Source of the DNA: Gemmatimonadaceae bacterium
GTDB taxonomy: Bacteria; Gemmatimonadota; Gemmatimonadetes; Gemmatimonadales; Gemmatimonadaceae
Direction: 5' to 3'
Length of the DNA stretch: 64,000 bases
Assembly (NCBI GenBank): GCA_025934775.1
Contig: JAICWO010000004.1
Coordinates: 178,724-242,723 of the forward strand
How positions within the stretch are numbered: the first letter of the stretch is position 1; each line of letters starts with the position of its first letter. Made by a program: the position numbers and the translations under genes. The notes beneath the pieces are model-generated. The model was given only the letters and a program-made list of their open reading frames with translations, searched no databases and was not told the origin of the DNA. This document shows positions 1-64,000 of the stretch, piece by piece.

Positions 1-773
1 GACATTCGACGGCGCTGCTGCAACTCGGGCCGCTCAACGTGCTCACCGATCCCGTGTGGAGCGAGCGCGCGTCGCCGGTGCAGTGGGCCGGCCCGAAGCG
101 GCTGATGCCGCCAGGCGTGGAGTTCGACGCGCTGCCGGACATCGACCTCGTGCTCATCTCGCACAATCACTACGATCATCTCGATGCACGCACGGTGAAG
201 CGGCTCGCGAAGCGCTTCCCCAATGCCGCGTGGCTTTGCCCCCTCGGTGTCGCCGCGTTGCTCCGCTCGTGGGGCGTGCGCGATGTCACGCAGCTCGATT
301 GGTGGCAGCAGACCGAGACCGAACGATTCGCGGCAACGTGCACGCCCGCGCAGCACTTCAGCGCCCGCGGACTACGCGATCGCAACGAGACGCTGTGGTG
401 CGGATGGACGCTGCGCACCGACGGAACGCGTCTGTTCTTCGCCGGCGATACCGCGCTCCATCCGGAGTTCGGCGCCATTGCGCAGGCGGACGGCCCGTTC
501 GATCTCGTCATCCTTCCGATTGGCGCGTACGAGCCGCGGTGGTTCATGGGCGCCGTGCACATGAATCCCGAGGATGCGATCGCGGCATACGGGGCGCTCA
601 CCCCCCCGGGCGAGCGCGCGCCGGCCTGTCTCCCGGTGCACTGGGGAACGTTCCGCTTGACCGACGAGCCGGTCGAGGAGCCGCCGGTGCGGTTCGCCCG
701 GCTCTGGCGGCAAGCCGGCTATTTAGAGAATTGTAATTTGACGCTCGTCCATGGCGAAACGCGGCGATTCTGA
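1..773 (+). CDS. Metallo-beta-lactamase-fold hydrolase, NAPE-PLD/UlaG-like (5' end cut)
   Basis: The frame is open to the left window edge (it reads HSTALLQLGPLN before the first in-window start-like codon at 39), so the N-terminus is missing. HNHYDHLD at about nt 159-182 is the HxHxDH metal-binding motif. FAGDTALHP near nt 436-462 and the late His in LPVHWGTF near nt 634-657 are further expected metal-site positions. The opening HSTALLQ...LTDP pattern is typical of the N-acylphosphatidylethanolamine phospholipase D/ULaG-like branch of two-metal hydrolases. No signal peptide can be judged. It converges with the ATP-grasp gene, 9 bp away. The fold is secure; the substrate is not known. The last codons (YLENCNL) form one of the AT-rich patches described under findings. 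Confidence 0.9.
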   Translation, partial: HSTALLQLGPLNVLTDPVWSERASPVQWAGPKRLMPPGVEFDALPDIDLVLISHNHYDHLDARTVKRLAKRFPNAAWLCPLGVAALLRSWGVRDVTQLDWWQQTETERFAATCTPAQHFSARGLRDRNETLWCGWTLRTDGTRLFFAGDTALHPEFGAIAQADGPFDLVILPIGAYEPRWFMGAVHMNPEDAIAAYGALTPPGERAPACLPVHWGTFRLTDEPVEEPPVRFARLWRQAGYLENCNLTLVHGETRRF

Positions 774-782
774 GCCGAGGGC

Positions 783-1649
783 TCAGAGCCGCGCGAGGAT
801 CGCGTTGGCGAGCGCGCGCGGCGCCTCGGGCGCCAGCCGAAACATGAGATTCGGCTCGATCAGCTCGAGCTCCATGAGCAAGAGCGCGTTTCCGCGCGCG
901 ATGCCGTCCACTCGGGCGTAGAGCGGCACTTCGTCGAGCGCGCGCAGGACGCGCTCCGCTTGCGACACGAGCGACGTCGATGGGACGTACGCCTCCGCCG
1001 TTCCGCCGTGCTCATGCTGCACACGGAACTCGCCGGGGCGTGGACGCTTGAGCGCGGCGTGGCTGAACGCGCCGTCGATGAACACGAACGAGAGCTCGCC
1101 GTCGCGCGGTACCTCGTCGGCGAACGGCTGGAGCAGCACATCGCCCATCGAGACGACGCGCGAGACGATATCGCGCGCGCGTGCGTCGAGCGGCGCGTGC
1201 AGGGCGTGCGTCTCGTAGCCGCTCGCGGAGACCGCGGGTTTGATCACGAACCGCGACCAATCTTCGGCGGCGATCGTGCGCTCGACGTCCTCGACGCGGC
1301 CGCGGGGCACGAGCATGGTCGGGATCACCGCGACACCGCGCGCCGACAGATCGATCAGATAACGCTTATTAGCATTCCAGCGCACGAGCGCCGGCGAGTT
1401 GAGCACGCGAACGTGCTTCGCCTCGAGCTCGTCGAGCCAGCCTCGGAATTCGTCGATCCGGCGATGATAGTCCCAACACGAGCGAATGACCACGGCGTCG
1501 TAGCTGCTCCAATCCACGTCGGCGCTCGACCACACGGCGGGGCGCACCGACGCGCCGAGCGCCTCGAGCGCCGGGATGAGCAGCGGCTCGTCCATGGCGA
1601 GCGTTGGCGCGCGCTCGTACGTCGCGAGCGCGATGCGGGCGCCGCTCAC
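783..1649 (-). CDS. ATP-grasp domain protein (COG0189/DcsG-like)
   Basis: A 288-residue protein of the ATP-grasp ligase superfamily, which couples a carboxylate to an amine through an acyl-phosphate. Visible landmarks are the N-terminal VVIRSCWDYH segment, NANKRYLIDL (nucleotide-side Lys), FVIKPAVSASGYET (second Lys plus flexible loop) and the C-terminal acidic ELELIEPNL metal site. This pattern resembles O-ureido-serine cyclo-ligase DcsG and many uncharacterised relatives. A much longer open frame exists, but the real start is taken as the GTG at 1647-1649. It overlaps the TGA of the upstream peptidase gene as GTGA, and the Arg-rich translation before it is a shadow of that peptidase. The two genes are therefore probably translationally coupled. 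The substrate is unknown. Confidence 0.85.
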   Translation of the reverse strand: MSGARIALATYERAPTLAMDEPLLIPALEALGASVRPAVWSSADVDWSSYDAVVIRSCWDYHRRIDEFRGWLDELEAKHVRVLNSPALVRWNANKRYLIDLSARGVAVIPTMLVPRGRVEDVERTIAAEDWSRFVIKPAVSASGYETHALHAPLDARARDIVSRVVSMGDVLLQPFADEVPRDGELSFVFIDGAFSHAALKRPRPGEFRVQHEHGGTAEAYVPSTSLVSQAERVLRALDEVPLYARVDGIARGNALLLMELELIEPNLMFRLAPEAPRALANAILARL

Positions 1650-2836
1650 TGCCGGCAGGGCACGTGCGGGTTCGTCGGCTTGGGCGCGTCGAGGCGTGGC
1701 GCATGGCCGGCGTCGGCGATGAACAGCGCCGCGTCGAAGACCATCTTCGTGAGCCGCGCGTAGTCCGGGTAGTCGATGTACTGCGCCTCGTCGGTCACCT
1801 GGTGATAGTCCATGTGCTCGCCGCGAGAGAGCGAGACGCTCGGGGTGCCGTACCGCGCGTAGCTGTAGTGGTCCGCGCGGCAGTAGTACTGCTCCGGATG
1901 GCCGGGCGCGTCGTACTCGTAGTTGAACACGAATGGCAGCGGCTCCTTCGCGTTCACCGCCTCGAACCAGTCGCCGAGCTCGTTCGAGAGCCGGCGCAGT
2001 CCCACCACCTCGAGATAGGTCGGGCCGCCGCCCTCGATGTCGCGCGCCGATCCGCGGCCGATCATGTCCACATCGATCTCGGCGACGATCGAATCGATGG
2101 GAATGGTGGGATGATCGGTGAACCACGACGATCCGACGAGGCCTTCTTCTTCCGCCGTGTGCGACACGAAGAGAATCGAACGCCGCGGCTTTGCATTGCC
2201 CTTCGCGAACGCTTCGGCGATCTCGATCAGCGCGATGGTGCCGCTGCCATCGTCGTCGGCGCCGTTGTAGATCGAGTCGAGCCGCGGCGGGTGAACTCTG
2301 CGCAAGCTGTCGAGAATCTGGCGGACACGTCGTGCTTCGTCGGGCGTGGGGTCGCGCACGGGACTGTCGGCGCCCTGCGGACGCACGACCGTATTGAACG
2401 CGCGCAGCGAATCGTGATCGACGCCGAAGCGTGAAAAGCCGATGTGATCGTTGTGCGCCGTGATCGAGACGTATTCACCGCGGAGGGCCGGATCCGTGCC
2501 GGGGAAAATCGCGATCACGTTGCGCGCCGCGGCATGCTCGGTGGTGTTGCGCGGCCGGACGTTCGGCACCACCTGGAAGAAGGTGCCCTTCTCTCCCCCG
2601 GGCAGCAGCCCGAGTCGCGCGAATTGATTCGCGATGTAGTCGGTGGCTTGCTGATCCCAGATCGAACCCGCGGCGCGTCCCATCATCGAGTCGGCCGCGA
2701 ACGCGGTCAATCGCAGTCGCAGGTCCGCGGGCGTGATGGCCGCTGTGGTGCCGACGGGCGCGAGCACTGCCGTTCTCGCACAGGCCATGACGGCGCTTGC
2801 GGCGAGGAGCAGGATCGTGGATCGCGTGTGAGGCAT
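1646..2836 (-). CDS. M28-family zinc aminopeptidase, exported lipoprotein
   Basis: A 396-residue M28 metallopeptidase. The start chosen is the ATG at 2834-2836, because it begins a signal peptide with a Cys near residue 19 (SAVMACA), suggesting lipidation. A longer frame upstream lacks such features. Candidate zinc ligands follow the family order: AHND (His128), GADDDGSGT (Asp194-196), HTAEEEG (Glu229-231), DVDMIGR (Asp257) and ADHYSYA (His323). The PA-like insert is short. It is expected to cleave N-terminal residues from peptides in the periplasm or at the outer membrane. Its stop overlaps the GTG of the ATP-grasp gene, so the two form one transcription unit. A divergent exported protein starts 109 bp away. 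Confidence 0.9.
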   Translation of the reverse strand: MPHTRSTILLLAASAVMACARTAVLAPVGTTAAITPADLRLRLTAFAADSMMGRAAGSIWDQQATDYIANQFARLGLLPGGEKGTFFQVVPNVRPRNTTEHAAARNVIAIFPGTDPALRGEYVSITAHNDHIGFSRFGVDHDSLRAFNTVVRPQGADSPVRDPTPDEARRVRQILDSLRRVHPPRLDSIYNGADDDGSGTIALIEIAEAFAKGNAKPRRSILFVSHTAEEEGLVGSSWFTDHPTIPIDSIVAEIDVDMIGRGSARDIEGGGPTYLEVVGLRRLSNELGDWFEAVNAKEPLPFVFNYEYDAPGHPEQYYCRADHYSYARYGTPSVSLSRGEHMDYHQVTDEAQYIDYPDYARLTKMVFDAALFIADAGHAPRLDAPKPTNPHVPCRQ

Positions 2837-2945
2837 CTCGCTTCTCGTCCGGTGAGGTCGCAAGATCATGGCGACGCGCTCGGTTCGGCAAGCGGCGCGG
2901 TGACCGCGACGGTGGCACCACGGTTTGGCGAGTGGAGGTTCACTC

Positions 2946-3362
2946 ATGCAAGACAATCGCGTGATTCGTTTGCTGCCGCTCCTCGCGTTCTCGGTCATGG
3001 CGTTCACGTGCCCGGGCGACATTCCCGATCGCGTGCCGGACGGCAATTGGGGCGGGCAGCACATGGGCATGGTCGTGACCGACACTGGCGCCAAACTCGA
3101 TTACGATTGTGCCTCCGGCGCGATCACGCAGCCGCTCCTGCTCGACGGGTCGGGGCACTTCACGTGGACCGGCGTGCACCACATCGAGCACGGCGGCCCG
3201 ATCTTCGAGGGAGAGCAGCCGAACACGCACGCGGCAAAGTTCACCGGCGACGCGAGCTCCAGTCGCATCACCATTACCGTCACGCTCACGGACACCACGT
3301 ATCCGTCGCAGACGTACTCGTTGACGCGCGGCGCCAGCCCACAGGTGTTCAAGTGCTTGTGA
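2946..3362 (+). CDS. Small exported protein of unknown function
   Basis: 138 residues starting at the ATG at 2946, chosen because GGAGG lies 8 nt upstream and an apolar leader (IRLLPLLAFSVMAFTC) follows immediately. The Cys at the end of the leader could be a lipobox Cys but lacks the usual Ala/Gly at -1. The mature part is short and beta-rich looking (NWGGQHMGMVVTDTGAKLDYDCASGAI), with two further Cys at the middle and the C-terminus that could form a disulfide. I do not recognise the family. It is divergent from the M28 peptidase and precedes the repeat protein gene on the same strand. Confidence 0.7.
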   Translation: MQDNRVIRLLPLLAFSVMAFTCPGDIPDRVPDGNWGGQHMGMVVTDTGAKLDYDCASGAITQPLLLDGSGHFTWTGVHHIEHGGPIFEGEQPNTHAAKFTGDASSSRITITVTLTDTTYPSQTYSLTRGASPQVFKCL

Positions 3363-3450
3363 GCCGGCCCTGACCGGATCGGGGGCGTGACGGCCGAAAC
3401 CCGACCCGGGTCCTGCCGTATTGCTTCCCGGACCCAGTCAGAGGCTTCGC

Positions 3451-4377
3451 ATGCGCCGCTCTCTCCCAAACCTCGCCGTCGCCGCGCTGTTGGCGGCTCC
3501 CCTGGCCGCCGCGACGGCTGGCGCGCAGGTGATCGATCTCACCTCGCACGACAACGGCGTCGCGATCGGCGACAAACCGCGGGTGAACGGGCTTCGTATC
3601 AATTTTCGAGATAGACATCTCGAAGAAGTGAACGGCGTCAACGTGACGATCTGGACGCCGTACGATCCGGTGCGCGGCCGAGTCAACGGGCTCGCGCTCG
3701 GGCTCCCGGCCACGGGGGCGGCGGAGATCAGAGGCATTGGCGTCGGCCTCGTCGGACTCGGCACGAGCCGCGACTTCACGGGCATCGGCATCGGCGGCGT
3801 CGGTGTCGGCACCGGTGGTGAGGCGCACGGCATCTTCGTCGGCGGCGTTGGCATCGGCGCGGGCGGCGATCTCACCGGGATCAGCGTCGCGAGCGTCGGC
3901 GTGGGCGGCGGCGGCTCGCTGCGCGGCATTCAGATCGGCGGCATTGGTGTCGGCGGCGGCGGTTCGGTAACGGGGCTGAGCCTCGGCGGAATCGGTGTTG
4001 GGGCCGGCGGTGACGTGACGGGAGTCACGATCGGCGGCGTGGGTGTGGGCTCCGGCGGGATGGTGCGCGGACTCGGCATCGGCGGCATCGGCGTAGGCGC
4101 ACCCCGCATTCGCGGCGTCGTGATCGGCGGCGTCGGGTCCGGCGGCAACGACGTCCGCGCGATCGCGCTCTCCGGCCTCTACTTCCGCATCGGCGACGGC
4201 GGCCGATTCGACGGCGGCTCGGTCGCGGCGATCAATCGCGTCGGCGGCTCGCAGCACGGCCTCACGATCGGGCTGTTCAACTACGCCCGCGATCTACACG
4301 GCGCCCAGGTCGGGCTGATCAACGTGTCCGACAACGGCGGCAGCCGGCGCGTGCTGCCGTTGTTGAGCATTCGATAA
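3451..4377 (+). CDS. Exported Gly-rich protein with 16-residue tandem repeats
   Basis: 308 residues. The ATG at 3451 is chosen for its signal peptide (basic start, AALLAAPLAAATAGAQ). Residues 95-237 are about eight tandem repeats of near 16 residues with consensus [ILV]x[IV]GG[IV]GVGxGGxxxG, e.g. LSLGGIGVGAGGDVTG. The C-terminal 70 residues continue the periodicity less regularly (GLFNYARDLHGAQVGLINV). This matches the look of the LA_2272-type surface repeat proteins and would form a thin beta-solenoid or hairpin stack on the surface or in the outer membrane. The function is unknown. It converges with the kinase gene, 21 bp away. Confidence 0.8.
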   Translation: MRRSLPNLAVAALLAAPLAAATAGAQVIDLTSHDNGVAIGDKPRVNGLRINFRDRHLEEVNGVNVTIWTPYDPVRGRVNGLALGLPATGAAEIRGIGVGLVGLGTSRDFTGIGIGGVGVGTGGEAHGIFVGGVGIGAGGDLTGISVASVGVGGGGSLRGIQIGGIGVGGGGSVTGLSLGGIGVGAGGDVTGVTIGGVGVGSGGMVRGLGIGGIGVGAPRIRGVVIGGVGSGGNDVRAIALSGLYFRIGDGGRFDGGSVAAINRVGGSQHGLTIGLFNYARDLHGAQVGLINVSDNGGSRRVLPLLSIR

Positions 4378-4397
4378 AGCGCTGTCGCGAACGCGCG

Positions 4398-6110
4398 CTA
4401 CGGCGCCCTTGGCACGCCGGGCGGCACACGCGGCGGCACCGGCCCGATTGGCGCGTTCGCCAGCCGCTCCAGCTCGTTCACCGTCGTGAGCAGCCGGGTG
4501 TCGAGATCCGCGAGCACCGCGCTCTTGGGCACGCGCCGCGCGCCGAACGAGCGGTAGCCGTACCGCGTCGGCCTCGCCGGCGCAAAGGTCTGGATGAGCA
4601 GCATCGCCGAGTCGCGCGGAAAAAGCTGCAGCCGAATCGAGACGACGAGCTCGGCATTCAGCGCCTTTGCCACGTCCGTGGCGCTGCGCGACATCGTGAG
4701 CGCCTCGCTCACAGAATCCTGATTCACGATCGCGAATTGCTTCCTCGTCCGAAGCATCCGCCGCAAGCTGTCGGCGACCGCGCGGCCGAGCAGCTCCGAT
4801 TCCGGCCAGGTGGACGACGGCTCCGGCTCGATGATCACGAGGCGCTCGGGTGCGCTGCTCGCGGCGGCCGCGACGCCCGAATTCGCCGCGATCACCGAAT
4901 CGATCAGCTTGCGCTGTGTCTCCTCCGCGAGCTTCGCTTTGGCCACCGAGTCGCGAATCTTCGACGCCTCGAGCTTCTTTCGCACCGCTTCGGCGATCGC
5001 GAGCGAATCCTGATGAGAGATCATCGGTATCGCGGCGGCCGGCGGGGCGAGCCAGGCTTCGGCCGCGCTGCGTTTGACGACGCTCTCGGGCTTCGACTGC
5101 AGCCGAGCCGCCGGTAGTGGCGGCGGGACGGGTATGTCGGCCTTTCGTTGCCGTGAGACGGCGTAGCCGACACTCGCAACGGCCGCGAACAGGATCGCAA
5201 CGGCGGCGGCGCCCATCCAGCCTCGAGAGCGCCTCGGCGTCACACCGGCCGGCGGCGTGAAATCGAGCGGCATCGTCATCGCGTCGATTTCGTGCAGGAT
5301 CTCGTTCGCCGTCGCGGGGCGCGCCGCGGGGTCCTTCGCCAGGCAGCGCATGATGAGATCGGAGAGCGGCCGGGGAATCGACGGCGCGAGATCGTGCAGC
5401 GGTGTGGGATCGCGCGTGAGCTGCGCCGCGAGCGTCTCGCGTGGCGACGGGCCGGTGAATGGCGGCCCGCCCGTCGCGAGCTCGTAGGCGAGCAGCCCGA
5501 CGGCGTAGATGTCCATTCTGTGATCAGCCGCACGGTCGCCGGCAAGCTGCTCGGGCGCCATGTACGCGGGTGTGCCGATCGCGATTCCGCCGGTCGTGAT
5601 GCCGGAGATGGGCAGCGCGGCGCTGATCGCTTTGGCGACGCCAAAGTCGGCGACGAGCGCGTGCGGTCCCTGGGTGAGGATGTTCGCCGGCTTGATGTCG
5701 CGATGGATCACTCCGCGCTCATGCGCGAAGGCGAGCGCGTCGACGATGTCGTGGAGCATCCGGATGATGTCGCGCGCCGAGAACCGACGGCGCCGCTCGA
5801 GCATGGTGCGCAGCGACTCGCCCTCGATGAACGGCATCGTGTACCAGAGCAGGTCATCGCGCTCGCCCGCCGAGAGCAGGGGCACGATATGGGGATGCTG
5901 CAGCTGCGCCGCGACCTGGATCTCGCGGCGGAAGCGGTCGCGGTTGACGCCGGCCGCCAGCTCCGGTGGCAGCACCTTCACGACCACGGTCCGGCCGAGC
6001 GCGACGTCGGTGGCGACGAAGACGCGGCTCATGCCGCCGCCGGCGAGCTCGCGCTCGAGCCGGTAGGCCGAGCCGAGCGCTTCCTGGAGATGCTCCGCGA
6101 AACCTGCCAT
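4398..6110 (-). CDS. Membrane serine/threonine protein kinase
   Basis: 570 residues from the ATG at 6110. An in-frame ATG at 6149 is an alternative, and neither has a strong ribosome site. Residues about 15-275 are a Hanks-type kinase domain: Gly loop GGGMSRVF (24-31), Lys45, catalytic HRDIKPAN (136-143), DFG (155-157) and APE in MAPEQL. One transmembrane helix spans about 299-318, with no PASTA repeats. The exported part, residues about 320-570, includes a coiled/Ala-rich linker and a domain (LVIIEPEPSSTWPESELLGRAV onwards) resembling TolB/FlgO-like periplasmic domains. That arrangement suggests sensing outside and phosphorylation inside. The targets are unknown. It is divergent from the XRE gene. 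Confidence 0.92.
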   Translation of the reverse strand: MAGFAEHLQEALGSAYRLERELAGGGMSRVFVATDVALGRTVVVKVLPPELAAGVNRDRFRREIQVAAQLQHPHIVPLLSAGERDDLLWYTMPFIEGESLRTMLERRRRFSARDIIRMLHDIVDALAFAHERGVIHRDIKPANILTQGPHALVADFGVAKAISAALPISGITTGGIAIGTPAYMAPEQLAGDRAADHRMDIYAVGLLAYELATGGPPFTGPSPRETLAAQLTRDPTPLHDLAPSIPRPLSDLIMRCLAKDPAARPATANEILHEIDAMTMPLDFTPPAGVTPRRSRGWMGAAAVAILFAAVASVGYAVSRQRKADIPVPPPLPAARLQSKPESVVKRSAAEAWLAPPAAAIPMISHQDSLAIAEAVRKKLEASKIRDSVAKAKLAEETQRKLIDSVIAANSGVAAAASSAPERLVIIEPEPSSTWPESELLGRAVADSLRRMLRTRKQFAIVNQDSVSEALTMSRSATDVAKALNAELVVSIRLQLFPRDSAMLLIQTFAPARPTRYGYRSFGARRVPKSAVLADLDTRLLTTVNELERLANAPIGPVPPRVPPGVPRAP

Positions 6111-6298
6111 CAGGCGCCTGTGAGGGAACTCGAATATGGGACGCGACACATGCCTGGCACGGGCGGTGCGCCTCGTCGGTTATGATACGGGCGAGCAACG
6201 AGGAAACGCGAATTGGACACAAATGGAGACGAGCATTCGGTCACGGATGCGCGGCCTGTGAAAAAGATTTTCTGATTGCCCCTTTCGCGTTTGGGAAG

Positions 6299-6327
6299 TT
6301 GAAATAACATTAAAGCGCTTTAATGTT
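6299..6327 (+). promoter_or_regulatory. Candidate promoter with perfect 22-bp palindromic operator
   Basis: TTGAAA (6299-6304) and TAATGT (6321-6326), 16 bp apart, could be -35 and -10 boxes reading toward the XRE gene. A perfect 22-bp palindrome (6306-6327), with arms AACATTAAAGC and GCTTTAATGTT, fills the spacer and covers the -10. A dimeric HTH repressor bound there would block the promoter, so the next gene is the obvious candidate to bind it. The palindrome is read directly; the promoter boxes are inferred. Confidence 0.6.
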
Positions 6328-6365
6328 GCAGCACACACTTCCACCAATAACACTCCAGGACAACC

Positions 6366-6662
6366 GTGGCACGATCCAATGCGACCCGCCGCCCGAGAGC
6401 GGTACCCGAGTCGGTGATCCCGAAGAATGTCCTCGCCAAGGAGATCGCCAGCATTCTGGAAGATCAGAATCTGACGCAGACGGAGGCCGCGTACATCATG
6501 CGCGATGCGCCGTCCCAGATCTCTCTCGTGGTGACGGGCAAGCTCCGCGGCTTCTCAACGGAGCGTCTGCTTCGCATGCTCGCTCGCCTGGGCCGGGATA
6601 TCGACATCGTCATTCGTCCGGCAAAGGGCAAGTCGGGCAAAGTCAGCGTCGTCCGCAAGTAA
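6366..6662 (+). CDS. XRE/HigA-like small DNA-binding protein (orphan antitoxin type)
   Basis: 98 residues starting with GTG at 6366, preceded by CCAGGA. Residues about 22-75 form a Cro/C1-type helix-turn-helix of the HTH_37 (MqsA/HigA-like) kind: LAKEIASILEDQNLTQTEAAYIM, then SQISLVVTGKLRGFSTERLLRML. It ends in a basic tail (KGKSGKVSVVRK). Such proteins are usually the antitoxin of a RelE/HigB-type pair and autoregulate through palindromes. No toxin gene lies on either side, since the neighbours are a kinase and a diguanylate cyclase, so this is an orphan regulator or a remnant of a toxin-antitoxin pair. The palindrome 40 bp upstream is its likely operator. Confidence 0.85.
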   Translation: MARSNATRRPRAVPESVIPKNVLAKEIASILEDQNLTQTEAAYIMRDAPSQISLVVTGKLRGFSTERLLRMLARLGRDIDIVIRPAKGKSGKVSVVRK

Positions 6663-6697
6663 GTTTTCGTAACACGCGGTTCGACGGATTCGACACG

Positions 6698-6749
6698 CGG
6701 CGCGCGCCACCACGCGCGCCGCTGCCGAAGGCTCCCCTGCGCGGGGAGT
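6698..6749. repeat. Two GC-rich hairpins between convergent genes
   Basis: A perfect 10-bp stem with 6-nt loop (6698-6723, arms GCGGCGCGCG and CGCGCGCCGC) is followed by a 6-bp stem (6733-6749, CTCCCC/GGGGAG). They sit between the stop codons of the XRE gene and the diguanylate cyclase gene. They have no T-tract, so they are at most a bidirectional roadblock-type terminator. Confidence 0.5.
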
Positions 6750-6766
6750 TGGGCGCGCGCGGCGAG

Positions 6767-7969
6767 TCACACCGCCGCCGCGACGTCCTCCTTCCAGACA
6801 CACACGCGATCGCGGCCGCCGCGCTTCGCGGCGTAGAGCGCGTTGTCTGCCCGCTCCTTCAGATTCGCGCCCGCGTGATCGGCGGCGCTCGTGCTCGCCG
6901 ACACCACGCCCGCGCTCACCGTGACGTGCAGCCGCTTGCCGTTCACGAGAAAGAGATGCGTGCGCACGGTCTCGCAGACGCGCATCGCCGCGCGATATGC
7001 GCCCGCGGAGTCGGTGTCCGGTAACAGAATCGAGAATTCTTCGCCCCCGGTGCGCGCGACCATGTCGCCCGCCCGCGCGGTCTGCACGAGGAGCGCGCCG
7101 AACTCGCGGAGGATGACGTCGCCCGCGATGTGGCCGTAGGTGTCGTTGATCGCCTTGAAGTGGTCCAGGTCGAGCGCGAGCAGCGACAGATCGCTGCGGG
7201 CACGCGTGGACCGCGCCAGCTCCCGCGCCAACGCCTGATCGAGACCGCGGCGATTGAGGCAGCCGGTGAGCGGGTCGGTGAGCACCATGCTCGCCAACTG
7301 CAGCCGCACGCGATTGTACGCGCGCCCCACGCGCGTGATCGCGTCGGGATTGGTATCGGCCTTCACGTCGTACGCTTTCGCGAAGTCGCCTTCCTCGGCG
7401 CTCTCGAACAGGTCCACGATGTGCGCGAGCCGGCGCTGGAAGCTGCCGTACTGATTGATGAAGACCACCGCGCAGATCGTGAACAGCCCCACGGACCAGA
7501 GCGCGTCCGGCCAGTCCATGGCCATGCCGCGCGCGATCATGACCTTGGTCGTGAGGAGATAGCCGGCGATCGTCGCCAGCAGCGCGAAGATCGCGTGCTG
7601 CCGGCCGAAGTACGACTCGGTCAGGTGCAGGACGAAGAAGGCGAGTATGAGAATTCTATCATACTGCGCCGCCGGCGACGACGCGATCGTCGACGCGAAG
7701 ATGAACACGAGGTCGGCGAGCACCGTGGCGACGATCATCGGATCGCCCGCCGTCCCGGTGCGGTGGATGCGCAGGCCGAGGAGGCCCACGATCGCCATGT
7801 ACCCGGCCACGAGGCCGAGCAGCGCCGGGCCGCTGCCGCGCAGAATCCCCAGTTGCTGCAGCACGAACGCCGCGCCGCCGGCGACGAACGCCACGAGAAT
7901 GCGGACGCGCCCCTGCCAAAGGAGCACTTCCGCGTTGCCGCGTGCTGGAGAGTGGAGGTCTGGGGTCAC
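6767..7969 (-). CDS. Membrane diguanylate cyclase (GGDEF)
   Basis: About 400 residues from the GTG at 7969; an in-frame ATG at 8047 would add 26 residues. The GTG is preferred because an AT-rich stretch at 8030-8046 could hold the promoter. Six or so hydrophobic segments fill residues 20-175. A HAMP-like linker follows, then a GGDEF domain from about 228. The active site is GGEEF (308-312), and an intact product-inhibition site RxxD (RAGD, 299-302) lies five residues before it. It should make cyclic di-GMP from two GTP and be feedback inhibited. There is no EAL domain. The input signal is presumably sensed in the membrane part. An AT-rich codon patch lies at 7645-7664. Confidence 0.92.
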   Translation of the reverse strand: MTPDLHSPARGNAEVLLWQGRVRILVAFVAGGAAFVLQQLGILRGSGPALLGLVAGYMAIVGLLGLRIHRTGTAGDPMIVATVLADLVFIFASTIASSPAAQYDRILILAFFVLHLTESYFGRQHAIFALLATIAGYLLTTKVMIARGMAMDWPDALWSVGLFTICAVVFINQYGSFQRRLAHIVDLFESAEEGDFAKAYDVKADTNPDAITRVGRAYNRVRLQLASMVLTDPLTGCLNRRGLDQALARELARSTRARSDLSLLALDLDHFKAINDTYGHIAGDVILREFGALLVQTARAGDMVARTGGEEFSILLPDTDSAGAYRAAMRVCETVRTHLFLVNGKRLHVTVSAGVVSASTSAADHAGANLKERADNALYAAKRGGRDRVCVWKEDVAAAV

Positions 7970-8202
7970 GTGAGATCGAGGGAGATGCGCCGCCACGTCA
8001 TCGTTCCGGAGCGCCCTCGACCATATGGTAATATTCGGGCCGCGCATCGGCCAGACGGACGGCCGATTTAAGTGCCGCCTCGGCCGGCGCTTACTCCCGC
8101 ACGGCCGGACCGCGAACCGCGACGCCCTGTGGCGAGATGCAACTTCCGTCGTCGTTTGCCAGAGGCACAATGACCGCCTCGCATCTCTGTCCGGACAACG
8201 GC

Positions 8203-8364
8203 ATGAAGAAACTCCTCGGCTTCATTGGCGCCACGATCGGCGGATCGATCGGATGGTGGCTCGGCAACTTCGTCGGTTTCATGACCGCATTCATGCTCAG
8301 CACGATCGGATCCGGCGTCGGGATCTACGCCGCGATCCGAATCGCGCAGGAGTATGAGATGTAG
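8203..8364 (+). CDS. Small glycine-zipper membrane protein
   Basis: 53 residues from the ATG at 8203 (KKLLGFIGATIGGSIGWWLG...). Earlier in-frame starts at 8137 and 8170 exist, but the MKK start followed directly by a hydrophobic segment is the typical form. Two transmembrane helices with G-x-x-x-G spacing (GATIGGSIGWWLG and STIGSGVGIYAAI) and a short charged tail (RIAQEYEM) are visible. Similar tiny proteins are common hypotheticals. The function is unknown. Confidence 0.6.
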   Translation: MKKLLGFIGATIGGSIGWWLGNFVGFMTAFMLSTIGSGVGIYAAIRIAQEYEM

Positions 8365-8429
8365 AGAGCGGGGACCTTAGACCGTGGACCGTAGTCCGTA
8401 GTTTCCACGGTCCACGGTCCACGCTCTAG
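8362..8429. repeat. Palindromic intergenic element at a convergent junction
   Basis: Arms built of repeated ACCGTGGACC / GGTCCACGGT units, closed by TAGAG...CTCTA at the base, cover almost the whole gap and overlap both stop codons. It would fold into one long imperfect hairpin in either transcript. No T-tract is present. It probably acts as a shared terminator or is a REP-like repeat. Confidence 0.5.
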
Positions 8430-9475
8430 ACTCCCACCATCAGCACCGAAGCAAACCGCTCCATCTCCTCGAGCTGCGGGCTGCTCTGCAGCAGCAGGAG
8501 ATCCAAGCCGGCTTCGGAAAACTCGTTCACGCGCTCCGCGACCTGCTCCGGCGTACCGACGAGCCCCGCGCGCAAACCGCGGTTCGACACCGAGTAGTCT
8601 TGGACGCTCACCTGCTGTTCCAGCTTGGTGTTCGCGATCCAATCGCGGTAGTTGTCGTAGCCGGCCGAGCCGATGCTCACGTTCGTGATGCGATCGATCT
8701 CGTCCTTCACCTCGCGCTCCGAGTCGCGCACGATCGTGTACGCGGCCATGCCGAAGTGCAGCGGCGGCAGATCGACGCCGAGCTCCTCGGACGCGCGCTC
8801 GCGCCGCGCCTTCATGTCCGCGACCTTGGGCGCGATCCGCTCCGGCGGATCCCCGTGCATGACGTACGCGTCGCACTGCCGCGAAATGAGCATCTTCGCC
8901 GCGTCCGATTCGCCGCCGGCGTAGATCGTCGGACGGGGGCGGCCCGGCCGCGAGACGGGCTTGGGCTCGAGGACGAGATCCTCGACGCGATACACCTTGC
9001 CCTCATAGTTCAGCTTCTTCTCGCGCCAGGCGCCGTCGACCACCTCGAGCCACTCTTTCGTGCGTGCATAGCGGTCGTCGTGCTCGTCGAACGCGGCACC
9101 GTACCGGCGCGCTTCGTCCTTCCACCACGCCGAGACGACGTTCAGCGCGAGCCGGCCGTTGGAGATGCGGTCGATGTTCGCCGCTTGCTTGGCGAGAATG
9201 GCCGGCGGATGGAACGACGGCCGCACGGCGACCATGAGCTCGAGCTTCTCCGTCACCGCGGCGAGCGCCGCGGCGGTGGACCATGCGTCGAGCGACGGCG
9301 CGTTGATCCCCTTGATGTCGTTGAGCAGCAGCTCGGCGATGAGCGTTATGTCATAGCCCAGCTCCTCGCTGCGCTGCGCGAGCCGGCGGACGTAGTCCCA
9401 CGACGCCGCCATCCCTTCCTCGTCGACGTTGCGCAGCCATCCGCCGAACACCGGAAGCCAGTAGCCGTACCTCAT
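8426..9475 (-). CDS. LLM-class flavin-dependent monooxygenase, SsuD/SfnG-like
   Basis: 349 residues of the luciferase-like (bacterial luciferase/alkanesulfonate monooxygenase) TIM-barrel family. The pattern MRYGYWLPVFGG, AKQAANIDRISNGRLALNVVSAWW, HDDRYARTKEWL and PTIYAGGES is that of the FMNH2-dependent alkanesulfonate and dimethylsulfone monooxygenases. These release sulfite or sulfinate from organosulfur compounds when sulfur is scarce. Close substrate assignment is not possible from sequence. The ATG at 9475 overlaps the TGA of the upstream ATP-grasp gene as ATGA, so the two are translationally coupled. No flavin reductase or ABC uptake genes lie beside it. Confidence 0.88.
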   Translation of the reverse strand: MRYGYWLPVFGGWLRNVDEEGMAASWDYVRRLAQRSEELGYDITLIAELLLNDIKGINAPSLDAWSTAAALAAVTEKLELMVAVRPSFHPPAILAKQAANIDRISNGRLALNVVSAWWKDEARRYGAAFDEHDDRYARTKEWLEVVDGAWREKKLNYEGKVYRVEDLVLEPKPVSRPGRPRPTIYAGGESDAAKMLISRQCDAYVMHGDPPERIAPKVADMKARRERASEELGVDLPPLHFGMAAYTIVRDSEREVKDEIDRITNVSIGSAGYDNYRDWIANTKLEQQVSVQDYSVSNRGLRAGLVGTPEQVAERVNEFSEAGLDLLLLQSSPQLEEMERFASVLMVGV

Positions 9476-10491
9476 GGCAGCGCCTCCGCGTGGACCGCGT
9501 GCGATGGCCGGCTCGCGCGGCCCGCCGTTGGAGTGCGCGGCTTGGCCGACGCACGCGCCTCGATGTAGTCGACGAACCGCGGCCACGGATCGAAGCCAAC
9601 CACGTTCACCGGATCGGCGACGAAGTTCGAGAGCGCGTTGACGTCGTAGAAGTAGTGCTTGCCGTCGCGATCGTCGACGAGGTACTCGATGCCGCCCACG
9701 TCGAGACCCGCGGCGCGGGAGATCGCCTCGACCTGCTCGACGATCGCGCGCGGCGGCTCGTAGCCTTCCACGCGAAGCCCCGTCTTGGGTGCGTCGACGG
9801 CGCACGCGCCGCGCACCAGCTCGATGCCGTTCGTGGTCTGACAGGCGTCGGCCGGGCAGAGGTCGAACGAGCCGACGGCCGGATACACCTTGATCGCATA
9901 GAGAAACTTGGCACCGAGCGTCTCGACCCGGACGATGTGGCCGTCGCGGAGCGGCGCCGACTCCTGCACGAGCGCGACGCCGTCGACGCCGAGCTCCACC
10001 TCGCCGCGCTCGACCGCGCCGGCGAGCGCCGCCTCGGATTCGTAGCGCACGATCCCGGCGCCGCTTCCGCCGATGTTCGCCTTCACGAGCACCGGATAGC
10101 GGAGATCGCGCGCCGCGTGGACGGCGAGCGCCGGGTTGTTGATCGCCCGGGCGCGCGGGAACGGAAGCCCGAGCTCGCGAAGCAGGTCGAGCTGCGACGC
10201 TTTCGACAATTCATATGAGTAAATTTTGGAGCCATTGACGACCGGCACGCCGATCCGCTCCAGGTGGCGCAGCCAGTGCAGCGTGAAGAAGGTCGACTGG
10301 CGATGCCCGCGAAGGTACGCCGACGGGCTCGCGCGGTTGACGACGACCGAGTACGCCGCGCTCTCGGCGGACGGGTCGTAGCTGAACGCGGACGCATCGA
10401 GGCGCACGTACGGCAGCTCGCGCCGCTCGAGCTCGGCGAAGAGCGGCTTGAACCAGTCGGGATGCTCGTGATAGACAGCGATCGGTGGCAT
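9472..10491 (-). CDS. ATP-grasp ligase (RimK-like) paired with the monooxygenase
   Basis: 339 residues from the ATG at 10491; a GTG at 10500 would add three. ATP-grasp landmarks are LSKASQLDLLRELGLPFPRARAI, VLVKANIGGSGAGIV (nucleotide Lys plus Gly loop), and the C-terminal GGIEYLVDDRDGKHYFYDVNALSNF with the acidic/Asn Mg-binding residues. The family makes amide or peptide bonds using ATP. Its stop overlaps the start of the SsuD-like monooxygenase, and the two products must act in the same process. The leader, 60 bp upstream, holds an intrinsic terminator preceded by a Cys/Met-rich mini-ORF, so expression is probably controlled by readthrough. The substrate is unknown. An AT-rich codon patch lies at 10199-10238. 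Confidence 0.85.
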   Translation of the reverse strand: MPPIAVYHEHPDWFKPLFAELERRELPYVRLDASAFSYDPSAESAAYSVVVNRASPSAYLRGHRQSTFFTLHWLRHLERIGVPVVNGSKIYSYELSKASQLDLLRELGLPFPRARAINNPALAVHAARDLRYPVLVKANIGGSGAGIVRYESEAALAGAVERGEVELGVDGVALVQESAPLRDGHIVRVETLGAKFLYAIKVYPAVGSFDLCPADACQTTNGIELVRGACAVDAPKTGLRVEGYEPPRAIVEQVEAISRAAGLDVGGIEYLVDDRDGKHYFYDVNALSNFVADPVNVVGFDPWPRFVDYIEARASAKPRTPTAGRASRPSHAVHAEALP

Positions 10492-10550
10492 GGTCGGCAC
10501 TGAGGTGAAGGGATCGCCTTCGCTCTGCCAATCCGGATCGCCGCGTCTCT

Positions 10551-10589
10551 GAAAACAAAAACGCTCCGACCCGGCGAGGGTCGGAGCGT
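10551..10589 (-). terminator. Strong intrinsic terminator upstream of the ATP-grasp gene
   Basis: A 12-bp perfect stem (10561-10572 with 10578-10589) with a 5-nt loop is followed on the minus strand by TTTTGTTTT (10552-10560). It lies 24 nt after the stop codon of the Cys-rich mini-ORF, 208 bp after the barrel gene, and 60 bp before the ATP-grasp start. This is the best-formed terminator in the window. Its position between a sulfur-amino-acid-rich leader ORF and the genes it precedes suggests attenuation. Confidence 0.85.
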
Positions 10590-10613
10590 AGGCCGCGTGT
10601 ACGAGTCGTGTCG

Positions 10614-10709
10614 TTACATGCGATCGCCCAGAGCCTCAGATGCCGGTTGGCACATGAGACAACACATGCACGAACAACAACACATGCAGGTGGTCTGGGC
10701 GGAGGTCAT
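10614..10709 (-). CDS. 31-residue Cys/Met-rich leader peptide or small peptide
   Basis: ATG at 10707-10709, TAA at 10614-10616. Residues 8-20 read CMCCCSCMCCLMC: 8 Cys and 3 Met in 13 positions, using both TGC and TGT. The rest is ordinary (MTSAQTT before; QPASEALGDRM after). An in-frame TGA two codons upstream fixes the start. No Shine-Dalgarno is seen, but TAACTT ends exactly 7 nt before the ATG, which fits a leaderless transcript. A terminator follows, then an ATP-grasp ligase and a sulfonate/sulfone-type monooxygenase. The best reading is a Cys/Met-responsive leader peptide. Alternatives are a metal-binding peptide, a peptide natural-product precursor, or a chance ORF in CA-rich DNA. Confidence 0.5.
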   Translation of the reverse strand: MTSAQTTCMCCCSCMCCLMCQPASEALGDRM

Positions 10710-10716
10710 GAATCAG

Positions 10717-10722
10717 AAGTTA
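10717..10722 (-). promoter_or_regulatory. Candidate -10 box for a leaderless transcript
   Basis: TAACTT on the minus strand fits TANNNT and ends 7 nt before the ATG of the Cys-rich mini-ORF, placing the transcription start at or next to the A of that ATG. No clear -35 box is seen. The same geometry (TATAAT plus 7 nt) occurs before fabI at 55248. Confidence 0.35.
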
Positions 10723-10796
10723 ACGACGGGATGAAGGGCGGCAAGGCCGCTCGTTGCGGTTCACCAAGTCTTTACGTGCACTCGGAGTTCCCGCGA

Positions 10797-13214
10797 TCAG
10801 AACCGCGAGTCCAGATACAGATCCACGCGCCACTGCTTCCGCGGGTACAGTCCGCGCGCGACGTCGAACCGAAACAGTCCGTCGAGGAACGACAGCCCCG
10901 CACCGACGCCGCTCATCGGACGCCCGACGTCGCTGATCTTCGAGCGATCGCCGACCCATCCGAGATCGCCAAAGATCGTGGGCCGCATGCCGATGTCCGA
11001 CGTGCCCAGCTCGAGGCGCGTCATCCAGAACGCGTTCCCGCTCTGCGTCGTGTCCGGGCTCTGCCCGCGAATCGTCTGCGAGCCGCCGAGATACCAACGG
11101 CGCTGCACCGGCAGCGCACCGACCGCCGTTCCACCGGCGAGCGTGATCGCGCCGGCGAGCGGCCCGAGTCCGTGCGACGCCGTGAGATCGAGCGCCGCGC
11201 GGCCGTACGACGAATCGCCGTACGCCGCTTCGATGCGCGTATCGGTGAGCAGCCGGAATCCGTGCGGATCCAGTCCGTACTGGCGCGTGATGCGCGTCCC
11301 CGCGCCGGCGTAGACGCCGCGCGTCGCGACGAGATTCGGCGGAAAATCGGCGCCGTTCACCGCGAAGCTGGTGTTCACGCGCGCGGTGCGCTGCTGCTCC
11401 GCGAACACGCGCCAGCTGACGTCGGCACCCGCATCGAACGAGGGCTGGACTTCCCCGCCAAGCTCCGCGCCGCTCGCGCGATAATAGAAGCCCTCGTCGC
11501 GCCCGAACATGAGCGCGGAGAACGATGAGCCGAAGCTCAACGGCCGTCCCCAGTCGCTCGCCGAGACCAGATGATTGTACCCGCTCACGTGCACCGACTT
11601 CGAGAGATTCGTGCGCGTGACCGTGAGCTCCACGTTCGGCTCGCGGTCCGCGAATCCAAACCGGCCCAGCGCGAGCGCGTCGTAGCCGCCGCCGAGCTGC
11701 TCGTCGGCGGAGATCCCGGCCGAGAAGCCCTCGACGCGGTTGTAGCGCATGAGCGATGGACCGTACATGATCTTTGGCGGCGCCAGCATCGAGAGCCGGA
11801 GCTCGAGCGGCGCCTGCGCCGTGAGCGCGAGCGCTTGCTGCTTCAGCGCCTCGAGCTCCTTGGCATCGAACATCTGGTCGTCGGGGCCGTAGATCGACTT
11901 CGGCAGATCGGGCGAGTTCTCGAGCTTGGCTTCGTCACACGGAATGCGCACGCCAACCGGAATGCGTCCGTCGAACCGGTAGCGCTGCACGACGTAGAAG
12001 TCGGACGTGTCGCAGACCGAGCTCATGGCGTGTCGTTTCGCGAGCGCCGAGTCGCGCGCCTTTCGATCCATCTTATCGAGCGAATCGGTCCACGCCTTCC
12101 GCTCGGCGCGGCGCGCGGCTCGCACCGAGTCCACCCATTTCTCCTGCTCGTCGGCGGAGAGCGTGTCGGGCACTTCCTCGGCGGGCTTTCCGGCGACGAC
12201 GATCGTTGGGAGCGTGTCGCGGCCGTTCACGCTGTTGTACGAGAAGCTCTCCTCGAACTTGAACGGCACGTGGATGAATCCGACCTGGGCGTTGCCTTCG
12301 GCGGATCGGACGGTCGGCAGCCAGAAGCGGCCCTCGAACAAGCCGTATTCGATGGCGATCGCCGAGATCTCGCCCTGCATGGGCCGGAACACGGCTTTGA
12401 CCCAGCCCGGCGGGGGATCGCCGTCGTGGTCGCTGGTGTCGGATGCGGTCGCGTCCCAGACGTCGACGGGAATCGACAACCGGTACGCCGCGCGCACGAG
12501 CTGTCCCGTGGTCGCGTCGAACCAGAACGAGCCGACACAGAGATTCCACTTCGGCTGGCGGGGACGAATCTTTAATTCACGAAGTCTAATTACGCGCTTG
12601 TCGGGCAGGCGGAGGGTGAGCGAGTCCCCGGTCTGGTACGTGTAGTACGCCTCGGCGCCTTCGGCGAGCGGATGCACGATATCGGTCTCGTCGACGCGCG
12701 CCTTGACCGTGTTGCCGGCGATCCAGAGCGGCTCGTAGCCCGGGTAGTACGGGAGCGGCGCCGAGAGATCGTCGTCGTCCATCTCGTCGCGATTCTCCTG
12801 CTTCTCGTCGCTCCGGTCCGCGACCGGGATGGCCGTGCGGGCGCCGGTCACCTGGACCCATGCGCCCACGCCGCGCTGCCAGCGCACGCGGCCGGCCGCC
12901 TCGTGGCGATAGAGCAGCCGGTCGCCGCCGATGCGACCGAAACCCATGCCGACCGAGATGCGATTGTACGACTTGGCGTCGTAGCCGGTGAGCGCGGAGT
13001 CCTGGCGGAGCCGCGCGACGCGCGCGCGCATCAACAGCGTGCGCGCCGTGCTGTCCTTGAAGGCGGTGGCGAGCAGCTCGGGCGTGACCGGGCGCCGCAC
13101 CGCGTGATGGACGTGCTTGGTCGTCGTGTCCTGCGCCGGCGCGCTGGTTTGGACGTGGACGTGCACCTTGGCCTGGAAATTCATCGCCAGAGCGGCGGTC
13201 AGGAGGAGCAGCAT
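10797..13214 (-). CDS. Outer-membrane beta-barrel protein with Omp85-like C-terminus
   Basis: 805 residues from the ATG at 13214, beginning with a short signal peptide. The N-terminal half (residues about 30-480) is periplasmic looking, with an acidic segment (DEMDDDDL) and a charged helical insert rich in Arg/Lys/Asp (DSLDKMDRKARDSALAKRH). The C-terminal 300 residues show alternating aromatic beta strands, IRGQ near residue 721 at the place of the Omp85 VRGF/Y motif, and a terminal SRF ending in an aromatic residue as BAM substrates do. Possible roles are translocation or assembly across the outer membrane. It is divergent from the ABC exporter. No partner protein is seen nearby. An AT-rich codon patch lies at 12566-12594. 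Confidence 0.8.
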   Translation of the reverse strand: MLLLLTAALAMNFQAKVHVHVQTSAPAQDTTTKHVHHAVRRPVTPELLATAFKDSTARTLLMRARVARLRQDSALTGYDAKSYNRISVGMGFGRIGGDRLLYRHEAAGRVRWQRGVGAWVQVTGARTAIPVADRSDEKQENRDEMDDDDLSAPLPYYPGYEPLWIAGNTVKARVDETDIVHPLAEGAEAYYTYQTGDSLTLRLPDKRVIRLRELKIRPRQPKWNLCVGSFWFDATTGQLVRAAYRLSIPVDVWDATASDTSDHDGDPPPGWVKAVFRPMQGEISAIAIEYGLFEGRFWLPTVRSAEGNAQVGFIHVPFKFEESFSYNSVNGRDTLPTIVVAGKPAEEVPDTLSADEQEKWVDSVRAARRAERKAWTDSLDKMDRKARDSALAKRHAMSSVCDTSDFYVVQRYRFDGRIPVGVRIPCDEAKLENSPDLPKSIYGPDDQMFDAKELEALKQQALALTAQAPLELRLSMLAPPKIMYGPSLMRYNRVEGFSAGISADEQLGGGYDALALGRFGFADREPNVELTVTRTNLSKSVHVSGYNHLVSASDWGRPLSFGSSFSALMFGRDEGFYYRASGAELGGEVQPSFDAGADVSWRVFAEQQRTARVNTSFAVNGADFPPNLVATRGVYAGAGTRITRQYGLDPHGFRLLTDTRIEAAYGDSSYGRAALDLTASHGLGPLAGAITLAGGTAVGALPVQRRWYLGGSQTIRGQSPDTTQSGNAFWMTRLELGTSDIGMRPTIFGDLGWVGDRSKISDVGRPMSGVGAGLSFLDGLFRFDVARGLYPRKQWRVDLYLDSRF

Positions 13215-13313
13215 GTCCCATGGTACGCCCCGGACACGGCGGGAGTTTCACGTCCTCCCGCGGCCGCGGCGCGGCGCGCCAGCGACGCGGACGCAGTAAA
13301 CTTCCATGCGCCT

Positions 13314-14261
13314 ATGCCCACGTCTCAGAGCCCTTCGAGCGCGCTGGTCGTCCGCGGTCTGCGAAAATATTTCGGCGACGTGCGCGCCGTGGACGGTCTC
13401 GATCTCGCCGTCGGCAGCGGCGAATGCTTCGGCTTGCTCGGACCAAACGGCGCCGGCAAGACGACGACAATCGAGATCTGCGAAGGATTGACCCGCGCCG
13501 ACTCTGGCGAGGTGGAGCTGCTCGGCCTGCGATGGGAGCACGATGAGCACGAGCTGCGCGAGCGTCTCGGCATTCAGCTCCAGGAAACACAGCTCTCGGA
13601 CAAGCTCACCGTCAACGAGACCGTGCGCCTGTTTCGCAGCTTTTACGCGAGCGGCCGCGCGGTGGACGAGGTGATCGGACTCGTGCAGCTCGACGAGAAG
13701 CGCGACGCGCGCGTCGGAAAGCTCTCGGGCGGACAGAAGCAGCGGCTCGCGCTCGCCTGCGCCATCGTCGGCAATCCCGATCTGATTTTCCTCGACGAGC
13801 CCACGACCGGGCTCGATCCGCAGTCGCGTCGGCAGCTCTGGGAGCTCATCACGGATTTCAAATCGCACGGTCGCACCATCATGCTCACCACGCACTACAT
13901 GGACGAAGCCGAGGTGCTGTGCGATCGCGTCGCGATCGTCGATCATGGGCGCGTCATCGCGCTCGGCACGCCGCCAGAGCTGATCGCGTCGCTCGGCGCC
14001 GAGCACGTGGTGGAGTTTTCGCTCGCTCCCGGGAATGCGCCGCTCGATGAGCAAACGCTCGGCGGGCTCGAGGAGGTCCGTACCGCGCGCCGCGTGGCGG
14101 ACGGCTACGAGCTGCAGGTCGGCGCGCTGCACCGCGCGGTGCCGTCGCTGCTCTCGCTCGTCGCGAGCCGCGGGCTGGAGCTGGCGCGCCTCACGACGCA
14201 CTCCGCGACGCTCGAGGACGTGTTCGTGTCGCTCACCGGGAGGCAGCTCCGCGATGAGTGA
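13314..14261 (+). CDS. ABC transporter ATPase (ABC-2 exporter type)
   Basis: 315 residues from the ATG at 13314. The open frame runs far upstream but only antisense to the barrel gene. Walker [10 protein letters not shown]-loop, signature LSGGQ, Walker B LIFLDEPTTGLD and the switch His in LTTHYMDEAE are all intact. The C-terminal 80 residues are the DrrA-type extension (EHVVEFSLAPG...). It powers export with the permease encoded next, whose ATG lies 8 bp inside this gene. Its order with a decarboxylase gene suggests a dedicated substrate. It belongs to the DrrA/CcmA-like group. Confidence 0.93.
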   Translation: MPTSQSPSSALVVRGLRKYFGDVRAVDGLDLAVGSGECFGLLGPNGAGKTTTIEICEGLTRADSGEVELLGLRWEHDEHELRERLGIQLQETQLSDKLTVNETVRLFRSFYASGRAVDEVIGLVQLDEKRDARVGKLSGGQKQRLALACAIVGNPDLIFLDEPTTGLDPQSRRQLWELITDFKSHGRTIMLTTHYMDEAEVLCDRVAIVDHGRVIALGTPPELIASLGAEHVVEFSLAPGNAPLDEQTLGGLEEVRTARRVADGYELQVGALHRAVPSLLSLVASRGLELARLTTHSATLEDVFVSLTGRQLRDE

Positions 14262-15333
14262 TCGAGGGAGCGATCCGAAGCGGGACACGGACGTGAAGGG
14301 CGGCTCGCTCTGGCAGCTCATCACCGTCCGGTTCAAGGAGTACACGCGCGAGCCCGAGGCGCTGTTCTGGTCGTTCGGATTTCCCATTCTGCTCGCGATC
14401 GGATTGGGGATCGCGTTTCGCAGCAAGCCGCCGGACGTGGTGCACGTGGCGGTGACGAACACGGGGCCACGTGCCGCCGCGATCGCCGCCGCGATCCGCG
14501 CCGACCGCGGACTCGCGGTCGAGCTGCTGCCGGCGGACAGCGCGGCCGCCGCACTGCGCACCGGGCGCGTGGCGCTCGTCGCCACGCCCGCGGGCGGGGA
14601 CTCGGTGACGTACCAGTTCGATGATACCCGTCCCGATGCGCTGACGGCGCGGCTCATGGTCAACGACGCCGTGCAGCGCGGCGGCGGCCGCCGCGATCTG
14701 GTGCCCGTGGGCGAACGCCACATTCGCGAGCGCGGGTCGCGGTACATCGACTTCGTCGTGCCGGGACTCCTCGGCATGACGATCATGGGCGGCGGGGTCT
14801 GGGGGCTCGGCTACTCGATCGTCGACCAGCGCCGTAAGAATTTGCTCAAGCGGCTCGTGGCCACGCCAATGTCGCGCGCCGAGTACCTGTTGTCGTACGT
14901 GATCTCGCGGCTGGTGATGCTGACGATCGAGGTCGTGGTGCTCCTTGGCTCCTCGGTCCTGCTGTTCGGCGTTCCGATGCGCGGGAGCTGGCTCTCGGTG
15001 GCGGCCATCATCGTGGTCAGCGCGCTAGCCTTTGGCGGCTTCGGACTGCTCATCGCATCGCGCTCGCGCACGATCGAGGGGGTCTCCGGCCTGATGAATC
15101 TCTCGATGCTCCCGATGTGGGTGCTCTCGGGCGTGTTCTTCTCCTCGGAGAATTTTCCGAAAGCGATTCAGCCGATCATCAAGGCGCTCCCGCTCACGGC
15201 GACGAACGACGCATTGCGGGCGAACATGCTGCGCGGCGTCGAGATCGGCGGCTTGGGGCCGCAGATGGCGGTGCTGTTCGCATGGATGATCGGGTGCTTT
15301 CTCATCGCGTTGAAGATTTTCAGATGGCGGTAG
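14254..15333 (+). CDS. ABC-2 type transporter permease
   Basis: 359 residues from the ATG at 14254 (GGGAGG 11 nt upstream), overlapping the ATPase gene. Helix 1 spans about residues 35-52. A roughly 130-residue periplasmic domain follows (PPDVVHVAVTNTGPRAAAIAAAIRADR...), then five helices in the C-terminal half (VPGLLGMTIMGGGVWGL onwards). The extra-cytoplasmic domain between helices 1 and 2 is typical of the ABC-2 (YhhJ/NatB-like) exporters. The next gene, a PLP decarboxylase, starts 3 bp after its stop, so the exporter and the decarboxylase are one operon. Confidence 0.92.
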   Translation: MSDRGSDPKRDTDVKGGSLWQLITVRFKEYTREPEALFWSFGFPILLAIGLGIAFRSKPPDVVHVAVTNTGPRAAAIAAAIRADRGLAVELLPADSAAAALRTGRVALVATPAGGDSVTYQFDDTRPDALTARLMVNDAVQRGGGRRDLVPVGERHIRERGSRYIDFVVPGLLGMTIMGGGVWGLGYSIVDQRRKNLLKRLVATPMSRAEYLLSYVISRLVMLTIEVVVLLGSSVLLFGVPMRGSWLSVAAIIVVSALAFGGFGLLIASRSRTIEGVSGLMNLSMLPMWVLSGVFFSSENFPKAIQPIIKALPLTATNDALRANMLRGVEIGGLGPQMAVLFAWMIGCFLIALKIFRWR

Positions 15334-15336
15334 CGC

Positions 15337-16773
15337 ATGTCCGGTGATCTCTCGCGCGACGAGCTGATCGAGCAGGGCCGCGCGGCGCTCGATTGGATCG
15401 CGAGCTACCTCGAGCGGCCGCAGGAATACCCGGTGCTCTCGCGATCGCGCCCCGGCGACATCCGCGCGGCGCTCCCGGCATCGCCTCCGGCCGAGGGCGA
15501 GCCGCTCGCCGACGTGCTGCGCGACTTCGAGCGCACCATCGTGCCCGGGATCACGCACTGGAATCACCCCGCGTTCTTCGGCTATTTCGCCACGTCGTCG
15601 TCGGTCCCCGGCATCATCGCGGAAATGCTCACGGCCACGCTCGACGTGAAGGCGATGCTGTGGAAGACGTCGCCGGCGGCGACGGAGCTCGAGCAGGTCG
15701 CGACGGACTGGCTGCGCCAGATGCTCGGCTTGGGCGAAGGCTGGTTCGGCATCACCACCGATACCGCGTCGATGTCGACGATGCTCGCGCTGGCGGCGGC
15801 GCGCGAGGCGCGGCCCGAGCTCGCGATCCGGGAGCGGGGGATGGCCGGTCGGCCGGAGCTGCCGGTGCTCCGGGTATATACATCTTCTCATGCGCATTCT
15901 TCTATCGAGAAGGGCGCGCTGGCGCTGGGGATCGGTCTCGAGAACGTGGTGAAGGTCGACGTCGATGCCGAGTTCCGGATGCGTCCCGATGCCTTGGCGG
16001 CGGCGATCGCGCGCGATCGCGTGGCGGGCCGCCTGCCGATCGCGTGCGTGGCCACGGTGGGCACGACGAGCACCTCGAGCATCGATCCCGTGCCGGCCAT
16101 CGCCGAGATATGCCGCCGCGAGCAGGTCTGGCTCCATGTCGACGGCGCGTACGGCGGCACGATCGCGATCGTGCCCGAGTTCCGCTACGTCCTGGACGGC
16201 GTGAGCGACGCGGACTCGCTCGTGGTGAACCCGCACAAGTGGATGTTCACGCCGTTCGACTGCTCCGCGCTCTTCCTCAAGCGGCCCGAGGTCCTCAAGC
16301 GCGCGTTCTCACTCGTGCCGGAATATCTCGTCACACGCGAGCAGGACGAAGTCGTGAATTACATGGACTACGGCGTGCAGCTCGGCCGCCGGTTCCGCGC
16401 GCTCAAGCTCTGGATGATCATCCGCGCGTTCGGCACGGACGGACTCGCGGATCGCATGCGCGAGCACGTGCGGCTCGCGCGCGAATTTGCGGATTGGGTG
16501 CGCGCGACGAGCGATTGGGAGCTGATGGCGCCCGTTCCGTTCTCGCTCGTGTGCTTCCGCTACGCACCGCCCAACACGAGCGACGCGGACCGCGACCGGC
16601 TCAACGAGGAGATCATGCACGCCGTGAATGAGGGCGGCGACGTGTTTCTGTCGCATACCAAGCTGCACGATCGATTCACCTTGCGGCTTGCGATCGGGAA
16701 CATTCGGACGGAAGAGCGACACGTGGCGCTCGCGTGGGCGAAGCTGCGCGAAGCGGCGGCGCGCGCTGCGTGA
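15337..16773 (+). CDS. Group II PLP-dependent amino-acid decarboxylase (aromatic type)
   Basis: 478 residues, the usual length of aromatic-L-amino-acid decarboxylases. Visible are HWNHPAFFGYF near residue 75 (substrate-side loop), TDTASMSTMLAL, VATVGTTSTSSIDPV, the PLP-contacting Asp and His region WLHVDGAYGG, and the Schiff-base Lys in NPHKWMFTPFDCS (near residue 302). It converts an aromatic amino acid to an amine plus CO2 in the cytoplasm. Directly behind an ABC-2 exporter it may produce the exported amine, or export may relieve amine stress. A second, distant group II decarboxylase lies at 50842-52281. Nucleotides 15874-15906 are an AT-rich patch with four TCT Ser codons. Confidence 0.92.
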   Translation: MSGDLSRDELIEQGRAALDWIASYLERPQEYPVLSRSRPGDIRAALPASPPAEGEPLADVLRDFERTIVPGITHWNHPAFFGYFATSSSVPGIIAEMLTATLDVKAMLWKTSPAATELEQVATDWLRQMLGLGEGWFGITTDTASMSTMLALAAAREARPELAIRERGMAGRPELPVLRVYTSSHAHSSIEKGALALGIGLENVVKVDVDAEFRMRPDALAAAIARDRVAGRLPIACVATVGTTSTSSIDPVPAIAEICRREQVWLHVDGAYGGTIAIVPEFRYVLDGVSDADSLVVNPHKWMFTPFDCSALFLKRPEVLKRAFSLVPEYLVTREQDEVVNYMDYGVQLGRRFRALKLWMIIRAFGTDGLADRMREHVRLAREFADWVRATSDWELMAPVPFSLVCFRYAPPNTSDADRDRLNEEIMHAVNEGGDVFLSHTKLHDRFTLRLAIGNIRTEERHVALAWAKLREAAARAA

Positions 16774-16782
16774 TGCGCCAGT

Positions 16783-17132
16783 GTCATCCCGAGCGAGCGA
16801 GCGCAGCGAGCGAGTCGAGGGATCTGGGCTCGTGGCGGGCGATGCTGGCGTGTCGCTCGAAGGCGTCTCGCGGTGCCGCCCGACTGCGCGCGAGTTTGGC
16901 TGGACTCGGGGAACTACAATGCAACGAAAACGGCGCGAAATGAACGAAGACGAGCCAAGCGCGTGAATCCGTTCACTTCATTCCACTTCGCTAATTTGTA
17001 GTTCCACCTAATCCAAGCCGATTCCCGAGTATTCCATTTACCCGCGCGATGCACTGGAGCACCAAGTCGGTATGGCGCGCGACGAGCCCAGATCCCTCGA
17101 CTCCGTCGCTTCGCGGCTGCGCTCGGGATGAC
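16783..17132. repeat. Inverted pair of 51-bp repeats enclosing 248 bp without a gene
   Basis: Copies at 16783-16833 and 17082-17132 face each other. Both run GTCATCCCGAGCG ... GAGTCGAGGGATCTGGGCT, with a different, self-complementary middle. A nested inverted pair GGAACTACAA (16910-16919) / TTGTAGTTCC (16996-17005) lies inside. No coding frame in the spacer looks real. The structure resembles a REPIN or small non-autonomous element. It fills a convergent junction and a related pair lies at 20128-20248. Confidence 0.6.
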
Positions 17133-17138
17133 GGATCG

Positions 17139-17840
17139 TTACTCGTGCGCCGCGAGCCGCTCCGAGTACAACTGCGGGAACATGCGATGCAGGTTGTCTA
17201 CCTTGGGCGCATCGTTGATCGCGATGTACGGATTGGTCGGATTCTCCGCGGCGTAGTTCTGGTGATAGTCCTCGGCGGTCCAGAACTGCTTGAACGGTAC
17301 GACCTGCGTCACGATCGGCTGCCGATAGACGTGTGACTTGTTGAGCTGGTCGATGTACGCGTCCACCGTGCGCTTCTGCTCTTCGCTCGTATAGAACGCG
17401 ATCGAGCGATACTGCGTGCCCACGTCCGGACCCTGGCGGTTCAACTCCGTTGGATCGTGCGCGACGGAGAAGAAGACGCGCAGCAGCGTTCCGTACGAGA
17501 CGACGGACGGGTCGAAGACGACCTTCACGGATTCCGCGTGCCCGGTGCGCCCGGAGCTCACGTCCTCGTACGACGGCCGCGCGACCCAGCCGCCCGAGTA
17601 GCCACTCGTCGCGCTGATCACGCCCTTCACGTGCTGGAAGACCGCTTGGATTCCCCAGAAGCAGCCGCCCGCGAAGACGGTGCTGTCAATCTTCGCCGAT
17701 GCGACGGCGTCGTCGACGAGAGGCGCCGGCGCTCGGACTGCGCTGTGCGTCGCCGCGGAGACCCGTTCGGCAAAGACACCGACTGCCGCGATCGCGGCCA
17801 GTGCAACAACCAGCGATGCGCCACTCATTCTGCGTTTCAT
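17139..17840 (-). CDS. msrA: Exported peptide-methionine (S)-S-oxide reductase
   Basis: 233 residues, with a strong GGGGAG ribosome site before the ATG at 17840. A signal peptide (SLVVALAAIAAVGVFAERVSA) sends it to the periplasm. The MsrA core starts near residue 53 with the catalytic FAGGCFWG motif. YSGGW, GHAESVKV, EKD-like EEQKRTV and the YHQNY motif follow. It reduces S-methionine sulfoxide in proteins, normally using thioredoxin-type donors. The periplasmic form fits with the DsbD/TlpA pair at 49637-50838 as a possible electron source, though they are far apart. No MsrB is present in the window. Confidence 0.95.
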   Translation of the reverse strand: MKRRMSGASLVVALAAIAAVGVFAERVSAATHSAVRAPAPLVDDAVASAKIDSTVFAGGCFWGIQAVFQHVKGVISATSGYSGGWVARPSYEDVSSGRTGHAESVKVVFDPSVVSYGTLLRVFFSVAHDPTELNRQGPDVGTQYRSIAFYTSEEQKRTVDAYIDQLNKSHVYRQPIVTQVVPFKQFWTAEDYHQNYAAENPTNPYIAINDAPKVDNLHRMFPQLYSERLAAHE

Positions 17841-17876
17841 ATAGAGCTCCCCTCTCCAGACGTACCGTGCGTCGGC

Positions 17877-18536
17877 TCATGCGTCGCCCTTGTGAGACAG
17901 CTCGGGCTCCGGCTCGTCCCCCGCCCCCAACACCTCGACGACCTCATCCTCCACGTGCCGCCGATGCAGCACCCAGAGTCCGATCGCCACAGTAATTACG
18001 ACAATGGCGACCAAATAGTTCTCGTAGCGCCGCACATGGCCGACGACGATGAGCGTCGTCCGCCCAAAGCCCCAGCCGAGCATGGTGTAGACGAACGACC
18101 ACGTGATGCAACTGATCGCCGAGCCGATCAGATAGACCGGAAGCGGCATGCGCGCCGCGCCGCACGCCATTGGCAGCGTCAGCCGCAGCCCGTACGCCCA
18201 ACGCACGGCGATCGAGGTTCTCCATGGATGCCGCCGCACGAGCTTGAACGTGCGGAGCATCCAGGTTCGAATGGCCGGCCAACGCGTGCGCGCCCACTTC
18301 CCGCGCCATCGGCCCACATAATAGAGACCAAGATCCGCGACCCAGGTTCCGCCCGCGATCCAGAGAATCGCCGGCGAGAGCCGCAGATACCGCTCGTGCG
18401 CGGCCAGCCCCGCGAGAATGGGCGTGACTTCTTCGGTGAAGATGCCGGTCGCGCCAACCGTGATGTACAACCACAGTCGGTGCAATGCCGCCACGGCGTG
18501 CGGGTGCCGCGTCGCGACCTGCAGCAGATCGAACAT
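17877..18536 (-). CDS. DedA-family membrane protein
   Basis: 219 residues from the ATG at 18536; a GTG at 18545 is possible. The family motifs are recognisable: EEVTPILAG for the usual E-xx-P-x-P-x-E/G segment, then GGTWVADLGLYYVGRWRG, and the conserved R-W-x-x-G-x-R in RWAYGLRLTLPMACG. At least four hydrophobic segments are visible. DedA/SNARE-associated proteins act as undecaprenyl-phosphate or phospholipid flippases/scramblases in the inner membrane. The acidic C-terminal tail (EDEVVEVLGAGDEPEPE) is cytoplasmic. It lies between an aminotransferase gene and msrA on the same strand. Confidence 0.88.
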   Translation of the reverse strand: MFDLLQVATRHPHAVAALHRLWLYITVGATGIFTEEVTPILAGLAAHERYLRLSPAILWIAGGTWVADLGLYYVGRWRGKWARTRWPAIRTWMLRTFKLVRRHPWRTSIAVRWAYGLRLTLPMACGAARMPLPVYLIGSAISCITWSFVYTMLGWGFGRTTLIVVGHVRRYENYLVAIVVITVAIGLWVLHRRHVEDEVVEVLGAGDEPEPELSHKGDA

Positions 18537-18565
18537 GAACGTCACGCGTGGGCCGGCGCTGCGCG

Positions 18566-19441
18566 TTATGGCGAGGTGTGCACGGCGGCGCAGCTCCGAT
18601 CTATGTGCGCGCGGAATGCGTCGAACAGTCGTTTCGTCACGGGGCCGGGGACGCCCGCGCCCACCGGACGGTCATTCACCCGAACGATCGGCATCACGTC
18701 CGAGGTCGTGCCGGCGAGGAAGATCTCGTCGGCGCGCCGCAATTCCTCTTCCGTGAACGCCGTCTCGTCGACGCGAATGTCCAGCTCGCGCGCGATCTCG
18801 ATCACCACCGCGCGCGTGATCCCCGGGAGAATCAGGTGGTCGAGCGGATGCGTGCGGATCACATCGCCGAAGACCGCCAGCACGTTGGCGTGCGATCCTT
18901 CCGTGACGACGCCGTCGCGCACCATCAGCGCCTCGATCGCCCCTCGCTCAGCGGCCGCTTCCTTCGCGAATACGTTCGGCAGGAGCTGAATCGTCTTGAT
19001 GTCGCAGCGCAGCCAGCGGATGTCCGGAACCGTGATCGCCGCTCCGCCGCGCGCCCGCAGCTCTTCGGGCGGAGCGAACCGGTTTGCCATCGCATACACC
19101 GTGGGCATCGTGCCGGCCGGCGGGAATTGATGCGTGCGCGGCGCCGCGCCGCGCGTCACCTCGAGATAGAGCGTCGCTTCGCCCTCGAGCAGGCCGTCTT
19201 CCGTGAGCAGCCGCTCCGCGATCCGGTCGATCTCATCCCCGTTCGCGACGTCCCGCGCATCGATGCGCAGCTCGCGCAGCCCCCGCTCGAGACGGGCGAG
19301 ATGCCGCTCCGGCTCGAACAGCCGACCGTTGACGACGCGCCAGACTTCGTACACGCCGTCGCCGAACATGAATCCCCGATCCTCGACGGGAATCGCCGCC
19401 GATGATCGCGCGAGGTATTGGCCGTTCAGATAGCAGAGCAC
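18566..19441 (-). CDS. Class IV aminotransferase, D-amino-acid transaminase type
   Basis: 291 residues, starting with a GTG at 19439-19441 right before CYLNG. PLP fold-type IV signatures are visible: EDRGFMFGDGVYEV at the N-terminus, DIRWLRCDIKTIQLLPNV with the Schiff-base Lys near residue 147, EGSHANVLAVF, and the late AGTTSDVMPIVRVND. This pattern is closer to D-alanine transaminase (Dat) than to IlvE or 4-amino-4-deoxychorismate lyase, so D-alanine/D-glutamate supply for peptidoglycan is the likely role. IlvE-like activity cannot be excluded. Confidence 0.88.
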   Translation of the reverse strand: MLCYLNGQYLARSSAAIPVEDRGFMFGDGVYEVWRVVNGRLFEPERHLARLERGLRELRIDARDVANGDEIDRIAERLLTEDGLLEGEATLYLEVTRGAAPRTHQFPPAGTMPTVYAMANRFAPPEELRARGGAAITVPDIRWLRCDIKTIQLLPNVFAKEAAAERGAIEALMVRDGVVTEGSHANVLAVFGDVIRTHPLDHLILPGITRAVVIEIARELDIRVDETAFTEEELRRADEIFLAGTTSDVMPIVRVNDRPVGAGVPGPVTKRLFDAFRAHIDRSCAAVHTSP

Positions 19442-19574
19442 GTCAGAAACCGCGGGTGGTTTGCGTGGAAGCTAATGGCTGACGTGAGGCGATGAGAGGC
19501 CGGGCTCAGCACTGGTCTGTCGCAATGAGACAACGCTCCGCGCAGATTTCGTTGGTTCCAATCACGAGAGCCAA

Positions 19575-20120
19575 ATGACCCTGCACCGTTTCACGTTGCT
19601 GGCGTTGATCGCCCTCGTAGGCTGCTCACGGTCGGAGGTGCCGATGTCTTCACTCGCGATCACCAGCTCGGCGTTCACGGATGGCGGCCAAATCCCCGCG
19701 CGATACACGTGCGACGGCGAGAGCGTCTCGCCGCCGCTCGCGTGGACAGGCGTGCCGTCTGGCACTGCATCGTTCGCGCTCGCCGTCGAAGATCCCGACG
19801 CGCCAGGCGGCACGTTTCTGCACTGGTTGATCTACGACATCCCGCCCAAGACCGCCGCGCTCCCCGAAGGTGTCGACACGACCGGCTCGGTCGCGAGCCT
19901 CGGCGGCGCGAAGCAGGGCGCGAACAGCTTCAAGAAGACCGGCTACGGCGGGCCGTGCCCGCCGCCGGGAGCGCCGCACCACTATCACTTCCGGCTCTTC
20001 GCGCTCGACACGCTGCTCGGGCTCCAGCCCGGCGCATCACGCGATCAGGTCACGAAGGCGATGAACAAGCACGAGCTCGGGCAGGCGGAGCTCGTGGGCG
20101 TGTACGGCCGGAAGAAATAG
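19575..20120 (+). CDS. YbhB/YbcL-type PEBP-family lipoprotein
   Basis: 181 residues. The signal peptide ends in the lipobox LVGC (Cys17), so the protein is lipid-anchored in the envelope. The phosphatidylethanolamine-binding fold is evident: IPARYTCDGESVSPPLAW, VEDPDAPGGTFLHWLIYDIP (D-P-D-A-P and the HW motif) and GPCPPPGAPHHYHFRLFAL. Bacterial members bind small anionic ligands, and physiological roles are poorly known. GAGAG lies just before the ATG. It converges with the RND pump gene over a palindromic spacer. Confidence 0.93.
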   Translation: MTLHRFTLLALIALVGCSRSEVPMSSLAITSSAFTDGGQIPARYTCDGESVSPPLAWTGVPSGTASFALAVEDPDAPGGTFLHWLIYDIPPKTAALPEGVDTTGSVASLGGAKQGANSFKKTGYGGPCPPPGAPHHYHFRLFALDTLLGLQPGASRDQVTKAMNKHELGQAELVGVYGRKK

Positions 20121-20127
20121 CTCGCAG

Positions 20128-20248
20128 TCCTCCCGAGCGGAGCTTGCCGAAGGCAAGCGCAGCCGAGGGAGCTGGGCTCGTTGAGCATCAATCCCAGACG
20201 AGCGCGGATTCCTCGACTCCGCCGCTGCGCGGCTCCGCTCGGAATGAC
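20128..20248. repeat. Second inverted repeat pair of the same family
   Basis: A left copy (20128-20181, CTCCCGAGCGGAGC ... GGGAGCTGGGCTCGT) faces a right copy (20199-20248, CGAGCGCGGATTCCTCGACTCC ... GCTCGGAATGAC in parts). They are diverged relatives of the elements at 16783-17132, again with palindromic centres, and again at a convergent junction. Confidence 0.55.
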
Positions 20249-20256
20249 AACTTTCG

Positions 20257-23200
20257 CTAATCCCCCGCCGCCGGCACCGCGTGCTCCGCGGTCATCTGCT
20301 TCGGATTCCTCCCGAGCCAGCGCATCACCGCGTGCCGCCACTCGTCGAGAATCTCGTAACCCGTCGGGATCACGAGCAGCGTCAGGAACGTGGACGTCAG
20401 CACCCCGCCAATGACCGCCACGCCGAGTGGCGCGCGGAACTGTGCGCCTTCGCCGCGGCCCAGGGCGACGGGAATCATGCCCGCGATGAGCGCGAACGTC
20501 GTCATGAGAATCGGGCGCAGACGAATCGCGCCCGCTTCGATCAACGCTTCGCGCAACGGCACCCCGCGCTCCTCGCGCGCCCACTTCGCGAAGTCGATGA
20601 GCAGAATGGCATTCTTCGCAACGATGCCCATGAGCAGAATCACGCCGATCAAGCTCATGATGTTGATCGTCAGTCCCGAGATCGCGAGCGCCAACATCAC
20701 GCCGATGAGCGAGAGCGGCAGTGACATGAGGATCGCGAGCGGATCGATGAACGAGCCGAATTGCACGACGAGAATGAGGTACATCAGCAGCACGGCCAGG
20801 CCGAGCGCCGAGAAAATCTGGCCGAACACTTCCTGCTGCGATTCCGCGTCGCCGCCGATCGTGTAGTGCACGCCCGCGGGGAGCCGCATCTTGTCGAGCC
20901 GCGACTGGATGTCCGCCGTCACGTCGCCCGCCGCGCGGCCCGACGTGTTCAGCTCCACCGTCACCACCGGCTCCCGGTTCAAGTGATCGATGATCGCCGG
21001 CCCGAGTCCTTCGTGAATGGTCGCGACCTGACCGAGCGGCATCATCGTCGGCGCGCCAGTCGGTCCGATCACGCTCATCGGGAGCCGGAGTAGATCCTGC
21101 GGCCGCTGCCGCGCCTCCGGCGTGAGCCGCACGGTCACCTTGCGCGACTTGCCCGACGGGTCGATCCAGTAGCCGGCGTCGATGCCGGCGAACGCCGGAC
21201 GCAGCGACTGCGCGACCTGTCCCACCGTGAGACCGAGGCTGCCGGCGACGCCGCGGTTCAACTCGATCTCGAGCTCCGGCTTCTGCCCCTTGGTCGAGAG
21301 TCCGATATCGACCGCGCCCGGGACCTTTTCCACTTCCGCGCGCACCATGTCCGCGGCTTTCGCGAGCGCCTGCACGTCCTGCCCGCGAAGCTGCAACTGA
21401 ATCTGCTTGAATCCGCCGCCGAAGTCGCTCGTGAACACCGACACGGTCGCGCCGGACATGCGCGCCGTCTCGTGCCGCATCTCCTCGGCGAACTGCTCGA
21501 TGTCCATCGAGCGTTTGTCCATCGGCACGGTGCGCACGTAGATGTTCCCCTCGTCCACACCGCCCGTCGCGCCGTTGCCGAGCGTCGCGTACGTGTAGAG
21601 CACTTCCTTGTGCGAGCGCGCGATCGTCGCGGCTTCCTCGGCCTTGAGACGCGTGTACTCGAGGTTCGATCCCGGCGGCGTCTCGAGCGCCATGATGAAC
21701 TCGGAGCGGTCGTCGTTCGGGAAGAACGCGGTGCCGACCGTGCGGACCGGCGGCACGAGCTGCGGCAGCGCGATGAACGCCGCGACGCCCGCCAGCACGA
21801 ACACGCCGCGAAGCCCGACGTGCATGCCGCGCTTCGTCAAGCCGAACACGATGATCGCGATGCCGACGAGCGCGGCGCCGAGACCCGACAGCCCTCGCGT
21901 CGGCAGGAAGAACGACGCGACGAACGTGAGCGTCGCGATCGTCACCATCGCCGCGCGGTGGTCGAGCGCCCACGCGATCACGGTTTTATAATTCTGCGCC
22001 TGCCGGTTGAACCAGCGGTTGAACACATCGAGCTTGCGCGTGATCCACCCCCGCTCCGCCAGCGGCTTGTGCGGATCGGCCCAGTACGCGGACAGCATCG
22101 GGTCGAGCGAGAACGACACGAACAGCGACACCGCGACCGAGCACGCGATCGTGAGCGCGAACGGCTTGAACCACTGTCCGCCCACGCCGGGCATGAAGCC
22201 GATCGGGACGAACACCGCGAGAATGGAGAACGTCGTCGCCGCGACCGCGAGGCCGATCTCGTCCGTGCCGTCGTGCGCGGCCGTGAAGTGATCTTTCCCC
22301 ATCTCCACGTGGCGCACGATGTTCTCGCGCACCACGATCGCGTCGTCGATCAGAATGCCGATCGCGAGCGAGAGGCCGAGCAGCGACATCGTCTCGAGCT
22401 TGAACCCCAGCGCCCACACCGCGATGAAGCTCGCGAGCACCGAGATGGGCAGCGCGACGCCGGTGATCACCGTGGACCGCCACGAATTCAGGAACAGGAA
22501 TACCACGAGCACCGTGAGAATCGCGCCGAGGAACAGCGCTTCCTCCACATTGGAGACCGCGTGCTCCACGCGCACGCCGGAATCCTTCACGAGGTCGATC
22601 TTCGTTCCCGTCGGGAGCGTCGTCTCGATCTGCGCCAGCCGGTCGCGGATGCGCGCGGCGACGTCGGTCGTGCTGTACCCGTTCGACTTCTTGACGTCGA
22701 TGCCGATCGCATCCTTGCCGTTGAACAGCGCCAGCGTGCGCGGCTCCTCGGTCGCGTCGTGGATCGTCGCCACCTGGCCCAGGCGCACGAGCTGTCCGTT
22801 GCGATCGGCGACGACGAGGTTCTCGAACTCCGCGGGATTGTCGAGCCGCCCCTTGAGGCGGATCGTGCGCTCGTCCAGGTCGCCGTTCACGCGCCCCACC
22901 GGCGCGGCGAGATTCTGCGCCTCGAGCGCCTGCACCACCTCGGCGACGCTGACGTTCGCCGCCTGGAGCTTGTGCGGCTCGACTTCCACCGTGAGCTCGC
23001 GCTCGACCTTGCCGAAGATCTGCACGTCGGCGACGCCGGGGATCGCGCGCAGCTCGCGCGTGATCCCGGGATCGGCGAGCCGCGTCAGCTCGGCGGGCGA
23101 GAGCACGGGCGACGAGACCGCGACGGAGATGATCGGCCGGTCCGTGTCGTTGAACTTCTGGACGATCGGCTCCTTCATCTCCGGGGGCAGGTCGGAGCGG

Positions 23201-23544
23201 ATCGACGAGATCGCGTCGCGCACGTCCTGCGACGCGACGTTTAGATCTTTGTCATATAAAAATTCTATCATGACCATGGAGTAGCCGTCGTAGGCCTTCC
23301 CCATGATCCGCTTCACGCCCGAGATCGAGCCGATCTGCTCCTCGACCGGGTTCAACACTTCGCTCTCGACAACTTCCGGCGACGCGCCCGGATAGACGAT
23401 CCCCACCGTCAGGAACGGCGGCGCCACGTCCGGAAATTCGTCCGTCTTGAGCTTGAATAACGAGAACGTGCCGAAGATCACGAGCGCCACCATCGTGACG
23501 ACGGTGATGAGCGGCCGTTTGATCGCGAAGTCGGAAATGATCAT
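20257..23544 (-). CDS. RND multidrug efflux pump inner-membrane subunit (AcrB/MexB-like)
   Basis: 1095 residues, slightly longer than the usual 1030-1050. It begins FAIKRPLITVVTMVALVIFG (helix 1). Two large periplasmic loops and the twelve-helix layout are visible. The proton-relay Asp pair is present in GILIDDAIVVREN, and GxxxxxNAILLIDFAKWAREE in the second half is intact. An extra hydrophobic stretch near residues 545-600 accounts for some of the added length. It exports drugs or lipophilic compounds using the proton gradient, together with the adaptor and TolC encoded upstream in the same operon. An AT-rich codon patch lies at 23241-23272. Confidence 0.95.
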   Translation of the reverse strand: MIISDFAIKRPLITVVTMVALVIFGTFSLFKLKTDEFPDVAPPFLTVGIVYPGASPEVVESEVLNPVEEQIGSISGVKRIMGKAYDGYSMVMIEFLYDKDLNVASQDVRDAISSIRSDLPPEMKEPIVQKFNDTDRPIISVAVSSPVLSPAELTRLADPGITRELRAIPGVADVQIFGKVERELTVEVEPHKLQAANVSVAEVVQALEAQNLAAPVGRVNGDLDERTIRLKGRLDNPAEFENLVVADRNGQLVRLGQVATIHDATEEPRTLALFNGKDAIGIDVKKSNGYSTTDVAARIRDRLAQIETTLPTGTKIDLVKDSGVRVEHAVSNVEEALFLGAILTVLVVFLFLNSWRSTVITGVALPISVLASFIAVWALGFKLETMSLLGLSLAIGILIDDAIVVRENIVRHVEMGKDHFTAAHDGTDEIGLAVAATTFSILAVFVPIGFMPGVGGQWFKPFALTIACSVAVSLFVSFSLDPMLSAYWADPHKPLAERGWITRKLDVFNRWFNRQAQNYKTVIAWALDHRAAMVTIATLTFVASFFLPTRGLSGLGAALVGIAIIVFGLTKRGMHVGLRGVFVLAGVAAFIALPQLVPPVRTVGTAFFPNDDRSEFIMALETPPGSNLEYTRLKAEEAATIARSHKEVLYTYATLGNGATGGVDEGNIYVRTVPMDKRSMDIEQFAEEMRHETARMSGATVSVFTSDFGGGFKQIQLQLRGQDVQALAKAADMVRAEVEKVPGAVDIGLSTKGQKPELEIELNRGVAGSLGLTVGQVAQSLRPAFAGIDAGYWIDPSGKSRKVTVRLTPEARQRPQDLLRLPMSVIGPTGAPTMMPLGQVATIHEGLGPAIIDHLNREPVVTVELNTSGRAAGDVTADIQSRLDKMRLPAGVHYTIGGDAESQQEVFGQIFSALGLAVLLMYLILVVQFGSFIDPLAILMSLPLSLIGVMLALAISGLTINIMSLIGVILLMGIVAKNAILLIDFAKWAREERGVPLREALIEAGAIRLRPILMTTFALIAGMIPVALGRGEGAQFRAPLGVAVIGGVLTSTFLTLLVIPTGYEILDEWRHAVMRWLGRNPKQMTAEHAVPAAGD

Positions 23545-23552
23545 GTCGTGCG

Positions 23553-23572
23553 CGGCCGGCTGTCGCCGGCCG
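23553..23572 (-). other. Hairpin between adaptor and pump genes
   Basis: An 8-bp perfect stem (CGGCCGGC/GCCGGCCG) with a TGTC loop fills most of the 35-bp gap between the adaptor stop and the pump start. There is no T-tract. It could adjust mRNA stability or the adaptor:pump ratio. Confidence 0.5.
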
Positions 23573-23579
23573 CCCTCGG

Positions 23580-24719
23580 TTAGTTGTTCCGCTCCGTGTC
23601 CGCCGCGACGCCGCTCACCTTCACCGGCGTCTTCTCGGAGATGCCGCGCGCCGCGCCGAGCAGGATCGTGTCTCCCGGCGCGATGCCGCTGCGAATCTCC
23701 ACGGTCTCGCTCGCGGCGTCGCGAATCCCCAACACCACGTCCGCCTTCTGCACGATGCCGTTCTTGAGCCGCATGACGAACGGCCGCAACCCGCGCTCGT
23801 CCACCGCGGCGATCGGCACCACGGGCGCCGTGCGGACTTCGCTCGCCACGTTGCCATCCGCGAACAGTCCGCCCACCAGCACGCCGTTCTCGTTCGGCAG
23901 CGACACGATGATCCGCACCTGGCGCGTCGCCGGATCGGCGATCGGGTTGATCCGCGTGACGTGTCCCGTGAACTGGCGATTGGGATAGCCGTTCACCGTG
24001 AAGTCCACCGGCACGCCCACACGCACCGCCGAGAGCTGGTCCGCCGGCACCGACGCCTCGAGCCGCATCGTCGACGGATTCACGATCGTGTAAAGCGCCG
24101 CGCCCGGCTGCACCACGTCGCCCGCGCTCACTTGCCGTGCGCTCACGATTCCCGAGAACGGAGACGCGATCGTCGCCTTGTCGAGCTGCTTGCGCGCGTT
24201 CGTGAGCTGCGCCTGCGCGTTCGCGAGCTGCGCCTGCGCCGCCGAGTACTGGTTGCGCGTGAGCTCGAGATCGCGCTCCGCGATGGCGCCGGCTTTGAGC
24301 AATGTCTCATTGCGGTCGACCTCGCGCTTGTTCACGTCCACCGTGTTCTGCGCCGTCGTCACCGCCGCGCGCGCCGAGAGCTCCGTTTCGCGCAGCGCCG
24401 CGTCGTCGATGCGCGCCAGCACCTGCCCCTTGTTCACGCGCTGCCCCTGCTCGGCGAACGTCTGGAGCACCGGACCGCCGACTTCCGCGCGCACCGTCGC
24501 CTGCTCTTCGGGCTGCAGCGTTCCTGAGATCGCCGGCCCCGAGCGGATCTGCTGCGACTTCACGACCGCGATGTTCTCCGGCCCGACGACCATCCCGGCC
24601 GGCCCCGTGGATCCGGTGGTCGTGTTGTCTTTCTTGCACGCCGCGAACGTCGCGGCGGCCAGTAAAACCGCGGCCGCGGTCAGGCGGCGAGTGCGAGTGT
24701 TCGTCCCTGCCCGGCTCAT
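23580..24719 (-). CDS. RND efflux periplasmic adaptor (membrane fusion) lipoprotein
   Basis: 379 residues from the ATG at 24719, which overlaps the TolC stop as ATGA. The signal peptide ends in TFAACKK, a lipoprotein Cys near residue 21. The barrel-sandwich half (TVRAEVGGPVLQTFAEQGQRVNKGQVLARID), a coiled-coil hairpin (AQAQLANAQAQLTNARKQL), the second lipoyl half (PFSGIVSARQVSAGDVVQPG) and beta-barrel/membrane-proximal domains follow in the normal MexA/AcrA order. It links the pump to the outer-membrane channel. Confidence 0.94.
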   Translation of the reverse strand: MSRAGTNTRTRRLTAAAVLLAAATFAACKKDNTTTGSTGPAGMVVGPENIAVVKSQQIRSGPAISGTLQPEEQATVRAEVGGPVLQTFAEQGQRVNKGQVLARIDDAALRETELSARAAVTTAQNTVDVNKREVDRNETLLKAGAIAERDLELTRNQYSAAQAQLANAQAQLTNARKQLDKATIASPFSGIVSARQVSAGDVVQPGAALYTIVNPSTMRLEASVPADQLSAVRVGVPVDFTVNGYPNRQFTGHVTRINPIADPATRQVRIIVSLPNENGVLVGGLFADGNVASEVRTAPVVPIAAVDERGLRPFVMRLKNGIVQKADVVLGIRDAASETVEIRSGIAPGDTILLGAARGISEKTPVKVSGVAADTERNN

Positions 24720-26422
24720 GGTTGAATGCTCCCGGTGGTGCCCGCCGAACCGCCGGCGGTTGGTGAGGTGGTCGCCGAACGCTGCGGCGTCTGACTCTGC
24801 GTCTGCTGTTGCTGCTGCTGCGACTGCTGCTGCGTGGCGCCGGCCGCACCGCCCGTCGCGCTCGCGGTGGTGCCGGTCGTCGCTTGCAGCGGCAGATCGC
24901 GCAGCAGCGCGAGCCGCACGCGCGCGACGGCGAGATTCCGCGCCGCCTGCGCGCGGTTGGCGAGCGCCTGCTCGAGCAGGAGCCGCGACTGCGTGAGATC
25001 CGTCTGCGTCGATATGCCTTCGCGATAGCGCACCTGATCGATCGCGTACGCTTGCTGCGCCTGATCCGCCGTGCCCCGGCTCGCCTCCCACGTCGACTGC
25101 GCTTCCTCCAGCGCGTTCAATGCGACGCGCGTGTCGAGCGCGGCGAACTGGCGCGTCTGCTCGCGCTGCGCGCGCGCCTGCTGGAGGCCTGCCTGCGCGA
25201 TCAGCTCGTCCCCTTTGATGCGGCCGCCGTCGAGCAGTGGAAAGCTCGTCGACACGCCGACGGTCCAGTTGTTCACGCCGTTGTTGAGACTCGGGAACAC
25301 CGCCGATGGGAAGTACAGCCGCTGGTAGTTCGACACGAGCGCGAACTGTGGAATGCGCTCCGCGCGCGCGATCGTCACCTGCGCTTGCGCGGCGCGCACG
25401 TTCTCGTCCAGCTCCCGCACCGGCGCGCGGTCGGCCGCGAGCGTGTCCGGCGGCGGCGCGTTCACCGCGATCGCCGGCAGCGCCGGCCCGTTCGCCTGCT
25501 CGATGCCGGTCGTGAGCCGAAGCGAATCGTCGAGCGACACGTTGAGGAGCTGCTTCAATCGCAGGTACGCCACCTGCCGGTTCGCGCGCGCTTGAATCGC
25601 AACGGGCAACTGGTTGTCGTGCGTCACCTGCGCGCGGAGCAGATCGTACTGCGACGCATTGCCGACCTGCCGGGCCACGCGCGTCTGCGCGAGTACCGCT
25701 TCCGTCTCGGCGACCGACGAATCGGCGATCGAGACGAGTTGGTCCGCGAGCGCCGCGTCGTAGTACGCCGAGGTCACGTCGAGCGAGACCTGCGCGCTCT
25801 GCGCGGCGACCTCGATGTTCGCCGAGCGGAGCTGTGCGTCGGCGGCCCGGTTCTGCGCCGTGACGCGGCCCGCCGTCCACAGGTTCTGCGAGAAGTTGAG
25901 CCCGAGCGCCCACTGATTCGTCGCGCCAAAGCTCGTCTTGCTCAGATCGAACCCGCCGGCGGCCGACGGACAGGTCGCCGCCTGCGCGAGCGCCGCCGCG
26001 CGCTCCTGCGGCGTGGCGTTGTCGGGGATGAACGGCGTGCAGAGCGACTTGGACGCGACGGGCTGCGGCGCCGTGTCCGCGGGTGCCGAGCTCGCGAAGC
26101 TCGAGAACTGCGACTTTAGCGTTTTCGTATAGCCCGCGGTGCCGTTGAGCTGCGGCAGGTACTGGCTGCGCGCCTGATACCGCCCGCCCGTGGCGCGCGT
26201 GACGCCCGAGCGCGCGATCTCGATCGTCTGGCTCTGCGTCTGCGCCATGCGCAGCGCGTCGTCGAGCGACAGCGTGAGCGTCGCGGGCGCGGAGCGCGCT
26301 CCGGTGCGCTGCTGCGCACCGGCGGCGCCCGCGGCGAGCGTCGCGAGCATCACACTCGCCGCGAGGCCGCGAACGCTCCGACTGGGAGCTGATGTCATGA
26401 TGGTGATATCGGTGAAAGTCAT
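24716..26422 (-). CDS. TolC/OprM-like outer-membrane efflux channel
   Basis: 568 residues from the ATG at 26422; an ATG at 26398 gives a shorter signal peptide n-region. Signal peptide cleavage is likely at GAAGAQ. Two outer-membrane-factor repeats with long helices are visible (LSLDDALRMAQTQSQTIEIARSG and the later GRIKGDELIAQAGLQQARAQREQTRQFAAL). Unusually, the protein ends in a low-complexity Gln/Ser/Thr tail with QQQSQQQQQQTQSQTPQ some 25-40 residues from the end, encoded by CAG/CAA repeats. The gene starts 8 bp after tetR and ends overlapping the adaptor start. Confidence 0.93.
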   Translation of the reverse strand: MTFTDITIMTSAPSRSVRGLAASVMLATLAAGAAGAQQRTGARSAPATLTLSLDDALRMAQTQSQTIEIARSGVTRATGGRYQARSQYLPQLNGTAGYTKTLKSQFSSFASSAPADTAPQPVASKSLCTPFIPDNATPQERAAALAQAATCPSAAGGFDLSKTSFGATNQWALGLNFSQNLWTAGRVTAQNRAADAQLRSANIEVAAQSAQVSLDVTSAYYDAALADQLVSIADSSVAETEAVLAQTRVARQVGNASQYDLLRAQVTHDNQLPVAIQARANRQVAYLRLKQLLNVSLDDSLRLTTGIEQANGPALPAIAVNAPPPDTLAADRAPVRELDENVRAAQAQVTIARAERIPQFALVSNYQRLYFPSAVFPSLNNGVNNWTVGVSTSFPLLDGGRIKGDELIAQAGLQQARAQREQTRQFAALDTRVALNALEEAQSTWEASRGTADQAQQAYAIDQVRYREGISTQTDLTQSRLLLEQALANRAQAARNLAVARVRLALLRDLPLQATTGTTASATGGAAGATQQQSQQQQQQTQSQTPQRSATTSPTAGGSAGTTGSIQP

Positions 26423-26429
26423 CGGACGC

Positions 26430-27038
26430 TCAGTCGCCCGCCGCCGAGCGGACCGCCGACGGTCGCCGGACGACCTCTACGCCGAGAGCGCGCATGAAGA
26501 TTCGGACGTAGCGCGCCGGCGCTTCGTCGACCGGCGGGAACGCGCGCGGCATCAGGTCGCGGCGCAGCGCGTCGCCGATGATGCAGCTCACGAACATTGC
26601 GACCGCCGTCTGGATGTCGCCGTCCGCCGCCGCGAGTCCCATCGAGCGCAGCCGGAGGATGTAGTCGGTGAGCATCATGCCGGCGCACGCGGGACCGCGG
26701 CACATCGACATCGCCGACTCGGGCCGCTCCTCGATCTCGCCGAACGAGGCGCGAATGAGCCCGCGGTTCTCGCGCAGGTACGTGAGGATTCCGGCGCACC
26801 AGTGCGTCATCTCGGCTTCGGGATCGACCGGATTGTCCGGAAGATCGGGAACCGGCGACTTGGCGACGTGCTCCTGCATCAGCGCCTCGAACAGCGCCGC
26901 CTTGGAGCCGAACGTGCGGAAGAGCGTGACTTCGTTCACGCCCGCTTGGATGGCGATGAGCCGTGTGGTGGCGCCGCGGAACCCGTGCTGGGCGTACACT
27001 TCCTTCGCGGCGTCGAGTATTCGCTGGCGGATGTCCAT
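26430..27038 (-). CDS. TetR-family repressor of the efflux operon
   Basis: 202 residues. The N-terminal helix-turn-helix is clear (RQRILDAAKEVYAQHGFRGATTRLIAIQAGVNEVTLFRTFGSKAALFEAL). The C-terminal ligand domain contains three Cys (HWCAGI, MSMCRGPACAG, VSCIIG) that could make it redox or metal responsive. It is the first gene of tetR-tolC-adaptor-pump, all within a few bases of each other, so it should repress its own operon and respond to pump substrates. A candidate operator lies at 27077-27092. Confidence 0.93.
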   Translation of the reverse strand: MDIRQRILDAAKEVYAQHGFRGATTRLIAIQAGVNEVTLFRTFGSKAALFEALMQEHVAKSPVPDLPDNPVDPEAEMTHWCAGILTYLRENRGLIRASFGEIEERPESAMSMCRGPACAGMMLTDYILRLRSMGLAAADGDIQTAVAMFVSCIIGDALRRDLMPRAFPPVDEAPARYVRIFMRALGVEVVRRPSAVRSAAGD

Positions 27039-27076
27039 AGGGACGCGAAGGCTAATCGGGTCCCGGGCAATGTTGC

Positions 27077-27092
27077 AAGTGGGTACTTACTT
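27077..27092. promoter_or_regulatory. Candidate TetR operator
   Basis: AAGTGGGTACTTACTT contains AAGT-N4-ACTT with a second ACTT copy, about 40 bp upstream of the tetR start. Short palindromes in this place are normal for autoregulated TetR genes, but the site is short and the assignment is inferred from position. Confidence 0.3.
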
Positions 27093-27114
27093 CACGGTGC
27101 GCTGCCCTGTCGCG

Positions 27115-30072
27115 CTACAACGCGGCCCGAATGAACCACGCGAGACGCTGCATCCACCCCGCGTGCCGCGGCACGAACGCATCGAGCGAACGCTGATCGT
27201 CGATCCACGTGCTCCGCGCCATGAGATAGAACAGGTCCACCAGCCCCGCCGACGCTTGCACCCCCGACACGATCAACGTCGCCTCGGCGTCGGACACGAT
27301 CCCGCGCGGATCCTGATTCTGTGAACCCAGGCTGAAGTAGAAGCTGAACCGCTCCCGCTCCGATTCGGGGAGCGACTGCTCGTAGCCGCGGAACATCGCG
27401 TCCGTGCTGCGCGTCGCGGCCGTGTCGACATCGGGATCGGAGTAGCCGAGCTGCTCGGCGAATTTTGTCGTCTCTTCCGTCCGCGCCTGCATCGCGCGCG
27501 CGAGCACGACGTCCCAACCGGGCTGTCGCACCAGCGTCGTGATCGCCCCCGGGCGCGCGATCATCTGCGATTTCTGATGGAGCTGCGGCTCGCGCGGCCG
27601 CTCGTCGCGCGCGATCGACGTTGCGTCCTCGCCGTGCGTCGCCTGCGCCTCGGCGTTGTTCAGAAACGCGAGCGTCTTGTCGTCAAAGGGGATGACCTGC
27701 CGAATCCACGGCGCGCGCGCGAGTCCTTCGCGCACCTCGCGCGCGCGGCCGGTGGCGTCGTCCACCTGCGCGTGCGCGGCGAAGATCCCGACGCGGAGGT
27801 CGCCGCCCGAGGAGCGGATCTCCGTGGCGAGCGACGTGCGCAGTTGCAGCAGCCGGCCGAGCACTTGGTTCTGGAGCGCCATGAGCGGCGCCTGTGGACT
27901 GGGCGCGTTCGCCGCGGCCGGCGCCATCACGTACACGCGGCAGCCGCGCGCCGCCGCGCCGGCGAGCATCCCGGCCCAGGTGTCGCTGAGCCACATGGGA
28001 TCGGGAACGATGATCACGCTGCCGGGCGGCGCGAGATCGTACAGCATCGCGCGCGCGACCGACGACTCCTTCGCGCCAAAGCCGACGCGGTTCTGCACCT
28101 GGAGCGCGCGGCCGACGTAGTCGCCGGCATTGTTCGCCTGCTCCGTCGCCTTGACGTTCGCGACCGCGCGCAGCGGCAGCGGGATCTCGCTAGCCGTGAA
28201 GCCGTTGCGGCGGAGCGCCTGGCGCACGGCGCGACGGGCCTCGAGCGTCGCCGGCCCGCGGACGCGGTAGCCGCGGTCTTCCCACGTCGCGCTCGCGTAA
28301 TGCTCGCCGATGCCGACGCCGGTGATCAGCAGCGCGCCCTTGTATGGATCGGCTTCATTCAAATCATAGAATACCAGTTTTCTATGATCGCGCTCGATGT
28401 TGTCCGGCACGAACGGGATGCCGGGGACGATGTGGCTGCTCCGGAACGAGAAGTCCGCCGGCTCCACGATGTTGACGTGCACGGCGACCACTCGCCGCAG
28501 CCATTGGCGCGCGTCGCCGCTCGCGGCCGCATCGCGCTGCAGCCGCCTGGATGCGGCGACCGCCGCGCGGAGCTCCTGTTGGCGCGCGATCAGATGCGCT
28601 TCGCGCGCGTTGGTCGTATCGCCCGGGAGATGCACCGACGCGTCGAGCGGATCCTGGAGGATGTTCATCCAGAGCCGGTTGTCGCGCGACGCGTAGAAGA
28701 ATTCGTCTTGCAGGATGATGTATGTGGGAAAGACGCCGGTGCTGTCGTAGCGCTTGACCGCCGCCGTGAGCGCGGGAAGGTACGCGTCCGCGACCATGCT
28801 GTACGCCACGTTGTCGACCGCACCCGACGGACGCCGGCCGGTGAAGTCGTGCGTCCAGAGCACGTGGTAGACGCGCGCGGCGTAGATCGAGCGCGCGATC
28901 TCGAGCGGCAGATCGGTGCTGCGCAGATATGTCAGCGCGTTGCGATCGGTGAATGGATGTCCGACGGCGCGCGCGACCAGCGAATCGACCTCCGATTGAT
29001 CGTCGAACTGGTCCGGCGTGAGCGCGAGGTCGAGCGGGAGCCACACGAGTCGCGAATCTCCCGCGTCGCTGAGGAGGCCGCGATACACGGATTGGATCAC
29101 GCCCATCCACGCCGTGAACGGCGCGGTGAGCGACGGAATGTTCGCTGCCGGAGCATCCAGAGAATCGGCGAGCCGGCGCGCGAAGTCATTCGACGCCGTC
29201 GTTGTGAGTGGCGAGAGATCGCGCGCGTTCTCCTTCGCTTCGCCGAACATCGAATCGACGGGAATCAGCACGTCGGCGAGCAGCACGGCTCGCGCTTGCT
29301 TCACGGTACGATCGTCGAACAGGCGCGCGAGCGCGGCGGCGTACGCCTTCAACACACCGGTATATCCGTCGGGCTGCGCACGAATCAGCCTTTCCGCGCG
29401 CGCGGGGTACGCGTTCGCGTACGCGCCAATCGCGGTCGCGGCGTCGTTGAGCGCTCGCGTGTCGATCGCGGCGACGGGCGCGCTGCCGCGCGGCGACGGC
29501 GTGGACGAGTGTGTCGGATACGAGAAGTGCGTACGTCGAGGACGCGTGCGGCCGGCGAGCGGCTGAAAGAGTGGCGCGGTGATGCCGAGCGCGATCGTCT
29601 GCGAGCGAGTGGGCAGCCAATCGAGTCGCACCATCGTTCCCGCGCCGATGATGCCGCCGCGACGAATCGCCGTCTGAAAGCTCAACACGGGCGAGACGCG
29701 ATGTTGCGGCACGCTCCAGTCGATCCCTCCCGCGAGCCCGAACACCTTGCTCTCCGCGAGCACACGCAATCCGTAGTTCCGCGCGCCGACCGCGCCGTAC
29801 GCTTCACCCGCGCCGCCGAGCAGCCCGGTAAGAGGGTTGGCGATTGCGCGGTCGAGCCGGTACGCGAATACGGGCGCGCGCGATCCGCTCCCGCGCACGG
29901 GAGCGAGAATCGCGGCTTGATGTTGCCAGATCGCCGGCTGACCGATGGAGAACACCGGCTCCGGTGTACCGAGTTGCGCGTGCGCGGCCGGACAGATGGC
30001 CGCAATGCACAGCACGGCGATCGCGTTCGAGATTCTGTCGTTCACAGCGCTGCCAACCCGAGCAAGAGCCAT
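27115..30072 (-). CDS. Large exported phospholipase-D-superfamily protein
   Basis: 985 residues from the ATG at 30072. The longer frame before it overlaps the NYN gene, and the ATG directly precedes a signal peptide ending CPAAHAQ. HRKLVFYD (563-570) followed by ...LLITGVGIGEHYAS is a full HxKx4D motif with the downstream Gly/Ser segment of PLD enzymes. The second half has HQK (832-834), but Ala replaces the Asp five residues on. The N-terminal 200 residues look beta-rich (surface or barrel-like). It would act outside the inner membrane on phosphodiesters. Length and layout are unlike cardiolipin synthase. The first HKD falls inside an AT-rich codon patch. Confidence 0.7.
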   Translation of the reverse strand: MALARVGSAVNDRISNAIAVLCIAAICPAAHAQLGTPEPVFSIGQPAIWQHQAAILAPVRGSGSRAPVFAYRLDRAIANPLTGLLGGAGEAYGAVGARNYGLRVLAESKVFGLAGGIDWSVPQHRVSPVLSFQTAIRRGGIIGAGTMVRLDWLPTRSQTIALGITAPLFQPLAGRTRPRRTHFSYPTHSSTPSPRGSAPVAAIDTRALNDAATAIGAYANAYPARAERLIRAQPDGYTGVLKAYAAALARLFDDRTVKQARAVLLADVLIPVDSMFGEAKENARDLSPLTTTASNDFARRLADSLDAPAANIPSLTAPFTAWMGVIQSVYRGLLSDAGDSRLVWLPLDLALTPDQFDDQSEVDSLVARAVGHPFTDRNALTYLRSTDLPLEIARSIYAARVYHVLWTHDFTGRRPSGAVDNVAYSMVADAYLPALTAAVKRYDSTGVFPTYIILQDEFFYASRDNRLWMNILQDPLDASVHLPGDTTNAREAHLIARQQELRAAVAASRRLQRDAAASGDARQWLRRVVAVHVNIVEPADFSFRSSHIVPGIPFVPDNIERDHRKLVFYDLNEADPYKGALLITGVGIGEHYASATWEDRGYRVRGPATLEARRAVRQALRRNGFTASEIPLPLRAVANVKATEQANNAGDYVGRALQVQNRVGFGAKESSVARAMLYDLAPPGSVIIVPDPMWLSDTWAGMLAGAAARGCRVYVMAPAAANAPSPQAPLMALQNQVLGRLLQLRTSLATEIRSSGGDLRVGIFAAHAQVDDATGRAREVREGLARAPWIRQVIPFDDKTLAFLNNAEAQATHGEDATSIARDERPREPQLHQKSQMIARPGAITTLVRQPGWDVVLARAMQARTEETTKFAEQLGYSDPDVDTAATRSTDAMFRGYEQSLPESERERFSFYFSLGSQNQDPRGIVSDAEATLIVSGVQASAGLVDLFYLMARSTWIDDQRSLDAFVPRHAGWMQRLAWFIRAAL

Positions 30073-30106
30073 GCTGAACGCGCGCCGCGGCCGGCGCGGC
30101 GATCGA

Positions 30107-30544
30107 TCAATGATCGTGTCGCCGGTGCGTGCGGCGCTCGAGCACCACCTCGTCATTTACGATCATGAACCGGATCACCCGATCGCGCGCCTCCGGGAAC
30201 TGCTTGGCGCGATCGCGAAATAGGTCGTTCGAGACGATGCTCGCGTTGAGCTCGCGGGCGAACGAGAGGATGAAGTAGTCCGCGTCGGTGCCCGCCGGCG
30301 CCTGGCGCACTTCGCCGCGCTCCACGAGCTGCTCGTACGCGCCGGGATCATCGATCTGGTGGCGGAGCGCCGCGTCGACCACGATGATCGGATCGAGTCC
30401 TTCCTCGCGAAGCTTGTCGCGCACCGCGATCAAATTGCTCAGCCGCGGAGCGTCGCCTTCCGTCGCGTGCGCGACGTTCGATCCGTCCACGAGGACCACG
30501 CCGCGCTCGCTCTGTTCGCGTTGCGCCGTTTGCTGTGTGCTCAT
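30107..30544 (-). CDS. NYN/PIN-fold ribonuclease domain protein
   Basis: 145 residues from the ATG at 30544, 7 bp after the DUF4142 stop. VLVDGSNVAHATEG (first Asp plus Asn), PIIVVDAALRH (second Asp), GTDADYFILSFA and SIVSNDLFRDRAKQFPE (late Asp cluster) match the Zc3h12a/YacP-like NYN branch of PIN nucleases, which cut single-stranded RNA with Mg2+. The His/Arg tail (ERRTHRRHDH) may bind RNA. No toxin-antitoxin partner is seen. Confidence 0.8.
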   Translation of the reverse strand: MSTQQTAQREQSERGVVLVDGSNVAHATEGDAPRLSNLIAVRDKLREEGLDPIIVVDAALRHQIDDPGAYEQLVERGEVRQAPAGTDADYFILSFARELNASIVSNDLFRDRAKQFPEARDRVIRFMIVNDEVVLERRTHRRHDH

Positions 30545-30551
30545 TCGCGAA

Positions 30552-31250
30552 TCATCGTATCTGGCGGCCGCGGCGGCGCTCGGCGAGCGAGTCGGCCTTG
30601 ATCGAATCCGCCGCGGCCATCGCGGTCTGCAGCGTGCGCGCGCGCTCCAGGTCGGCATCGGCATCGGCGTCCGCCGTCGTCACGAGGAGCTGCACTTCTG
30701 GCCGCTCCGCCACTCCGATCAACCCCTTCAGGTACGATGCGACGAGCTGCGCGCTGGCGACCTGCTCCGCGACAAAGGCACGATCGAGGTTCTGGCCACC
30801 GAGCCCGCGCAGCGAATCGACCCGCGCCTGCAGCGCCGCGGTGATCGAGTCGGCGAGCGCGGGTGCGACGGGTGCGACCCGTAGCACCGCCGCAAGGGAG
30901 TCCGCCGTGTGCTGTAGCTTCCCGTGTTCCGCGACCATTGCAGCGGCGAGCGCGCGCACCGTGTCGGAGTGCCACGCGCCGAGCTCGACGTTCGCCGCGT
31001 CGATCTGCTTCGCGTTGAGCACGCCGAGCAGCGCGAGTACGTTGCCGTCATCGAGCCATTTGCCGCTCGGCGTCGCCGAGTCCGCTGCGACATCGCCGGG
31101 CGACTCTTGCGTCACTGGTTGCGTCCGAGGAATGACCGTCGAATCGGCCACATCACCGTCCGCCGTGTAATCGCCGCCTCCGGCGCACGCGACACTCACC
31201 GCGAGTATCACCGCCGCGAGCCCGCCCTGTACCCACCCTGCGTTGCGCAT
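30552..31250 (-). CDS. DUF4142-family lipoprotein (first copy)
   Basis: 232 residues from the ATG at 31250. Starts further upstream would read through the terminator hairpin at 31292-31323. The signal peptide ends at VSVACAGGG, giving a lipidated Cys. The DUF4142/ferritin-like helical domain follows: a Lys/Asp-rich helix pair with NVELGAWHSDTVRALAAAMVAEHGKLQHTADSL, where the usual H-x-x-H metal-like pair is only partly kept. An unusual DADADADA run lies near residue 205. The function of the family is unknown. It is in one unit with the NYN gene. Confidence 0.75.
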   Translation of the reverse strand: MRNAGWVQGGLAAVILAVSVACAGGGDYTADGDVADSTVIPRTQPVTQESPGDVAADSATPSGKWLDDGNVLALLGVLNAKQIDAANVELGAWHSDTVRALAAAMVAEHGKLQHTADSLAAVLRVAPVAPALADSITAALQARVDSLRGLGGQNLDRAFVAEQVASAQLVASYLKGLIGVAERPEVQLLVTTADADADADLERARTLQTAMAAADSIKADSLAERRRGRQIR

Positions 31251-31283
31251 CGACACGTCGCCACACCCTGCTCGATACTGGCT

Positions 31284-31323
31284 ACTAAAACAAGAACGCC
31301 TGGACTCTCGCCCAGGCATTCTT
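31284..31323 (-). terminator. Intrinsic terminator after the second DUF4142 gene
   Basis: A 12-bp stem with one mismatch (31292-31303 with 31312-31323) is followed on the minus strand by TTGTTTTAG. It separates the two neighbouring DUF4142 genes. Confidence 0.75.
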
Positions 31324-31366
31324 ATCAAGGAGCGCGCCCGACAGCGCGTGCGGCCGAGCCTGCCGG

Positions 31367-32038
31367 TCAGGGCGTCTTCTTCGCGCCCTTCTTGGTCGTG
31401 TCAGCTCCGCCCGCGGTGGATCCTGCCGTCGCGTTGCCGAGCTTGCCTTGAATATCCTGCGCCTTCGCGAGATGCCCCTGGATCACTGGGATGGCCGACG
31501 TGATCAGCGCCTTCAGCGAAGTGTCCTGCGCCGCACCTTGGGCGGTTTGCAGCAGCGAGAGCACGGACTGGTGCACGGCGACTTCGTTATCGATGTACGC
31601 CTTGTCCCATGCGGCGCCCTTCGCCTGCGCGGTGAGGCTGTCGGACATTTTCTTCGCGGCCGCGGGCAGCGTGTCGTTCGCCGGCGCCTGCGGTGTCAGG
31701 TTGAGCTTCTTCGCGAGATCCTGACCCTTCTGGCGCAGCATGTGGTGATCGCGCGCCATCTGTCGTCCGAACTCCTTCACCTGCGCGTTGGTACCCTTCG
31801 TCGACGCGAGCTTTCCGGCCGCGCTGTCGCCGGCATTCGCTTCGTCGAGCAGGGCCGCGATGTTCGCGTCGGTCAATGCGGGCGCAGCAGCGGGTGCCGT
31901 GCTCGGTGTGGCGGCTGCGCTCGCCGTGCTGCCGGCGCCAGCGCCGGTCGTGTCCGCGTTGTTGGATCCTTTGGAGCACGCCGCGACGAGTGCGCATGCG
32001 CTGAGTAACGTGATACCACGCGAAAGGCGAATCGACAT
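31367..32038 (-). CDS. DUF4142-family lipoprotein (second copy)
   Basis: 223 residues; CGGAGGAACT stands right before the ATG at 32038. Lipoprotein signal LLSACALVAACSKG. After an Ala/Thr/Pro linker the DUF4142 helical bundle is full length: FGRQMARDHHMLRQKGQDLAKKLNLTPQAPANDT, and VHQSVLSLL near the end. The R-D-H-H segment is the family hallmark. The C-terminus is Lys/Gly rich. It is likely a periplasmic or outer-membrane anchored protein. Family members often accompany stress genes, but no activity is established. Confidence 0.88.
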   Translation of the reverse strand: MSIRLSRGITLLSACALVAACSKGSNNADTTGAGAGSTASAAATPSTAPAAAPALTDANIAALLDEANAGDSAAGKLASTKGTNAQVKEFGRQMARDHHMLRQKGQDLAKKLNLTPQAPANDTLPAAAKKMSDSLTAQAKGAAWDKAYIDNEVAVHQSVLSLLQTAQGAAQDTSLKALITSAIPVIQGHLAKAQDIQGKLGNATAGSTAGGADTTKKGAKKTP

Positions 32039-32254
32039 AGTTCCTCCGTACGAGTTGCGCGCCGCGGCGGGCACCGCAGCGGCGCTCCAGCCCTGGCAAA
32101 ATCCGTACGCGTCAGCTTGCTGACCGTCGAAAAGTCGTTGGACGATGCGCGTTAAGAAATGTGGAATCATCGCGCCTGTGCGGTGTATCACACTCTGCGC
32201 GTCACGACACCGGTGTCGTGTTCGTGTGTTGCACTAGCGAGCTGGAGAGGCACT

Positions 32255-33232
32255 GTGCGCGGTCAAACGCTTCGTAATGCATTGCTGTTGGCGGTCGCCG
32301 CCGTATCGGCATCGCTCGAAGTGCCCAGACTTCAGCACGAGTCGCTTGACGCGGCCACCGCCGCGATCGCGAACGCACCCGCGGCGATCGGACGCGCCGT
32401 CGCCAACGCGGCGTCGCACGCCGGCGAGAGCCACCTCGGCTTCGACACGAACATGTATCCTGGCGACAAGGCGATGTCGGCCTGGAAGCGCGACGGCCAA
32501 TACGAGTGGGTCGGCTACTATCTCCAAGCGCCCTGTCACAAGGATGAATCGTGGTCGGGTGAGCGACAGCACCTCGTCGACAACGGCTGGGGCCTCGCCG
32601 TCATCTACGTCGGTCAGCAGACGTGGGGAAAACGTCTCGACGCGGCGGGCACGACGGGCAGCAAGACCTCGCATGCGCAACGCCATTCGTCGCGCTCACA
32701 CAAAAAGCGTTCGACGCACACGATGCGGCGCAGCTCGAAGACCCCGGTCGCGGCGGCGAGCGACCGCTGCTCCGCATCGTTCGTGAACGCCGCGCACGGA
32801 ACGCTCGATGCCGCGGACGCGATCGCTGAAGCGCAGCACGAAGGCTTCCCCCGCGGCACGGTCGTGTTTCTCGACGTGGAATACATGGACGTGCTGCCGC
32901 AGCCGATGCGCGACTACTACCGCGCTTGGGCTCGAGCGCTCCTCGCCGACGGCCGATATCGCCCCGGCATCTACGCGCACACACACAACGCCTCCACGAT
33001 CTACGACGACGTGAGCGCCGTGTACGCGAGCGCCGGCATCGGCGACGACCCGCCGTTCTGGATCGCCGGCAAGGGCGACTTCTCTCCGGACAGCAGCCTT
33101 CCGACCGAAGTCGGCCACGAGTTCGCATCGGTCTGGCAGGGGATGCTCGACGTGGTGCGCACGCACAATGGCGTGCGGCTGCCGATCGACATCAGCGTCG
33201 CGAGCGTGGCGTCGCCGAGTCTCGTGCAGTAG
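32255..33232 (+). CDS. DUF1906 glycoside-hydrolase-like (Rv2525c-like) exported protein
   Basis: 325 residues from the GTG at 32255, chosen for GGAGAGG six bases before it and the leader NALLLAVAAVSASL that follows. The TIM-barrel family pattern is clear: GFDTNMYPGDKAMSAWKRDGQYEWVGYYL at the start, FPRGTVVFLDVEYMD (strand with acidic residues) in the middle, RPGIYAHTHNA and FWIAGKG. Relatives are thought to act on the cell wall. A basic His/Ser/Arg insert (SHAQRHSSRSHKKRSTHTMRRSS) of about 40 residues interrupts the barrel and is absent from typical members, as far as I can judge. Confidence 0.8.
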   Translation: MRGQTLRNALLLAVAAVSASLEVPRLQHESLDAATAAIANAPAAIGRAVANAASHAGESHLGFDTNMYPGDKAMSAWKRDGQYEWVGYYLQAPCHKDESWSGERQHLVDNGWGLAVIYVGQQTWGKRLDAAGTTGSKTSHAQRHSSRSHKKRSTHTMRRSSKTPVAAASDRCSASFVNAAHGTLDAADAIAEAQHEGFPRGTVVFLDVEYMDVLPQPMRDYYRAWARALLADGRYRPGIYAHTHNASTIYDDVSAVYASAGIGDDPPFWIAGKGDFSPDSSLPTEVGHEFASVWQGMLDVVRTHNGVRLPIDISVASVASPSLVQ

Positions 33233-33271
33233 GGCGCCGGGAAGCGGCGCGTACGGTCGGCGGCTGCGCGC

Positions 33272-33464
33272 CTGTAGGGTCGCTGCGCTGTAGGGTCGCG
33301 TCGGCGGCTGCGCCGCCTCGCTGATGTACGGCCTTCGGCCGCGTCACGGCGTCACGCCGTTTCAGTCGCCGCAGGCGACGTACTACAGCGAGGGCCCGGT
33401 ACGGGCCCGACGCGACCCTACAGGTGCGCCGACCCTACAGCGAGCGCCAGCGAGCGACCCTACT
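33272..33464. repeat. Array of five short hairpins inside a larger inverted repeat
   Basis: Hairpins at 33303-33317, 33329-33341, 33346-33360, 33365-33379 and 33392-33408 have perfect stems of 5-7 bp and loops of 3 nt (TGC, TTC, TCA, GCA, GTA). The block is flanked by two direct CTGTAGGGTCGC copies on the left (33272-33283, 33288-33299) and by inverted copies on the right (33412-33423, 33430-33440 in part, 33454-33463 in part). No gene is visible; the block fills a convergent junction. Confidence 0.75.
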
Positions 33465-33469
33465 CGCCC

Positions 33470-36400
33470 TCAGTCCCCAGGTTCCGGCACCACCACCACC
33501 GCATGCGCCCGTTCCCTCGCCCCGAACCGCGCCGCCAAGCGCTCTCGCCACTCATCAAGAATCTCATAAATCGTCGGAATCACGACGAGCGTCAGAATCG
33601 TCGAGGTGATCACGCCGCCGATCACCGCGCGGCCGAGCGGCGCGCGGAAATCCGCGCCTTCGCCCAGGCCGAGCGCCACCGGGATCATGCCCGCGATCAA
33701 CGCGAGCGTCGTCATCAGAATTGGGCGCAGTCGAATGCGGCCGGCTTCGATCAACGCGTCGCGCCGGCTCACCCCGCGATCCTTGTGCGCCCACTTCGCG
33801 AAGTCGATGAGCAGAATGGCATTCTTCGCCACGATGCCCATCAGCAGAATCACGCCGATCAGGCTCATGAGGTTGAGCGTGTCGCGCGTGACAATCAGCG
33901 CGACCACCACGCCGATCAACGACAGCGGCAGCGAGATCAGGATCGCGAGCGGATCCAGGAAGGAGCCGAACTGCACGACGAGTATGAGATACATCAGCAT
34001 CACCGCGATCCCGAGCGCCGCGAAGATGCTGCCGAACACCTCGTTCTGACTTTCCGTTTGCCCGCCGGCCGACACGTGATAGCCCGCGGGCAGCCGGATC
34101 TGGTTCACGCGCTTCATGACCTCGGACGAGACGTTGCCGAACGACGCGCCTTGTGTATTCGCGCCAATCGTCACGACGCGCTGCCGCTGATAGTGATCGA
34201 TCTGCGACGGTCCGCTGCTCGGCGTGATCTCGGCCACCTGTCCGAGGGGGACGAATGAGGCGGTGCCCGCGGGAACGGTGCCCGTGCCCGCCGCGGGCGC
34301 AGGCTGCGCCGGCGGCGTGACGACCACCGGAAGCTGCGCGAGATCCGCGGCGTTCTGGCGCGCCGACGCGGCGAGCCGCACGTGCACGTACCGTGAGATG
34401 CCGGCCGGATCGACCCACGTCCCCGCGTCCACCCCCGCGAACGCGAAGCGCAGCGACGACGCGAGCTGACTCAGGCTCACGCCGAGCACGCCCGCCAGCC
34501 CGCGGTTCACGCGGACGTTGAACTCCGGCTTCTGCCCGCGCGTCGACAGTCCCACGTCGACCGCGCCCGGAACGGACGCCACGACCTTCTCGATCTCTTC
34601 CGCGTACTGATTGAGAATATTCTGATCGGGCCCCTGGAGCTGGAGCTGCAGCTCCTTCTGCGCGCCGCCAAAGCCGGACGCGTACGTGTACGCCGTCGCC
34701 CCGCCGACCGCGCGCATTTCCGTGCGGAGCGTCTGCGCGAGATCCTCCTGGCTGATCGAGCGCTGGCTCTTCGGTACGAGACGCACGTAGATCGAACCCG
34801 CGTCCACCTCGCCGGAGCCCGACGAGCTGCCCGTCGTGGTGTACGTGTACGCCACTTCCTTGTGCGCGCGAACGAGTCGCGCAATCTCTTCCGACTTGAG
34901 CGTCGTGTAATCGAGGCTCGAGCCCGGCGGCGTCTCGATCGCGATGTTCAACTCGCTCTGGTCGCTCACCGGTACGAACGCGAATCCGCCGATCACGATC
35001 TGGAGCACGATCGCTCCGATGAACGACGCGATCGCGAGGCCGACCATCGTCCACCGGTGGTCGAGCGCCCACGCGATCAGCCCCTTGTAGCGCTCCGCCT
35101 GCCGGTCGAACCAGAGGTTGAACCGCTCGAGCGCCCGCGCCACGGCGTTGCGGCGGTCGTGTGCTTCGAGCTGCGGATCGGGCCAGTACGCCGACAGCAT
35201 CGGGTCGAGCGAGAACGACACGAACAGCGACACGAGCACCGCGCAGGCGATCGTGAGCGCGAATGGCTTGAACCACTGCCCCGCGATCCCCGGCATGAAG
35301 CCAACCGGGACGAACACCGCCACGATCGAGAACGTCGTCGCCGCGACGGCGAGCCCGATCTCGTCCGTGCCCTCGTGCGCGGCGTGCATGTGATCGGCGC
35401 CCATTTCCACGTGTCGCACGATGTTCTCGCGCACCACGATCGCGTCGTCGATCAGAATACCGATCGCGAGCGAGAGCCCGAGCAGCGACATCGTGTTGAG
35501 CGTGAAGCCAAAGATCAGCAGCGGCACGAATGACGCGAGCACCGATACCGGGAGGGCCAATCCCGTGATGACCGTCGAGCGCCACGAGTTGAGGAACAGG
35601 AACACGACGAGCACGGTCAGCACCGCGCCTTCGACGAGCGCCTCCTCCACATTGTGCACCGACGCGCTCACGCGCGCGCCCGCATCGCGCACCACCTCGA
35701 TGTGCGTGCCCGGCGGCATCGACGGCGCGAGCTGCGCCACGCGCTGCTTGATCGCAGTCGCGACGGCCGTCGTGCTGTACTCGCGCGATTTGACGATGTC
35801 GAGTCCGATCGCCTGCGTGCCGTTGTACAACGCCGCGGACTTGGGCTCCGCCGCGCCGGCCGAGACGTCGGCGACCTGCCCGAGCGTGATGAGCTGCCCG
35901 TTTCGCTGCGAGATCACCATGCTCGCGAAGTCTTCCGGCCGCTCGAATCGTCCTTCGAGCCGGATCGACCGCTGTTGCAGCGGACTATTCACGTTGCCGA
36001 CCGGCGCCGCGAGATTCTGCGCGCGCAGCGAGTTCACCACCTGATCGATGCCGACGCCCAGCGCCGCGAGATCGGTCGGCCGCACGTCGACGTTGAGCTG
36101 CGCGCTGTCGCCGCCGACCACGTTCACCTGCGCCACGCCGCCGATCGCGCGCAGCTCGCCCGCGATCGCCTGGTCGGCAAGCTGCGTGAGCTGCGGCGGC
36201 GAGAGCACCGACGACGTGATCGCGAGCGACACGATCGGCAGGTCGTTGGGATCGAACCGCTGAATCAGCGGCTCGAGGATCTCCGCCGGAAGCTGCGCGC
36301 GCACGGCGGACAGCGCGTCGCGCATGTCCTGCGTCGCCTGATCGACGGGCTTCGAGTAGACGAATTGCACGATGATCTGCGCGAAGCCGTCCGTCGACGT

Positions 36401-36646
36401 CGAGTTGATCTTGTCGACGCCGCTGATGCCGGAGATCTGATCCTCGAGCCGCGTGACCACTTCCCGCTCGACCACGTCCGGCGCCGCGCCAGGATACGCG
36501 ATCCCCATGAACACGATCGGCGCATCGATGTCCGGAAACTCGTCGGTGTCCAATCGCGCGAGCGACGCGAGACCAAACACGACCAGCGCGATCATCGTGA
36601 CGACGGTGACGATCGGCCGGCGAATTGCGAAATCAGAGATGAACAT
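33470..36646 (-). CDS. RND efflux pump inner-membrane subunit (second copy, no adaptor)
   Basis: 1058 residues, with AGAGGA a few bases before the ATG at 36646. Same family and layout as the pump at 20257-23544 (FAIRRPIVTVVTMIALVVFG; GILIDDAIVVREN; NAILLIDFAKWAHKD). Many long identical stretches point to an old duplication. Differences include a Pro/Ala/Gly linker in the second periplasmic loop (TPPAQPAPAAGTGTVPAG) and the lack of the extra hydrophobic stretch. No adaptor, channel or regulator gene adjoins it, so it may borrow partners from the other operon. It is divergent from an MFS pseudogene. Confidence 0.93.
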   Translation of the reverse strand: MFISDFAIRRPIVTVVTMIALVVFGLASLARLDTDEFPDIDAPIVFMGIAYPGAAPDVVEREVVTRLEDQISGISGVDKINSTSTDGFAQIIVQFVYSKPVDQATQDMRDALSAVRAQLPAEILEPLIQRFDPNDLPIVSLAITSSVLSPPQLTQLADQAIAGELRAIGGVAQVNVVGGDSAQLNVDVRPTDLAALGVGIDQVVNSLRAQNLAAPVGNVNSPLQQRSIRLEGRFERPEDFASMVISQRNGQLITLGQVADVSAGAAEPKSAALYNGTQAIGLDIVKSREYSTTAVATAIKQRVAQLAPSMPPGTHIEVVRDAGARVSASVHNVEEALVEGAVLTVLVVFLFLNSWRSTVITGLALPVSVLASFVPLLIFGFTLNTMSLLGLSLAIGILIDDAIVVRENIVRHVEMGADHMHAAHEGTDEIGLAVAATTFSIVAVFVPVGFMPGIAGQWFKPFALTIACAVLVSLFVSFSLDPMLSAYWPDPQLEAHDRRNAVARALERFNLWFDRQAERYKGLIAWALDHRWTMVGLAIASFIGAIVLQIVIGGFAFVPVSDQSELNIAIETPPGSSLDYTTLKSEEIARLVRAHKEVAYTYTTTGSSSGSGEVDAGSIYVRLVPKSQRSISQEDLAQTLRTEMRAVGGATAYTYASGFGGAQKELQLQLQGPDQNILNQYAEEIEKVVASVPGAVDVGLSTRGQKPEFNVRVNRGLAGVLGVSLSQLASSLRFAFAGVDAGTWVDPAGISRYVHVRLAASARQNAADLAQLPVVVTPPAQPAPAAGTGTVPAGTASFVPLGQVAEITPSSGPSQIDHYQRQRVVTIGANTQGASFGNVSSEVMKRVNQIRLPAGYHVSAGGQTESQNEVFGSIFAALGIAVMLMYLILVVQFGSFLDPLAILISLPLSLIGVVVALIVTRDTLNLMSLIGVILLMGIVAKNAILLIDFAKWAHKDRGVSRRDALIEAGRIRLRPILMTTLALIAGMIPVALGLGEGADFRAPLGRAVIGGVITSTILTLVVIPTIYEILDEWRERLAARFGARERAHAVVVVPEPGD

Positions 36647-36671
36647 GTTGACGTCCTCTGCCGCAACATAA

Positions 36672-36941
36672 ATGCCCGATCTGCTTCGCGCTCTGCGATC
36701 CCGGAATTATCGCCTCTTCTTCGGCGGGCAGAGCGTTTCGCTGATCGGAACGTGGATCACGCGCATCTCGCGCATCGTGTTCGGATTCTCGCACGTGCTC
36801 TGGCTGTCGCTCGTCGTACTGCTGTTCGTCGGCGCCGGGACGATGAATCGAGACGGCGTCGACGAACACGATTCTTCAAACAATCGTCGAAGAGAAGCTG
36901 CGCGGACGCGTGATGGCTTTCTATACGATGGCGTTTCTCGC
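36672..36941 (+). pseudogene. Decayed MFS transporter gene
   Basis: It starts like an MFS exporter (LLRALRSRNYRLFFGGQSVSLIGTWITRI) but after 32 residues jumps to a later part (VFGFSHVLWLSLVVLLFVGAG), so several hundred bases are missing. Downstream the frame shifts: in another frame one reads ASTNTILQTIV then EEKLRGRVMAFYTMAFLAG and a stop, which is the family's conserved mid-to-late loop. The rest of the C-terminal half is gone. It is an inactivated remnant carrying at least one large deletion, one small indel and a 3' truncation. Confidence 0.8.
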
Positions 36942-36962
36942 CGGATGATCGCCGGCCCGCGG

Positions 36963-38330
36963 CTATAGCCCCCGGGCCGGCGTCACCGTCTGAACGACCA
37001 GAATCGCGTCGTAGTCCTTCGGCAGCTCGATCGGTGTTTCGAATGACTCTGCGAGTTGGGGCACGTAGATGTCGCTGATCAGCCGAATCGGCCGCGGGCC
37101 ATGCAGCCAGGCGCCAGCCGTATCCGATGGCAACTTCCGCACGTCGAGGAAGTACGCCGGACTCCCGGCGCGCGCGAGCACTTCTTCATACGTGCCGGGA
37201 CGCGGCTGCTGCACGTCGAGATCCGAGTAGCGACCCTGCTGCGACTCGCCGGTTTGCCGGTTGAACGACGGCTGGCGCGCGCGAATGCGTCCGTTGCCGA
37301 TCGCGAATCCAATCGCGCGATACCGTTCGCCGAGCTGCTGGCCCAACGCGAGGCCCATCTGCGGCACCTTCTCCTGGAGATTGATCCGGCCGATCTCCAC
37401 GTCTCCGCCCCACACGAGCAGCTTCGCGTCGCTCCCGAGACGACTCGCGAGATACATCGTGTGCGCCGCGACGCCCTCGTGCCGCGGCATGTGCCGCAGC
37501 CCGATCTCGACGTGATGCTTGACGAGATCCGCCATCTCCTCGGCGAAGGCGAGATCGGCCGCCGCGCGCGATCCGCTGCGCACGGCGTGCAGCCGATTCG
37601 TCACGCTGTCGAGCGCCGCGGCCGTGATTCCGCGGCAGCGATTCCAGAACGTGCTGTCGGACGCGCGCCCCTCCAATCCCCAGTGCGCCGCCTCGTCCTG
37701 CGCGACGCACGTGTATGAGCGGCGAAGCCACGCGTTCAGCGAAGCGCCCATCTCGGAATCAGGAAGCGTGGTGATGGTACGCACCGCATGGGCGGCGGTC
37801 GGAATCTCGAAGCCATAGAAGCCGACCTGCTTGTCAGGGTGCGACTGATTCCACCCGCGCATCGCGTTCACCAGCCCGAGCATCTCCTGCGTCTCCCATT
37901 GCGAGGAGCCGAGGGTGCGGAGCAGGCGGCGCGGATCGCCGACACCGTTCCGAACGAAACGGTCGAGATCCATCGCCTCGGGCATCGACGCCTGGATGGC
38001 GAGCCCCTTCACGCCCGCGGTATCGGCCAGCGCGAAGAGCAGCCGTCGTATGAGAATTGGAAACTCGTGCGTGCCTTCCGTCAGCTCGCTGACGCCGATG
38101 ATGCGCGCGTCGCCGGCGATCGCGGCGGCGCTGGCGCGGTCCTGGGCGGATTCGACGGAATCCGTGGCGGAGAGCGCGAGCACGTGGTTCGTGACCCAGT
38201 GCAGCGCGGCCGACGCGGAATCGGTGAGCGCGACGTTGGGCGTCGGCGGCGGTGGCGGCGGCGCTTTCGTGCACGCGGCGAGTGCGATACCGGCGGCGGC
38301 AGCAGCGGCGAGAATGGTACGCGTGTTCAT
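36963..38330 (-). CDS. Erythromycin-esterase-family lipoprotein, probably catalytically dead
   Basis: 455 residues from the ATG at 38330. The lipoprotein signal ends LAACTK, followed by a Pro run. The Ere fold is recognisable, but the active site is altered. The family GEATHGTHEF motif reads SELTEGTHEF, with Glu in place of the catalytic His (His46 in EreB). The later WAHNGHV-type motif reads WGGDVEI, losing both His (His285 and His288 in EreB). It is therefore unlikely to open macrolide rings and may be a binding or scaffolding protein. Neighbours (MFS remnant, LysR) do not clarify the role. Confidence 0.8.
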   Translation of the reverse strand: MNTRTILAAAAAAGIALAACTKAPPPPPPTPNVALTDSASAALHWVTNHVLALSATDSVESAQDRASAAAIAGDARIIGVSELTEGTHEFPILIRRLLFALADTAGVKGLAIQASMPEAMDLDRFVRNGVGDPRRLLRTLGSSQWETQEMLGLVNAMRGWNQSHPDKQVGFYGFEIPTAAHAVRTITTLPDSEMGASLNAWLRRSYTCVAQDEAAHWGLEGRASDSTFWNRCRGITAAALDSVTNRLHAVRSGSRAAADLAFAEEMADLVKHHVEIGLRHMPRHEGVAAHTMYLASRLGSDAKLLVWGGDVEIGRINLQEKVPQMGLALGQQLGERYRAIGFAIGNGRIRARQPSFNRQTGESQQGRYSDLDVQQPRPGTYEEVLARAGSPAYFLDVRKLPSDTAGAWLHGPRPIRLISDIYVPQLAESFETPIELPKDYDAILVVQTVTPARGL

Positions 38331-38358
38331 GGTTCCGGGGTGTGTCGCAACGTGAATA

Positions 38359-39288
38359 CTACGGCTCTCGAATCCCTGCGTCTCCCGACGCATCGGCGAC
38401 GGCTCGCATCGTGTCCTCCTCGAGCAACGCCGACAGCTCGCGCGACGAGGCCGTCGGCGCTCGCCCCACGAGCGTCAGCCGCGTGAGCTGTCGCACGATT
38501 CTCATTCCCTGCACCGGCACGATCACAATCCGTCCGAGCTCGAGTTGGTCCGCGGCCGCCGCCCGGGACACGATGGCAAGGCCGAGGCCCGCGGCGACGC
38601 CTTGCTTCATGGCCTCCGTACCACCGACACGCATCGTCCGGCTCAACCGTACGCCGAATTTCGCCAGCGCTCGTTGCGTGACGACGCGGGTGCCCGATCC
38701 GGGCTCGCGAACCAGGAACGGTTCGCTCGCCAGCTCGTGGACCGTCGCTCCCGCCGCGAATGGGTGGTCCGGCGGGGCGATGACCACTAATTCGTCGTCG
38801 CGCCATGCGTGAACGTGAACCCTCGAATCTGCGATCGGCCCTTCGACCAAGGCGACATCTACGTGCCACTGAAGCAGCATTTTGAGCACCGATCGCGTAT
38901 TGGCGCTCATCGCGCGAATTCGGATTCCGGGATGTCTCGTGTGGAACCGACCCAGAACGCGCGGCAGGATGTACGTCGCGATCGTGGTGCTGGCCGCGAT
39001 CCGAAGCACGCCGCGCTTCATTCCCCGCAGCTCGCGAAGCTCCTGCTCCGCTGCACGCTCGACGCCAAACAGCTCCTTCGCGCGTGCGTACAGTGTCGTG
39101 CCAGCATCGGTCAGCTTGACCGTACGGCTGCTCCGGTCGAACAACGGAACGTGCAGCCGCTTCTCCAACTCGTTGATCGACTTGGAGATCGCCGGCTGAC
39201 TGAGATTGAGCGCAGCTGCCGCTTTCGTGAACCCGCCACAGTCGACGACTGCGGCAAACAGTCGCAGATGATGCAGGTTCATTGTCAT
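38359..39288 (-). CDS. LysR-family regulator, divergent from yeiH-like gene
   Basis: 309 residues. Winged HTH at the N-terminus (LHHLRLFAAVVDCGGFTKAAAALNLSQPAISKSINELEKRLHVPLFDRSSRTVKLTDAG) followed by a periplasmic-binding-like effector domain of normal length. The ATG at 39288 (or 39282) lies inside a palindrome shared with the divergent gene, consistent with LysR autoregulation. The yeiE-yeiH arrangement of enterobacteria is the same, and there the regulator controls the adjacent UPF0324 transporter. The effector is unknown; sulfite/sulfate is a reasonable guess by analogy. Confidence 0.93.
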   Translation of the reverse strand: MTMNLHHLRLFAAVVDCGGFTKAAAALNLSQPAISKSINELEKRLHVPLFDRSSRTVKLTDAGTTLYARAKELFGVERAAEQELRELRGMKRGVLRIAASTTIATYILPRVLGRFHTRHPGIRIRAMSANTRSVLKMLLQWHVDVALVEGPIADSRVHVHAWRDDELVVIAPPDHPFAAGATVHELASEPFLVREPGSGTRVVTQRALAKFGVRLSRTMRVGGTEAMKQGVAAGLGLAIVSRAAAADQLELGRIVIVPVQGMRIVRQLTRLTLVGRAPTASSRELSALLEEDTMRAVADASGDAGIREP

Positions 39289-39308
39289 ATCCTATAGTAA
39301 TGGATATG
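39286..39308. promoter_or_regulatory. LysR-type operator palindrome
   Basis: CATATCC (39286-39292) and GGATATG (39302-39308) are perfect 7-bp inverted arms with a 9-bp AT-rich spacer, at the start codon of the LysR gene and 50 bp before the divergent transporter gene. This is the geometry of an LTTR recognition site. Confidence 0.55.
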
Positions 39309-39357
39309 TGCAAATAATGTATTGGCGTTATGTATGTGGCGCCCGCTACGATGCGAA

Positions 39358-40401
39358 ATGTCAATCTCCGTCGAGCTCCGCTCCGGCGTAACCGCACACC
39401 GGGCCCTCCGCCTGCTGCCTGGCATCGCGGCGTCCGTCGTCGTTTCACTCCTCGCAATCGCCGCCGGTCGGCTCGAGACCTGGGTCTTGGGTCGAGCCAT
39501 CATCGAGCCGCTCGTGCTCGCGATACTCATCGGAATGGTCCTGCGAACCGCACGCGGACAACGCGTCCGTGAAGATCCCGGCGTCACGTTCGTCGCCAAG
39601 GACCTTCTGGAGCTCGCGGTCTGCCTGCTCGGCGCCACGATGGACATCCCGCGGCTGTTCGCGTCCGGGCCGGCCCTCGCCATCGGGATCGTCGGCCTCG
39701 TCACGGCGGCGCTCGTGATCGGCTTCGGCATCGGGCGCTTGGCCGGCCTCTCGCCCAAGCTCGCGACACTCGTCGCCTGCGGGAATGCGGTCTGCGGCAA
39801 TTCTGCGATCGCCGCCGTCGCGCCGGTCATCGGCGCCGATCGCGAAGACGTCGCCGCGTCGATCGCGCTCACGGCGGTGCTCGGCGTCGGACTCGTCCTC
39901 GCGCTCCCGCTACTCGCGCACCCGCTCCGCCTCTCCGACTATCAGTACGGCGAGCTCGCCGGACTCACGGTGTACGCCGTTCCGCAGGTGCTCGCCGCCG
40001 CGTTCGCGGTCAGCCCCTTGAGCGGACAGGTGGCCACCGCGGTGAAGCTCGGGCGCGTGCTCATGCTCGGTCCCGTCGTCGCGTTCTTCGCGCTGCGCAA
40101 CGGCGACGCGAGCGCGGCCGCGAAGGGCAAGCAGTCGCCGCTGCGCTACGTCCCGTGGTTCGTGATCGGGTTCGTCGTCCTGGCGACGCTGCGCTCCGTC
40201 CGGCTGGTCCCGGACGACGAGGCCGCCATCGCCAGAGCCGTGGCTGGTTGGCTCACGATCGCGGCAATGGCGGCGTTGGGGCTCGGTGTCGACGTGCGAT
40301 CGGTGCGGCGCGTCGGCGCCCGCGTTGCGATCGCGGTCGGCGGATGCCTCGCCGCGATCATGGTGCTCGCGATCGGGCTGATCCGCCTCGCCGGAATTTA
40401 G
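39358..40401 (+). CDS. YeiH/UPF0324-family membrane transporter (PSE family)
   Basis: 347 residues from the ATG at 39358. About ten transmembrane helices are visible, with the family motif LATLVACGNAVCGNSAIAAVAPVIGA containing paired Cys near residue 140, and LGVDVRSVRRVG near the end. UPF0324/YeiH proteins are putative sulfate or anion exporters. One experimentally linked relative is involved in sulfate release during taurine use. Its divergence from a LysR gene matches the yeiE-yeiH pair. With the SsuD-like gene at 8426-9475 it is a second possible sulfur-metabolism gene in the window. Confidence 0.9.
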   Translation: MSISVELRSGVTAHRALRLLPGIAASVVVSLLAIAAGRLETWVLGRAIIEPLVLAILIGMVLRTARGQRVREDPGVTFVAKDLLELAVCLLGATMDIPRLFASGPALAIGIVGLVTAALVIGFGIGRLAGLSPKLATLVACGNAVCGNSAIAAVAPVIGADREDVAASIALTAVLGVGLVLALPLLAHPLRLSDYQYGELAGLTVYAVPQVLAAAFAVSPLSGQVATAVKLGRVLMLGPVVAFFALRNGDASAAAKGKQSPLRYVPWFVIGFVVLATLRSVRLVPDDEAAIARAVAGWLTIAAMAALGLGVDVRSVRRVGARVAIAVGGCLAAIMVLAIGLIRLAGI

Positions 40402-40411
40402 CGAAGTAGAA

Positions 40412-40945
40412 TTACAGTTTCACCAGCGCCGCCGCCCACTGCGCGCCGTCCGTGTCATCCTGGTACAGCTTGTCCAGGTCCACCGCCACGCCCGCGCCTT
40501 GGCGGCTGATCGCGAACCGATCCATGTTCCGCGTCGCGCGGCCGCTCCCCGCCTCGTACGTGCCGTCCGGCTGGAACTTGGAGTGGTGCTTCGGGCACTG
40601 AAACTCGCGGTCCTTGTCGTTCCACTTGAGCGCCGTGTTCTGGTGCGGGCACGAGAGATCGAACGCGTACATCGCGTTCTGCCAACGCACGAGGATGACT
40701 TCGTTGTCCTTGTCGATCTGCGCACCATCGGTGACCGGGACAGCGTAGGAGCGCATGCTTCCGCTCGTGCCGTCAGCCGACGTGAACTCGAGCGGCATCG
40801 CGAGCGCCGTGCTCTTGTTGACGCCCACCGCGATCATCGCTCCCGCAACACTCAGAAAACTGTCGCGCAGAAAACGCCGGCGGTCTCGGGGCATGAAGCA
40901 GCCCTGCTCGTCGCACTCGGCGTGAATGTTCGATTCCTCAGACAT
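40412..40945 (-). CDS. Rieske [2Fe-2S] protein with Tat-type leader
   Basis: 177 residues. The N-terminus holds a twin-arginine motif (DRRRFLRDSF) followed by a short hydrophobic stretch, so it is exported folded and may remain anchored. The cluster ligands are CPH ... CPKHH, i.e. C-x-H and C-x2-H separated by 17 residues. Two extra Cys lie before the Tat motif (AECDEQGCFM). It resembles the QcrA/arsenite-oxidase small subunit size class more than dioxygenase ferredoxins. No cytochrome b or oxidase catalytic subunit adjoins it, so the redox partner is unknown. It converges with the yeiH-like gene, 10 bp away. Confidence 0.9.
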   Translation of the reverse strand: MSEESNIHAECDEQGCFMPRDRRRFLRDSFLSVAGAMIAVGVNKSTALAMPLEFTSADGTSGSMRSYAVPVTDGAQIDKDNEVILVRWQNAMYAFDLSCPHQNTALKWNDKDREFQCPKHHSKFQPDGTYEAGSGRATRNMDRFAISRQGAGVAVDLDKLYQDDTDGAQWAAALVKL

Positions 40946-41168
40946 GGATAACGGCCTCCGTCGGCCTGGACACTCGAGTCCGGTCGAAACTCTGCTGCGT
41001 GTCGTTTTCGGTATTTGCGGCGAGCTGGAAGGGAGTCGCTCGCCCTCAACGCTTTACCCCGTAATGCGCACCGCGTGCCGCGTGCGCCAAAGCAGGTAAG
41101 GCGTTCATTCACTGGTATTTACGCTTGGAGCCGACAAAACGTTCGCGCGCCGATTGTCCACGGCGCGA

Positions 41169-41202
41169 GACGACCCCGTCCGAGCCGCCGGACGGGGTCG
41201 TC
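41169..41202 (-). terminator. Long hairpin after the third DUF4142 gene
   Basis: A 14-bp perfect stem (41169-41182 with 41189-41202) with a 6-nt loop lies 17 bp beyond the stop codon. No clear T-tract follows on either strand. It is probably a terminator or 3' stabiliser. The remaining bases up to the Rieske start at 40945 show no convincing gene. Confidence 0.6.
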
Positions 41203-41219
41203 GTCGCAATCAGCAGATC

Positions 41220-41888
41220 CTACTTCTTGTTCGTACCGCCGCTCGGTGCGCCGAGCTCACCCTGAAGCTTCTGTGCGCGGTCCAGATGCTTCTGCAATTC
41301 GGGAAGGCTCTTCTGCAGCAATGCCTTCACCTGCGGATTCAGCGCGGCCTGCTCCGCCTGCTGCACATCCGCGATGTCCGACTGGTGATCCTGCGCCTCG
41401 TGATTCACGAACGCGGTATCGCGGTCCTTGCCATTGAGTGATTTCAGATGATCGAGCGTGTGCGCCGTCTCCTGCGCGGAGGTGTCGTTCGGCGGAGTTT
41501 GCGGTGTCAGAGATGTCTTCTTCGCCACGGTGCGCACGTCCATCATGCTTTGGCTGTGGTCGTGATCGAGTAGCCGAGCGTACGCTTTCACCGACGCATT
41601 CGTCCCGTTCGCGATCATGTATTTCGCGATCGCCACTTCGGCCGAGTCGCCGCTCAGCTCTTTGCCGAGGATGCTCGCGTCGTTCAGCCCGGTCGGCGCC
41701 GTCTTCGTCGTGTCCGCCGCGCCGGCGCCGCCGAGGGTGTCGTGTCCGATGGTGCCCGAGTCGCCCATCGCCGATGCCGGCCCCTGCGCGGCGGCGCTCT
41801 CCATCGAGTTGTTATTCGAGCTCTTGCATGCGATCATGCCGCTCGCCACGAGCACGGCCACGCCGGCGCGATGAAGGGTGCGCGTCAT
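41220..41888 (-). CDS. DUF4142-family lipoprotein (third copy)
   Basis: 222 residues, with CGGAGGAATTCGA before the ATG at 41888. The lipoprotein Cys lies in GMIACKSS. The linker is Ser/Asn/Gly rich. The helical domain reads ISxGLNDASILGKELSGDSAEVAIAKYMIANGTNASVKAYARLLDHDHSQSMMDVRTVAKKTSLTPQ in parts, with the D-H-D-H version of the family motif and PPNDT shared with the second copy at 31367-32038. The C-terminus is basic (GGTNKK). It is an independent unit bounded by hairpins at 41169-41202 and 41951-41985. Confidence 0.88.
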   Translation of the reverse strand: MTRTLHRAGVAVLVASGMIACKSSNNNSMESAAAQGPASAMGDSGTIGHDTLGGAGAADTTKTAPTGLNDASILGKELSGDSAEVAIAKYMIANGTNASVKAYARLLDHDHSQSMMDVRTVAKKTSLTPQTPPNDTSAQETAHTLDHLKSLNGKDRDTAFVNHEAQDHQSDIADVQQAEQAALNPQVKALLQKSLPELQKHLDRAQKLQGELGAPSGGTNKK

Positions 41889-41950
41889 TCGAATTCCTCC
41901 GGTGTGGGTTCACGAACCCATCACCTGCAAGCTCCGCGCAACGCGCAATA

Positions 41951-41990
41951 AAGAACGCCGGCTGCGCTTCGCAGCCGGCGTTCTTTCTCA
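41951..41990 (-). terminator. Intrinsic terminator after the Asp-rich lipoprotein gene
   Basis: A 15-bp perfect stem (41951-41965 with 41971-41985) with loop GCTTC. T-rich flanks are present on both strands (TTCTTT on each side), so it can act in both directions. It lies 17-56 bp beyond the stop of the lipoprotein gene at 42007. Confidence 0.85.
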
Positions 41991-42006
41991 TGGCATGGCG
42001 TGCGAA

Positions 42007-42783
42007 TCAGTCGTGGTCGCCACCGCCGTGCTCGTCATGATCGTCACGCCCATCGTGGTTTTGATCGGCGAACGCACGAAGCGACGAGGCGATGTTGCGC
42101 TGCACCACGGACAGAAGCTGTGGCGAGAACTTGAGCTGGTTCGGGTCGATCAATGAGCCGTCGCGGTTTACGAAGAAGCGGTTCACCGGCACGTTGATCG
42201 TGACGTTCACGGGCTGCCCCGCCGTCACGACGAGCGGCGTCGCGAAGCTGATCTCGTCGCGGGCGTTCACCGGGACGTTCACGCTGAACGCCTTGCCGTC
42301 GAACGTGCCCGTCAGATCGACGCTCGCCACTCGCAACTCGAGCTGACGGAACGTGCCCGGCGGAATCGTATCGGCCGGAATGCTGACGAGATTCGTATCG
42401 AGCGGAAGACTGATCGACTCGTTCTGAATCGTCACGGCCGCGCAGTCGTTGTCGACGTGCACGGTATCGCGATGCCCGTCGTTATCGTCGTCCTCGTCGC
42501 CCTTACACGCGGTGTCCGTCACCGAGCGCTTCAGCTCGGCACGAGCGACGTTGAGCGTCACGTTCGTGAGATTCAGAATGTGGCCATTCACGGTGTCCGG
42601 CGCCGTGGTGGCGGACGCCGCGACGACCCCTTTGCTCGTCGTGAACGAGAGCTGCGATTGCGAAGCGTTGCCGACCGACGTCGCATCCGATGAACAGGCG
42701 GCGATCGCGCCGATGGCCACGACAGTCGTCGCGAGCGCGACGCCACGCATCATGGCGCCGGGCAGAAAATCCGAGAGCTGCAT
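42007..42783 (-). CDS. Lipoprotein with Cys-bounded Asp-rich loop
   Basis: 258 residues from the ATG at 42783, GGAGG 12 nt upstream. The signal peptide ends IAACSS. The body is beta-rich (HILNLTNVTLNVARAELKRS; FRQLELRVASVDLTGTFDGKAFSVNVPVNAR). It resembles DUF4382-like extracellular domains, but I cannot assign it firmly. An insertion bounded by two Cys is dominated by acids (KGDEDDDNDGHRDTVHVDND) and looks like a thrombospondin-3/dockerin-type Ca2+ loop. The C-terminus repeats the theme (DQNHDGRDDHDEHGGGDHD) and could bind Ca2+, Zn2+ or Ni2+. It is divergent from the NtrC-like gene. Confidence 0.75.
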   Translation of the reverse strand: MQLSDFLPGAMMRGVALATTVVAIGAIAACSSDATSVGNASQSQLSFTTSKGVVAASATTAPDTVNGHILNLTNVTLNVARAELKRSVTDTACKGDEDDDNDGHRDTVHVDNDCAAVTIQNESISLPLDTNLVSIPADTIPPGTFRQLELRVASVDLTGTFDGKAFSVNVPVNARDEISFATPLVVTAGQPVNVTINVPVNRFFVNRDGSLIDPNQLKFSPQLLSVVQRNIASSLRAFADQNHDGRDDHDEHGGGDHD

Positions 42784-43038
42784 ACTGCGTCCTCCATGGG
42801 GAAAAAAGAACGACGAGGGGTTCGTCCAACGCGCCCTCGAGTGCTGCACTCCGCGCGCCGCATTCCTGTGCGTTCGATCACACGCACCCAATCGCGAATC
42901 TTCGCTGTGCCGTTTCGCTTCACGTTTCACTCCGCGCAGGCGCGTGTCGCATCACACCACGCCGGCGATGAGAGCATTGGGAACCTGCGCGGGGGATCGG
43001 GGCTTTCGTGGAGGATCGAACGCAGCCATGGAGTGCAC

Positions 43039-44379
43039 GTGCAGACATCACCCGGTTCCGTGCTCGTCTTCGAGCTCGATGACGCGCACGCGGCCGTATG
43101 GCCGCGCCTCGCCGCCGAGACGGGAGTCGAGCTGCGGCGAATGTCGAACCTCGTCGCGTTTCGCGAGGCGGAGGGCGCGGCGGGCATCGTCGCGGCCACC
43201 GGCGACGCCGCACGCCTCGACGCCATTGTTAGAGAACTCCAATGTGCGCCCATCGAGATCGCAGCCGTCGCGTCGGCCGCGGACCACCGCGCCGCCGTCG
43301 CCCTCTGTCGCGCCGGAGCGTCGGACCTTTTCGTCCTCGATCGCGAGTACGCGTCGCTGCGCGAGTGGATCACCTCGCGCGCACGTGCCGTTGCGCCCCA
43401 CGTAGCCTGCCAGACGGACGCCTTTCGTGGGATTCGAGGTGAGAGCGACGCGATCGAAGCGGTGCGCCAGCACGCGGCGCGCATCGCGCAGCAATCTCAT
43501 GCGACCGTCCTCATCATCGGCGAGCAGGGCACCGGAAAGGCGATGCTCGCCCGCGCGATTCATAACGCGAGTCCGCGGGCCGCGGCGGCGTTCATCGACG
43601 TCGACTGCGCCGCGGTCGCCGAGCACCGGCTCGAGTCGGAGCTATTCGGACGCGAGGCTGGCGCGCTGGCCGACCGCGGCGCCGAACCTGGCCTCATCGA
43701 CGCCGCGCGCGGCGGGACCATCGTGCTGCGATCGGTGGAGCATGCATCGCCGCGCGTGCAGGCGAAGCTCGTCGCGCTGCTCTCGGATCGCACGATCCGG
43801 CGCGAGGGTGGAACGACGGATCATCGCGTGGATGTCCGCGTGATCGCGACGACCCACGCCGATCTCGCGCGCTGCGTGCGTCGCGGCGAGCTCCGGCGCG
43901 ACCTGTATTCCCGACTGAACATCGTCGCGATCAACGTGCCGCCGTTGCGCGCTCGACCCGCGGACGTTCTGCCGATCGCGCGGCACTATCTCGGCGTGCT
44001 TTCCGCGAAACATGGTTTGCACGGTGCACGACTCACTCCGAGCGCGGAACGGCTCATTCGATCCCATACGTGGCCTGGAAACATCCGCGAGCTGCGTGAC
44101 GCGATCGAGCGCGCCGTGCTTTTTGCATCGGAGCCCGACGTGGGCGCTTCCGCCTTGCGGTCGATCACCGATCACCACAGCCTTTCGGACGACGCGCGGT
44201 TGGAACGACTCAATGCGATCATTCGTCGCACGGTCCTCGAGACCGTCGACGTCTGCGGTGGGAACAAGAGCGACGCGGCTCGGCGGCTCGGCATCTCGCG
44301 CACGCGTCTCCAACGTCTGCTGCGACCCGATCCGCGCAACCGATCATCGGAGCATCTCGCGGAGCGAGCCGATGACTGA
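43039..44379 (+). CDS. NtrC-like AAA+ regulator lacking sigma-54 contact motif
   Basis: 446 residues from the GTG at 43039 (GGAG five bases before). Residues 1-115 look like a degenerate receiver (no clear phosphoacceptor). The AAA+ domain follows: Walker A GEQGTGKA (161-168) is intact. The GAFTGA loop expected near 208-213 reads GALADR, and Walker B (GGTIVLRS, 226-233) has lost its Asp-Glu. The sensor region and WPGNIREL are kept. The Fis-type HTH (NKSDAARRLGISRTRLQRLL, about 409-428) is intact. It likely binds DNA as an oligomer but should not activate sigma-54 polymerase. The next gene overlaps it by 8 bp. Confidence 0.85.
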   Translation: MQTSPGSVLVFELDDAHAAVWPRLAAETGVELRRMSNLVAFREAEGAAGIVAATGDAARLDAIVRELQCAPIEIAAVASAADHRAAVALCRAGASDLFVLDREYASLREWITSRARAVAPHVACQTDAFRGIRGESDAIEAVRQHAARIAQQSHATVLIIGEQGTGKAMLARAIHNASPRAAAAFIDVDCAAVAEHRLESELFGREAGALADRGAEPGLIDAARGGTIVLRSVEHASPRVQAKLVALLSDRTIRREGGTTDHRVDVRVIATTHADLARCVRRGELRRDLYSRLNIVAINVPPLRARPADVLPIARHYLGVLSAKHGLHGARLTPSAERLIRSHTWPGNIRELRDAIERAVLFASEPDVGASALRSITDHHSLSDDARLERLNAIIRRTVLETVDVCGGNKSDAARRLGISRTRLQRLLRPDPRNRSSEHLAERADD

Positions 44380-44677
44380 GCCAGGCAGCACCGAGCAGTC
44401 GCCGGACGATATGCATACGCTGATGTCAGACGCCCTGCGCCATGCGATCGGCACCGGCACGCGCGACGTCGCGCCGCTTCGGACGAGTGTGACCGAATAC
44501 GTTCGCTCGCGTAGGAGCCTCGGCCTCCGTCCGGAAGAAGTCGTGATCGAGCTAAAAGCCAAGATCGCGAGCACCCTTCAGCACCACCCCGCCCCGATGC
44601 GCGGCTCGCATGACGTTGCGGACGTCGTCGCCGAGCAAGTCGTTCGCCTCGCCATCGAAGCGTACTTCGCCGACTGA
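44372..44677 (+). CDS. Small protein of unknown function coupled to the NtrC-like gene
   Basis: 101 residues from the ATG at 44372, inside the upstream gene's last codons, with GGAGCGAG as ribosome site. It is helical looking, with no membrane segment and no signal peptide. LGLRPEEVVIELKAKIASTL and DVVAEQVVRLAIEAYFAD are the most ordered parts. I do not recognise the family. Translational coupling suggests it works with the NtrC-like protein, for instance as a partner replacing the lost receiver function. It converges with arsN2, 6 bp away. Confidence 0.7.
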   Translation: MTEPGSTEQSPDDMHTLMSDALRHAIGTGTRDVAPLRTSVTEYVRSRRSLGLRPEEVVIELKAKIASTLQHHPAPMRGSHDVADVVAEQVVRLAIEAYFAD

Positions 44678-44683
44678 GGCCGA

Positions 44684-45154
44684 TCAGGTCGCGCAGATCG
44701 CCCGGGTCATCGCGATCGCGGAGGCCGGGCACGCGGAACGGAACTCCTCGGTCGCGCGCACGTCGGCCGGCACGGCATCTCGCGCGACTTGGTGAAAGCC
44801 GAAGCTCGGGAAGTAGCGTTCGGCCGTCGTGGTGAGGAGATACAACGAAGGAATCCCGCGCGCCTCCGCATCAGCGATGACGCGCTCGATCAGCGCGCGT
44901 CCAAGACCGCGCGACCGCCACTCGGACGCGACGGCGACGGAGCGCAGCAGCGCGTTCTCCCGGCACTGCTCCAGCCCCGCGACGCCGACGAGCGCACCGC
45001 CGGCCTGCGCGACGACGAATGCCGGCAAGTGCTCCCGAACACCCACGAGCGGGAGGTCGTTGGCGACGAGCAATTGCTCGATCGCCGGGTAATCCGCCGG
45101 CGTGGCAGCGCGAAGCACGGCGCCCTCGACGGCGTGGTTTGTCAGTTCGCTCAT
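44684..45154 (-). CDS. arsN2: GNAT acetyltransferase, ArsN2-like
   Basis: 156 residues. The acetyl-CoA-binding motif is in ASEWRSRGLGRALIERVIADA. The pattern VGLEQC..ALLRSVAV, LYLLTTTAERYFPSFGF and ATEEFRSACPASAIAM is that of the ArsN2 group, which accompanies arsenic operons and is thought to acetylate arsenical compounds or related products. It is the last gene of arsR-arsM-arsN2, 19 bp behind arsM. Confidence 0.85.
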   Translation of the reverse strand: MSELTNHAVEGAVLRAATPADYPAIEQLLVANDLPLVGVREHLPAFVVAQAGGALVGVAGLEQCRENALLRSVAVASEWRSRGLGRALIERVIADAEARGIPSLYLLTTTAERYFPSFGFHQVARDAVPADVRATEEFRSACPASAIAMTRAICAT

Positions 45155-45173
45155 ATGTCATTCCTGATAAGCA

Positions 45174-46136
45174 TCAGTTGCAGCAGCCGTCGTCGCATCC
45201 GCATTCACGGGTTCCCTTTCCGAGCGAGGCGAGCGCGCGGCGCGGCTTGGCGTCGGGCGTTCCCGGCTTCGTGGCGCGGACGAACCCGCTCATGATCCGC
45301 CCCTCTACGGCGTCGGCGAGCACGAGATCGAGCCCCGTCCCCTGAAGCAGCGCGACGGCGTCGTCGTGCGTGTACACGCGCGTGGGCTCGATGCTGGCGT
45401 GCTCGAAGCCGGCGTCGGTCAGAAGCTGGATGAACTCCCGCTCCTCGAGCGCGCCGGCGATGCACCCGGTCCACAGCGGCATGCTCGCTTTCACGGCAGC
45501 CGGAAGCCCCTCCCGGACGACGACGTCGCTCACCGCGAACCGGCCGCCCGGCTTGAGGACGCGAAACGCTTCCTGGATCACCTTTCGCTTGTCGCCCGAG
45601 AGATTGATCACGCAATTCGAGATGATCACGTCGACCGTTCGCGACGGCAGCGGGATCGATTCGATGTGGCCTTTGAGAAATTCCACATTGCTCGCCCCGG
45701 CGCGCTCCTTGTTCTGCATCGCCAGGTCGAGCATCTCGTCGGTCATGTCGAGGCCGTACGCTTTGCCCGTGGGACCGACGCGCTTGGCGGACAGCAGGAC
45801 GTCGATCCCGCCGCCCGAGCCGAGGTCGAGCACCACTTCTCCCTCATGCAGCTCGGCGAGCGCCGTCGGATTGCCGCAGCCGAGCGAGGCGAGCAGCGCT
45901 TCGGCCGGAAGACCAGCCGTCTCGCCGGCCGCGTAGAGATCCGCCGTGATCGGATCCCAATTCTCGCTCGTCGCGCCGCAGCATCCGCTCGAGCCGTCGG
46001 TCGGCGCGCAGCACGCGGCACCCGCACCTTCGGCCACTCGTTTCGCCGTCGCGCCATAGCGCGCCTGCACCGTCGCGCGGATCTCCTCGAGTGTGCTTGG
46101 CATCGTGTGGGCGCCCTGCTCCGTGTGAGTACTCAT
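45174..46136 (-). CDS. arsM: Arsenite S-adenosylmethionine methyltransferase
   Basis: 320 residues from the ATG at 46136; an ATG at 46103 is possible. SAM-binding LDLGSGGGIDVLLSAKRVG, then GLDMTDEML. The As(III)-binding Cys positions are present as SNCVINLSGDKRKV and PLWTGCIAGAL, with LGCGNPTAL as the third conserved Cys. Extra Cys pairs sit at both ends (ACCAPTDGSSGCC near residue 40; ECGCDDGCCN at the C-terminus), the latter able to hold metalloid. It converts arsenite to mono-, di- and trimethyl species using SAM and thiols. No arsenite efflux pump or reductase adjoins it, so methylation is the detoxification route here. Confidence 0.95.
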   Translation of the reverse strand: MSTHTEQGAHTMPSTLEEIRATVQARYGATAKRVAEGAGAACCAPTDGSSGCCGATSENWDPITADLYAAGETAGLPAEALLASLGCGNPTALAELHEGEVVLDLGSGGGIDVLLSAKRVGPTGKAYGLDMTDEMLDLAMQNKERAGASNVEFLKGHIESIPLPSRTVDVIISNCVINLSGDKRKVIQEAFRVLKPGGRFAVSDVVVREGLPAAVKASMPLWTGCIAGALEEREFIQLLTDAGFEHASIEPTRVYTHDDAVALLQGTGLDLVLADAVEGRIMSGFVRATKPGTPDAKPRRALASLGKGTRECGCDDGCCN

Positions 46137-46150
46137 GATGATCTCGTGTT

Positions 46151-46167
46151 TATCAAAAAAAGTTGAT
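46151..46167 (-). promoter_or_regulatory. Second copy of the candidate ArsR operator
   Basis: The minus strand reads ATCAACTTTTTTTGATA between arsR and arsM, matching 14 of 17 bases of the ATCAACATTTTTTGTTG motif upstream of arsR (46536-46552). A T9 run follows the arsR stop codon directly (46179-46187). The gap may hold an internal ArsR-controlled promoter or attenuation point for arsM. Confidence 0.45.
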
Positions 46168-46187
46168 GTTTTGGGGAGAAAAAAAAA

Positions 46188-46523
46188 TCAGGTGCAGCAG
46201 GATCCTCTGAATACCGGCAGCGCGCCTTTGCGCGGCTGCATGGCGACGGTGAGATCGTGCACTTCCGCGAGTGCCTCGGGCACGATGCTGTAGTACGACC
46301 ATCGGCCGTCGCGCCGATCCGACAGGAGCCCGGCATCCTTGAGGACGCGAAGATGGAACGACAGCCGCGACTGCGCCGCGTCGAGCTCGTCCTGGAGCTC
46401 GCACACGCACCGCTCGCCGTCGCGGAGCATCTCGATAATCGAGAGCCGCGTCTCGTCGGAGAGCGCGTGGAAGAGCGTCACGGCGCGCTTGAGCGATCGG
46501 GCGGAGCGGGTAGTAGTGGTCAC
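46188..46523 (-). CDS. arsR: ArsR-family metalloid-responsive repressor
   Basis: 111 residues from the GTG at 46523. Longer in-frame starts are antisense to ettA. Winged HTH with the classical metalloid site in the recognition region: DGERCVCELQDELDAAQSRLSFHLRVLKDAGLL, where Cys-Val-Cys binds As(III)/Sb(III). A further Cys pair at the C-terminus (RGSCCT) may add the third thiolate, as in the C-terminal-site types. The repressor should release the promoter at 46531-46558 when arsenite binds. The next gene is arsM. Confidence 0.93.
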   Translation of the reverse strand: MTTTTRSARSLKRAVTLFHALSDETRLSIIEMLRDGERCVCELQDELDAAQSRLSFHLRVLKDAGLLSDRRDGRWSYYSIVPEALAEVHDLTVAMQPRKGALPVFRGSCCT

Positions 46524-46530
46524 GCCCGAT

Positions 46531-46558
46531 AATGTATCAACATTTTTTGTTGCGTCAA
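46531..46558 (-). promoter_or_regulatory. arsR promoter with embedded operator
   Basis: TTGACG (46553-46558) and TACATT (46531-46536) are spaced 16 bp. The spacer is the motif ATCAACATTTTTTGTTG (plus-strand reading, 46536-46552) that recurs before arsM. A small palindrome AATGT-N4-ACATT covers the -10. Transcription would start within about 8 bases of the GTG start. Confidence 0.6.
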
Positions 46559-46582
46559 GTCCGCCGCGCAAAATCTCGCCGA

Positions 46583-48262
<1,680 letters not shown>

Positions 48263-48286
48263 GGGGGCGAAAAATAACCGTGCGGT

Positions 48287-48306
48287 CGCTGCCCCGTAGG
48301 GCAGCG
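48287..48306 (-). terminator. Hairpin between GNAT and ettA genes
   Basis: An 8-bp perfect stem (CGCTGCCC/GGGCAGCG) with loop CGTA, 8 bp beyond the GNAT stop. No strong T-tract. It probably separates the MarR-GNAT unit from ettA. Confidence 0.5.
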
Positions 48307-48313
48307 AGCGGCC

Positions 48314-48850
48314 CTATTTCAATTCCATCCCCCAATTCTCCGCCTGCAGCGCGACGCCAAAATACTCGTGGCCCTCCGTTCCCTCGATCGCGAATCCGGC
48401 CGCCTTATAGATCTTTCGCGCCGACGTGAGATTCCGCTGGGTCCAGAGCTCGAGCCGCTTGTAGCCGGCCTGTCGCGCGAAGCGGATCACTTCGTCGACG
48501 AGCCGCGATCCGATGCCGAGACCGCGTGCCGACGGTTCGACGAGGAGCAGCCTGAGTTGCGCCGTGGTCTTGTTCTTCGCCACGCAGAAGATCGAACCCA
48601 CGATCTCGCCGTCGCGCTCGGCAATCCAACAGCGCTCGCGCGCGGGATCGAGCTTCTTGATGAATTGCGAAACGACGCCAGCAACGAGCGCTTCGAAGCG
48701 CTCGTCCCAGCCGAATTCCTCCGAGTACAGCACACCGTGCCGATGGACGATCCAGCCCATGTCGCCGGGGCGATGGGTGCGTATGAGGAACGGCTGGGAG
48801 CGATCGGGCCGCACGTCGGGACCGCCCAGCTCCTCACGGATCGCGCGCAT
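48314..48850 (-). CDS. GNAT acetyltransferase (second half of a MarR-GNAT protein)
   Basis: 178 residues from the ATG at 48850. GNAT core with acetyl-CoA loop LLLVEPSARGLGIGSRLVDEVIRFA, and the N-terminal LIRTHRPGDMGWIVHRHGVLYSEEFGWDERFEALV that is hallmark of the C-terminal domain of bifunctional MarR/GNAT proteins. The MarR gene lies directly upstream in the same reading frame, separated by one TAG. The six codons between TAG and this ATG (TRLLEA) continue the expected helix. The domain may be expressed by reinitiation, as a separate protein, or by readthrough. Confidence 0.85.
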   Translation of the reverse strand: MRAIREELGGPDVRPDRSQPFLIRTHRPGDMGWIVHRHGVLYSEEFGWDERFEALVAGVVSQFIKKLDPARERCWIAERDGEIVGSIFCVAKNKTTAQLRLLLVEPSARGLGIGSRLVDEVIRFARQAGYKRLELWTQRNLTSARKIYKAAGFAIEGTEGHEYFGVALQAENWGMELK

Positions 48851-48868
48851 CGCCTCGAGGAGGCGCGT

Positions 48869-49249
48869 CTAAGCGCTCGCGCCAAGCGGCCGAAGCATGC
48901 GCACGATCTCTTCGCGTGCGCCGTCATCCAGCGGGGCGAACGCGCGCCGGCCCTTCGCGGTCAGCTCGAGCGTCTTGCGCCGCGCGTCGTCGGCCGCGGG
49001 CGTGGTGCGCACCAGGCCGTGCGCCTTGAAGGCGCGCAGGGTGCGACTCAGGTACGTCTTGTCGAGCCCGAGCGCGTCGGCGATCGCCCCGGCCGTCGGT
49101 GCTTCGCGGTGCGCGACCTCGTAGAGCACGCGCACTTCGGTGAGGGAGAAGCCGCTGCCGAGGTGCCCCTCGCCGAGCGCGCCGATGCGCCGTGTGTAGA
49201 ACCGGTTGAACGCCCGCACCGACTCGGCGCGCTGGTCGATCGTACGCAT
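48869..49249 (-). CDS. MarR-family regulator (first half of a MarR-GNAT protein)
   Basis: 126 residues from the ATG at 49249, ending with TAG at 48869-48871. MarR winged HTH: FSLTEVRVLYEVAHREAPTAGAIADALGLDKTYLSRTLRAFKAHGLVRTTPAADDARRKTLELTAKGR. In relatives the dimerisation helix continues into the GNAT domain without a break; here it stops at RPLGASA. A good promoter with paired palindromes lies 25-60 bp upstream, so autoregulation is likely. Function as a repressor should be intact, since the DNA-binding part is complete. Confidence 0.88.
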   Translation of the reverse strand: MRTIDQRAESVRAFNRFYTRRIGALGEGHLGSGFSLTEVRVLYEVAHREAPTAGAIADALGLDKTYLSRTLRAFKAHGLVRTTPAADDARRKTLELTAKGRRAFAPLDDGAREEIVRMLRPLGASA

Positions 49250-49274
49250 GTGGAGTCCTCCGGGTTGAGGACTA

Positions 49275-49312
49275 ATGTCAACTGATTAGTTGGATATTGT
49301 CAACTAATTGAC
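49275..49312 (-). promoter_or_regulatory. marR promoter with two palindromic operator sites
   Basis: The consensus -35 TTGACA (49298-49303, minus strand) stands 17 bp before TGACAT (49275-49280). Two inverted repeats cover the promoter: CAACT-GATT-AGTTG (49279-49292) and GTCAA-CTAA-TTGAC (49299-49312). The repeated TGTCAACT words start 22 bp apart (49276 and 49298), two helical turns. This is what an autoregulated MarR promoter looks like. Confidence 0.65.
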
Positions 49313-49355
49313 GACGGAGGCTGGAGGTTGGGAACTTGGCCTCCAACGTCCTTAC

Positions 49356-49586
49356 TTACTCCTCCCCCACACCGCGCCGACATCCTTCCCCGCAAACACG
49401 TTCGCGTGCACCGTCCGCCGAGGGGGGGCGGGAGAGAGGTGCCGCCGACCGCGTCGGCGAACATGCGGTAGCCGGCGGCCACGGCGACGAACCGCGCCGC
49501 GCGACGGCGATCGCCGGGAACCAGACGCCCAGCGCGAGCATTTGGGCGATACGAAGCGTTAGTCTTCGGAGCTGGTGTGTGGTCAT
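49356..49586 (-). CDS. Possible small gene or frameshifted remnant with a strong ribosome site
   Basis: 76 codons from the ATG at 49586. GGAGGG stands 6 nt before the ATG, one of the best sites in the window. The start MTTHQLRRLTLRIAQMLALGVWFPAIAV looks like a real short membrane or signal segment, but the remainder (Arg/Pro/Ser rich) does not. In another minus frame after a shift one reads AARFVAVAAGYRMFADAVGG, which looks more natural. The gene may therefore be broken near 49490-49520. No family recognised. The stretch from 49313 to 49636 has no other candidate; a short GGAGG/CCTCC inverted repeat lies at 49316-49353. Confidence 0.3.
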   Translation of the reverse strand: MTTHQLRRLTLRIAQMLALGVWFPAIAVARRGSSPWPPATACSPTRSAAPLSRPPSADGARERVCGEGCRRGVGEE

Positions 49587-49636
49587 AATTTTCCCTCCGT
49601 CATGCTGACGCCGGCCTCCCGCCACCATTAAGGCTC

Positions 49637-50353
49637 GTGCAAATCCCCGTTCCGAACCTCTCGACCAGTCCGCTTCGCGCCATTCCGCTCGTCTTCGTCG
49701 GCGGCGTGCTCACGAGCCTGACGCCCTGCATCTACCCCATGATCCCGATCACGGCGGCAATCGTCGGAGGCACGTCGGTCGAGGGGGCCGTGGCGCGCGG
49801 CTCGAAGTGGCGTCCGATCGGCCTCACCATCTCCTACGTGATCGGGCTCGCGCTGGTGTACTCGGCGCTCGGGCTGTTCGCGGGCCTCACGGGAACGCTA
49901 TTCGGAACCGTGAGTACGAATCCGTGGTTGTACTTTGCGATGGCGAACCTGCTGCTCATCGCGGCACTCGCCATGCTCGACGTGCTGCCGGTGCGCGTGC
50001 CGAACGCGATTCTGGCGCGGGCAAGCGCAGCGGGCACGGCGGGACGGATGTCGGGCGCGTTCACGATGGGCGCGATGTCGGGGCTGGTCGCGGCGCCGTG
50101 CTCCGCGCCGGTGATGGCGGCGGTGCTCACGTGGGTGTCGACGACGAAGAGCGCCGCGCTGGGGTTCGCGTATCTGTTCGTGTTTTCACTCGGTATGTGC
50201 ACGCTGCTGGTCGTCGTCGGCCTGTCGTCGGGCGCGATCGCTCGGCTGCCGAGGTCGGGCATGTGGATGGTGTGGATCAAGCGGTTGTTCGCGCTGGTGA
50301 TGATCGGCGCGGCGGAGTACTATCTCGTCAAAATGGGGCAGCTCGTCATATGA
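49637..50353 (+). CDS. DsbD/CcdA-type transmembrane thiol-redox protein
   Basis: 238 residues from the GTG at 49637. Six hydrophobic helices of the DsbD transmembrane domain. The paired redox Cys are visible as LTSLTPCIYPMIPITAA (helix 1) and GLVAAPCSAPVMAAVL (helix 4). The periplasmic alpha and gamma domains of full DsbD are absent. It passes electrons from cytoplasmic thioredoxin across the inner membrane. The TlpA-like protein encoded next, overlapping by ATGA, is the evident periplasmic partner. Confidence 0.92.
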   Translation: MQIPVPNLSTSPLRAIPLVFVGGVLTSLTPCIYPMIPITAAIVGGTSVEGAVARGSKWRPIGLTISYVIGLALVYSALGLFAGLTGTLFGTVSTNPWLYFAMANLLLIAALAMLDVLPVRVPNAILARASAAGTAGRMSGAFTMGAMSGLVAAPCSAPVMAAVLTWVSTTKSAALGFAYLFVFSLGMCTLLVVVGLSSGAIARLPRSGMWMVWIKRLFALVMIGAAEYYLVKMGQLVI

Positions 50354-50838
50354 GAATACTGATTGGAGCGGCGCTGGCGCTCGTCACGGCCGCGGGCGCG
50401 GCGGGAGCGCAGGATCTCGGAGTGAAGCTTGGATCTTCAGCGCCCGATGCGGCGGTGACGACGCTCGAGGGCACGCCGGCAAACCTGTCGCAGTACGTCG
50501 GCAAGACGCCGGTGATCATGGAATTCTGGGCGACGTGGTGCCCGAACTGCGCCGAGCTCGAACCCACGCTCGTGTCCGCGGCCAAGAAGTACGGCGAAAA
50601 GATCCGATTCGTGGGGGTCGCGGTGTCGGTGAACGAAACCCCCGCGCGCGTGAAGGCGTTCGTCGCCAAACACGGGCTGCCGGGCGATCAGTATTTCGAT
50701 ATGAAGGGCGACGCGACCGACAAGTACGACGTGCCCGCCACCTCGTATGTGGTCGTGTTCAACAAGCAAGGCAAGGTCGTGTACACGGGACTCGGCGGGA
50801 AACAGGACCTCGAGGCGGCGATCAAGAAGGCCTTGTAG
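50350..50838 (+). CDS. Exported TlpA/ResA-like thioredoxin
   Basis: 162 residues from the ATG at 50350, overlapping the DsbD-like stop. The signal peptide ends GAAGAQ. The thioredoxin fold has the redox motif WATWCPNC (near residue 62-65 for CPNC) and the cis-Pro in VPATSYVVVF. The central insert (VAVSVNETPARVKAFVAKHGLPGDQYFDMKGD) is of the ResA/TlpA type. It takes electrons from the membrane partner for cytochrome c maturation or periplasmic reductases such as the exported MsrA. Confidence 0.93.
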   Translation: MRILIGAALALVTAAGAAGAQDLGVKLGSSAPDAAVTTLEGTPANLSQYVGKTPVIMEFWATWCPNCAELEPTLVSAAKKYGEKIRFVGVAVSVNETPARVKAFVAKHGLPGDQYFDMKGDATDKYDVPATSYVVVFNKQGKVVYTGLGGKQDLEAAIKKAL

Positions 50839-50841
50839 CGG

Positions 50842-52281
50842 CTAGGCAGTCGCCGCGATTCCATCAAGCACCGCGCGCGCATCGTCGATCGTGGTGCGCG
50901 GATTCATGATCGTCACGCGCAGCACACGGCGGCCGCCGAGGCTCGTCGCGGTGATCCAGCCTTCGCCTGAGACGTTGTAGCGCTCGCGCAGCTCGCGATT
51001 GAGCTGATCGAGGGCTTCGTCGTTCATGGAGCCGTCGCCGACGTAGCGGAAGCAGAGGATGTTCGACTCCGGCTCGTGGAGCGCGACGAAGTCGTCTCGC
51101 GATTCGATCATCTCCCACATGGCGTGCGCCACGTCGCAGAGATGGTCGTAGAGGGCGCCGAAGAAATCCGCGCCGTAGCGCTGGAGCGCGACCCACACCT
51201 TGAACACGTCGGCGCGGTGCGAGCAGAGAAAGCTGCGCGTTCCCTGATCCCACGCGCGCTCGCCCTGGCTGTCATGGAAGAGGTACGGTGCGCGCTGCGC
51301 GAACGCGGAGTCCAGATCGCGCTCGTCGCGCACGAGGACGAGGCCCGCCTGGAGCGGCAGGAGCATCATCTTATGCGGATCCCAGGCGATGGATCGCGCG
51401 CGCTCGATGCCGCGCAGCCGGTGCTTGTGACGCTTGCTGAAGAGTGCCGACGCGCCGTGCGCGCCGTCGACGTGCAGCCAGACATTGTGCGCGTCGCAGA
51501 GTTGGCTGATCGTTTCGAGATCGTCGATCGATCCGGTCGCGGTCGAACCGACGGTCGCGACCACGGCGAGAATGCGCCGTCCCTCGCTCGCGAGCGACTG
51601 CAGCGCGGCGCGGAGCGCGTCGGTGTCCATGGTGAAGTTGCGAGAGCGGATGGGGAGCACGCTGCGTGTGCCGATCCCGAGCTCGCCCGCGGCGCGAGAG
51701 ACCGCGTAGTGGGCGTGCTCACCGCAGAGGAGCACGGGCGGATTGCCGCCGACGCCGCCGGCCCACGCGTCCGGCATCACGGCACCGCGCGCGGCAAGCA
51801 AGGCGGTGAACGTCGCCTCGGTGCCGCCGGTCGTGAGGGTGCCGCTCGCAGTCTCGGGAAAGCCCGCGAGATCGCAGAACCAGCGCACGACGCGGTGCTC
51901 GAGCACCGTGCCCACGGGCGACATCTCGAACACCGCCGTCGATTGATTGAGCGCGGCGGTGAGCGATTCCATCCACACGGCGGCGGGCAGCGGGGCGGAG
52001 ACCTGGTGTCCGACGTAGCGCGGATGAAAGAGATGATTGCAATCGGGGAGCACATCGTGGCGGAGCCGCGCGATCACGTCGTCGATCGAGCGTCCCTCGC
52101 GCGGCATCGGCTCGTCGAAGCGCGGGGCGAGGCCGGACGGCGTGTGCGGCGTCGAGACGCGCGAATCGCGGTTGCGCGTTTGCGCGAAGTACTCCGCGGC
52201 GAGGGCGACGAACGCGCGGCCGACGGCGGCGTCGCAGTCAGCTTCGATGGTGGCGAGAATGTCGTCGGACGGTACGGTCAT
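50842..52281 (-). CDS. Group II PLP-dependent decarboxylase (second, divergent copy)
   Basis: 479 residues. PLP signatures: TLTTGGTEATFTALLAAR, EHAHYAVSRAAGELGIG, VVATVGSTATGSIDDLE, NVWLHVDGAHGASAL (Asp for the pyridine nitrogen) and the Schiff-base Lys in WDPHKMMLLPLQAG. It is closer to the L-2,4-diaminobutyrate/glutamate-type branch than to the decarboxylase at 15337-16773, and the two share only family motifs. It is the last gene of an operon with PLD, PAP2 and 2H-phosphoesterase genes, with an ATGA overlap to the gene before. Serine, aspartate, diaminobutyrate or glutamate are candidate substrates. Confidence 0.9.
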   Translation of the reverse strand: MTVPSDDILATIEADCDAAVGRAFVALAAEYFAQTRNRDSRVSTPHTPSGLAPRFDEPMPREGRSIDDVIARLRHDVLPDCNHLFHPRYVGHQVSAPLPAAVWMESLTAALNQSTAVFEMSPVGTVLEHRVVRWFCDLAGFPETASGTLTTGGTEATFTALLAARGAVMPDAWAGGVGGNPPVLLCGEHAHYAVSRAAGELGIGTRSVLPIRSRNFTMDTDALRAALQSLASEGRRILAVVATVGSTATGSIDDLETISQLCDAHNVWLHVDGAHGASALFSKRHKHRLRGIERARSIAWDPHKMMLLPLQAGLVLVRDERDLDSAFAQRAPYLFHDSQGERAWDQGTRSFLCSHRADVFKVWVALQRYGADFFGALYDHLCDVAHAMWEMIESRDDFVALHEPESNILCFRYVGDGSMNDEALDQLNRELRERYNVSGEGWITATSLGGRRVLRVTIMNPRTTIDDARAVLDGIAATA

Positions 52282-52817
52282 GGAGGCGGGGCGATGCCGT
52301 GGAGCGGCACGTCCAAGATCTTTTTCGTTCGGGTGAGGTCGACGGCGCGGTAGGCCTGGATGGCGTCGATCGGGATCGGCTCGTCGATGCGCATGCGCAG
52401 CAATTCGCGGAGGCGCTCGCGCGAGAGCTCCGGGTAGAAGCTGAGCGTGAGGTGGGGCGTGAAGGTGAACCGGGGCTGCTCGTAGGATAACCCGCTCAGC
52501 TTGATGCGCTCGTGCAGCGCGCGGATCGGTCCATTCGGATCGACGGGCATCACGACGACGGTGCTCTGCATGAAGCGCATCGGCTGCTCCAGGCGCACCT
52601 CGAACGGCGGCATCTCACGAGCGACGCGGTCGAGCGCTTCGATGAGCGTGTCGTCGGTCGTTTCGGGAGCGATCGGTCCCATGCCGGAGGAACCAGCGAT
52701 GGTGATGTGCGGCGGGAGCTCGCGGAGCATTCGCGGATCGACCGTCTCCTGGATCGCGCGCACGCGGTCGGCGAGCGCGCCGCGCAGCTCGGCCATCACG
52801 ATGATGCCGGGCTTCAC
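52278..52817 (-). CDS. 2H phosphoesterase (2'-5' RNA ligase/LigT-like)
   Basis: 179 residues from the GTG at 52817, 16 bp behind the PAP2 gene. The two H-x-T/S motifs that define the family are HITI (near residue 37) and HLTL (near residue 125), at normal spacing. Members open 2',3'-cyclic phosphates or 2'-5' bonds. The C-terminal stop overlaps the decarboxylase start. Why it sits in a lipid-type operon is unclear; a cyclic-phosphate head-group intermediate is conceivable. Confidence 0.85.
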   Translation of the reverse strand: MKPGIIVMAELRGALADRVRAIQETVDPRMLRELPPHITIAGSSGMGPIAPETTDDTLIEALDRVAREMPPFEVRLEQPMRFMQSTVVVMPVDPNGPIRALHERIKLSGLSYEQPRFTFTPHLTLSFYPELSRERLRELLRMRIDEPIPIDAIQAYRAVDLTRTKKILDVPLHGIAPPP

Positions 52818-52833
52818 GGCGGCGTCCGGTGGT

Positions 52834-53652
52834 TCAGCGAAGCATCGGCACCAGCGAGAAGCTCGCGTGGGTCAGGTCCTTCGGATTCACCGACGCGTTC
52901 AGGAGCCATCGATCGAATGTCTTGTCGTTATGGATACGATGATAGCGGATCACCTTGATCCCCGCGAAGGTGCCGATCGCGGCGCCGGTGATGACGTCGC
53001 TCGCCCAGTGTCTGTTCTCGTACATGCGTGAGAGCGCGACCATCGTCGCGCCGCCGTACATGGCCGGACCGACCAGGTAGATCCAGTGCGGATACCAGCG
53101 GCTCACTTCGGAGCTGACGGCGGCGGCGGCGGCGAAGGCGGCGACGGAGTGCCCGGAGGGGAACGACTGGTACTTCGTACCGGTGCGGAAGCCGCGCATG
53201 AGCTGCCAGTTGTCCGGGTTGGGGACCGTGTCGACGTACGGTCGCGCGCGGCCAAAGAAGTCCTTCAACACGTCGGCGAACGCGGCGCCGCCGGCAAGCG
53301 CCTCGGTGCCGAACAGTCCCAACTCGGCGAGCCGGTCCTGGTTGGAGAGCCGGCCGGCGGCGTACATCGACATCCCGATGATGAACGAGCCCGGTTGGGC
53401 GATGTCGCGCACGACGTGCGCGCTGACGCGCAGAATGCGATTGCCTTGCGGCGTGGGCTGCTGGAGCGCGTGCGCCGCGCTCTTGTCGAGCGGCCGCGCG
53501 GCGATGGTGCCGAGCGTGAACACGCCGGCGAGAACCGCGTCTTCCCAGGTGAAGAGATGTCCGTGAAAGCTCGTATCCACCTGGGCGCTCGCGGGTCCGC
53601 GCAGGGCGAGGGTGAGCAGGAGCGAGACCGCTGTCGATCTGAGAACTCTCAT
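52834..53652 (-). CDS. PAP2-family phosphatase, exported
   Basis: 272 residues with a signal peptide (LLLTLALRGPASAQ). All three acid-phosphatase signatures are intact: KDFFGRARPY (K-x6-RP), SFPSGHS (PSGH) and SRMYENRHWASDV (SR-x5-H-x3-D). Hydrophobic stretches around the motifs suggest membrane association. Substrates of the family are phosphatidate, diacylglycerol pyrophosphate or undecaprenyl pyrophosphate. Its ATG overlaps the stop of the PLD gene, so lipid phosphate is the likely shared substrate. Confidence 0.92.
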   Translation of the reverse strand: MRVLRSTAVSLLLTLALRGPASAQVDTSFHGHLFTWEDAVLAGVFTLGTIAARPLDKSAAHALQQPTPQGNRILRVSAHVVRDIAQPGSFIIGMSMYAAGRLSNQDRLAELGLFGTEALAGGAAFADVLKDFFGRARPYVDTVPNPDNWQLMRGFRTGTKYQSFPSGHSVAAFAAAAAVSSEVSRWYPHWIYLVGPAMYGGATMVALSRMYENRHWASDVITGAAIGTFAGIKVIRYHRIHNDKTFDRWLLNASVNPKDLTHASFSLVPMLR

Positions 53653-54815
53653 GGCTGCGCGATGCGCTCGAGTTTTACTTCACGGGAGATCTCGAGGTCG
53701 GCGAGAAACATCTCCTCGGCCTCGGCGCCGAGTCGCGCGTCCTCGATCACGGCGTCGAGCTCGTAGTTGATCGCGACGCCGAGCGGGTTGAAGTCGGTGG
53801 ACCCGACGCGCACCCATCGGCTGTCGATGACACTGGTCTTTGCATGCATCATCTCCCCCTGCCATTCCCAGATTCTGACTCCGTTCGTGAGCAGGCGACG
53901 ATAGAATCTCCGTGCCACGAGGGAGACCCATGGGTGGTCATTCCGGCTCGGGACGAGAATTCTTACGTCGACGCCGTCGCGCGCGGCGCCATTGAGCGCT
54001 TCGACTTCAGAGGGTGATGGGGTGAAATACGCGGTCGCGATCCAGATCGAGCGCTGCGCCGAAATGGCCTGGATCTGCAGCGCGCGGGAGACGCGGAGCC
54101 GCAGCGGCTCGCCTTCGACGATGCCGACGAGCGCCGGAGTGTCGGTCGCGGGATCGAGGTGCGCGCCGCGGGAAGGGCGGCGCAGGAAGCGATGCGATCC
54201 GCGGCGCTCGTGACCGGCGGTGCGCCGCCACATGTGATCGAACGCGCGGGCCATGTCGCCGGCCGCTGGACCGTCGATCACGACCGCGGTGTCGCGCCAC
54301 CGCGAGCGATGCAGCTTCTGGACGCCCGTCGTCCATTCGCGGCCCACGCCGACGCCGCCGGTAATTCCAATTCTGTCATCGACGACGAGCAGCTTCCGGT
54401 GGTCCCGCGGCACCACACCGAGCCAGCGCCGGAAGCCGAACGGATTGAAGACCGCGACGTCGACGCCCGCGCGCCGGATGTCCTTGATGAACCGCCACGA
54501 GGTCCCCCGGGCGCCGATCGAGTCGAGCAACAGGCGCACGGCGACGCCGCGCTTGGCGGCGGACGTCAGCGCTTCGGCGAAGCGACGGCCGACGTCGTCG
54601 GAGCGGAAGATGTACGACTCGAGCCCGATGCTGTCGGCGGCGCGCTCGATCAGGTCGATCATCGCGTCGAACGTGGCCGGCCCGTCGCGGAGCAGCGTGA
54701 CGCGATTGCCGCTCGACACGTCGGCGGCAGCAATGCGCCAGAGTCCGCGCGCGAACGACGGGCCGGCGACCGTCAGGTCTCCGGCCCGGCGAAAGTTGAC
54801 CTCATGCGCCGACAT
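53649..54815 (-). CDS. PLD-superfamily cardiolipin-synthase-like enzyme
   Basis: 388 residues from the ATG at 54815; a GTG at 54821 is possible. Two intact HKD motifs: DHRKLLVVDDRIGITGG (near residue 150) and MHAKTSVIDSRWVRVGSTDFN (near residue 325). The two N-terminal transmembrane helices of classical ClsA are absent, as in ClsB/ClsC-type enzymes. It should transfer phosphatidyl groups between phospholipids, or from phosphatidylglycerol to another alcohol. It is the first gene of a four-gene operon running PLD, PAP2, 2H phosphoesterase, decarboxylase. Confidence 0.93.
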   Translation of the reverse strand: MSAHEVNFRRAGDLTVAGPSFARGLWRIAAADVSSGNRVTLLRDGPATFDAMIDLIERAADSIGLESYIFRSDDVGRRFAEALTSAAKRGVAVRLLLDSIGARGTSWRFIKDIRRAGVDVAVFNPFGFRRWLGVVPRDHRKLLVVDDRIGITGGVGVGREWTTGVQKLHRSRWRDTAVVIDGPAAGDMARAFDHMWRRTAGHERRGSHRFLRRPSRGAHLDPATDTPALVGIVEGEPLRLRVSRALQIQAISAQRSIWIATAYFTPSPSEVEALNGAARDGVDVRILVPSRNDHPWVSLVARRFYRRLLTNGVRIWEWQGEMMHAKTSVIDSRWVRVGSTDFNPLGVAINYELDAVIEDARLGAEAEEMFLADLEISREVKLERIAQP

Positions 54816-54851
54816 CGTCACGAGGCGGCAGTCTTACACGTTGCATGCCGA

Positions 54852-55220
54852 TCAGGATGCAGGCCACTCGCGAACGAGCCGCTCGAGCTCGCTGAAGTCG
54901 AACGGCTTCGTGAGCACGGGGCGGCCGTACACGTCGACGGTGCGCTGCGCTTCGGGTTCGAGCGCCAAGTCGCCCGTGACGAACGCGACATGGTCCCGGA
55001 GCTCGGGCCGGTGCATGTCGATCCACTCATACAAATCGAAGCCGCTGTCCGCGCCGAGGCGGATGTCGATGAGCGCGCCGTCGACGTGATTCGTCGCGAG
55101 GAGCGCGCACGCTTCGTCGACGGAGCTGGCGGTGAGCACAGTATGACCCTTTCGCCCGAGCAGTGATTTGATCGCGCGCTGAATGGCGAGCTCGTCGTCC
55201 GCGTACAGAATGGTCGACAT
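54852..55220 (-). CDS. Stand-alone response-regulator receiver
   Basis: 122 residues from the ATG at 55220. A receiver domain only: acidic pocket ADDE (7-10), phosphoacceptor Asp52 in [13 protein letters not shown], Thr in AFVTGD and Lys105 in VLTKPFDF. There is no output domain, so it signals through protein contacts or phosphotransfer. No histidine kinase lies nearby. It is divergent from fabI with start codons 27 bp apart. Confidence 0.9.
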
Positions 55221-55234
55221 GTGCCGGACTACTG

Positions 55235-55240
55235 TATAAT
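55235..55240 (+). promoter_or_regulatory. fabI -10 box of a probable leaderless transcript
   Basis: A perfect TATAAT ends 7 nt before the fabI ATG (55248), so transcription would start at the initiation codon. There is no ribosome site. The -35 region is weak (TGGTCG at 55211-55216). Confidence 0.6.
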
Positions 55241-55247
55241 TGGTGCC

Positions 55248-56141
55248 ATGCTCAACATTGACCTGACCGGCCGGCGCGCGCTCGTCGCGGGCGTTGCCGA
55301 CGACGCGGGATTCGGATTCGCGATCGCCAAGGAACTCGCCGAGGCCGGTGCGAGCGTTTGTGTAGGCACGTGGCCCCCAGCACTTACCATCTTCCTCAAT
55401 CTTCTCGAGCGCGGCAAGATGGACGAGTCGCGCCGCCTCTCGTCGGGCGAGCTCCTGACGTTCGAGAAGATCTATCCCCTCGACGCCGTCTACGATACAT
55501 ACGACGAGATCCCGGAGGATGTGAGGGGGAACAAGCGGTACAAGGACGTCGGGGATTGTTCGATCGACGGTCTCGCGCGGCGACTGATCGCCGACTTCGG
55601 CGAGCGTCCCCTCGACATCGTGGTGCACTCGCTCGCGAACGGACCCGAGGTGAAGAAGCCGCTACTCGAGGTGAGCCGCAACGGCTACGTCGGCGCGGTG
55701 AGCGCGAGCGCGTACTCGCTCGTCTCGATGATCCAGCGGCTCGGTCCGCTGATGCGCGAGCACGGCGCGTTCGCGTCGCTCACCTACATGGCGAGCGAGC
55801 GTGTGATCCCGGGCTACGGCGGCGGCATGTCATCGGCGAAAGCGGCGCTCGAGAGCGACACGCGCACGCTCGCGTTCGAGGCGGGGCGCAAGTTTGGCGT
55901 TCGCGTGAACACGATCTCCGCCGGCCCGCTCGCCTCGCGCGCGGCGAGCGCGATCGGGATCATCGAAAAAATGGTGGACTACGTCTCGGCGAACGCGCCG
56001 CTCACCGAGAAGCTGACCGCGCGAGAAGTCGGGACGACGACGGCGTTCCTGTGCTCACCGCTGGCGAGCGGGATTACGGGGTCCACGGTGTACGTGGATA
56101 AGGGGTACCACGCGATGGGGATGGCCGTTCCGCAAGAGTAA
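55248..56141 (+). CDS. fabI: Enoyl-ACP reductase [NADH], plant/Chlamydia-type FabI
   Basis: 297 residues, longer than enterobacterial FabI. It carries the insert after the first strand ([24 protein letters not shown]) that marks the plant, chlamydial and apicomplexan type. Nucleotide site [27 protein letters not shown]. The catalytic pair is Tyr190 and Lys198 in [17 protein letters not shown], at the 8-residue spacing of plant [11 protein letters not shown] and the [14 protein letters not shown] loop (triclosan/NAD site) are typical. It reduces trans-2-enoyl-ACP in the last step of each fatty-acid elongation cycle. This is a core biosynthetic gene. Confidence 0.95.
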
Positions 56142-56161
56142 GGGCGCGGGGCCACTGGCGC

Positions 56162-56280
56162 CGGTCGCTGTCGTTGTGCGTTTTCGGTTTTCCGTTCTCC
56201 GTAAATCCGCATCGAGTGTGGCGCCGCGAGCGCGGAATGACGGAAGACGGAGAACGCATAACGCAGAACAGCAGCGACCG
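56162..56280. repeat. Large imperfect palindrome at a convergent junction
   Basis: Arms of about 48 bp (56162-56210 and 56231-56280) match with few differences. They begin CGGTCGCTG and share TGCGTT and GTTCTCCGT blocks. It lies between the stops of fabI and the Asp-box protein gene and leaves no room for a gene. It may serve as a bidirectional terminator or be a small mobile repeat. Confidence 0.6.
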
Positions 56281-56303
56281 CCCGTAGAAGCGCCGTTGCG
56301 CCG

Positions 56304-59300
56304 TTACGCGATCGGCCCGGCCGACTCGATCTCCTTCACCCCCGCCTGCTTCAGCATCGCGTTGATCTTCGGCAGGTTGGTGTTCAGAAGCTGCCGGAGC
56401 TTGGTGAGTTGGACGTCGAGCTCCTTTGAGACAATCGTGAACACCTGGTAGGACTGCTGTGTCGGCGCGCCGTCGGCAGTCTGCACGACGCCGAGCAGTG
56501 CACCGATGCGGTTGTTGAGACGAACGGGGAAGTTGAGCGGGTCTTCACTGCTCCGATTCTGCGTCTGGTAGAGCGAGTCTTCGACCTGCGAGAGCGCGGT
56601 GCCGAACGCCGACGTCAGCGCGGAGTACGCGCCCTGCTGTGCGGCGGGCATCTTCGCGCGACGGTCGGCGAGCGCCGACTTCACGCGGCGAATCTCCTTC
56701 ACGGCATCGTTCGCCTGCGAGAACCGGTCGCGAATCTGGAGCGCGAGCTTGGACTGCGCCTGCCAATCGGCGAGCGTGGCCTTGATGCGCGGATCGGGAA
56801 GGATCTTGAACGTCTCCGTCCCGACCGCGTTTCCGTCGAGCGTCATGCGTACTCTGTACGTCCCCGGCGGGACCATCGGGCCGGTCACGCCCGCCGCCCA
56901 GAGGATCATCCCGGGAAAGCTCGACGCGTCGGCGTAGCGCATGTTCCAGACGAACGTGTTCACGCCGTGTCTGGTGGTGACGGGCGGCGGTGGCGGGGCG
57001 CGGAAGTCGTCGTCGGCGGCACTCGCGGCCCGCGCGGTGTCCTTGCTCGAGTAGCTGCGGATGACTTTCCCCGCCGCGTCGAGAAAATCCAAGCCGACGA
57101 CGCCGCCTGGATTCCCGAGCCAATACTGGATCACGACGCCGCTCGGCGGATTCTGGCCGAGGGGGTGCGCCGGCGCGTTGTCGGGAGTGGCGTTCATCGG
57201 TTCGACCGCGCCGTCGCCGCGAAGGCCCGGAATGCCGCCGCCGGCCGCGATCCGATACTGGTCGCGCGGCTTGAAGAGATGGGCCGCGCTCGCGGCGACG
57301 GCGTCGGACATCTGCTCGAGCGTGGAGATGTCGTCCATGATGTAGAAGCCGCGCCCGTGCGTGGCGAGCACGACATCACCATTCTTGAATACCAGATCGT
57401 GAACAGGCACGATCGGCAGGTTGAGCCGCAGCGAGCGCCAGCTCGCGCCGTCGTCCGGCGACTCGTAGACCCCGCGCTCCGTGCCGGCGATGAGCAGGCC
57501 GCGCTTGCCCGGATCCTCGCGCACGACGCGGGTGAACTGGTCGGCAGGGATGCCGGCGTCGATGCGCGTCCAGTGGGCGCCGCAGTCGGCGGTCTTCCAG
57601 AGGTGCGGGCGATCGTCGTCGAGCTGGTAGCGGTTCGCCGCGACGTAGGCGATGCAGGCGCCGAACCGGGACGCGCTGATGCTCGAGACGCGCGTGAACT
57701 TGGCCATGTCCTTGGGCGTGACGTCCGTCCACTTCGCGCCGCCACTGCGCGTGAGGTAGATCTTGCCGTCGTCGGAGCCGGTCCAGAGCGTCTGCGCGGT
57801 GACCGGGGACTCCTCGATCACGAACACGGTCGCGTAGTACTCGACCGACGTCTGGTCCTTGGTGATCGGGCCGCCGGAGTTGCCGAGCGTGGCGGGATCG
57901 TGGTAGGTGAGGTCGGGGGAGATCGCCGTCCAGCTCCTGCCGCCGTTCGTCGATTTGTGCACGACGTTGGAGCCGGCGTACACGACGTTCGGATTGTGCG
58001 TGGAGACGATGATCGGGAAGGTCCACTGGAACCGGTACTTCGGATCCATGGCCGGATGGCCCATCGGATTGTCGGGCCACGGGTTCACGTTCACGGTGAT
58101 CCCGTTCCGCAGGTCCTTGCGCGTGAGGAGATTGCCGTAGCTCCCGGCGTAGACGACGTCGGGGTCGTCGCCGCGCGACGCGATCCAGCCCGACTCGCCG
58201 CCGCCGGCCTCGAGCCAATCAGAGATATCTAATGAACCGCGGCTCGGACCGCAGAGCGTGGAGTTGTCCTGCTGAGCCCCGCAGACGTGATACGGAAAGT
58301 GATTGGTCGCGATCACGTGGTAGAACTGCGCGGTGGCGTAGTCCTCGTCCGTCCAGGTCTTGCCGCCGTCGACGCTGACCTCAGCGCCGCCGTCGTCGGA
58401 CTCGATCATGCGGTTCGAGTTTTTCGGATCGATCCAGAGGTCGTGCGAGTCGCCATGATGCGTCGAGCGCACGGCCTTGAACGTCTTGCCGCCGTCCGTG
58501 GACTTCATGAAAGAGACGTTGTTGTCGTAGACGACGGCGGTGTCCTTTGGGTCGGCGTGGATCTTGGTGTAGTACCACCCGCGCTGGCGCAGATCGCGGT
58601 CGGCATTGACCTGCGTCCACGTCTTGCCGCCGTCGTCGGAGCGAAACACACCGCCGGAATCGGCTTCGATGTTCGCCCAGATTCGATCGGAGCTCGCTCC
58701 GGACACGGCGATGCCGATGTTCCCCCAGATCCCGCTCGGCAGCCCCGGGTTGCGCGTGATCTCGGTCCAGTGGTCGCCGCCGTCGGTGGTCTTGAACAAT
58801 CCGCTGCCGGCGCCGCCGGACGAGAGCAGCCACGGCGTGCGGCCCGCCTGCCACAACCCGGCGTACAGTACGTTCGGATCGTTCGGGTCCATCACCAGAT
58901 CGACGGCGCCAGTTGAGTCATTTCTAAATAGGATTTTCTGCCAGCTCTTGCCGCCGTCCGTCGAGCGGTAGACGCCGCGCTCCGGATTCGGCGCCCAGAC
59001 GTGGCCGAGGGCGGCGACGTAGACGAGATCGGGGTTCGTGGGATTGACGACGATGTCGGCGATCTGACGCGTCGCGGCGAGACCCATAGCGCTCCATGTC
59101 TTGCCGCCGTCGGTGGTCTTCCACACGCCGTCGCCGTGCGAGACGTTGCCGCGAATCGGATACTCGCCGCCGCCGACGTACACGACGTCGGGTGCGGACG
59201 GAGAGACGGCGATCGCGCCGATCGTCCCGCCGAAATACTTGTCCGTGACCGGCGCCCACGACTCGCCGGCGTTGATCGACTTGAACACGCCGCCGCCCGG

Positions 59301-59495
59301 CGTTCCCATCCAGAACTCGTCGGGGCGCGAGGGGTTGCCGGTCACCGCGACGGAGCGCCCGCCGCGATAGGGTCCGATCTCGCGCCAGTGGAGACCCGCG
59401 TACCGCGCGGAGTCGCGCGGCGAGGTTTGCGCGCCGACTGGCAACGCGAGCAGCAGCGCGCAAGCGGCCAATCCGCGCAGGGTGGGACGAAGCAC
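56304..59495 (-). CDS. Large exported Asp-box (sortilin/VPS10-like) beta-propeller protein
   Basis: 1063 residues from the GTG at 59495, with GGAGG 6 nt before it and a signal peptide (LRGLAACALLLALPVGAQ) after. At least ten Asp-box repeats (S/T-x-D-x-G-x-T/S-W): TTDGGKTW, STDGGKSW, TTDGGDHW, SDDGGKTW, SVDGGKTW, STNGGRSW and others. This predicts two propellers over residues 30-720. A beta domain (VTGPMVPPGTYRVRMTLDGN) and a long helical C-terminus follow. Such proteins are common in Gemmatimonadota and Acidobacteria, often called glycosyl hydrolases or WD40-like. No catalytic residues are established. Likely secreted or periplasmic binding of polymers or peptides. Confidence 0.9.
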   Translation of the reverse strand: MLRPTLRGLAACALLLALPVGAQTSPRDSARYAGLHWREIGPYRGGRSVAVTGNPSRPDEFWMGTPGGGVFKSINAGESWAPVTDKYFGGTIGAIAVSPSAPDVVYVGGGEYPIRGNVSHGDGVWKTTDGGKTWSAMGLAATRQIADIVVNPTNPDLVYVAALGHVWAPNPERGVYRSTDGGKSWQKILFRNDSTGAVDLVMDPNDPNVLYAGLWQAGRTPWLLSSGGAGSGLFKTTDGGDHWTEITRNPGLPSGIWGNIGIAVSGASSDRIWANIEADSGGVFRSDDGGKTWTQVNADRDLRQRGWYYTKIHADPKDTAVVYDNNVSFMKSTDGGKTFKAVRSTHHGDSHDLWIDPKNSNRMIESDDGGAEVSVDGGKTWTDEDYATAQFYHVIATNHFPYHVCGAQQDNSTLCGPSRGSLDISDWLEAGGGESGWIASRGDDPDVVYAGSYGNLLTRKDLRNGITVNVNPWPDNPMGHPAMDPKYRFQWTFPIIVSTHNPNVVYAGSNVVHKSTNGGRSWTAISPDLTYHDPATLGNSGGPITKDQTSVEYYATVFVIEESPVTAQTLWTGSDDGKIYLTRSGGAKWTDVTPKDMAKFTRVSSISASRFGACIAYVAANRYQLDDDRPHLWKTADCGAHWTRIDAGIPADQFTRVVREDPGKRGLLIAGTERGVYESPDDGASWRSLRLNLPIVPVHDLVFKNGDVVLATHGRGFYIMDDISTLEQMSDAVAASAAHLFKPRDQYRIAAGGGIPGLRGDGAVEPMNATPDNAPAHPLGQNPPSGVVIQYWLGNPGGVVGLDFLDAAGKVIRSYSSKDTARAASAADDDFRAPPPPPVTTRHGVNTFVWNMRYADASSFPGMILWAAGVTGPMVPPGTYRVRMTLDGNAVGTETFKILPDPRIKATLADWQAQSKLALQIRDRFSQANDAVKEIRRVKSALADRRAKMPAAQQGAYSALTSAFGTALSQVEDSLYQTQNRSSEDPLNFPVRLNNRIGALLGVVQTADGAPTQQSYQVFTIVSKELDVQLTKLRQLLNTNLPKINAMLKQAGVKEIESAGPIA

Positions 59496-59607
59496 TCGAG
59501 CCTCCGAACGGCGGGGGGGGGATTCAGGGTAGGGTCGTGGATGTAAGCACGGCCCGGCTCGGCGGCGCAAGTCGGATGTCGGCACCGTCCCTGCTCTGGC
59601 AGCCAGC

Positions 59608-60597
59608 GTGTTCAGTCCCTCGTATGAACCAGCCCACTGCGTGGTGTGCGGGCACGCCGATGCGACGGCGATCGCGGAGCGCGAGGACATGCGACGCGAG
59701 ATCGAGCTGCTCTGGCAGTTTCACGAGCGGCGCCTGCGCCCCGCGACGCCGCCGTCGCGCCTGCGCGACCGCGTGGCGTTCTCGGAGCACGCGCCCGTGC
59801 GTCTGGTGCGATGCAAGGATTGCGGCACCGTCTACCGCAATCCGGTCGAGCGCACGTTCGAGCTGACGGAGATCTACGCGCGCGACGTGCCGCCGGAGCA
59901 CGTGCTCGCGTCGCTGCACGCGACGCAGTTACACGCGCAGCACGCGCAAGCAGCGCGCCTGCGGTCGGTGATGGGCCACGCGGGCGGCGGATTGGAGATC
60001 GGGAGCTACGCCGGCGCGTTCCTCACGGCAGCGCGGGCCGAGGGGATGCAATTCGAGGGACTCGACATCAATCCCGCGGTCAATCGATTCACGCGCTCGC
60101 GCGGGTTCGGCGTGCACGACGGTGCGTTGGAGTCATTCGAGTGCGATCGTCGGTTCGATGCGATCGCGATCTGGAACACATTCGATCAGCTCGCGGAGCC
60201 GCGCGCGGCGGTGAATCGCGCTCGCAGCCTGTTGGCGGCGAACGGCGTGCTGGCGATTCGTGTCCCGAACGGCGCGTTCTACGCGGCGTGGGCGCCGCTC
60301 GCGCGCCGCTCCGGCGCGAGAGCCGCGATCGCACGCGATCTCCTCGCGCAGAATAACCTCCTGAGCTTTCCGTATCGCGTGGGATTCACGCCCGCGTCGC
60401 TGAGCAGTCTGCTCGAGCAGTGTGGATTCGAGATCGCGCGCACGTACGGCGACGTGCTCGTGCGCATCGCCGATGAATGCACGCGCCGTTGGGCGCGGTG
60501 GGAGGAGATGGGGATCAAGCGAATGCAGGGCGTCGTGGCCGGTCGGAGGCCGAAAACCGCGCCCTGGTTCGAGATCTACGCGCGCCGGAGACGCTGA
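59608..60597 (+). CDS. Zn-ribbon class I SAM-dependent methyltransferase
   Basis: 329 residues from the GTG at 59608. An N-terminal zinc ribbon is formed by CVVCGHAD and CKDCGTVYRNP (four Cys), as in Methyltransf_13/C-methyltransferase families. The SAM fold is short-motif but clear: GGLEIGSYAGAFLTAARAEG, FEGLDINPAVNRF, FDAIAIWNTFDQLAEPRAAVNRARSLLAANGVLAIRVPNG. Such enzymes often modify sugars or quinone-like molecules. No sugar-biosynthesis genes lie beside it. It is divergent from the Asp-box protein gene. Confidence 0.88.
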   Translation: MFSPSYEPAHCVVCGHADATAIAEREDMRREIELLWQFHERRLRPATPPSRLRDRVAFSEHAPVRLVRCKDCGTVYRNPVERTFELTEIYARDVPPEHVLASLHATQLHAQHAQAARLRSVMGHAGGGLEIGSYAGAFLTAARAEGMQFEGLDINPAVNRFTRSRGFGVHDGALESFECDRRFDAIAIWNTFDQLAEPRAAVNRARSLLAANGVLAIRVPNGAFYAAWAPLARRSGARAAIARDLLAQNNLLSFPYRVGFTPASLSSLLEQCGFEIARTYGDVLVRIADECTRRWARWEEMGIKRMQGVVAGRRPKTAPWFEIYARRRR

Positions 60598-60693
60598 CGG
60601 GCGCTGGCGGCGCATTCGCCGTCGTTCAAACCATCCGGAACTTTCCGCCGTCCAAACGCGTAGATGCTCCACCAACCACGTTTGGGGAAAGAC

Positions 60694-61026
60694 ATGCCAC
60701 GTGATGCCAGCGACCTGCTGCACGGCACGCTCGACGTACTCGTGCTCAAGACGCTCACCTGGGGGCCGATGCACGGCTACGCAATCGCCGAGTGGATCGA
60801 GGAGCGCGGCGACGGCGAGCTCGTGATCGTGGACGCGGCGCTCTACAAGGCGTTGCACCGATTGGAGGATGCGGGCGCGATCGAGTCCGAGTGGGGCTAC
60901 TCGGAGAACAACCGGCGCGCGAAGTACTACGCGCTCACCACCCGCGGCCGCGCGCAATTGCGTGCCGAAGCCGCGACGTGGCGGCGATACGCCACGGCCG
61001 TCGGCCGGATTCTCGGGAGCACCTGA
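60694..61026 (+). CDS. PadR-family regulator
   Basis: 110 residues from the ATG at 60694, GGGGAAAG just before it. Complete PadR winged HTH: DLLHGTLDVLVLKTLTWGPMHGYAIAEWIEERG, VDAALYKALHRLEDAGAIESEWGYSENNRRAKYYALTTRGR in parts. PadR genes of this size are regularly found in front of ADOP permease genes, as here (3 bp gap), and presumably control them. The inducer is unknown. Confidence 0.93.
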   Translation: MPRDASDLLHGTLDVLVLKTLTWGPMHGYAIAEWIEERGDGELVIVDAALYKALHRLEDAGAIESEWGYSENNRRAKYYALTTRGRAQLRAEAATWRRYATAVGRILGST

Positions 61027-61029
61027 GCG

Positions 61030-63729
61030 ATGCGCATCCCTCGCGGCGTGCGCCGCGTCTTTCGCCTGCCAACGACGCGCGAGCGTCTGGTGCGCGAGCT
61101 CGACGATGAGGTGCGCTTTCACATCGAGACGCGCGTCGAGCGGCTCGTCGCGCGGGGAATGCCGCGCGACGACGCCTACACGGAAGCGATGCGCCGATTC
61201 GGCGACGTCGACGAGCTACGGAGCTATTGTCAAACCATCGAGGTCACGCACATGCAGCGCATGGAGCTTCGGGAGCGCATCGGCGGGCTGGCGCAGGATC
61301 TTCGCTACGCATTGCGGCAGATCCACAAGGCGCCGGCGTTCAGCGCGATCGCGGCGCTGACTCTCGCGCTGGGGATTGGCGCGACCACATCGATTTTCAG
61401 CGTGGTGAGCGGCGTGCTGCTCAAGCCACTGCCGTTTCGCGAGCCCGACCGGATCGTGCAGCTCCTCGGGCAGGACGCAAAGGGCAATCTGCAGGGGCGC
61501 TACACCGACCCGACGTTCGACGACGTGGCCGCGCAAAGCCACAGCTTCTCCGCGCTGGCAGAATATCAATTCGGCGTATCGACGATTCAGGTCGGGGGCG
61601 AGGCGTACCCGCTCAAGACGGCGTCCGTATCGCGCGGCTATTTCGACGTGTTCGGGCTCACGCCCGCCGCGGGCCGCTTCTTCGCGCCCGACGAGCAGGT
61701 GTTGAACGCGAGTCCGGCGGCGGTCATCAGCTACGACTTCTGGCAGCGGCAGTTTGGCGGGGCGAAGAGCGCGATCGGCGCCTCCCTGTTCAGGGGCTCG
61801 CAGCGCTTGATCATCGTCGGTGTGCTGCCGCCGCATTTGGAGTACCCAGCGGGAGTCGACGTGCTCACTCCACGCGAAACGCGGCCGAAGAGCACGAGTC
61901 GGACGGCGTACAACTGGCTTGCGGTCGCGCGCCTGGCACCGGGCGTCTCGCTGCCCAAGGCACAGGTCGATCTTTCCACAATTCTCAAGCGGCTCAAGGC
62001 CACGTATGGCGACTACACGTGGACGTCTGACGGCACCGTCGTGCCGCTCCGCGACCGGATCGTGGGCCCGATCAAGCCGATGCTGCTGCTGATTCTCGCC
62101 GCCTCGCTCGTGCTGTTGTTGATCGCGTGCGCGAACGTGGCGAACCTGCTCGTGGCGCGGATGGCGTCTCGCGAGGGAGAGATCGCCGTTCGCTTGGCGC
62201 TCGGCGCGGGCCGCGGCCGACTGGCGCAGCAACTCCTGGCCGAATCGTCGATTCTCGCGCTCCTCGGCTGCGTCGGCGGGCTCGCGTTCACGCTGCTGGG
62301 CGTGAAGCTGCTTCTGCTGCTCAAGCCGGCGTCGATCCCGCGCGTCGACGACATCGGGATCGATTGGCGCGTGCTGACGTTCGCGGTGGCGGCGAGCGCG
62401 GTGATGGCGCTGGTGCTCGGCCTGGTCGCGGCGTGGCGCGCCGTTCGCGGCGACTTGCGGTCGGCGCTCGCGAACGCGCAGCGCACCAAGGGCGGCGGCG
62501 CGAGCTATCGCTTGCGAGGCACCCTCGTGGTGGCGCAGCTCGCGATGACCATGGTGCTGCTCGCCGGCGCGGCGGTGCTCGGCCGGAGCTTCTTGCATTT
62601 GATGTCGGTGCAGCCGGGATTCAACACTCGGGGCGTCGTGTTCGCGACCGCATTGCTGCCGCAGTCGACGGACGATTCGACGCGGACCGCGCGCCGCGGA
62701 CAATACCTGCAAGGCGCACTCGCGCAGCTTGGCGCATTGCCTGGTGTGACCGCGGCGGGGGCGGCCGACGGCGAGCTGCTCAACGGTGGTTCGTCCACCG
62801 GCTCGTTCCTCGTGCTCGACAACGCGGCCGTGAAGATCCGAATGGACGATCTCGAGCGGCTCTTTCAAGACAAGACGCGCACGGGAACCGCGGAGTACTG
62901 GCTGGCGACACCAGGGTACTTCAAGGCGATGGGAATTCCGGTCGTGCGCGGACGCATGCTGGATGATCGCGACCGCGCGGGTGCGCCGCACGCCGCGGTG
63001 GTGAGCGCGTCGCTCGCGCAGAAGCAGTGGCCGGGACAGGACCCGATCGGCAAGGTGATCGAGTTTGGAAACATGGACGGCGACCTGACTCCGATCACGA
63101 TCGTCGGCGTCGTGGCTGACGTGCGCGACCGCAGCTTGAGCGCCGAGCCGTTTCCGGCCGTGTACGCGTCGTACGCCCAACGGCCGGGCAATTCGAGCTC
63201 GCTCACGTTCGCGATCGCCACGACCGCACCCGCATCGACGATCGCGAGCGCGCGCCGGCTGCTGCACGATCTTCGACCGGACATTCCCGTTCACCTGCAG
63301 CGCGTCGAAGACGTGGTCGCGAGCTCGGTCTCGTATCAGCGTTTTCTGCTGCTGCTCGTCGGCGTGTTCGGGCTCGTGTCGCTGCTGCTCGCGGCGCTCG
63401 GCGTCTACAGCGTCATCGCGTATCTGGTGGCGCAGCGCACGCCGGAGCTCGGGATTCGCGTCGCGCTCGGCGCACGGAGCTTGGACGTGGTGCGGCTCGT
63501 CGTCGCGCAGGGGCTCACGCTCGTAATCACGGGCGCGGTGGTGGGAACGGCCGGCGCGGTGTTCGCGACGCGGCTCCTCAAGACCATGGTGTACGAGACG
63601 AGCACGACCGATCCGGTGGGATTCGCCGTGGTGATTGCGCTGCTGTGCGTGATCGCGGTGATCGCGAGCTGGATTCCGGCGCGACGCGCGGCACAGATCG
63701 ACCCGATGGACGCCCTGCGGGCGGGCTGA
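61030..63729 (+). CDS. ADOP-family ABC permease (MacB/FtsX type)
   Basis: 899 residues. An N-terminal PadR-linked extension (RERLVRELDDEVRFHIETRVERLVARGMPRDDAYTEAMRRFGD) leads into MacB-PCD periplasmic domain 1 after helix 1 (FSAIAALTLALGIGATTSIFSVV). Three helices with ANVANLLVARMASREGEIAVRLALGAGRGRL come next, then a second helix/periplasmic/three-helix module ending RTPELGIRVALGARSLDVVRL and IPARRAAQIDPMDALR. This duplicated layout defines the acidobacterial duplicated orphan permeases, which lack a neighbouring ATPase gene, as here. It probably acts as a mechanotransmitter for lipoprotein or peptide export. Confidence 0.95.
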   Translation: MRIPRGVRRVFRLPTTRERLVRELDDEVRFHIETRVERLVARGMPRDDAYTEAMRRFGDVDELRSYCQTIEVTHMQRMELRERIGGLAQDLRYALRQIHKAPAFSAIAALTLALGIGATTSIFSVVSGVLLKPLPFREPDRIVQLLGQDAKGNLQGRYTDPTFDDVAAQSHSFSALAEYQFGVSTIQVGGEAYPLKTASVSRGYFDVFGLTPAAGRFFAPDEQVLNASPAAVISYDFWQRQFGGAKSAIGASLFRGSQRLIIVGVLPPHLEYPAGVDVLTPRETRPKSTSRTAYNWLAVARLAPGVSLPKAQVDLSTILKRLKATYGDYTWTSDGTVVPLRDRIVGPIKPMLLLILAASLVLLLIACANVANLLVARMASREGEIAVRLALGAGRGRLAQQLLAESSILALLGCVGGLAFTLLGVKLLLLLKPASIPRVDDIGIDWRVLTFAVAASAVMALVLGLVAAWRAVRGDLRSALANAQRTKGGGASYRLRGTLVVAQLAMTMVLLAGAAVLGRSFLHLMSVQPGFNTRGVVFATALLPQSTDDSTRTARRGQYLQGALAQLGALPGVTAAGAADGELLNGGSSTGSFLVLDNAAVKIRMDDLERLFQDKTRTGTAEYWLATPGYFKAMGIPVVRGRMLDDRDRAGAPHAAVVSASLAQKQWPGQDPIGKVIEFGNMDGDLTPITIVGVVADVRDRSLSAEPFPAVYASYAQRPGNSSSLTFAIATTAPASTIASARRLLHDLRPDIPVHLQRVEDVVASSVSYQRFLLLLVGVFGLVSLLLAALGVYSVIAYLVAQRTPELGIRVALGARSLDVVRLVVAQGLTLVITGAVVGTAGAVFATRLLKTMVYETSTTDPVGFAVVIALLCVIAVIASWIPARRAAQIDPMDALRAG

Positions 63730-64000
63730 CTACGCCCGTCGCGCCATCGCGCGTGGCTCACGGAGCTGCTCCGCGAGCCACGCCGCGGTCTGATCGATCG
63801 CCGTTGCGGGCGGCCAATGGCCGCCGTTGTACCAGTGGAGCTCCTTGGGCTCGGTCGCCGCATCGAACAACGATCGCGCTTGCGAGGGGCGAATCGTGCG
63901 ATCGTAGCGGCCGTTGATCATGAAGAGCGGCCGGCCGGCAATCGCGCGAACGGCGCGCTGCGGATCGGCGATCGTGCGCACGATCGACGCGAAGGGCGTT
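63730..64000 (-). CDS. Alpha/beta hydrolase, C-terminal part (5' end cut)
   Basis: The frame is open to the right window edge. The readable end, TPFASIVRTIADPQRAV onwards, contains GRPLFMINGRYDRTIRP with the catalytic-acid Asp and WYNGGHWPP with the catalytic His, as in dienelactone-hydrolase/prolyl-oligopeptidase-like enzymes. The nucleophile Ser lies outside the window. It converges with the ADOP gene with no spacer (TGA directly abuts). Confidence 0.85.
   Translation of the reverse strand, partial: TPFASIVRTIADPQRAVRAIAGRPLFMINGRYDRTIRPSQARSLFDAATEPKELHWYNGGHWPPATAIDQTAAWLAEQLREPRAMARRA

Follow-up and report, generated by a model that had tools for sequence, protein, structure and literature searches.

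Why should a short open reading frame (ORF) crowded with cysteine and methionine codons, followed by a terminator, stand ahead of genes for an ATP-grasp ligase and a luciferase-like (LLM) monooxygenase? The question arises at one locus in a 64,000-nucleotide stretch of Gemmatimonadaceae DNA, hereafter the window. A preliminary description of this DNA proposed that ribosomes stalling at the Cys/Met codons control transcription of the genes by attenuation. Comparative evidence, in the absence of expression or ribosome data, supports that proposal, and we consider it likely that the leader attenuates transcription by way of the ribosome, in response to how much charged tRNA-Cys and tRNA-Met is available.

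The leader ORF, its promoter and its relatives

All parts of the locus lie on the minus strand (Table 1). The mini-ORF was found as described earlier, with residues 8-20 reading CMCCCSCMCCLMC. Its 13-codon core has Cys or Met at 11 of 13 positions, in a window whose genes encode 0.5% Cys and 2.0% Met. Across all six frames of the 64 kb, this core is the richest 13-codon Cys+Met stretch and the sole Cys+Met-rich stretch that contains Met. A stop-free stretch on the plus strand (24795-24848; CVCCCCCCDCCCV) lies inside a long ORF of the minus strand (23580-25913) and probably represents an antisense frame rather than a leader. Elsewhere in the same genome, none of the 30 out of 40 other matches to TGYTGYTGYNNNTGY that we examined fell within a short, Cys-rich ORF of this kind accompanied by a T-tailed terminator.

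Table 1. Features of the leader and the operon, in window coordinates
Feature	Sequence	Position	Strand	Remarks
-35-like element	TTGCCG	10739..10744	minus	Read from sequence; first T to start codon, 35 nt
-10-like element	TAACTT	10717..10722	minus	Read from sequence; 7 nt before ATG
Leader mini-ORF	MTSAQTTCMCCCSCMCCLMCQPASEALGDRM	10614..10709	minus	31 codons, 8 Cys and 4 internal Met
Region 1 (codons 3-6)	CGCCCAGA	10694..10701	minus	8-nt perfect inverted repeat; predicted to pair with region 2 in the absence of a ribosome
Internal (pause-type) hairpin, last Cys codons	GTCTCATGTGCCAACCGGCATCTGAGGC	10633..10660	minus	Fold; compensatory changes in relatives
Region 2 (antiterminator/decoy)	GGCTCTGGGCG	10625..10635	minus	Duplex with terminator 5' arm beats shuffles, p=0.036
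Region 3 (terminator 5' arm)	ACGCTCCGACCC	10578..10589	minus
Region 4 (terminator 3' arm)	GGGTCGGAGCGT	10561..10572	minus	Helix covariation
T-tract	TTTTGTTTT	10552..10560	minus
ATP-grasp ligase gene (RimK/LysX-like)		9472..10491	minus	First gene of operon
LLM monooxygenase gene		8426..9475	minus	Overlaps ATP-grasp stop; nearest SfnG, then SsuD models

The -10-like TAACTT had already been noted at its place ahead of the ATG; to it we add the -35-like TTGCCG, separated from it by a spacer of 16 nt. Relatives carry TTGACA or TTGACG as the -35 box and TACTAT or TACTTT, 6-7 nt ahead of the start codon, as the -10 element. In 27 of 33 leaders, the first base of a TTGAC/TTGCC-type -35 box lies 34-38 nt upstream of the start codon, and a 16-18 nt spacer together with a -10 element ending 6-7 nt before the ATG was seen in the window and in L004, L005, L019, L061, L062 and L066. 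With the distance from -35 box to start codon fixed and the -10 element so placed, the transcript is expected to start on the start codon itself or beside it. The leader mRNA is therefore probably leaderless, as had been guessed before; this is an inference from the constant promoter spacing, as no start site has been mapped.

To see what is retained in relatives, we collected orthologous ATP-grasp genes from them and from named genomes and removed duplicates. A Cys/Met-rich mini-ORF was present at about -260 to -80 in 33 distinct orthologous loci, nearly all of them followed by a T-tailed terminator; in 31 loci the leader stands alone and in two it is in tandem with a SAM-II riboswitch. Cys makes up 12.7% of the leader residues and Cys+Met 24%, figures that are partly selected, because the ORFs were hand-picked among candidates with Cys/Met runs. 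TGT accounts for 43% of Cys codons in the leaders (51/119) and for 20% in the window genes (9/45). The peptides themselves are strongly divergent, and in genus g14 the codon positions vary about equally. To judge from this comparison, what is conserved is the kind of codon and not the protein. In 59 genomes, a covariance model built from the leaders (R1) gave strong matches only at the ATP-grasp/LLM operon.

The proteins encoded by the operon are incompletely matched to known families. The ATP-grasp protein is RimK/LysX-like, below the curated cut-offs of those families, and for the LLM monooxygenase the closest models are SfnG (dimethylsulfone monooxygenase) and SsuD, again under the cut-off, with its substrate unknown. 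In Zavarzinella (L101:1227-2894), a gamma-glutamyltranspeptidase gene lies directly upstream of the gene pair, which gives a hint of gamma-glutamyl or thiol chemistry.

Terminator, antiterminator and ribosome position

The 12-bp perfect terminator reported 24 nt past the ORF stop was confirmed at 10589-10561 (minus), with 12 perfect pairs, a loop of 5 and a predicted energy of -24.6 kcal/mol. The ATP-grasp ATG lies 69 nt downstream of its stem, and a simple scan between terminator and gene found no promoter; a promoter of the gene's own would have counted against attenuation. The preliminary description could not see an antiterminator. One is present: region 2, formed by the last codons of the ORF, is a near-copy of the terminator 3' arm (GGCTCTGGGCG versus GGGTCGGAGCG), and because of this resemblance it can pair with the terminator 5' arm. 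The duplex of this decoy with the 5' arm is stronger than dinucleotide shuffles (p<0.05) in 19 of 33 loci.

Strict column-wise counts of antiterminator pairs across genera had to be abandoned because of indels. We substituted a cross-locus permutation test, which tried every decoy against the arms from each of the other loci, with double centring and 12 clade groups. Decoys paired better with arms of their own clade by about 4 kcal/mol, and none of 20,000 permutations did as well (p=5e-5). Since the terminator arms are very different between clades, the match of decoy and 5' arm amounts to covariation between partners that lie far apart. The internal hairpin and the terminator helix were paired in 95.8% of cells, with double changes in 41 cells; no shuffle out of 500 reached as high a value for either, and slid controls were paired in at most 47%. 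One column pair of the internal hairpin, for example, reads CG in eight relatives, GC in six and UA in three. The T-tracts of the terminators are weak in genus g14.

These observations bear on whether the mini-ORF is merely a chance Cys-rich frame before the ordinary terminator of the upstream gene. Since that gene, on the same strand, has its end at 10797, some terminator is expected there, and a lone leader would be weak evidence; yet the recurrence in 33 loci, the composition, the promoter spacing and the covariation contradict a chance frame, to which we give almost no credence.

We propose that attenuation joins this anatomy, its conservation, the covariation and the behaviour of the folds, all of which were observed, to stalling, termination and readthrough in the cell, which are inferred, as there are no expression data. 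Transcription would yield a leaderless mRNA whose 5' end lies on or beside the mini-ORF's ATG. When Cys or Met is short, the ribosome would stall at codons 8-20, breaking region 1 and leaving region 2 free; region 2 could then capture the 5' arm of the terminator while the 3' arm is still to be made, so that no terminator forms and the ATP-grasp/LLM operon is transcribed. When both amino acids are ample, the ribosome would reach the stop codon and cover region 2, and the terminator would form. Without translation, region 1 would sequester region 2, again allowing the terminator to form.

To model ribosome position, we folded transcripts ending at the terminator loop, masking the RNA that the ribosome covers and all RNA 5' of it. 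In the window, the predicted antiterminator occupancy was 0.01 without a ribosome, 0.49-0.74 with a ribosome at any Cys/Met codon between 8 and 20, and 0.03 with a ribosome at the stop codon. Means over the 33 loci were 0.41, 0.66 and 0.02 for no ribosome, Cys/Met stall and stop, respectively, with the caveat that the masking itself partly causes the low occupancy at the stop codon. Shuffled leaders averaged 0.41, compared with 0.69 observed. Locus by locus, the fold differed from shuffles at p<=0.05 in 17 of 33 (window, p=0.06), and the antiterminator fold did not outdo shuffles in the g5-type leaders or in a few others. The no-ribosome state of the window is kept by pairing of region 1 (10701-10694) with region 2. 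We rejected this pairing as a general rule, as it reached p<0.05 in only 8 of 33 leaders, although it is strong in the window. In the folds the complete terminator always wins at equilibrium, and readthrough would therefore need the kinetics of co-transcriptional folding. Classical attenuators likewise depend on folding during transcription.

SAM riboswitches and Met-only leaders

In 31 orthologous operons there is no mini-ORF; a SAM-II RNA is found instead, usually followed by its own terminator. Eight of these matched Rfam SAM_alpha (SAM-II, RF00521) above the gathering score (L009, L010, L041, L046, L050, L053, L056 and L057), as did the SAM-II of the tandem locus L014. The remaining SAM-II loci were assigned by a shared core sequence, some of them just under the cut-off (G006). 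At L014 and L016, SAM-II and a terminator precede a Cys/Met leader and a second terminator. Rfam gave no match on the window, and hence no SAM-II (RF00521) here; on 20 orthologues, nearly all from outside Gemmatimonadota, it gave one riboswitch only, a SAM-I ahead of the same ATP-grasp/LLM gene pair in Rufibacter (L094). In the ATP-grasp tree, leader loci and SAM-II loci alternate between clades. An SsuE/MsuE-like FMN reductase gene stands between SAM-II and the ATP-grasp and LLM genes at L012.

Three arrangements near the ATP-grasp gene are recorded here as side observations. L010 and L056 have an extra conserved stretch of about 150 nt (TGTAACNGTCCTCCGA...GTTTCGTGTCTCGTAATNACGAA) between SAM-II and the ATP-grasp gene, of unknown function. 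L131 (G006 contig C13:14227-14583) carries a divergent SAM-II pair, one directed toward the ATP-grasp gene and the other away from it. Upstream of the ATP-grasp gene at L198, MCMLHWHRTLTAQAM continues in frame as far as the start of that gene and resembles a leader with its terminator deleted.

Loss of the mini-ORF or of its Cys/Met codons in relatives had been named as a result that would refute attenuation. Relatives instead keep the mini-ORF or swap it for a SAM riboswitch, whose ligand derives from methionine, and a minority has neither: in the Gemmatimonadota clade, about 19 of 82 orthologues were scored as lacking both, at least one of which (L190) actually has a leader. The sulfur link suggested earlier is supported by SAM-II or SAM-I at orthologous operons and by the FMN reductase gene in one of them. 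These riboswitches, the SfnG/SsuD-like LLM and its SsuE-like partner at L012 all point to sulfur metabolism. On this comparative evidence, which is independent of the leader, the operon is tied to methionine/SAM status; its role in scavenging organosulfur compounds is inferred.

The same exchange weakens two other readings raised in the preliminary description, a peptide precursor and a metal-binding peptide, because the peptides diverge and about half of the orthologous operons are peptide-free. Some ATP-grasp enzymes modify ribosomal peptides, and the ATP-grasp protein here shows a very weak similarity to peptide-modifying maturases, so the ORF could in principle encode a precursor that this protein and the flavoenzyme modify. 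We regard this as very improbable: 31 of the orthologous operons lack the peptide and carry SAM-II, the sequence of the peptide is not conserved, with codon positions changing about equally in genus g14, and a terminator separates the ORF from the enzymes. That the peptide senses metal or redox state through Cys, Met and His ligands, for instance by stalling upon copper binding, draws on its CMCCC-type runs and on His-rich variants such as RCHMCHWHHMPMMGHG in L017. However, the operon has no metal genes, SAM riboswitches sit at the same operon in relatives, the spacing and order of Cys and Met are not conserved, and the leaders at metX/hom described below have Met only and no Cys; we find this reading improbable as well.

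Attenuation at methionine codons alone may operate at other genes. The weaker R1 matches that we inspected were mostly ordinary terminators, and two adjoined SAM-II elements; reading these two, and the SAM-II at metX in the window's own genome, revealed Met-only leaders at metX/hom. In the own genome (G000 contig C20, L180:2200-2353), SAM-II and a terminator are followed, before metX, by the Met-only leader MIISMRRMQMRMSMAAASLARGSDGRHRLRA and a second terminator; metH in this genome has SAM-II alone. G004 has MRTIMSMTMRMMRMMRMTMRMTMRMTMRMTTASLSRESHGGRRMRG after SAM-II, and two further Met-only leaders follow SAM-II in G002 and G018. These three leaders of relatives sit at L262, L271 and L261; the one in G018 stands at a gene that is hom-like by appearance, without a family-library scan, with metX downstream. 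All four lack Cys. With a stall at a Met in the run, predicted antiterminator occupancy was 0.54-0.85, and with a ribosome at the stop it was 0.00-0.05; against shuffles, the p values were 0.015, 0.065, 0.045 and 0.26. In these models the Met-only leaders share the switching geometry of the Cys/Met leader; only four are known, from two genera.

On balance, we lean towards the view that Gemmatimonadaceae have a two-input sulfur regulon, in which SAM-II senses SAM and ribosome-mediated leaders sense charged tRNA. The two devices would be interchangeable and stackable on one operon, and the leader code would be matched to the pathway, Met-only at metX/hom and Cys+Met for organosulfur scavenging. 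The leader itself offers a proposed sulfur amino-acid attenuator with every working part identifiable from its sequence, and it connects the supply of methionine and cysteine to a pair of ATP-grasp and LLM enzymes that are uncharacterised. In the course of evolution the operon has moved between a riboswitch that senses a metabolite and a leader that would sense tRNA charge, with tandem loci as intermediates, an exchange that makes the mutual replacement of RNA regulators directly testable.

Relation to known attenuators and riboswitches

In the open-access papers searched, we found no methionine-coded leader attenuator and no leader-peptide attenuator from Gemmatimonadota; a methionine-coded attenuator would thus, if the two-input view is correct, be of a kind absent from that literature. 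Canestrari 2020, known to us by citation only, is reportedly the primary paper on mycobacterial translation attenuation. Mycobacterial mini-ORFs with Cys runs were predicted upstream of cys operons without conserved terminators (PMC1262725), were seen as leaderless translated ORFs (Shell 2015, PMC4633059) and are cited as translation attenuation (PMC13236596). They resemble the present leader, itself only probably leaderless, as short ORFs with a Cys run before sulfur genes, and they lend some weight to a mechanism acting through translation or Rho, in which stalling in the mini-ORF would alter access to the downstream gene or of Rho and the hairpin would be secondary. We think this unlikely here, although less so than the other alternatives: nearly all leaders come with a strong terminator that has a T-tail, the 5' arm of this terminator co-varies with the decoy in the ORF, and SAM-II with its own terminator replaces the leader at the same site. 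The promoter-to-start spacing fits the leaderless start of the mycobacterial family (no transcription start has been mapped), but the family's lack of a conserved intrinsic terminator is not met, and the conserved terminator/antiterminator pair and the Met codons set our leader apart.

In Rhodobacterales, uORFC-8-2 before cysS is a Cys-codon uORF inside a stem, with an intrinsic terminator, for which attenuation has been proposed; it has two Cys codons, controls cysteinyl-tRNA synthetase, belongs to another phylum and has no Met and no noted link to SAM riboswitches (PMC8632094). Its arrangement before cysS with tandem Cys codons 14-15 is not met here, where the first gene encodes an ATP-grasp ligase. 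The SAM-II riboswitch (RF00521) shares with the leader its place, its operon, a terminator of its own and the pathway signal, but lacks an ORF and responds to SAM itself. Neither leader peptide nor uORF occurs as a term in a review of tandem riboswitches (PMC9481103).

The closest likeness of the leader is to the trp, his and leu leader-peptide attenuators, in which a short ORF carries codons for the regulated amino acid, antiterminator and intrinsic terminator are mutually exclusive, and ribosome position is the switch. Three properties expected of an attenuator are met: a Cys/Met-rich leader ORF in 33 loci (translation itself not shown), an intrinsic terminator between this ORF and the first gene, and a ribosome-dependent antiterminator that excludes the terminator, by computation and not by measurement. 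Unlike the trp, his and leu systems, this leader would sense Cys and Met together, is probably leaderless, belongs to Gemmatimonadota and a putative organosulfur operon, and is interchangeable, sometimes in tandem, with SAM-II. Ribosome-mediated attenuation and Cys-coded attenuation are already known; what appears to be new is the phylum, the joint use of Cys and Met codons, the way the leader trades places or stacks with SAM-II, and the Met-only sister leaders. As far as can be read from the DNA alone, the leader belongs to neither the mycobacterial nor the Rhodobacterales family and works like a classical ribosome-mediated attenuator.
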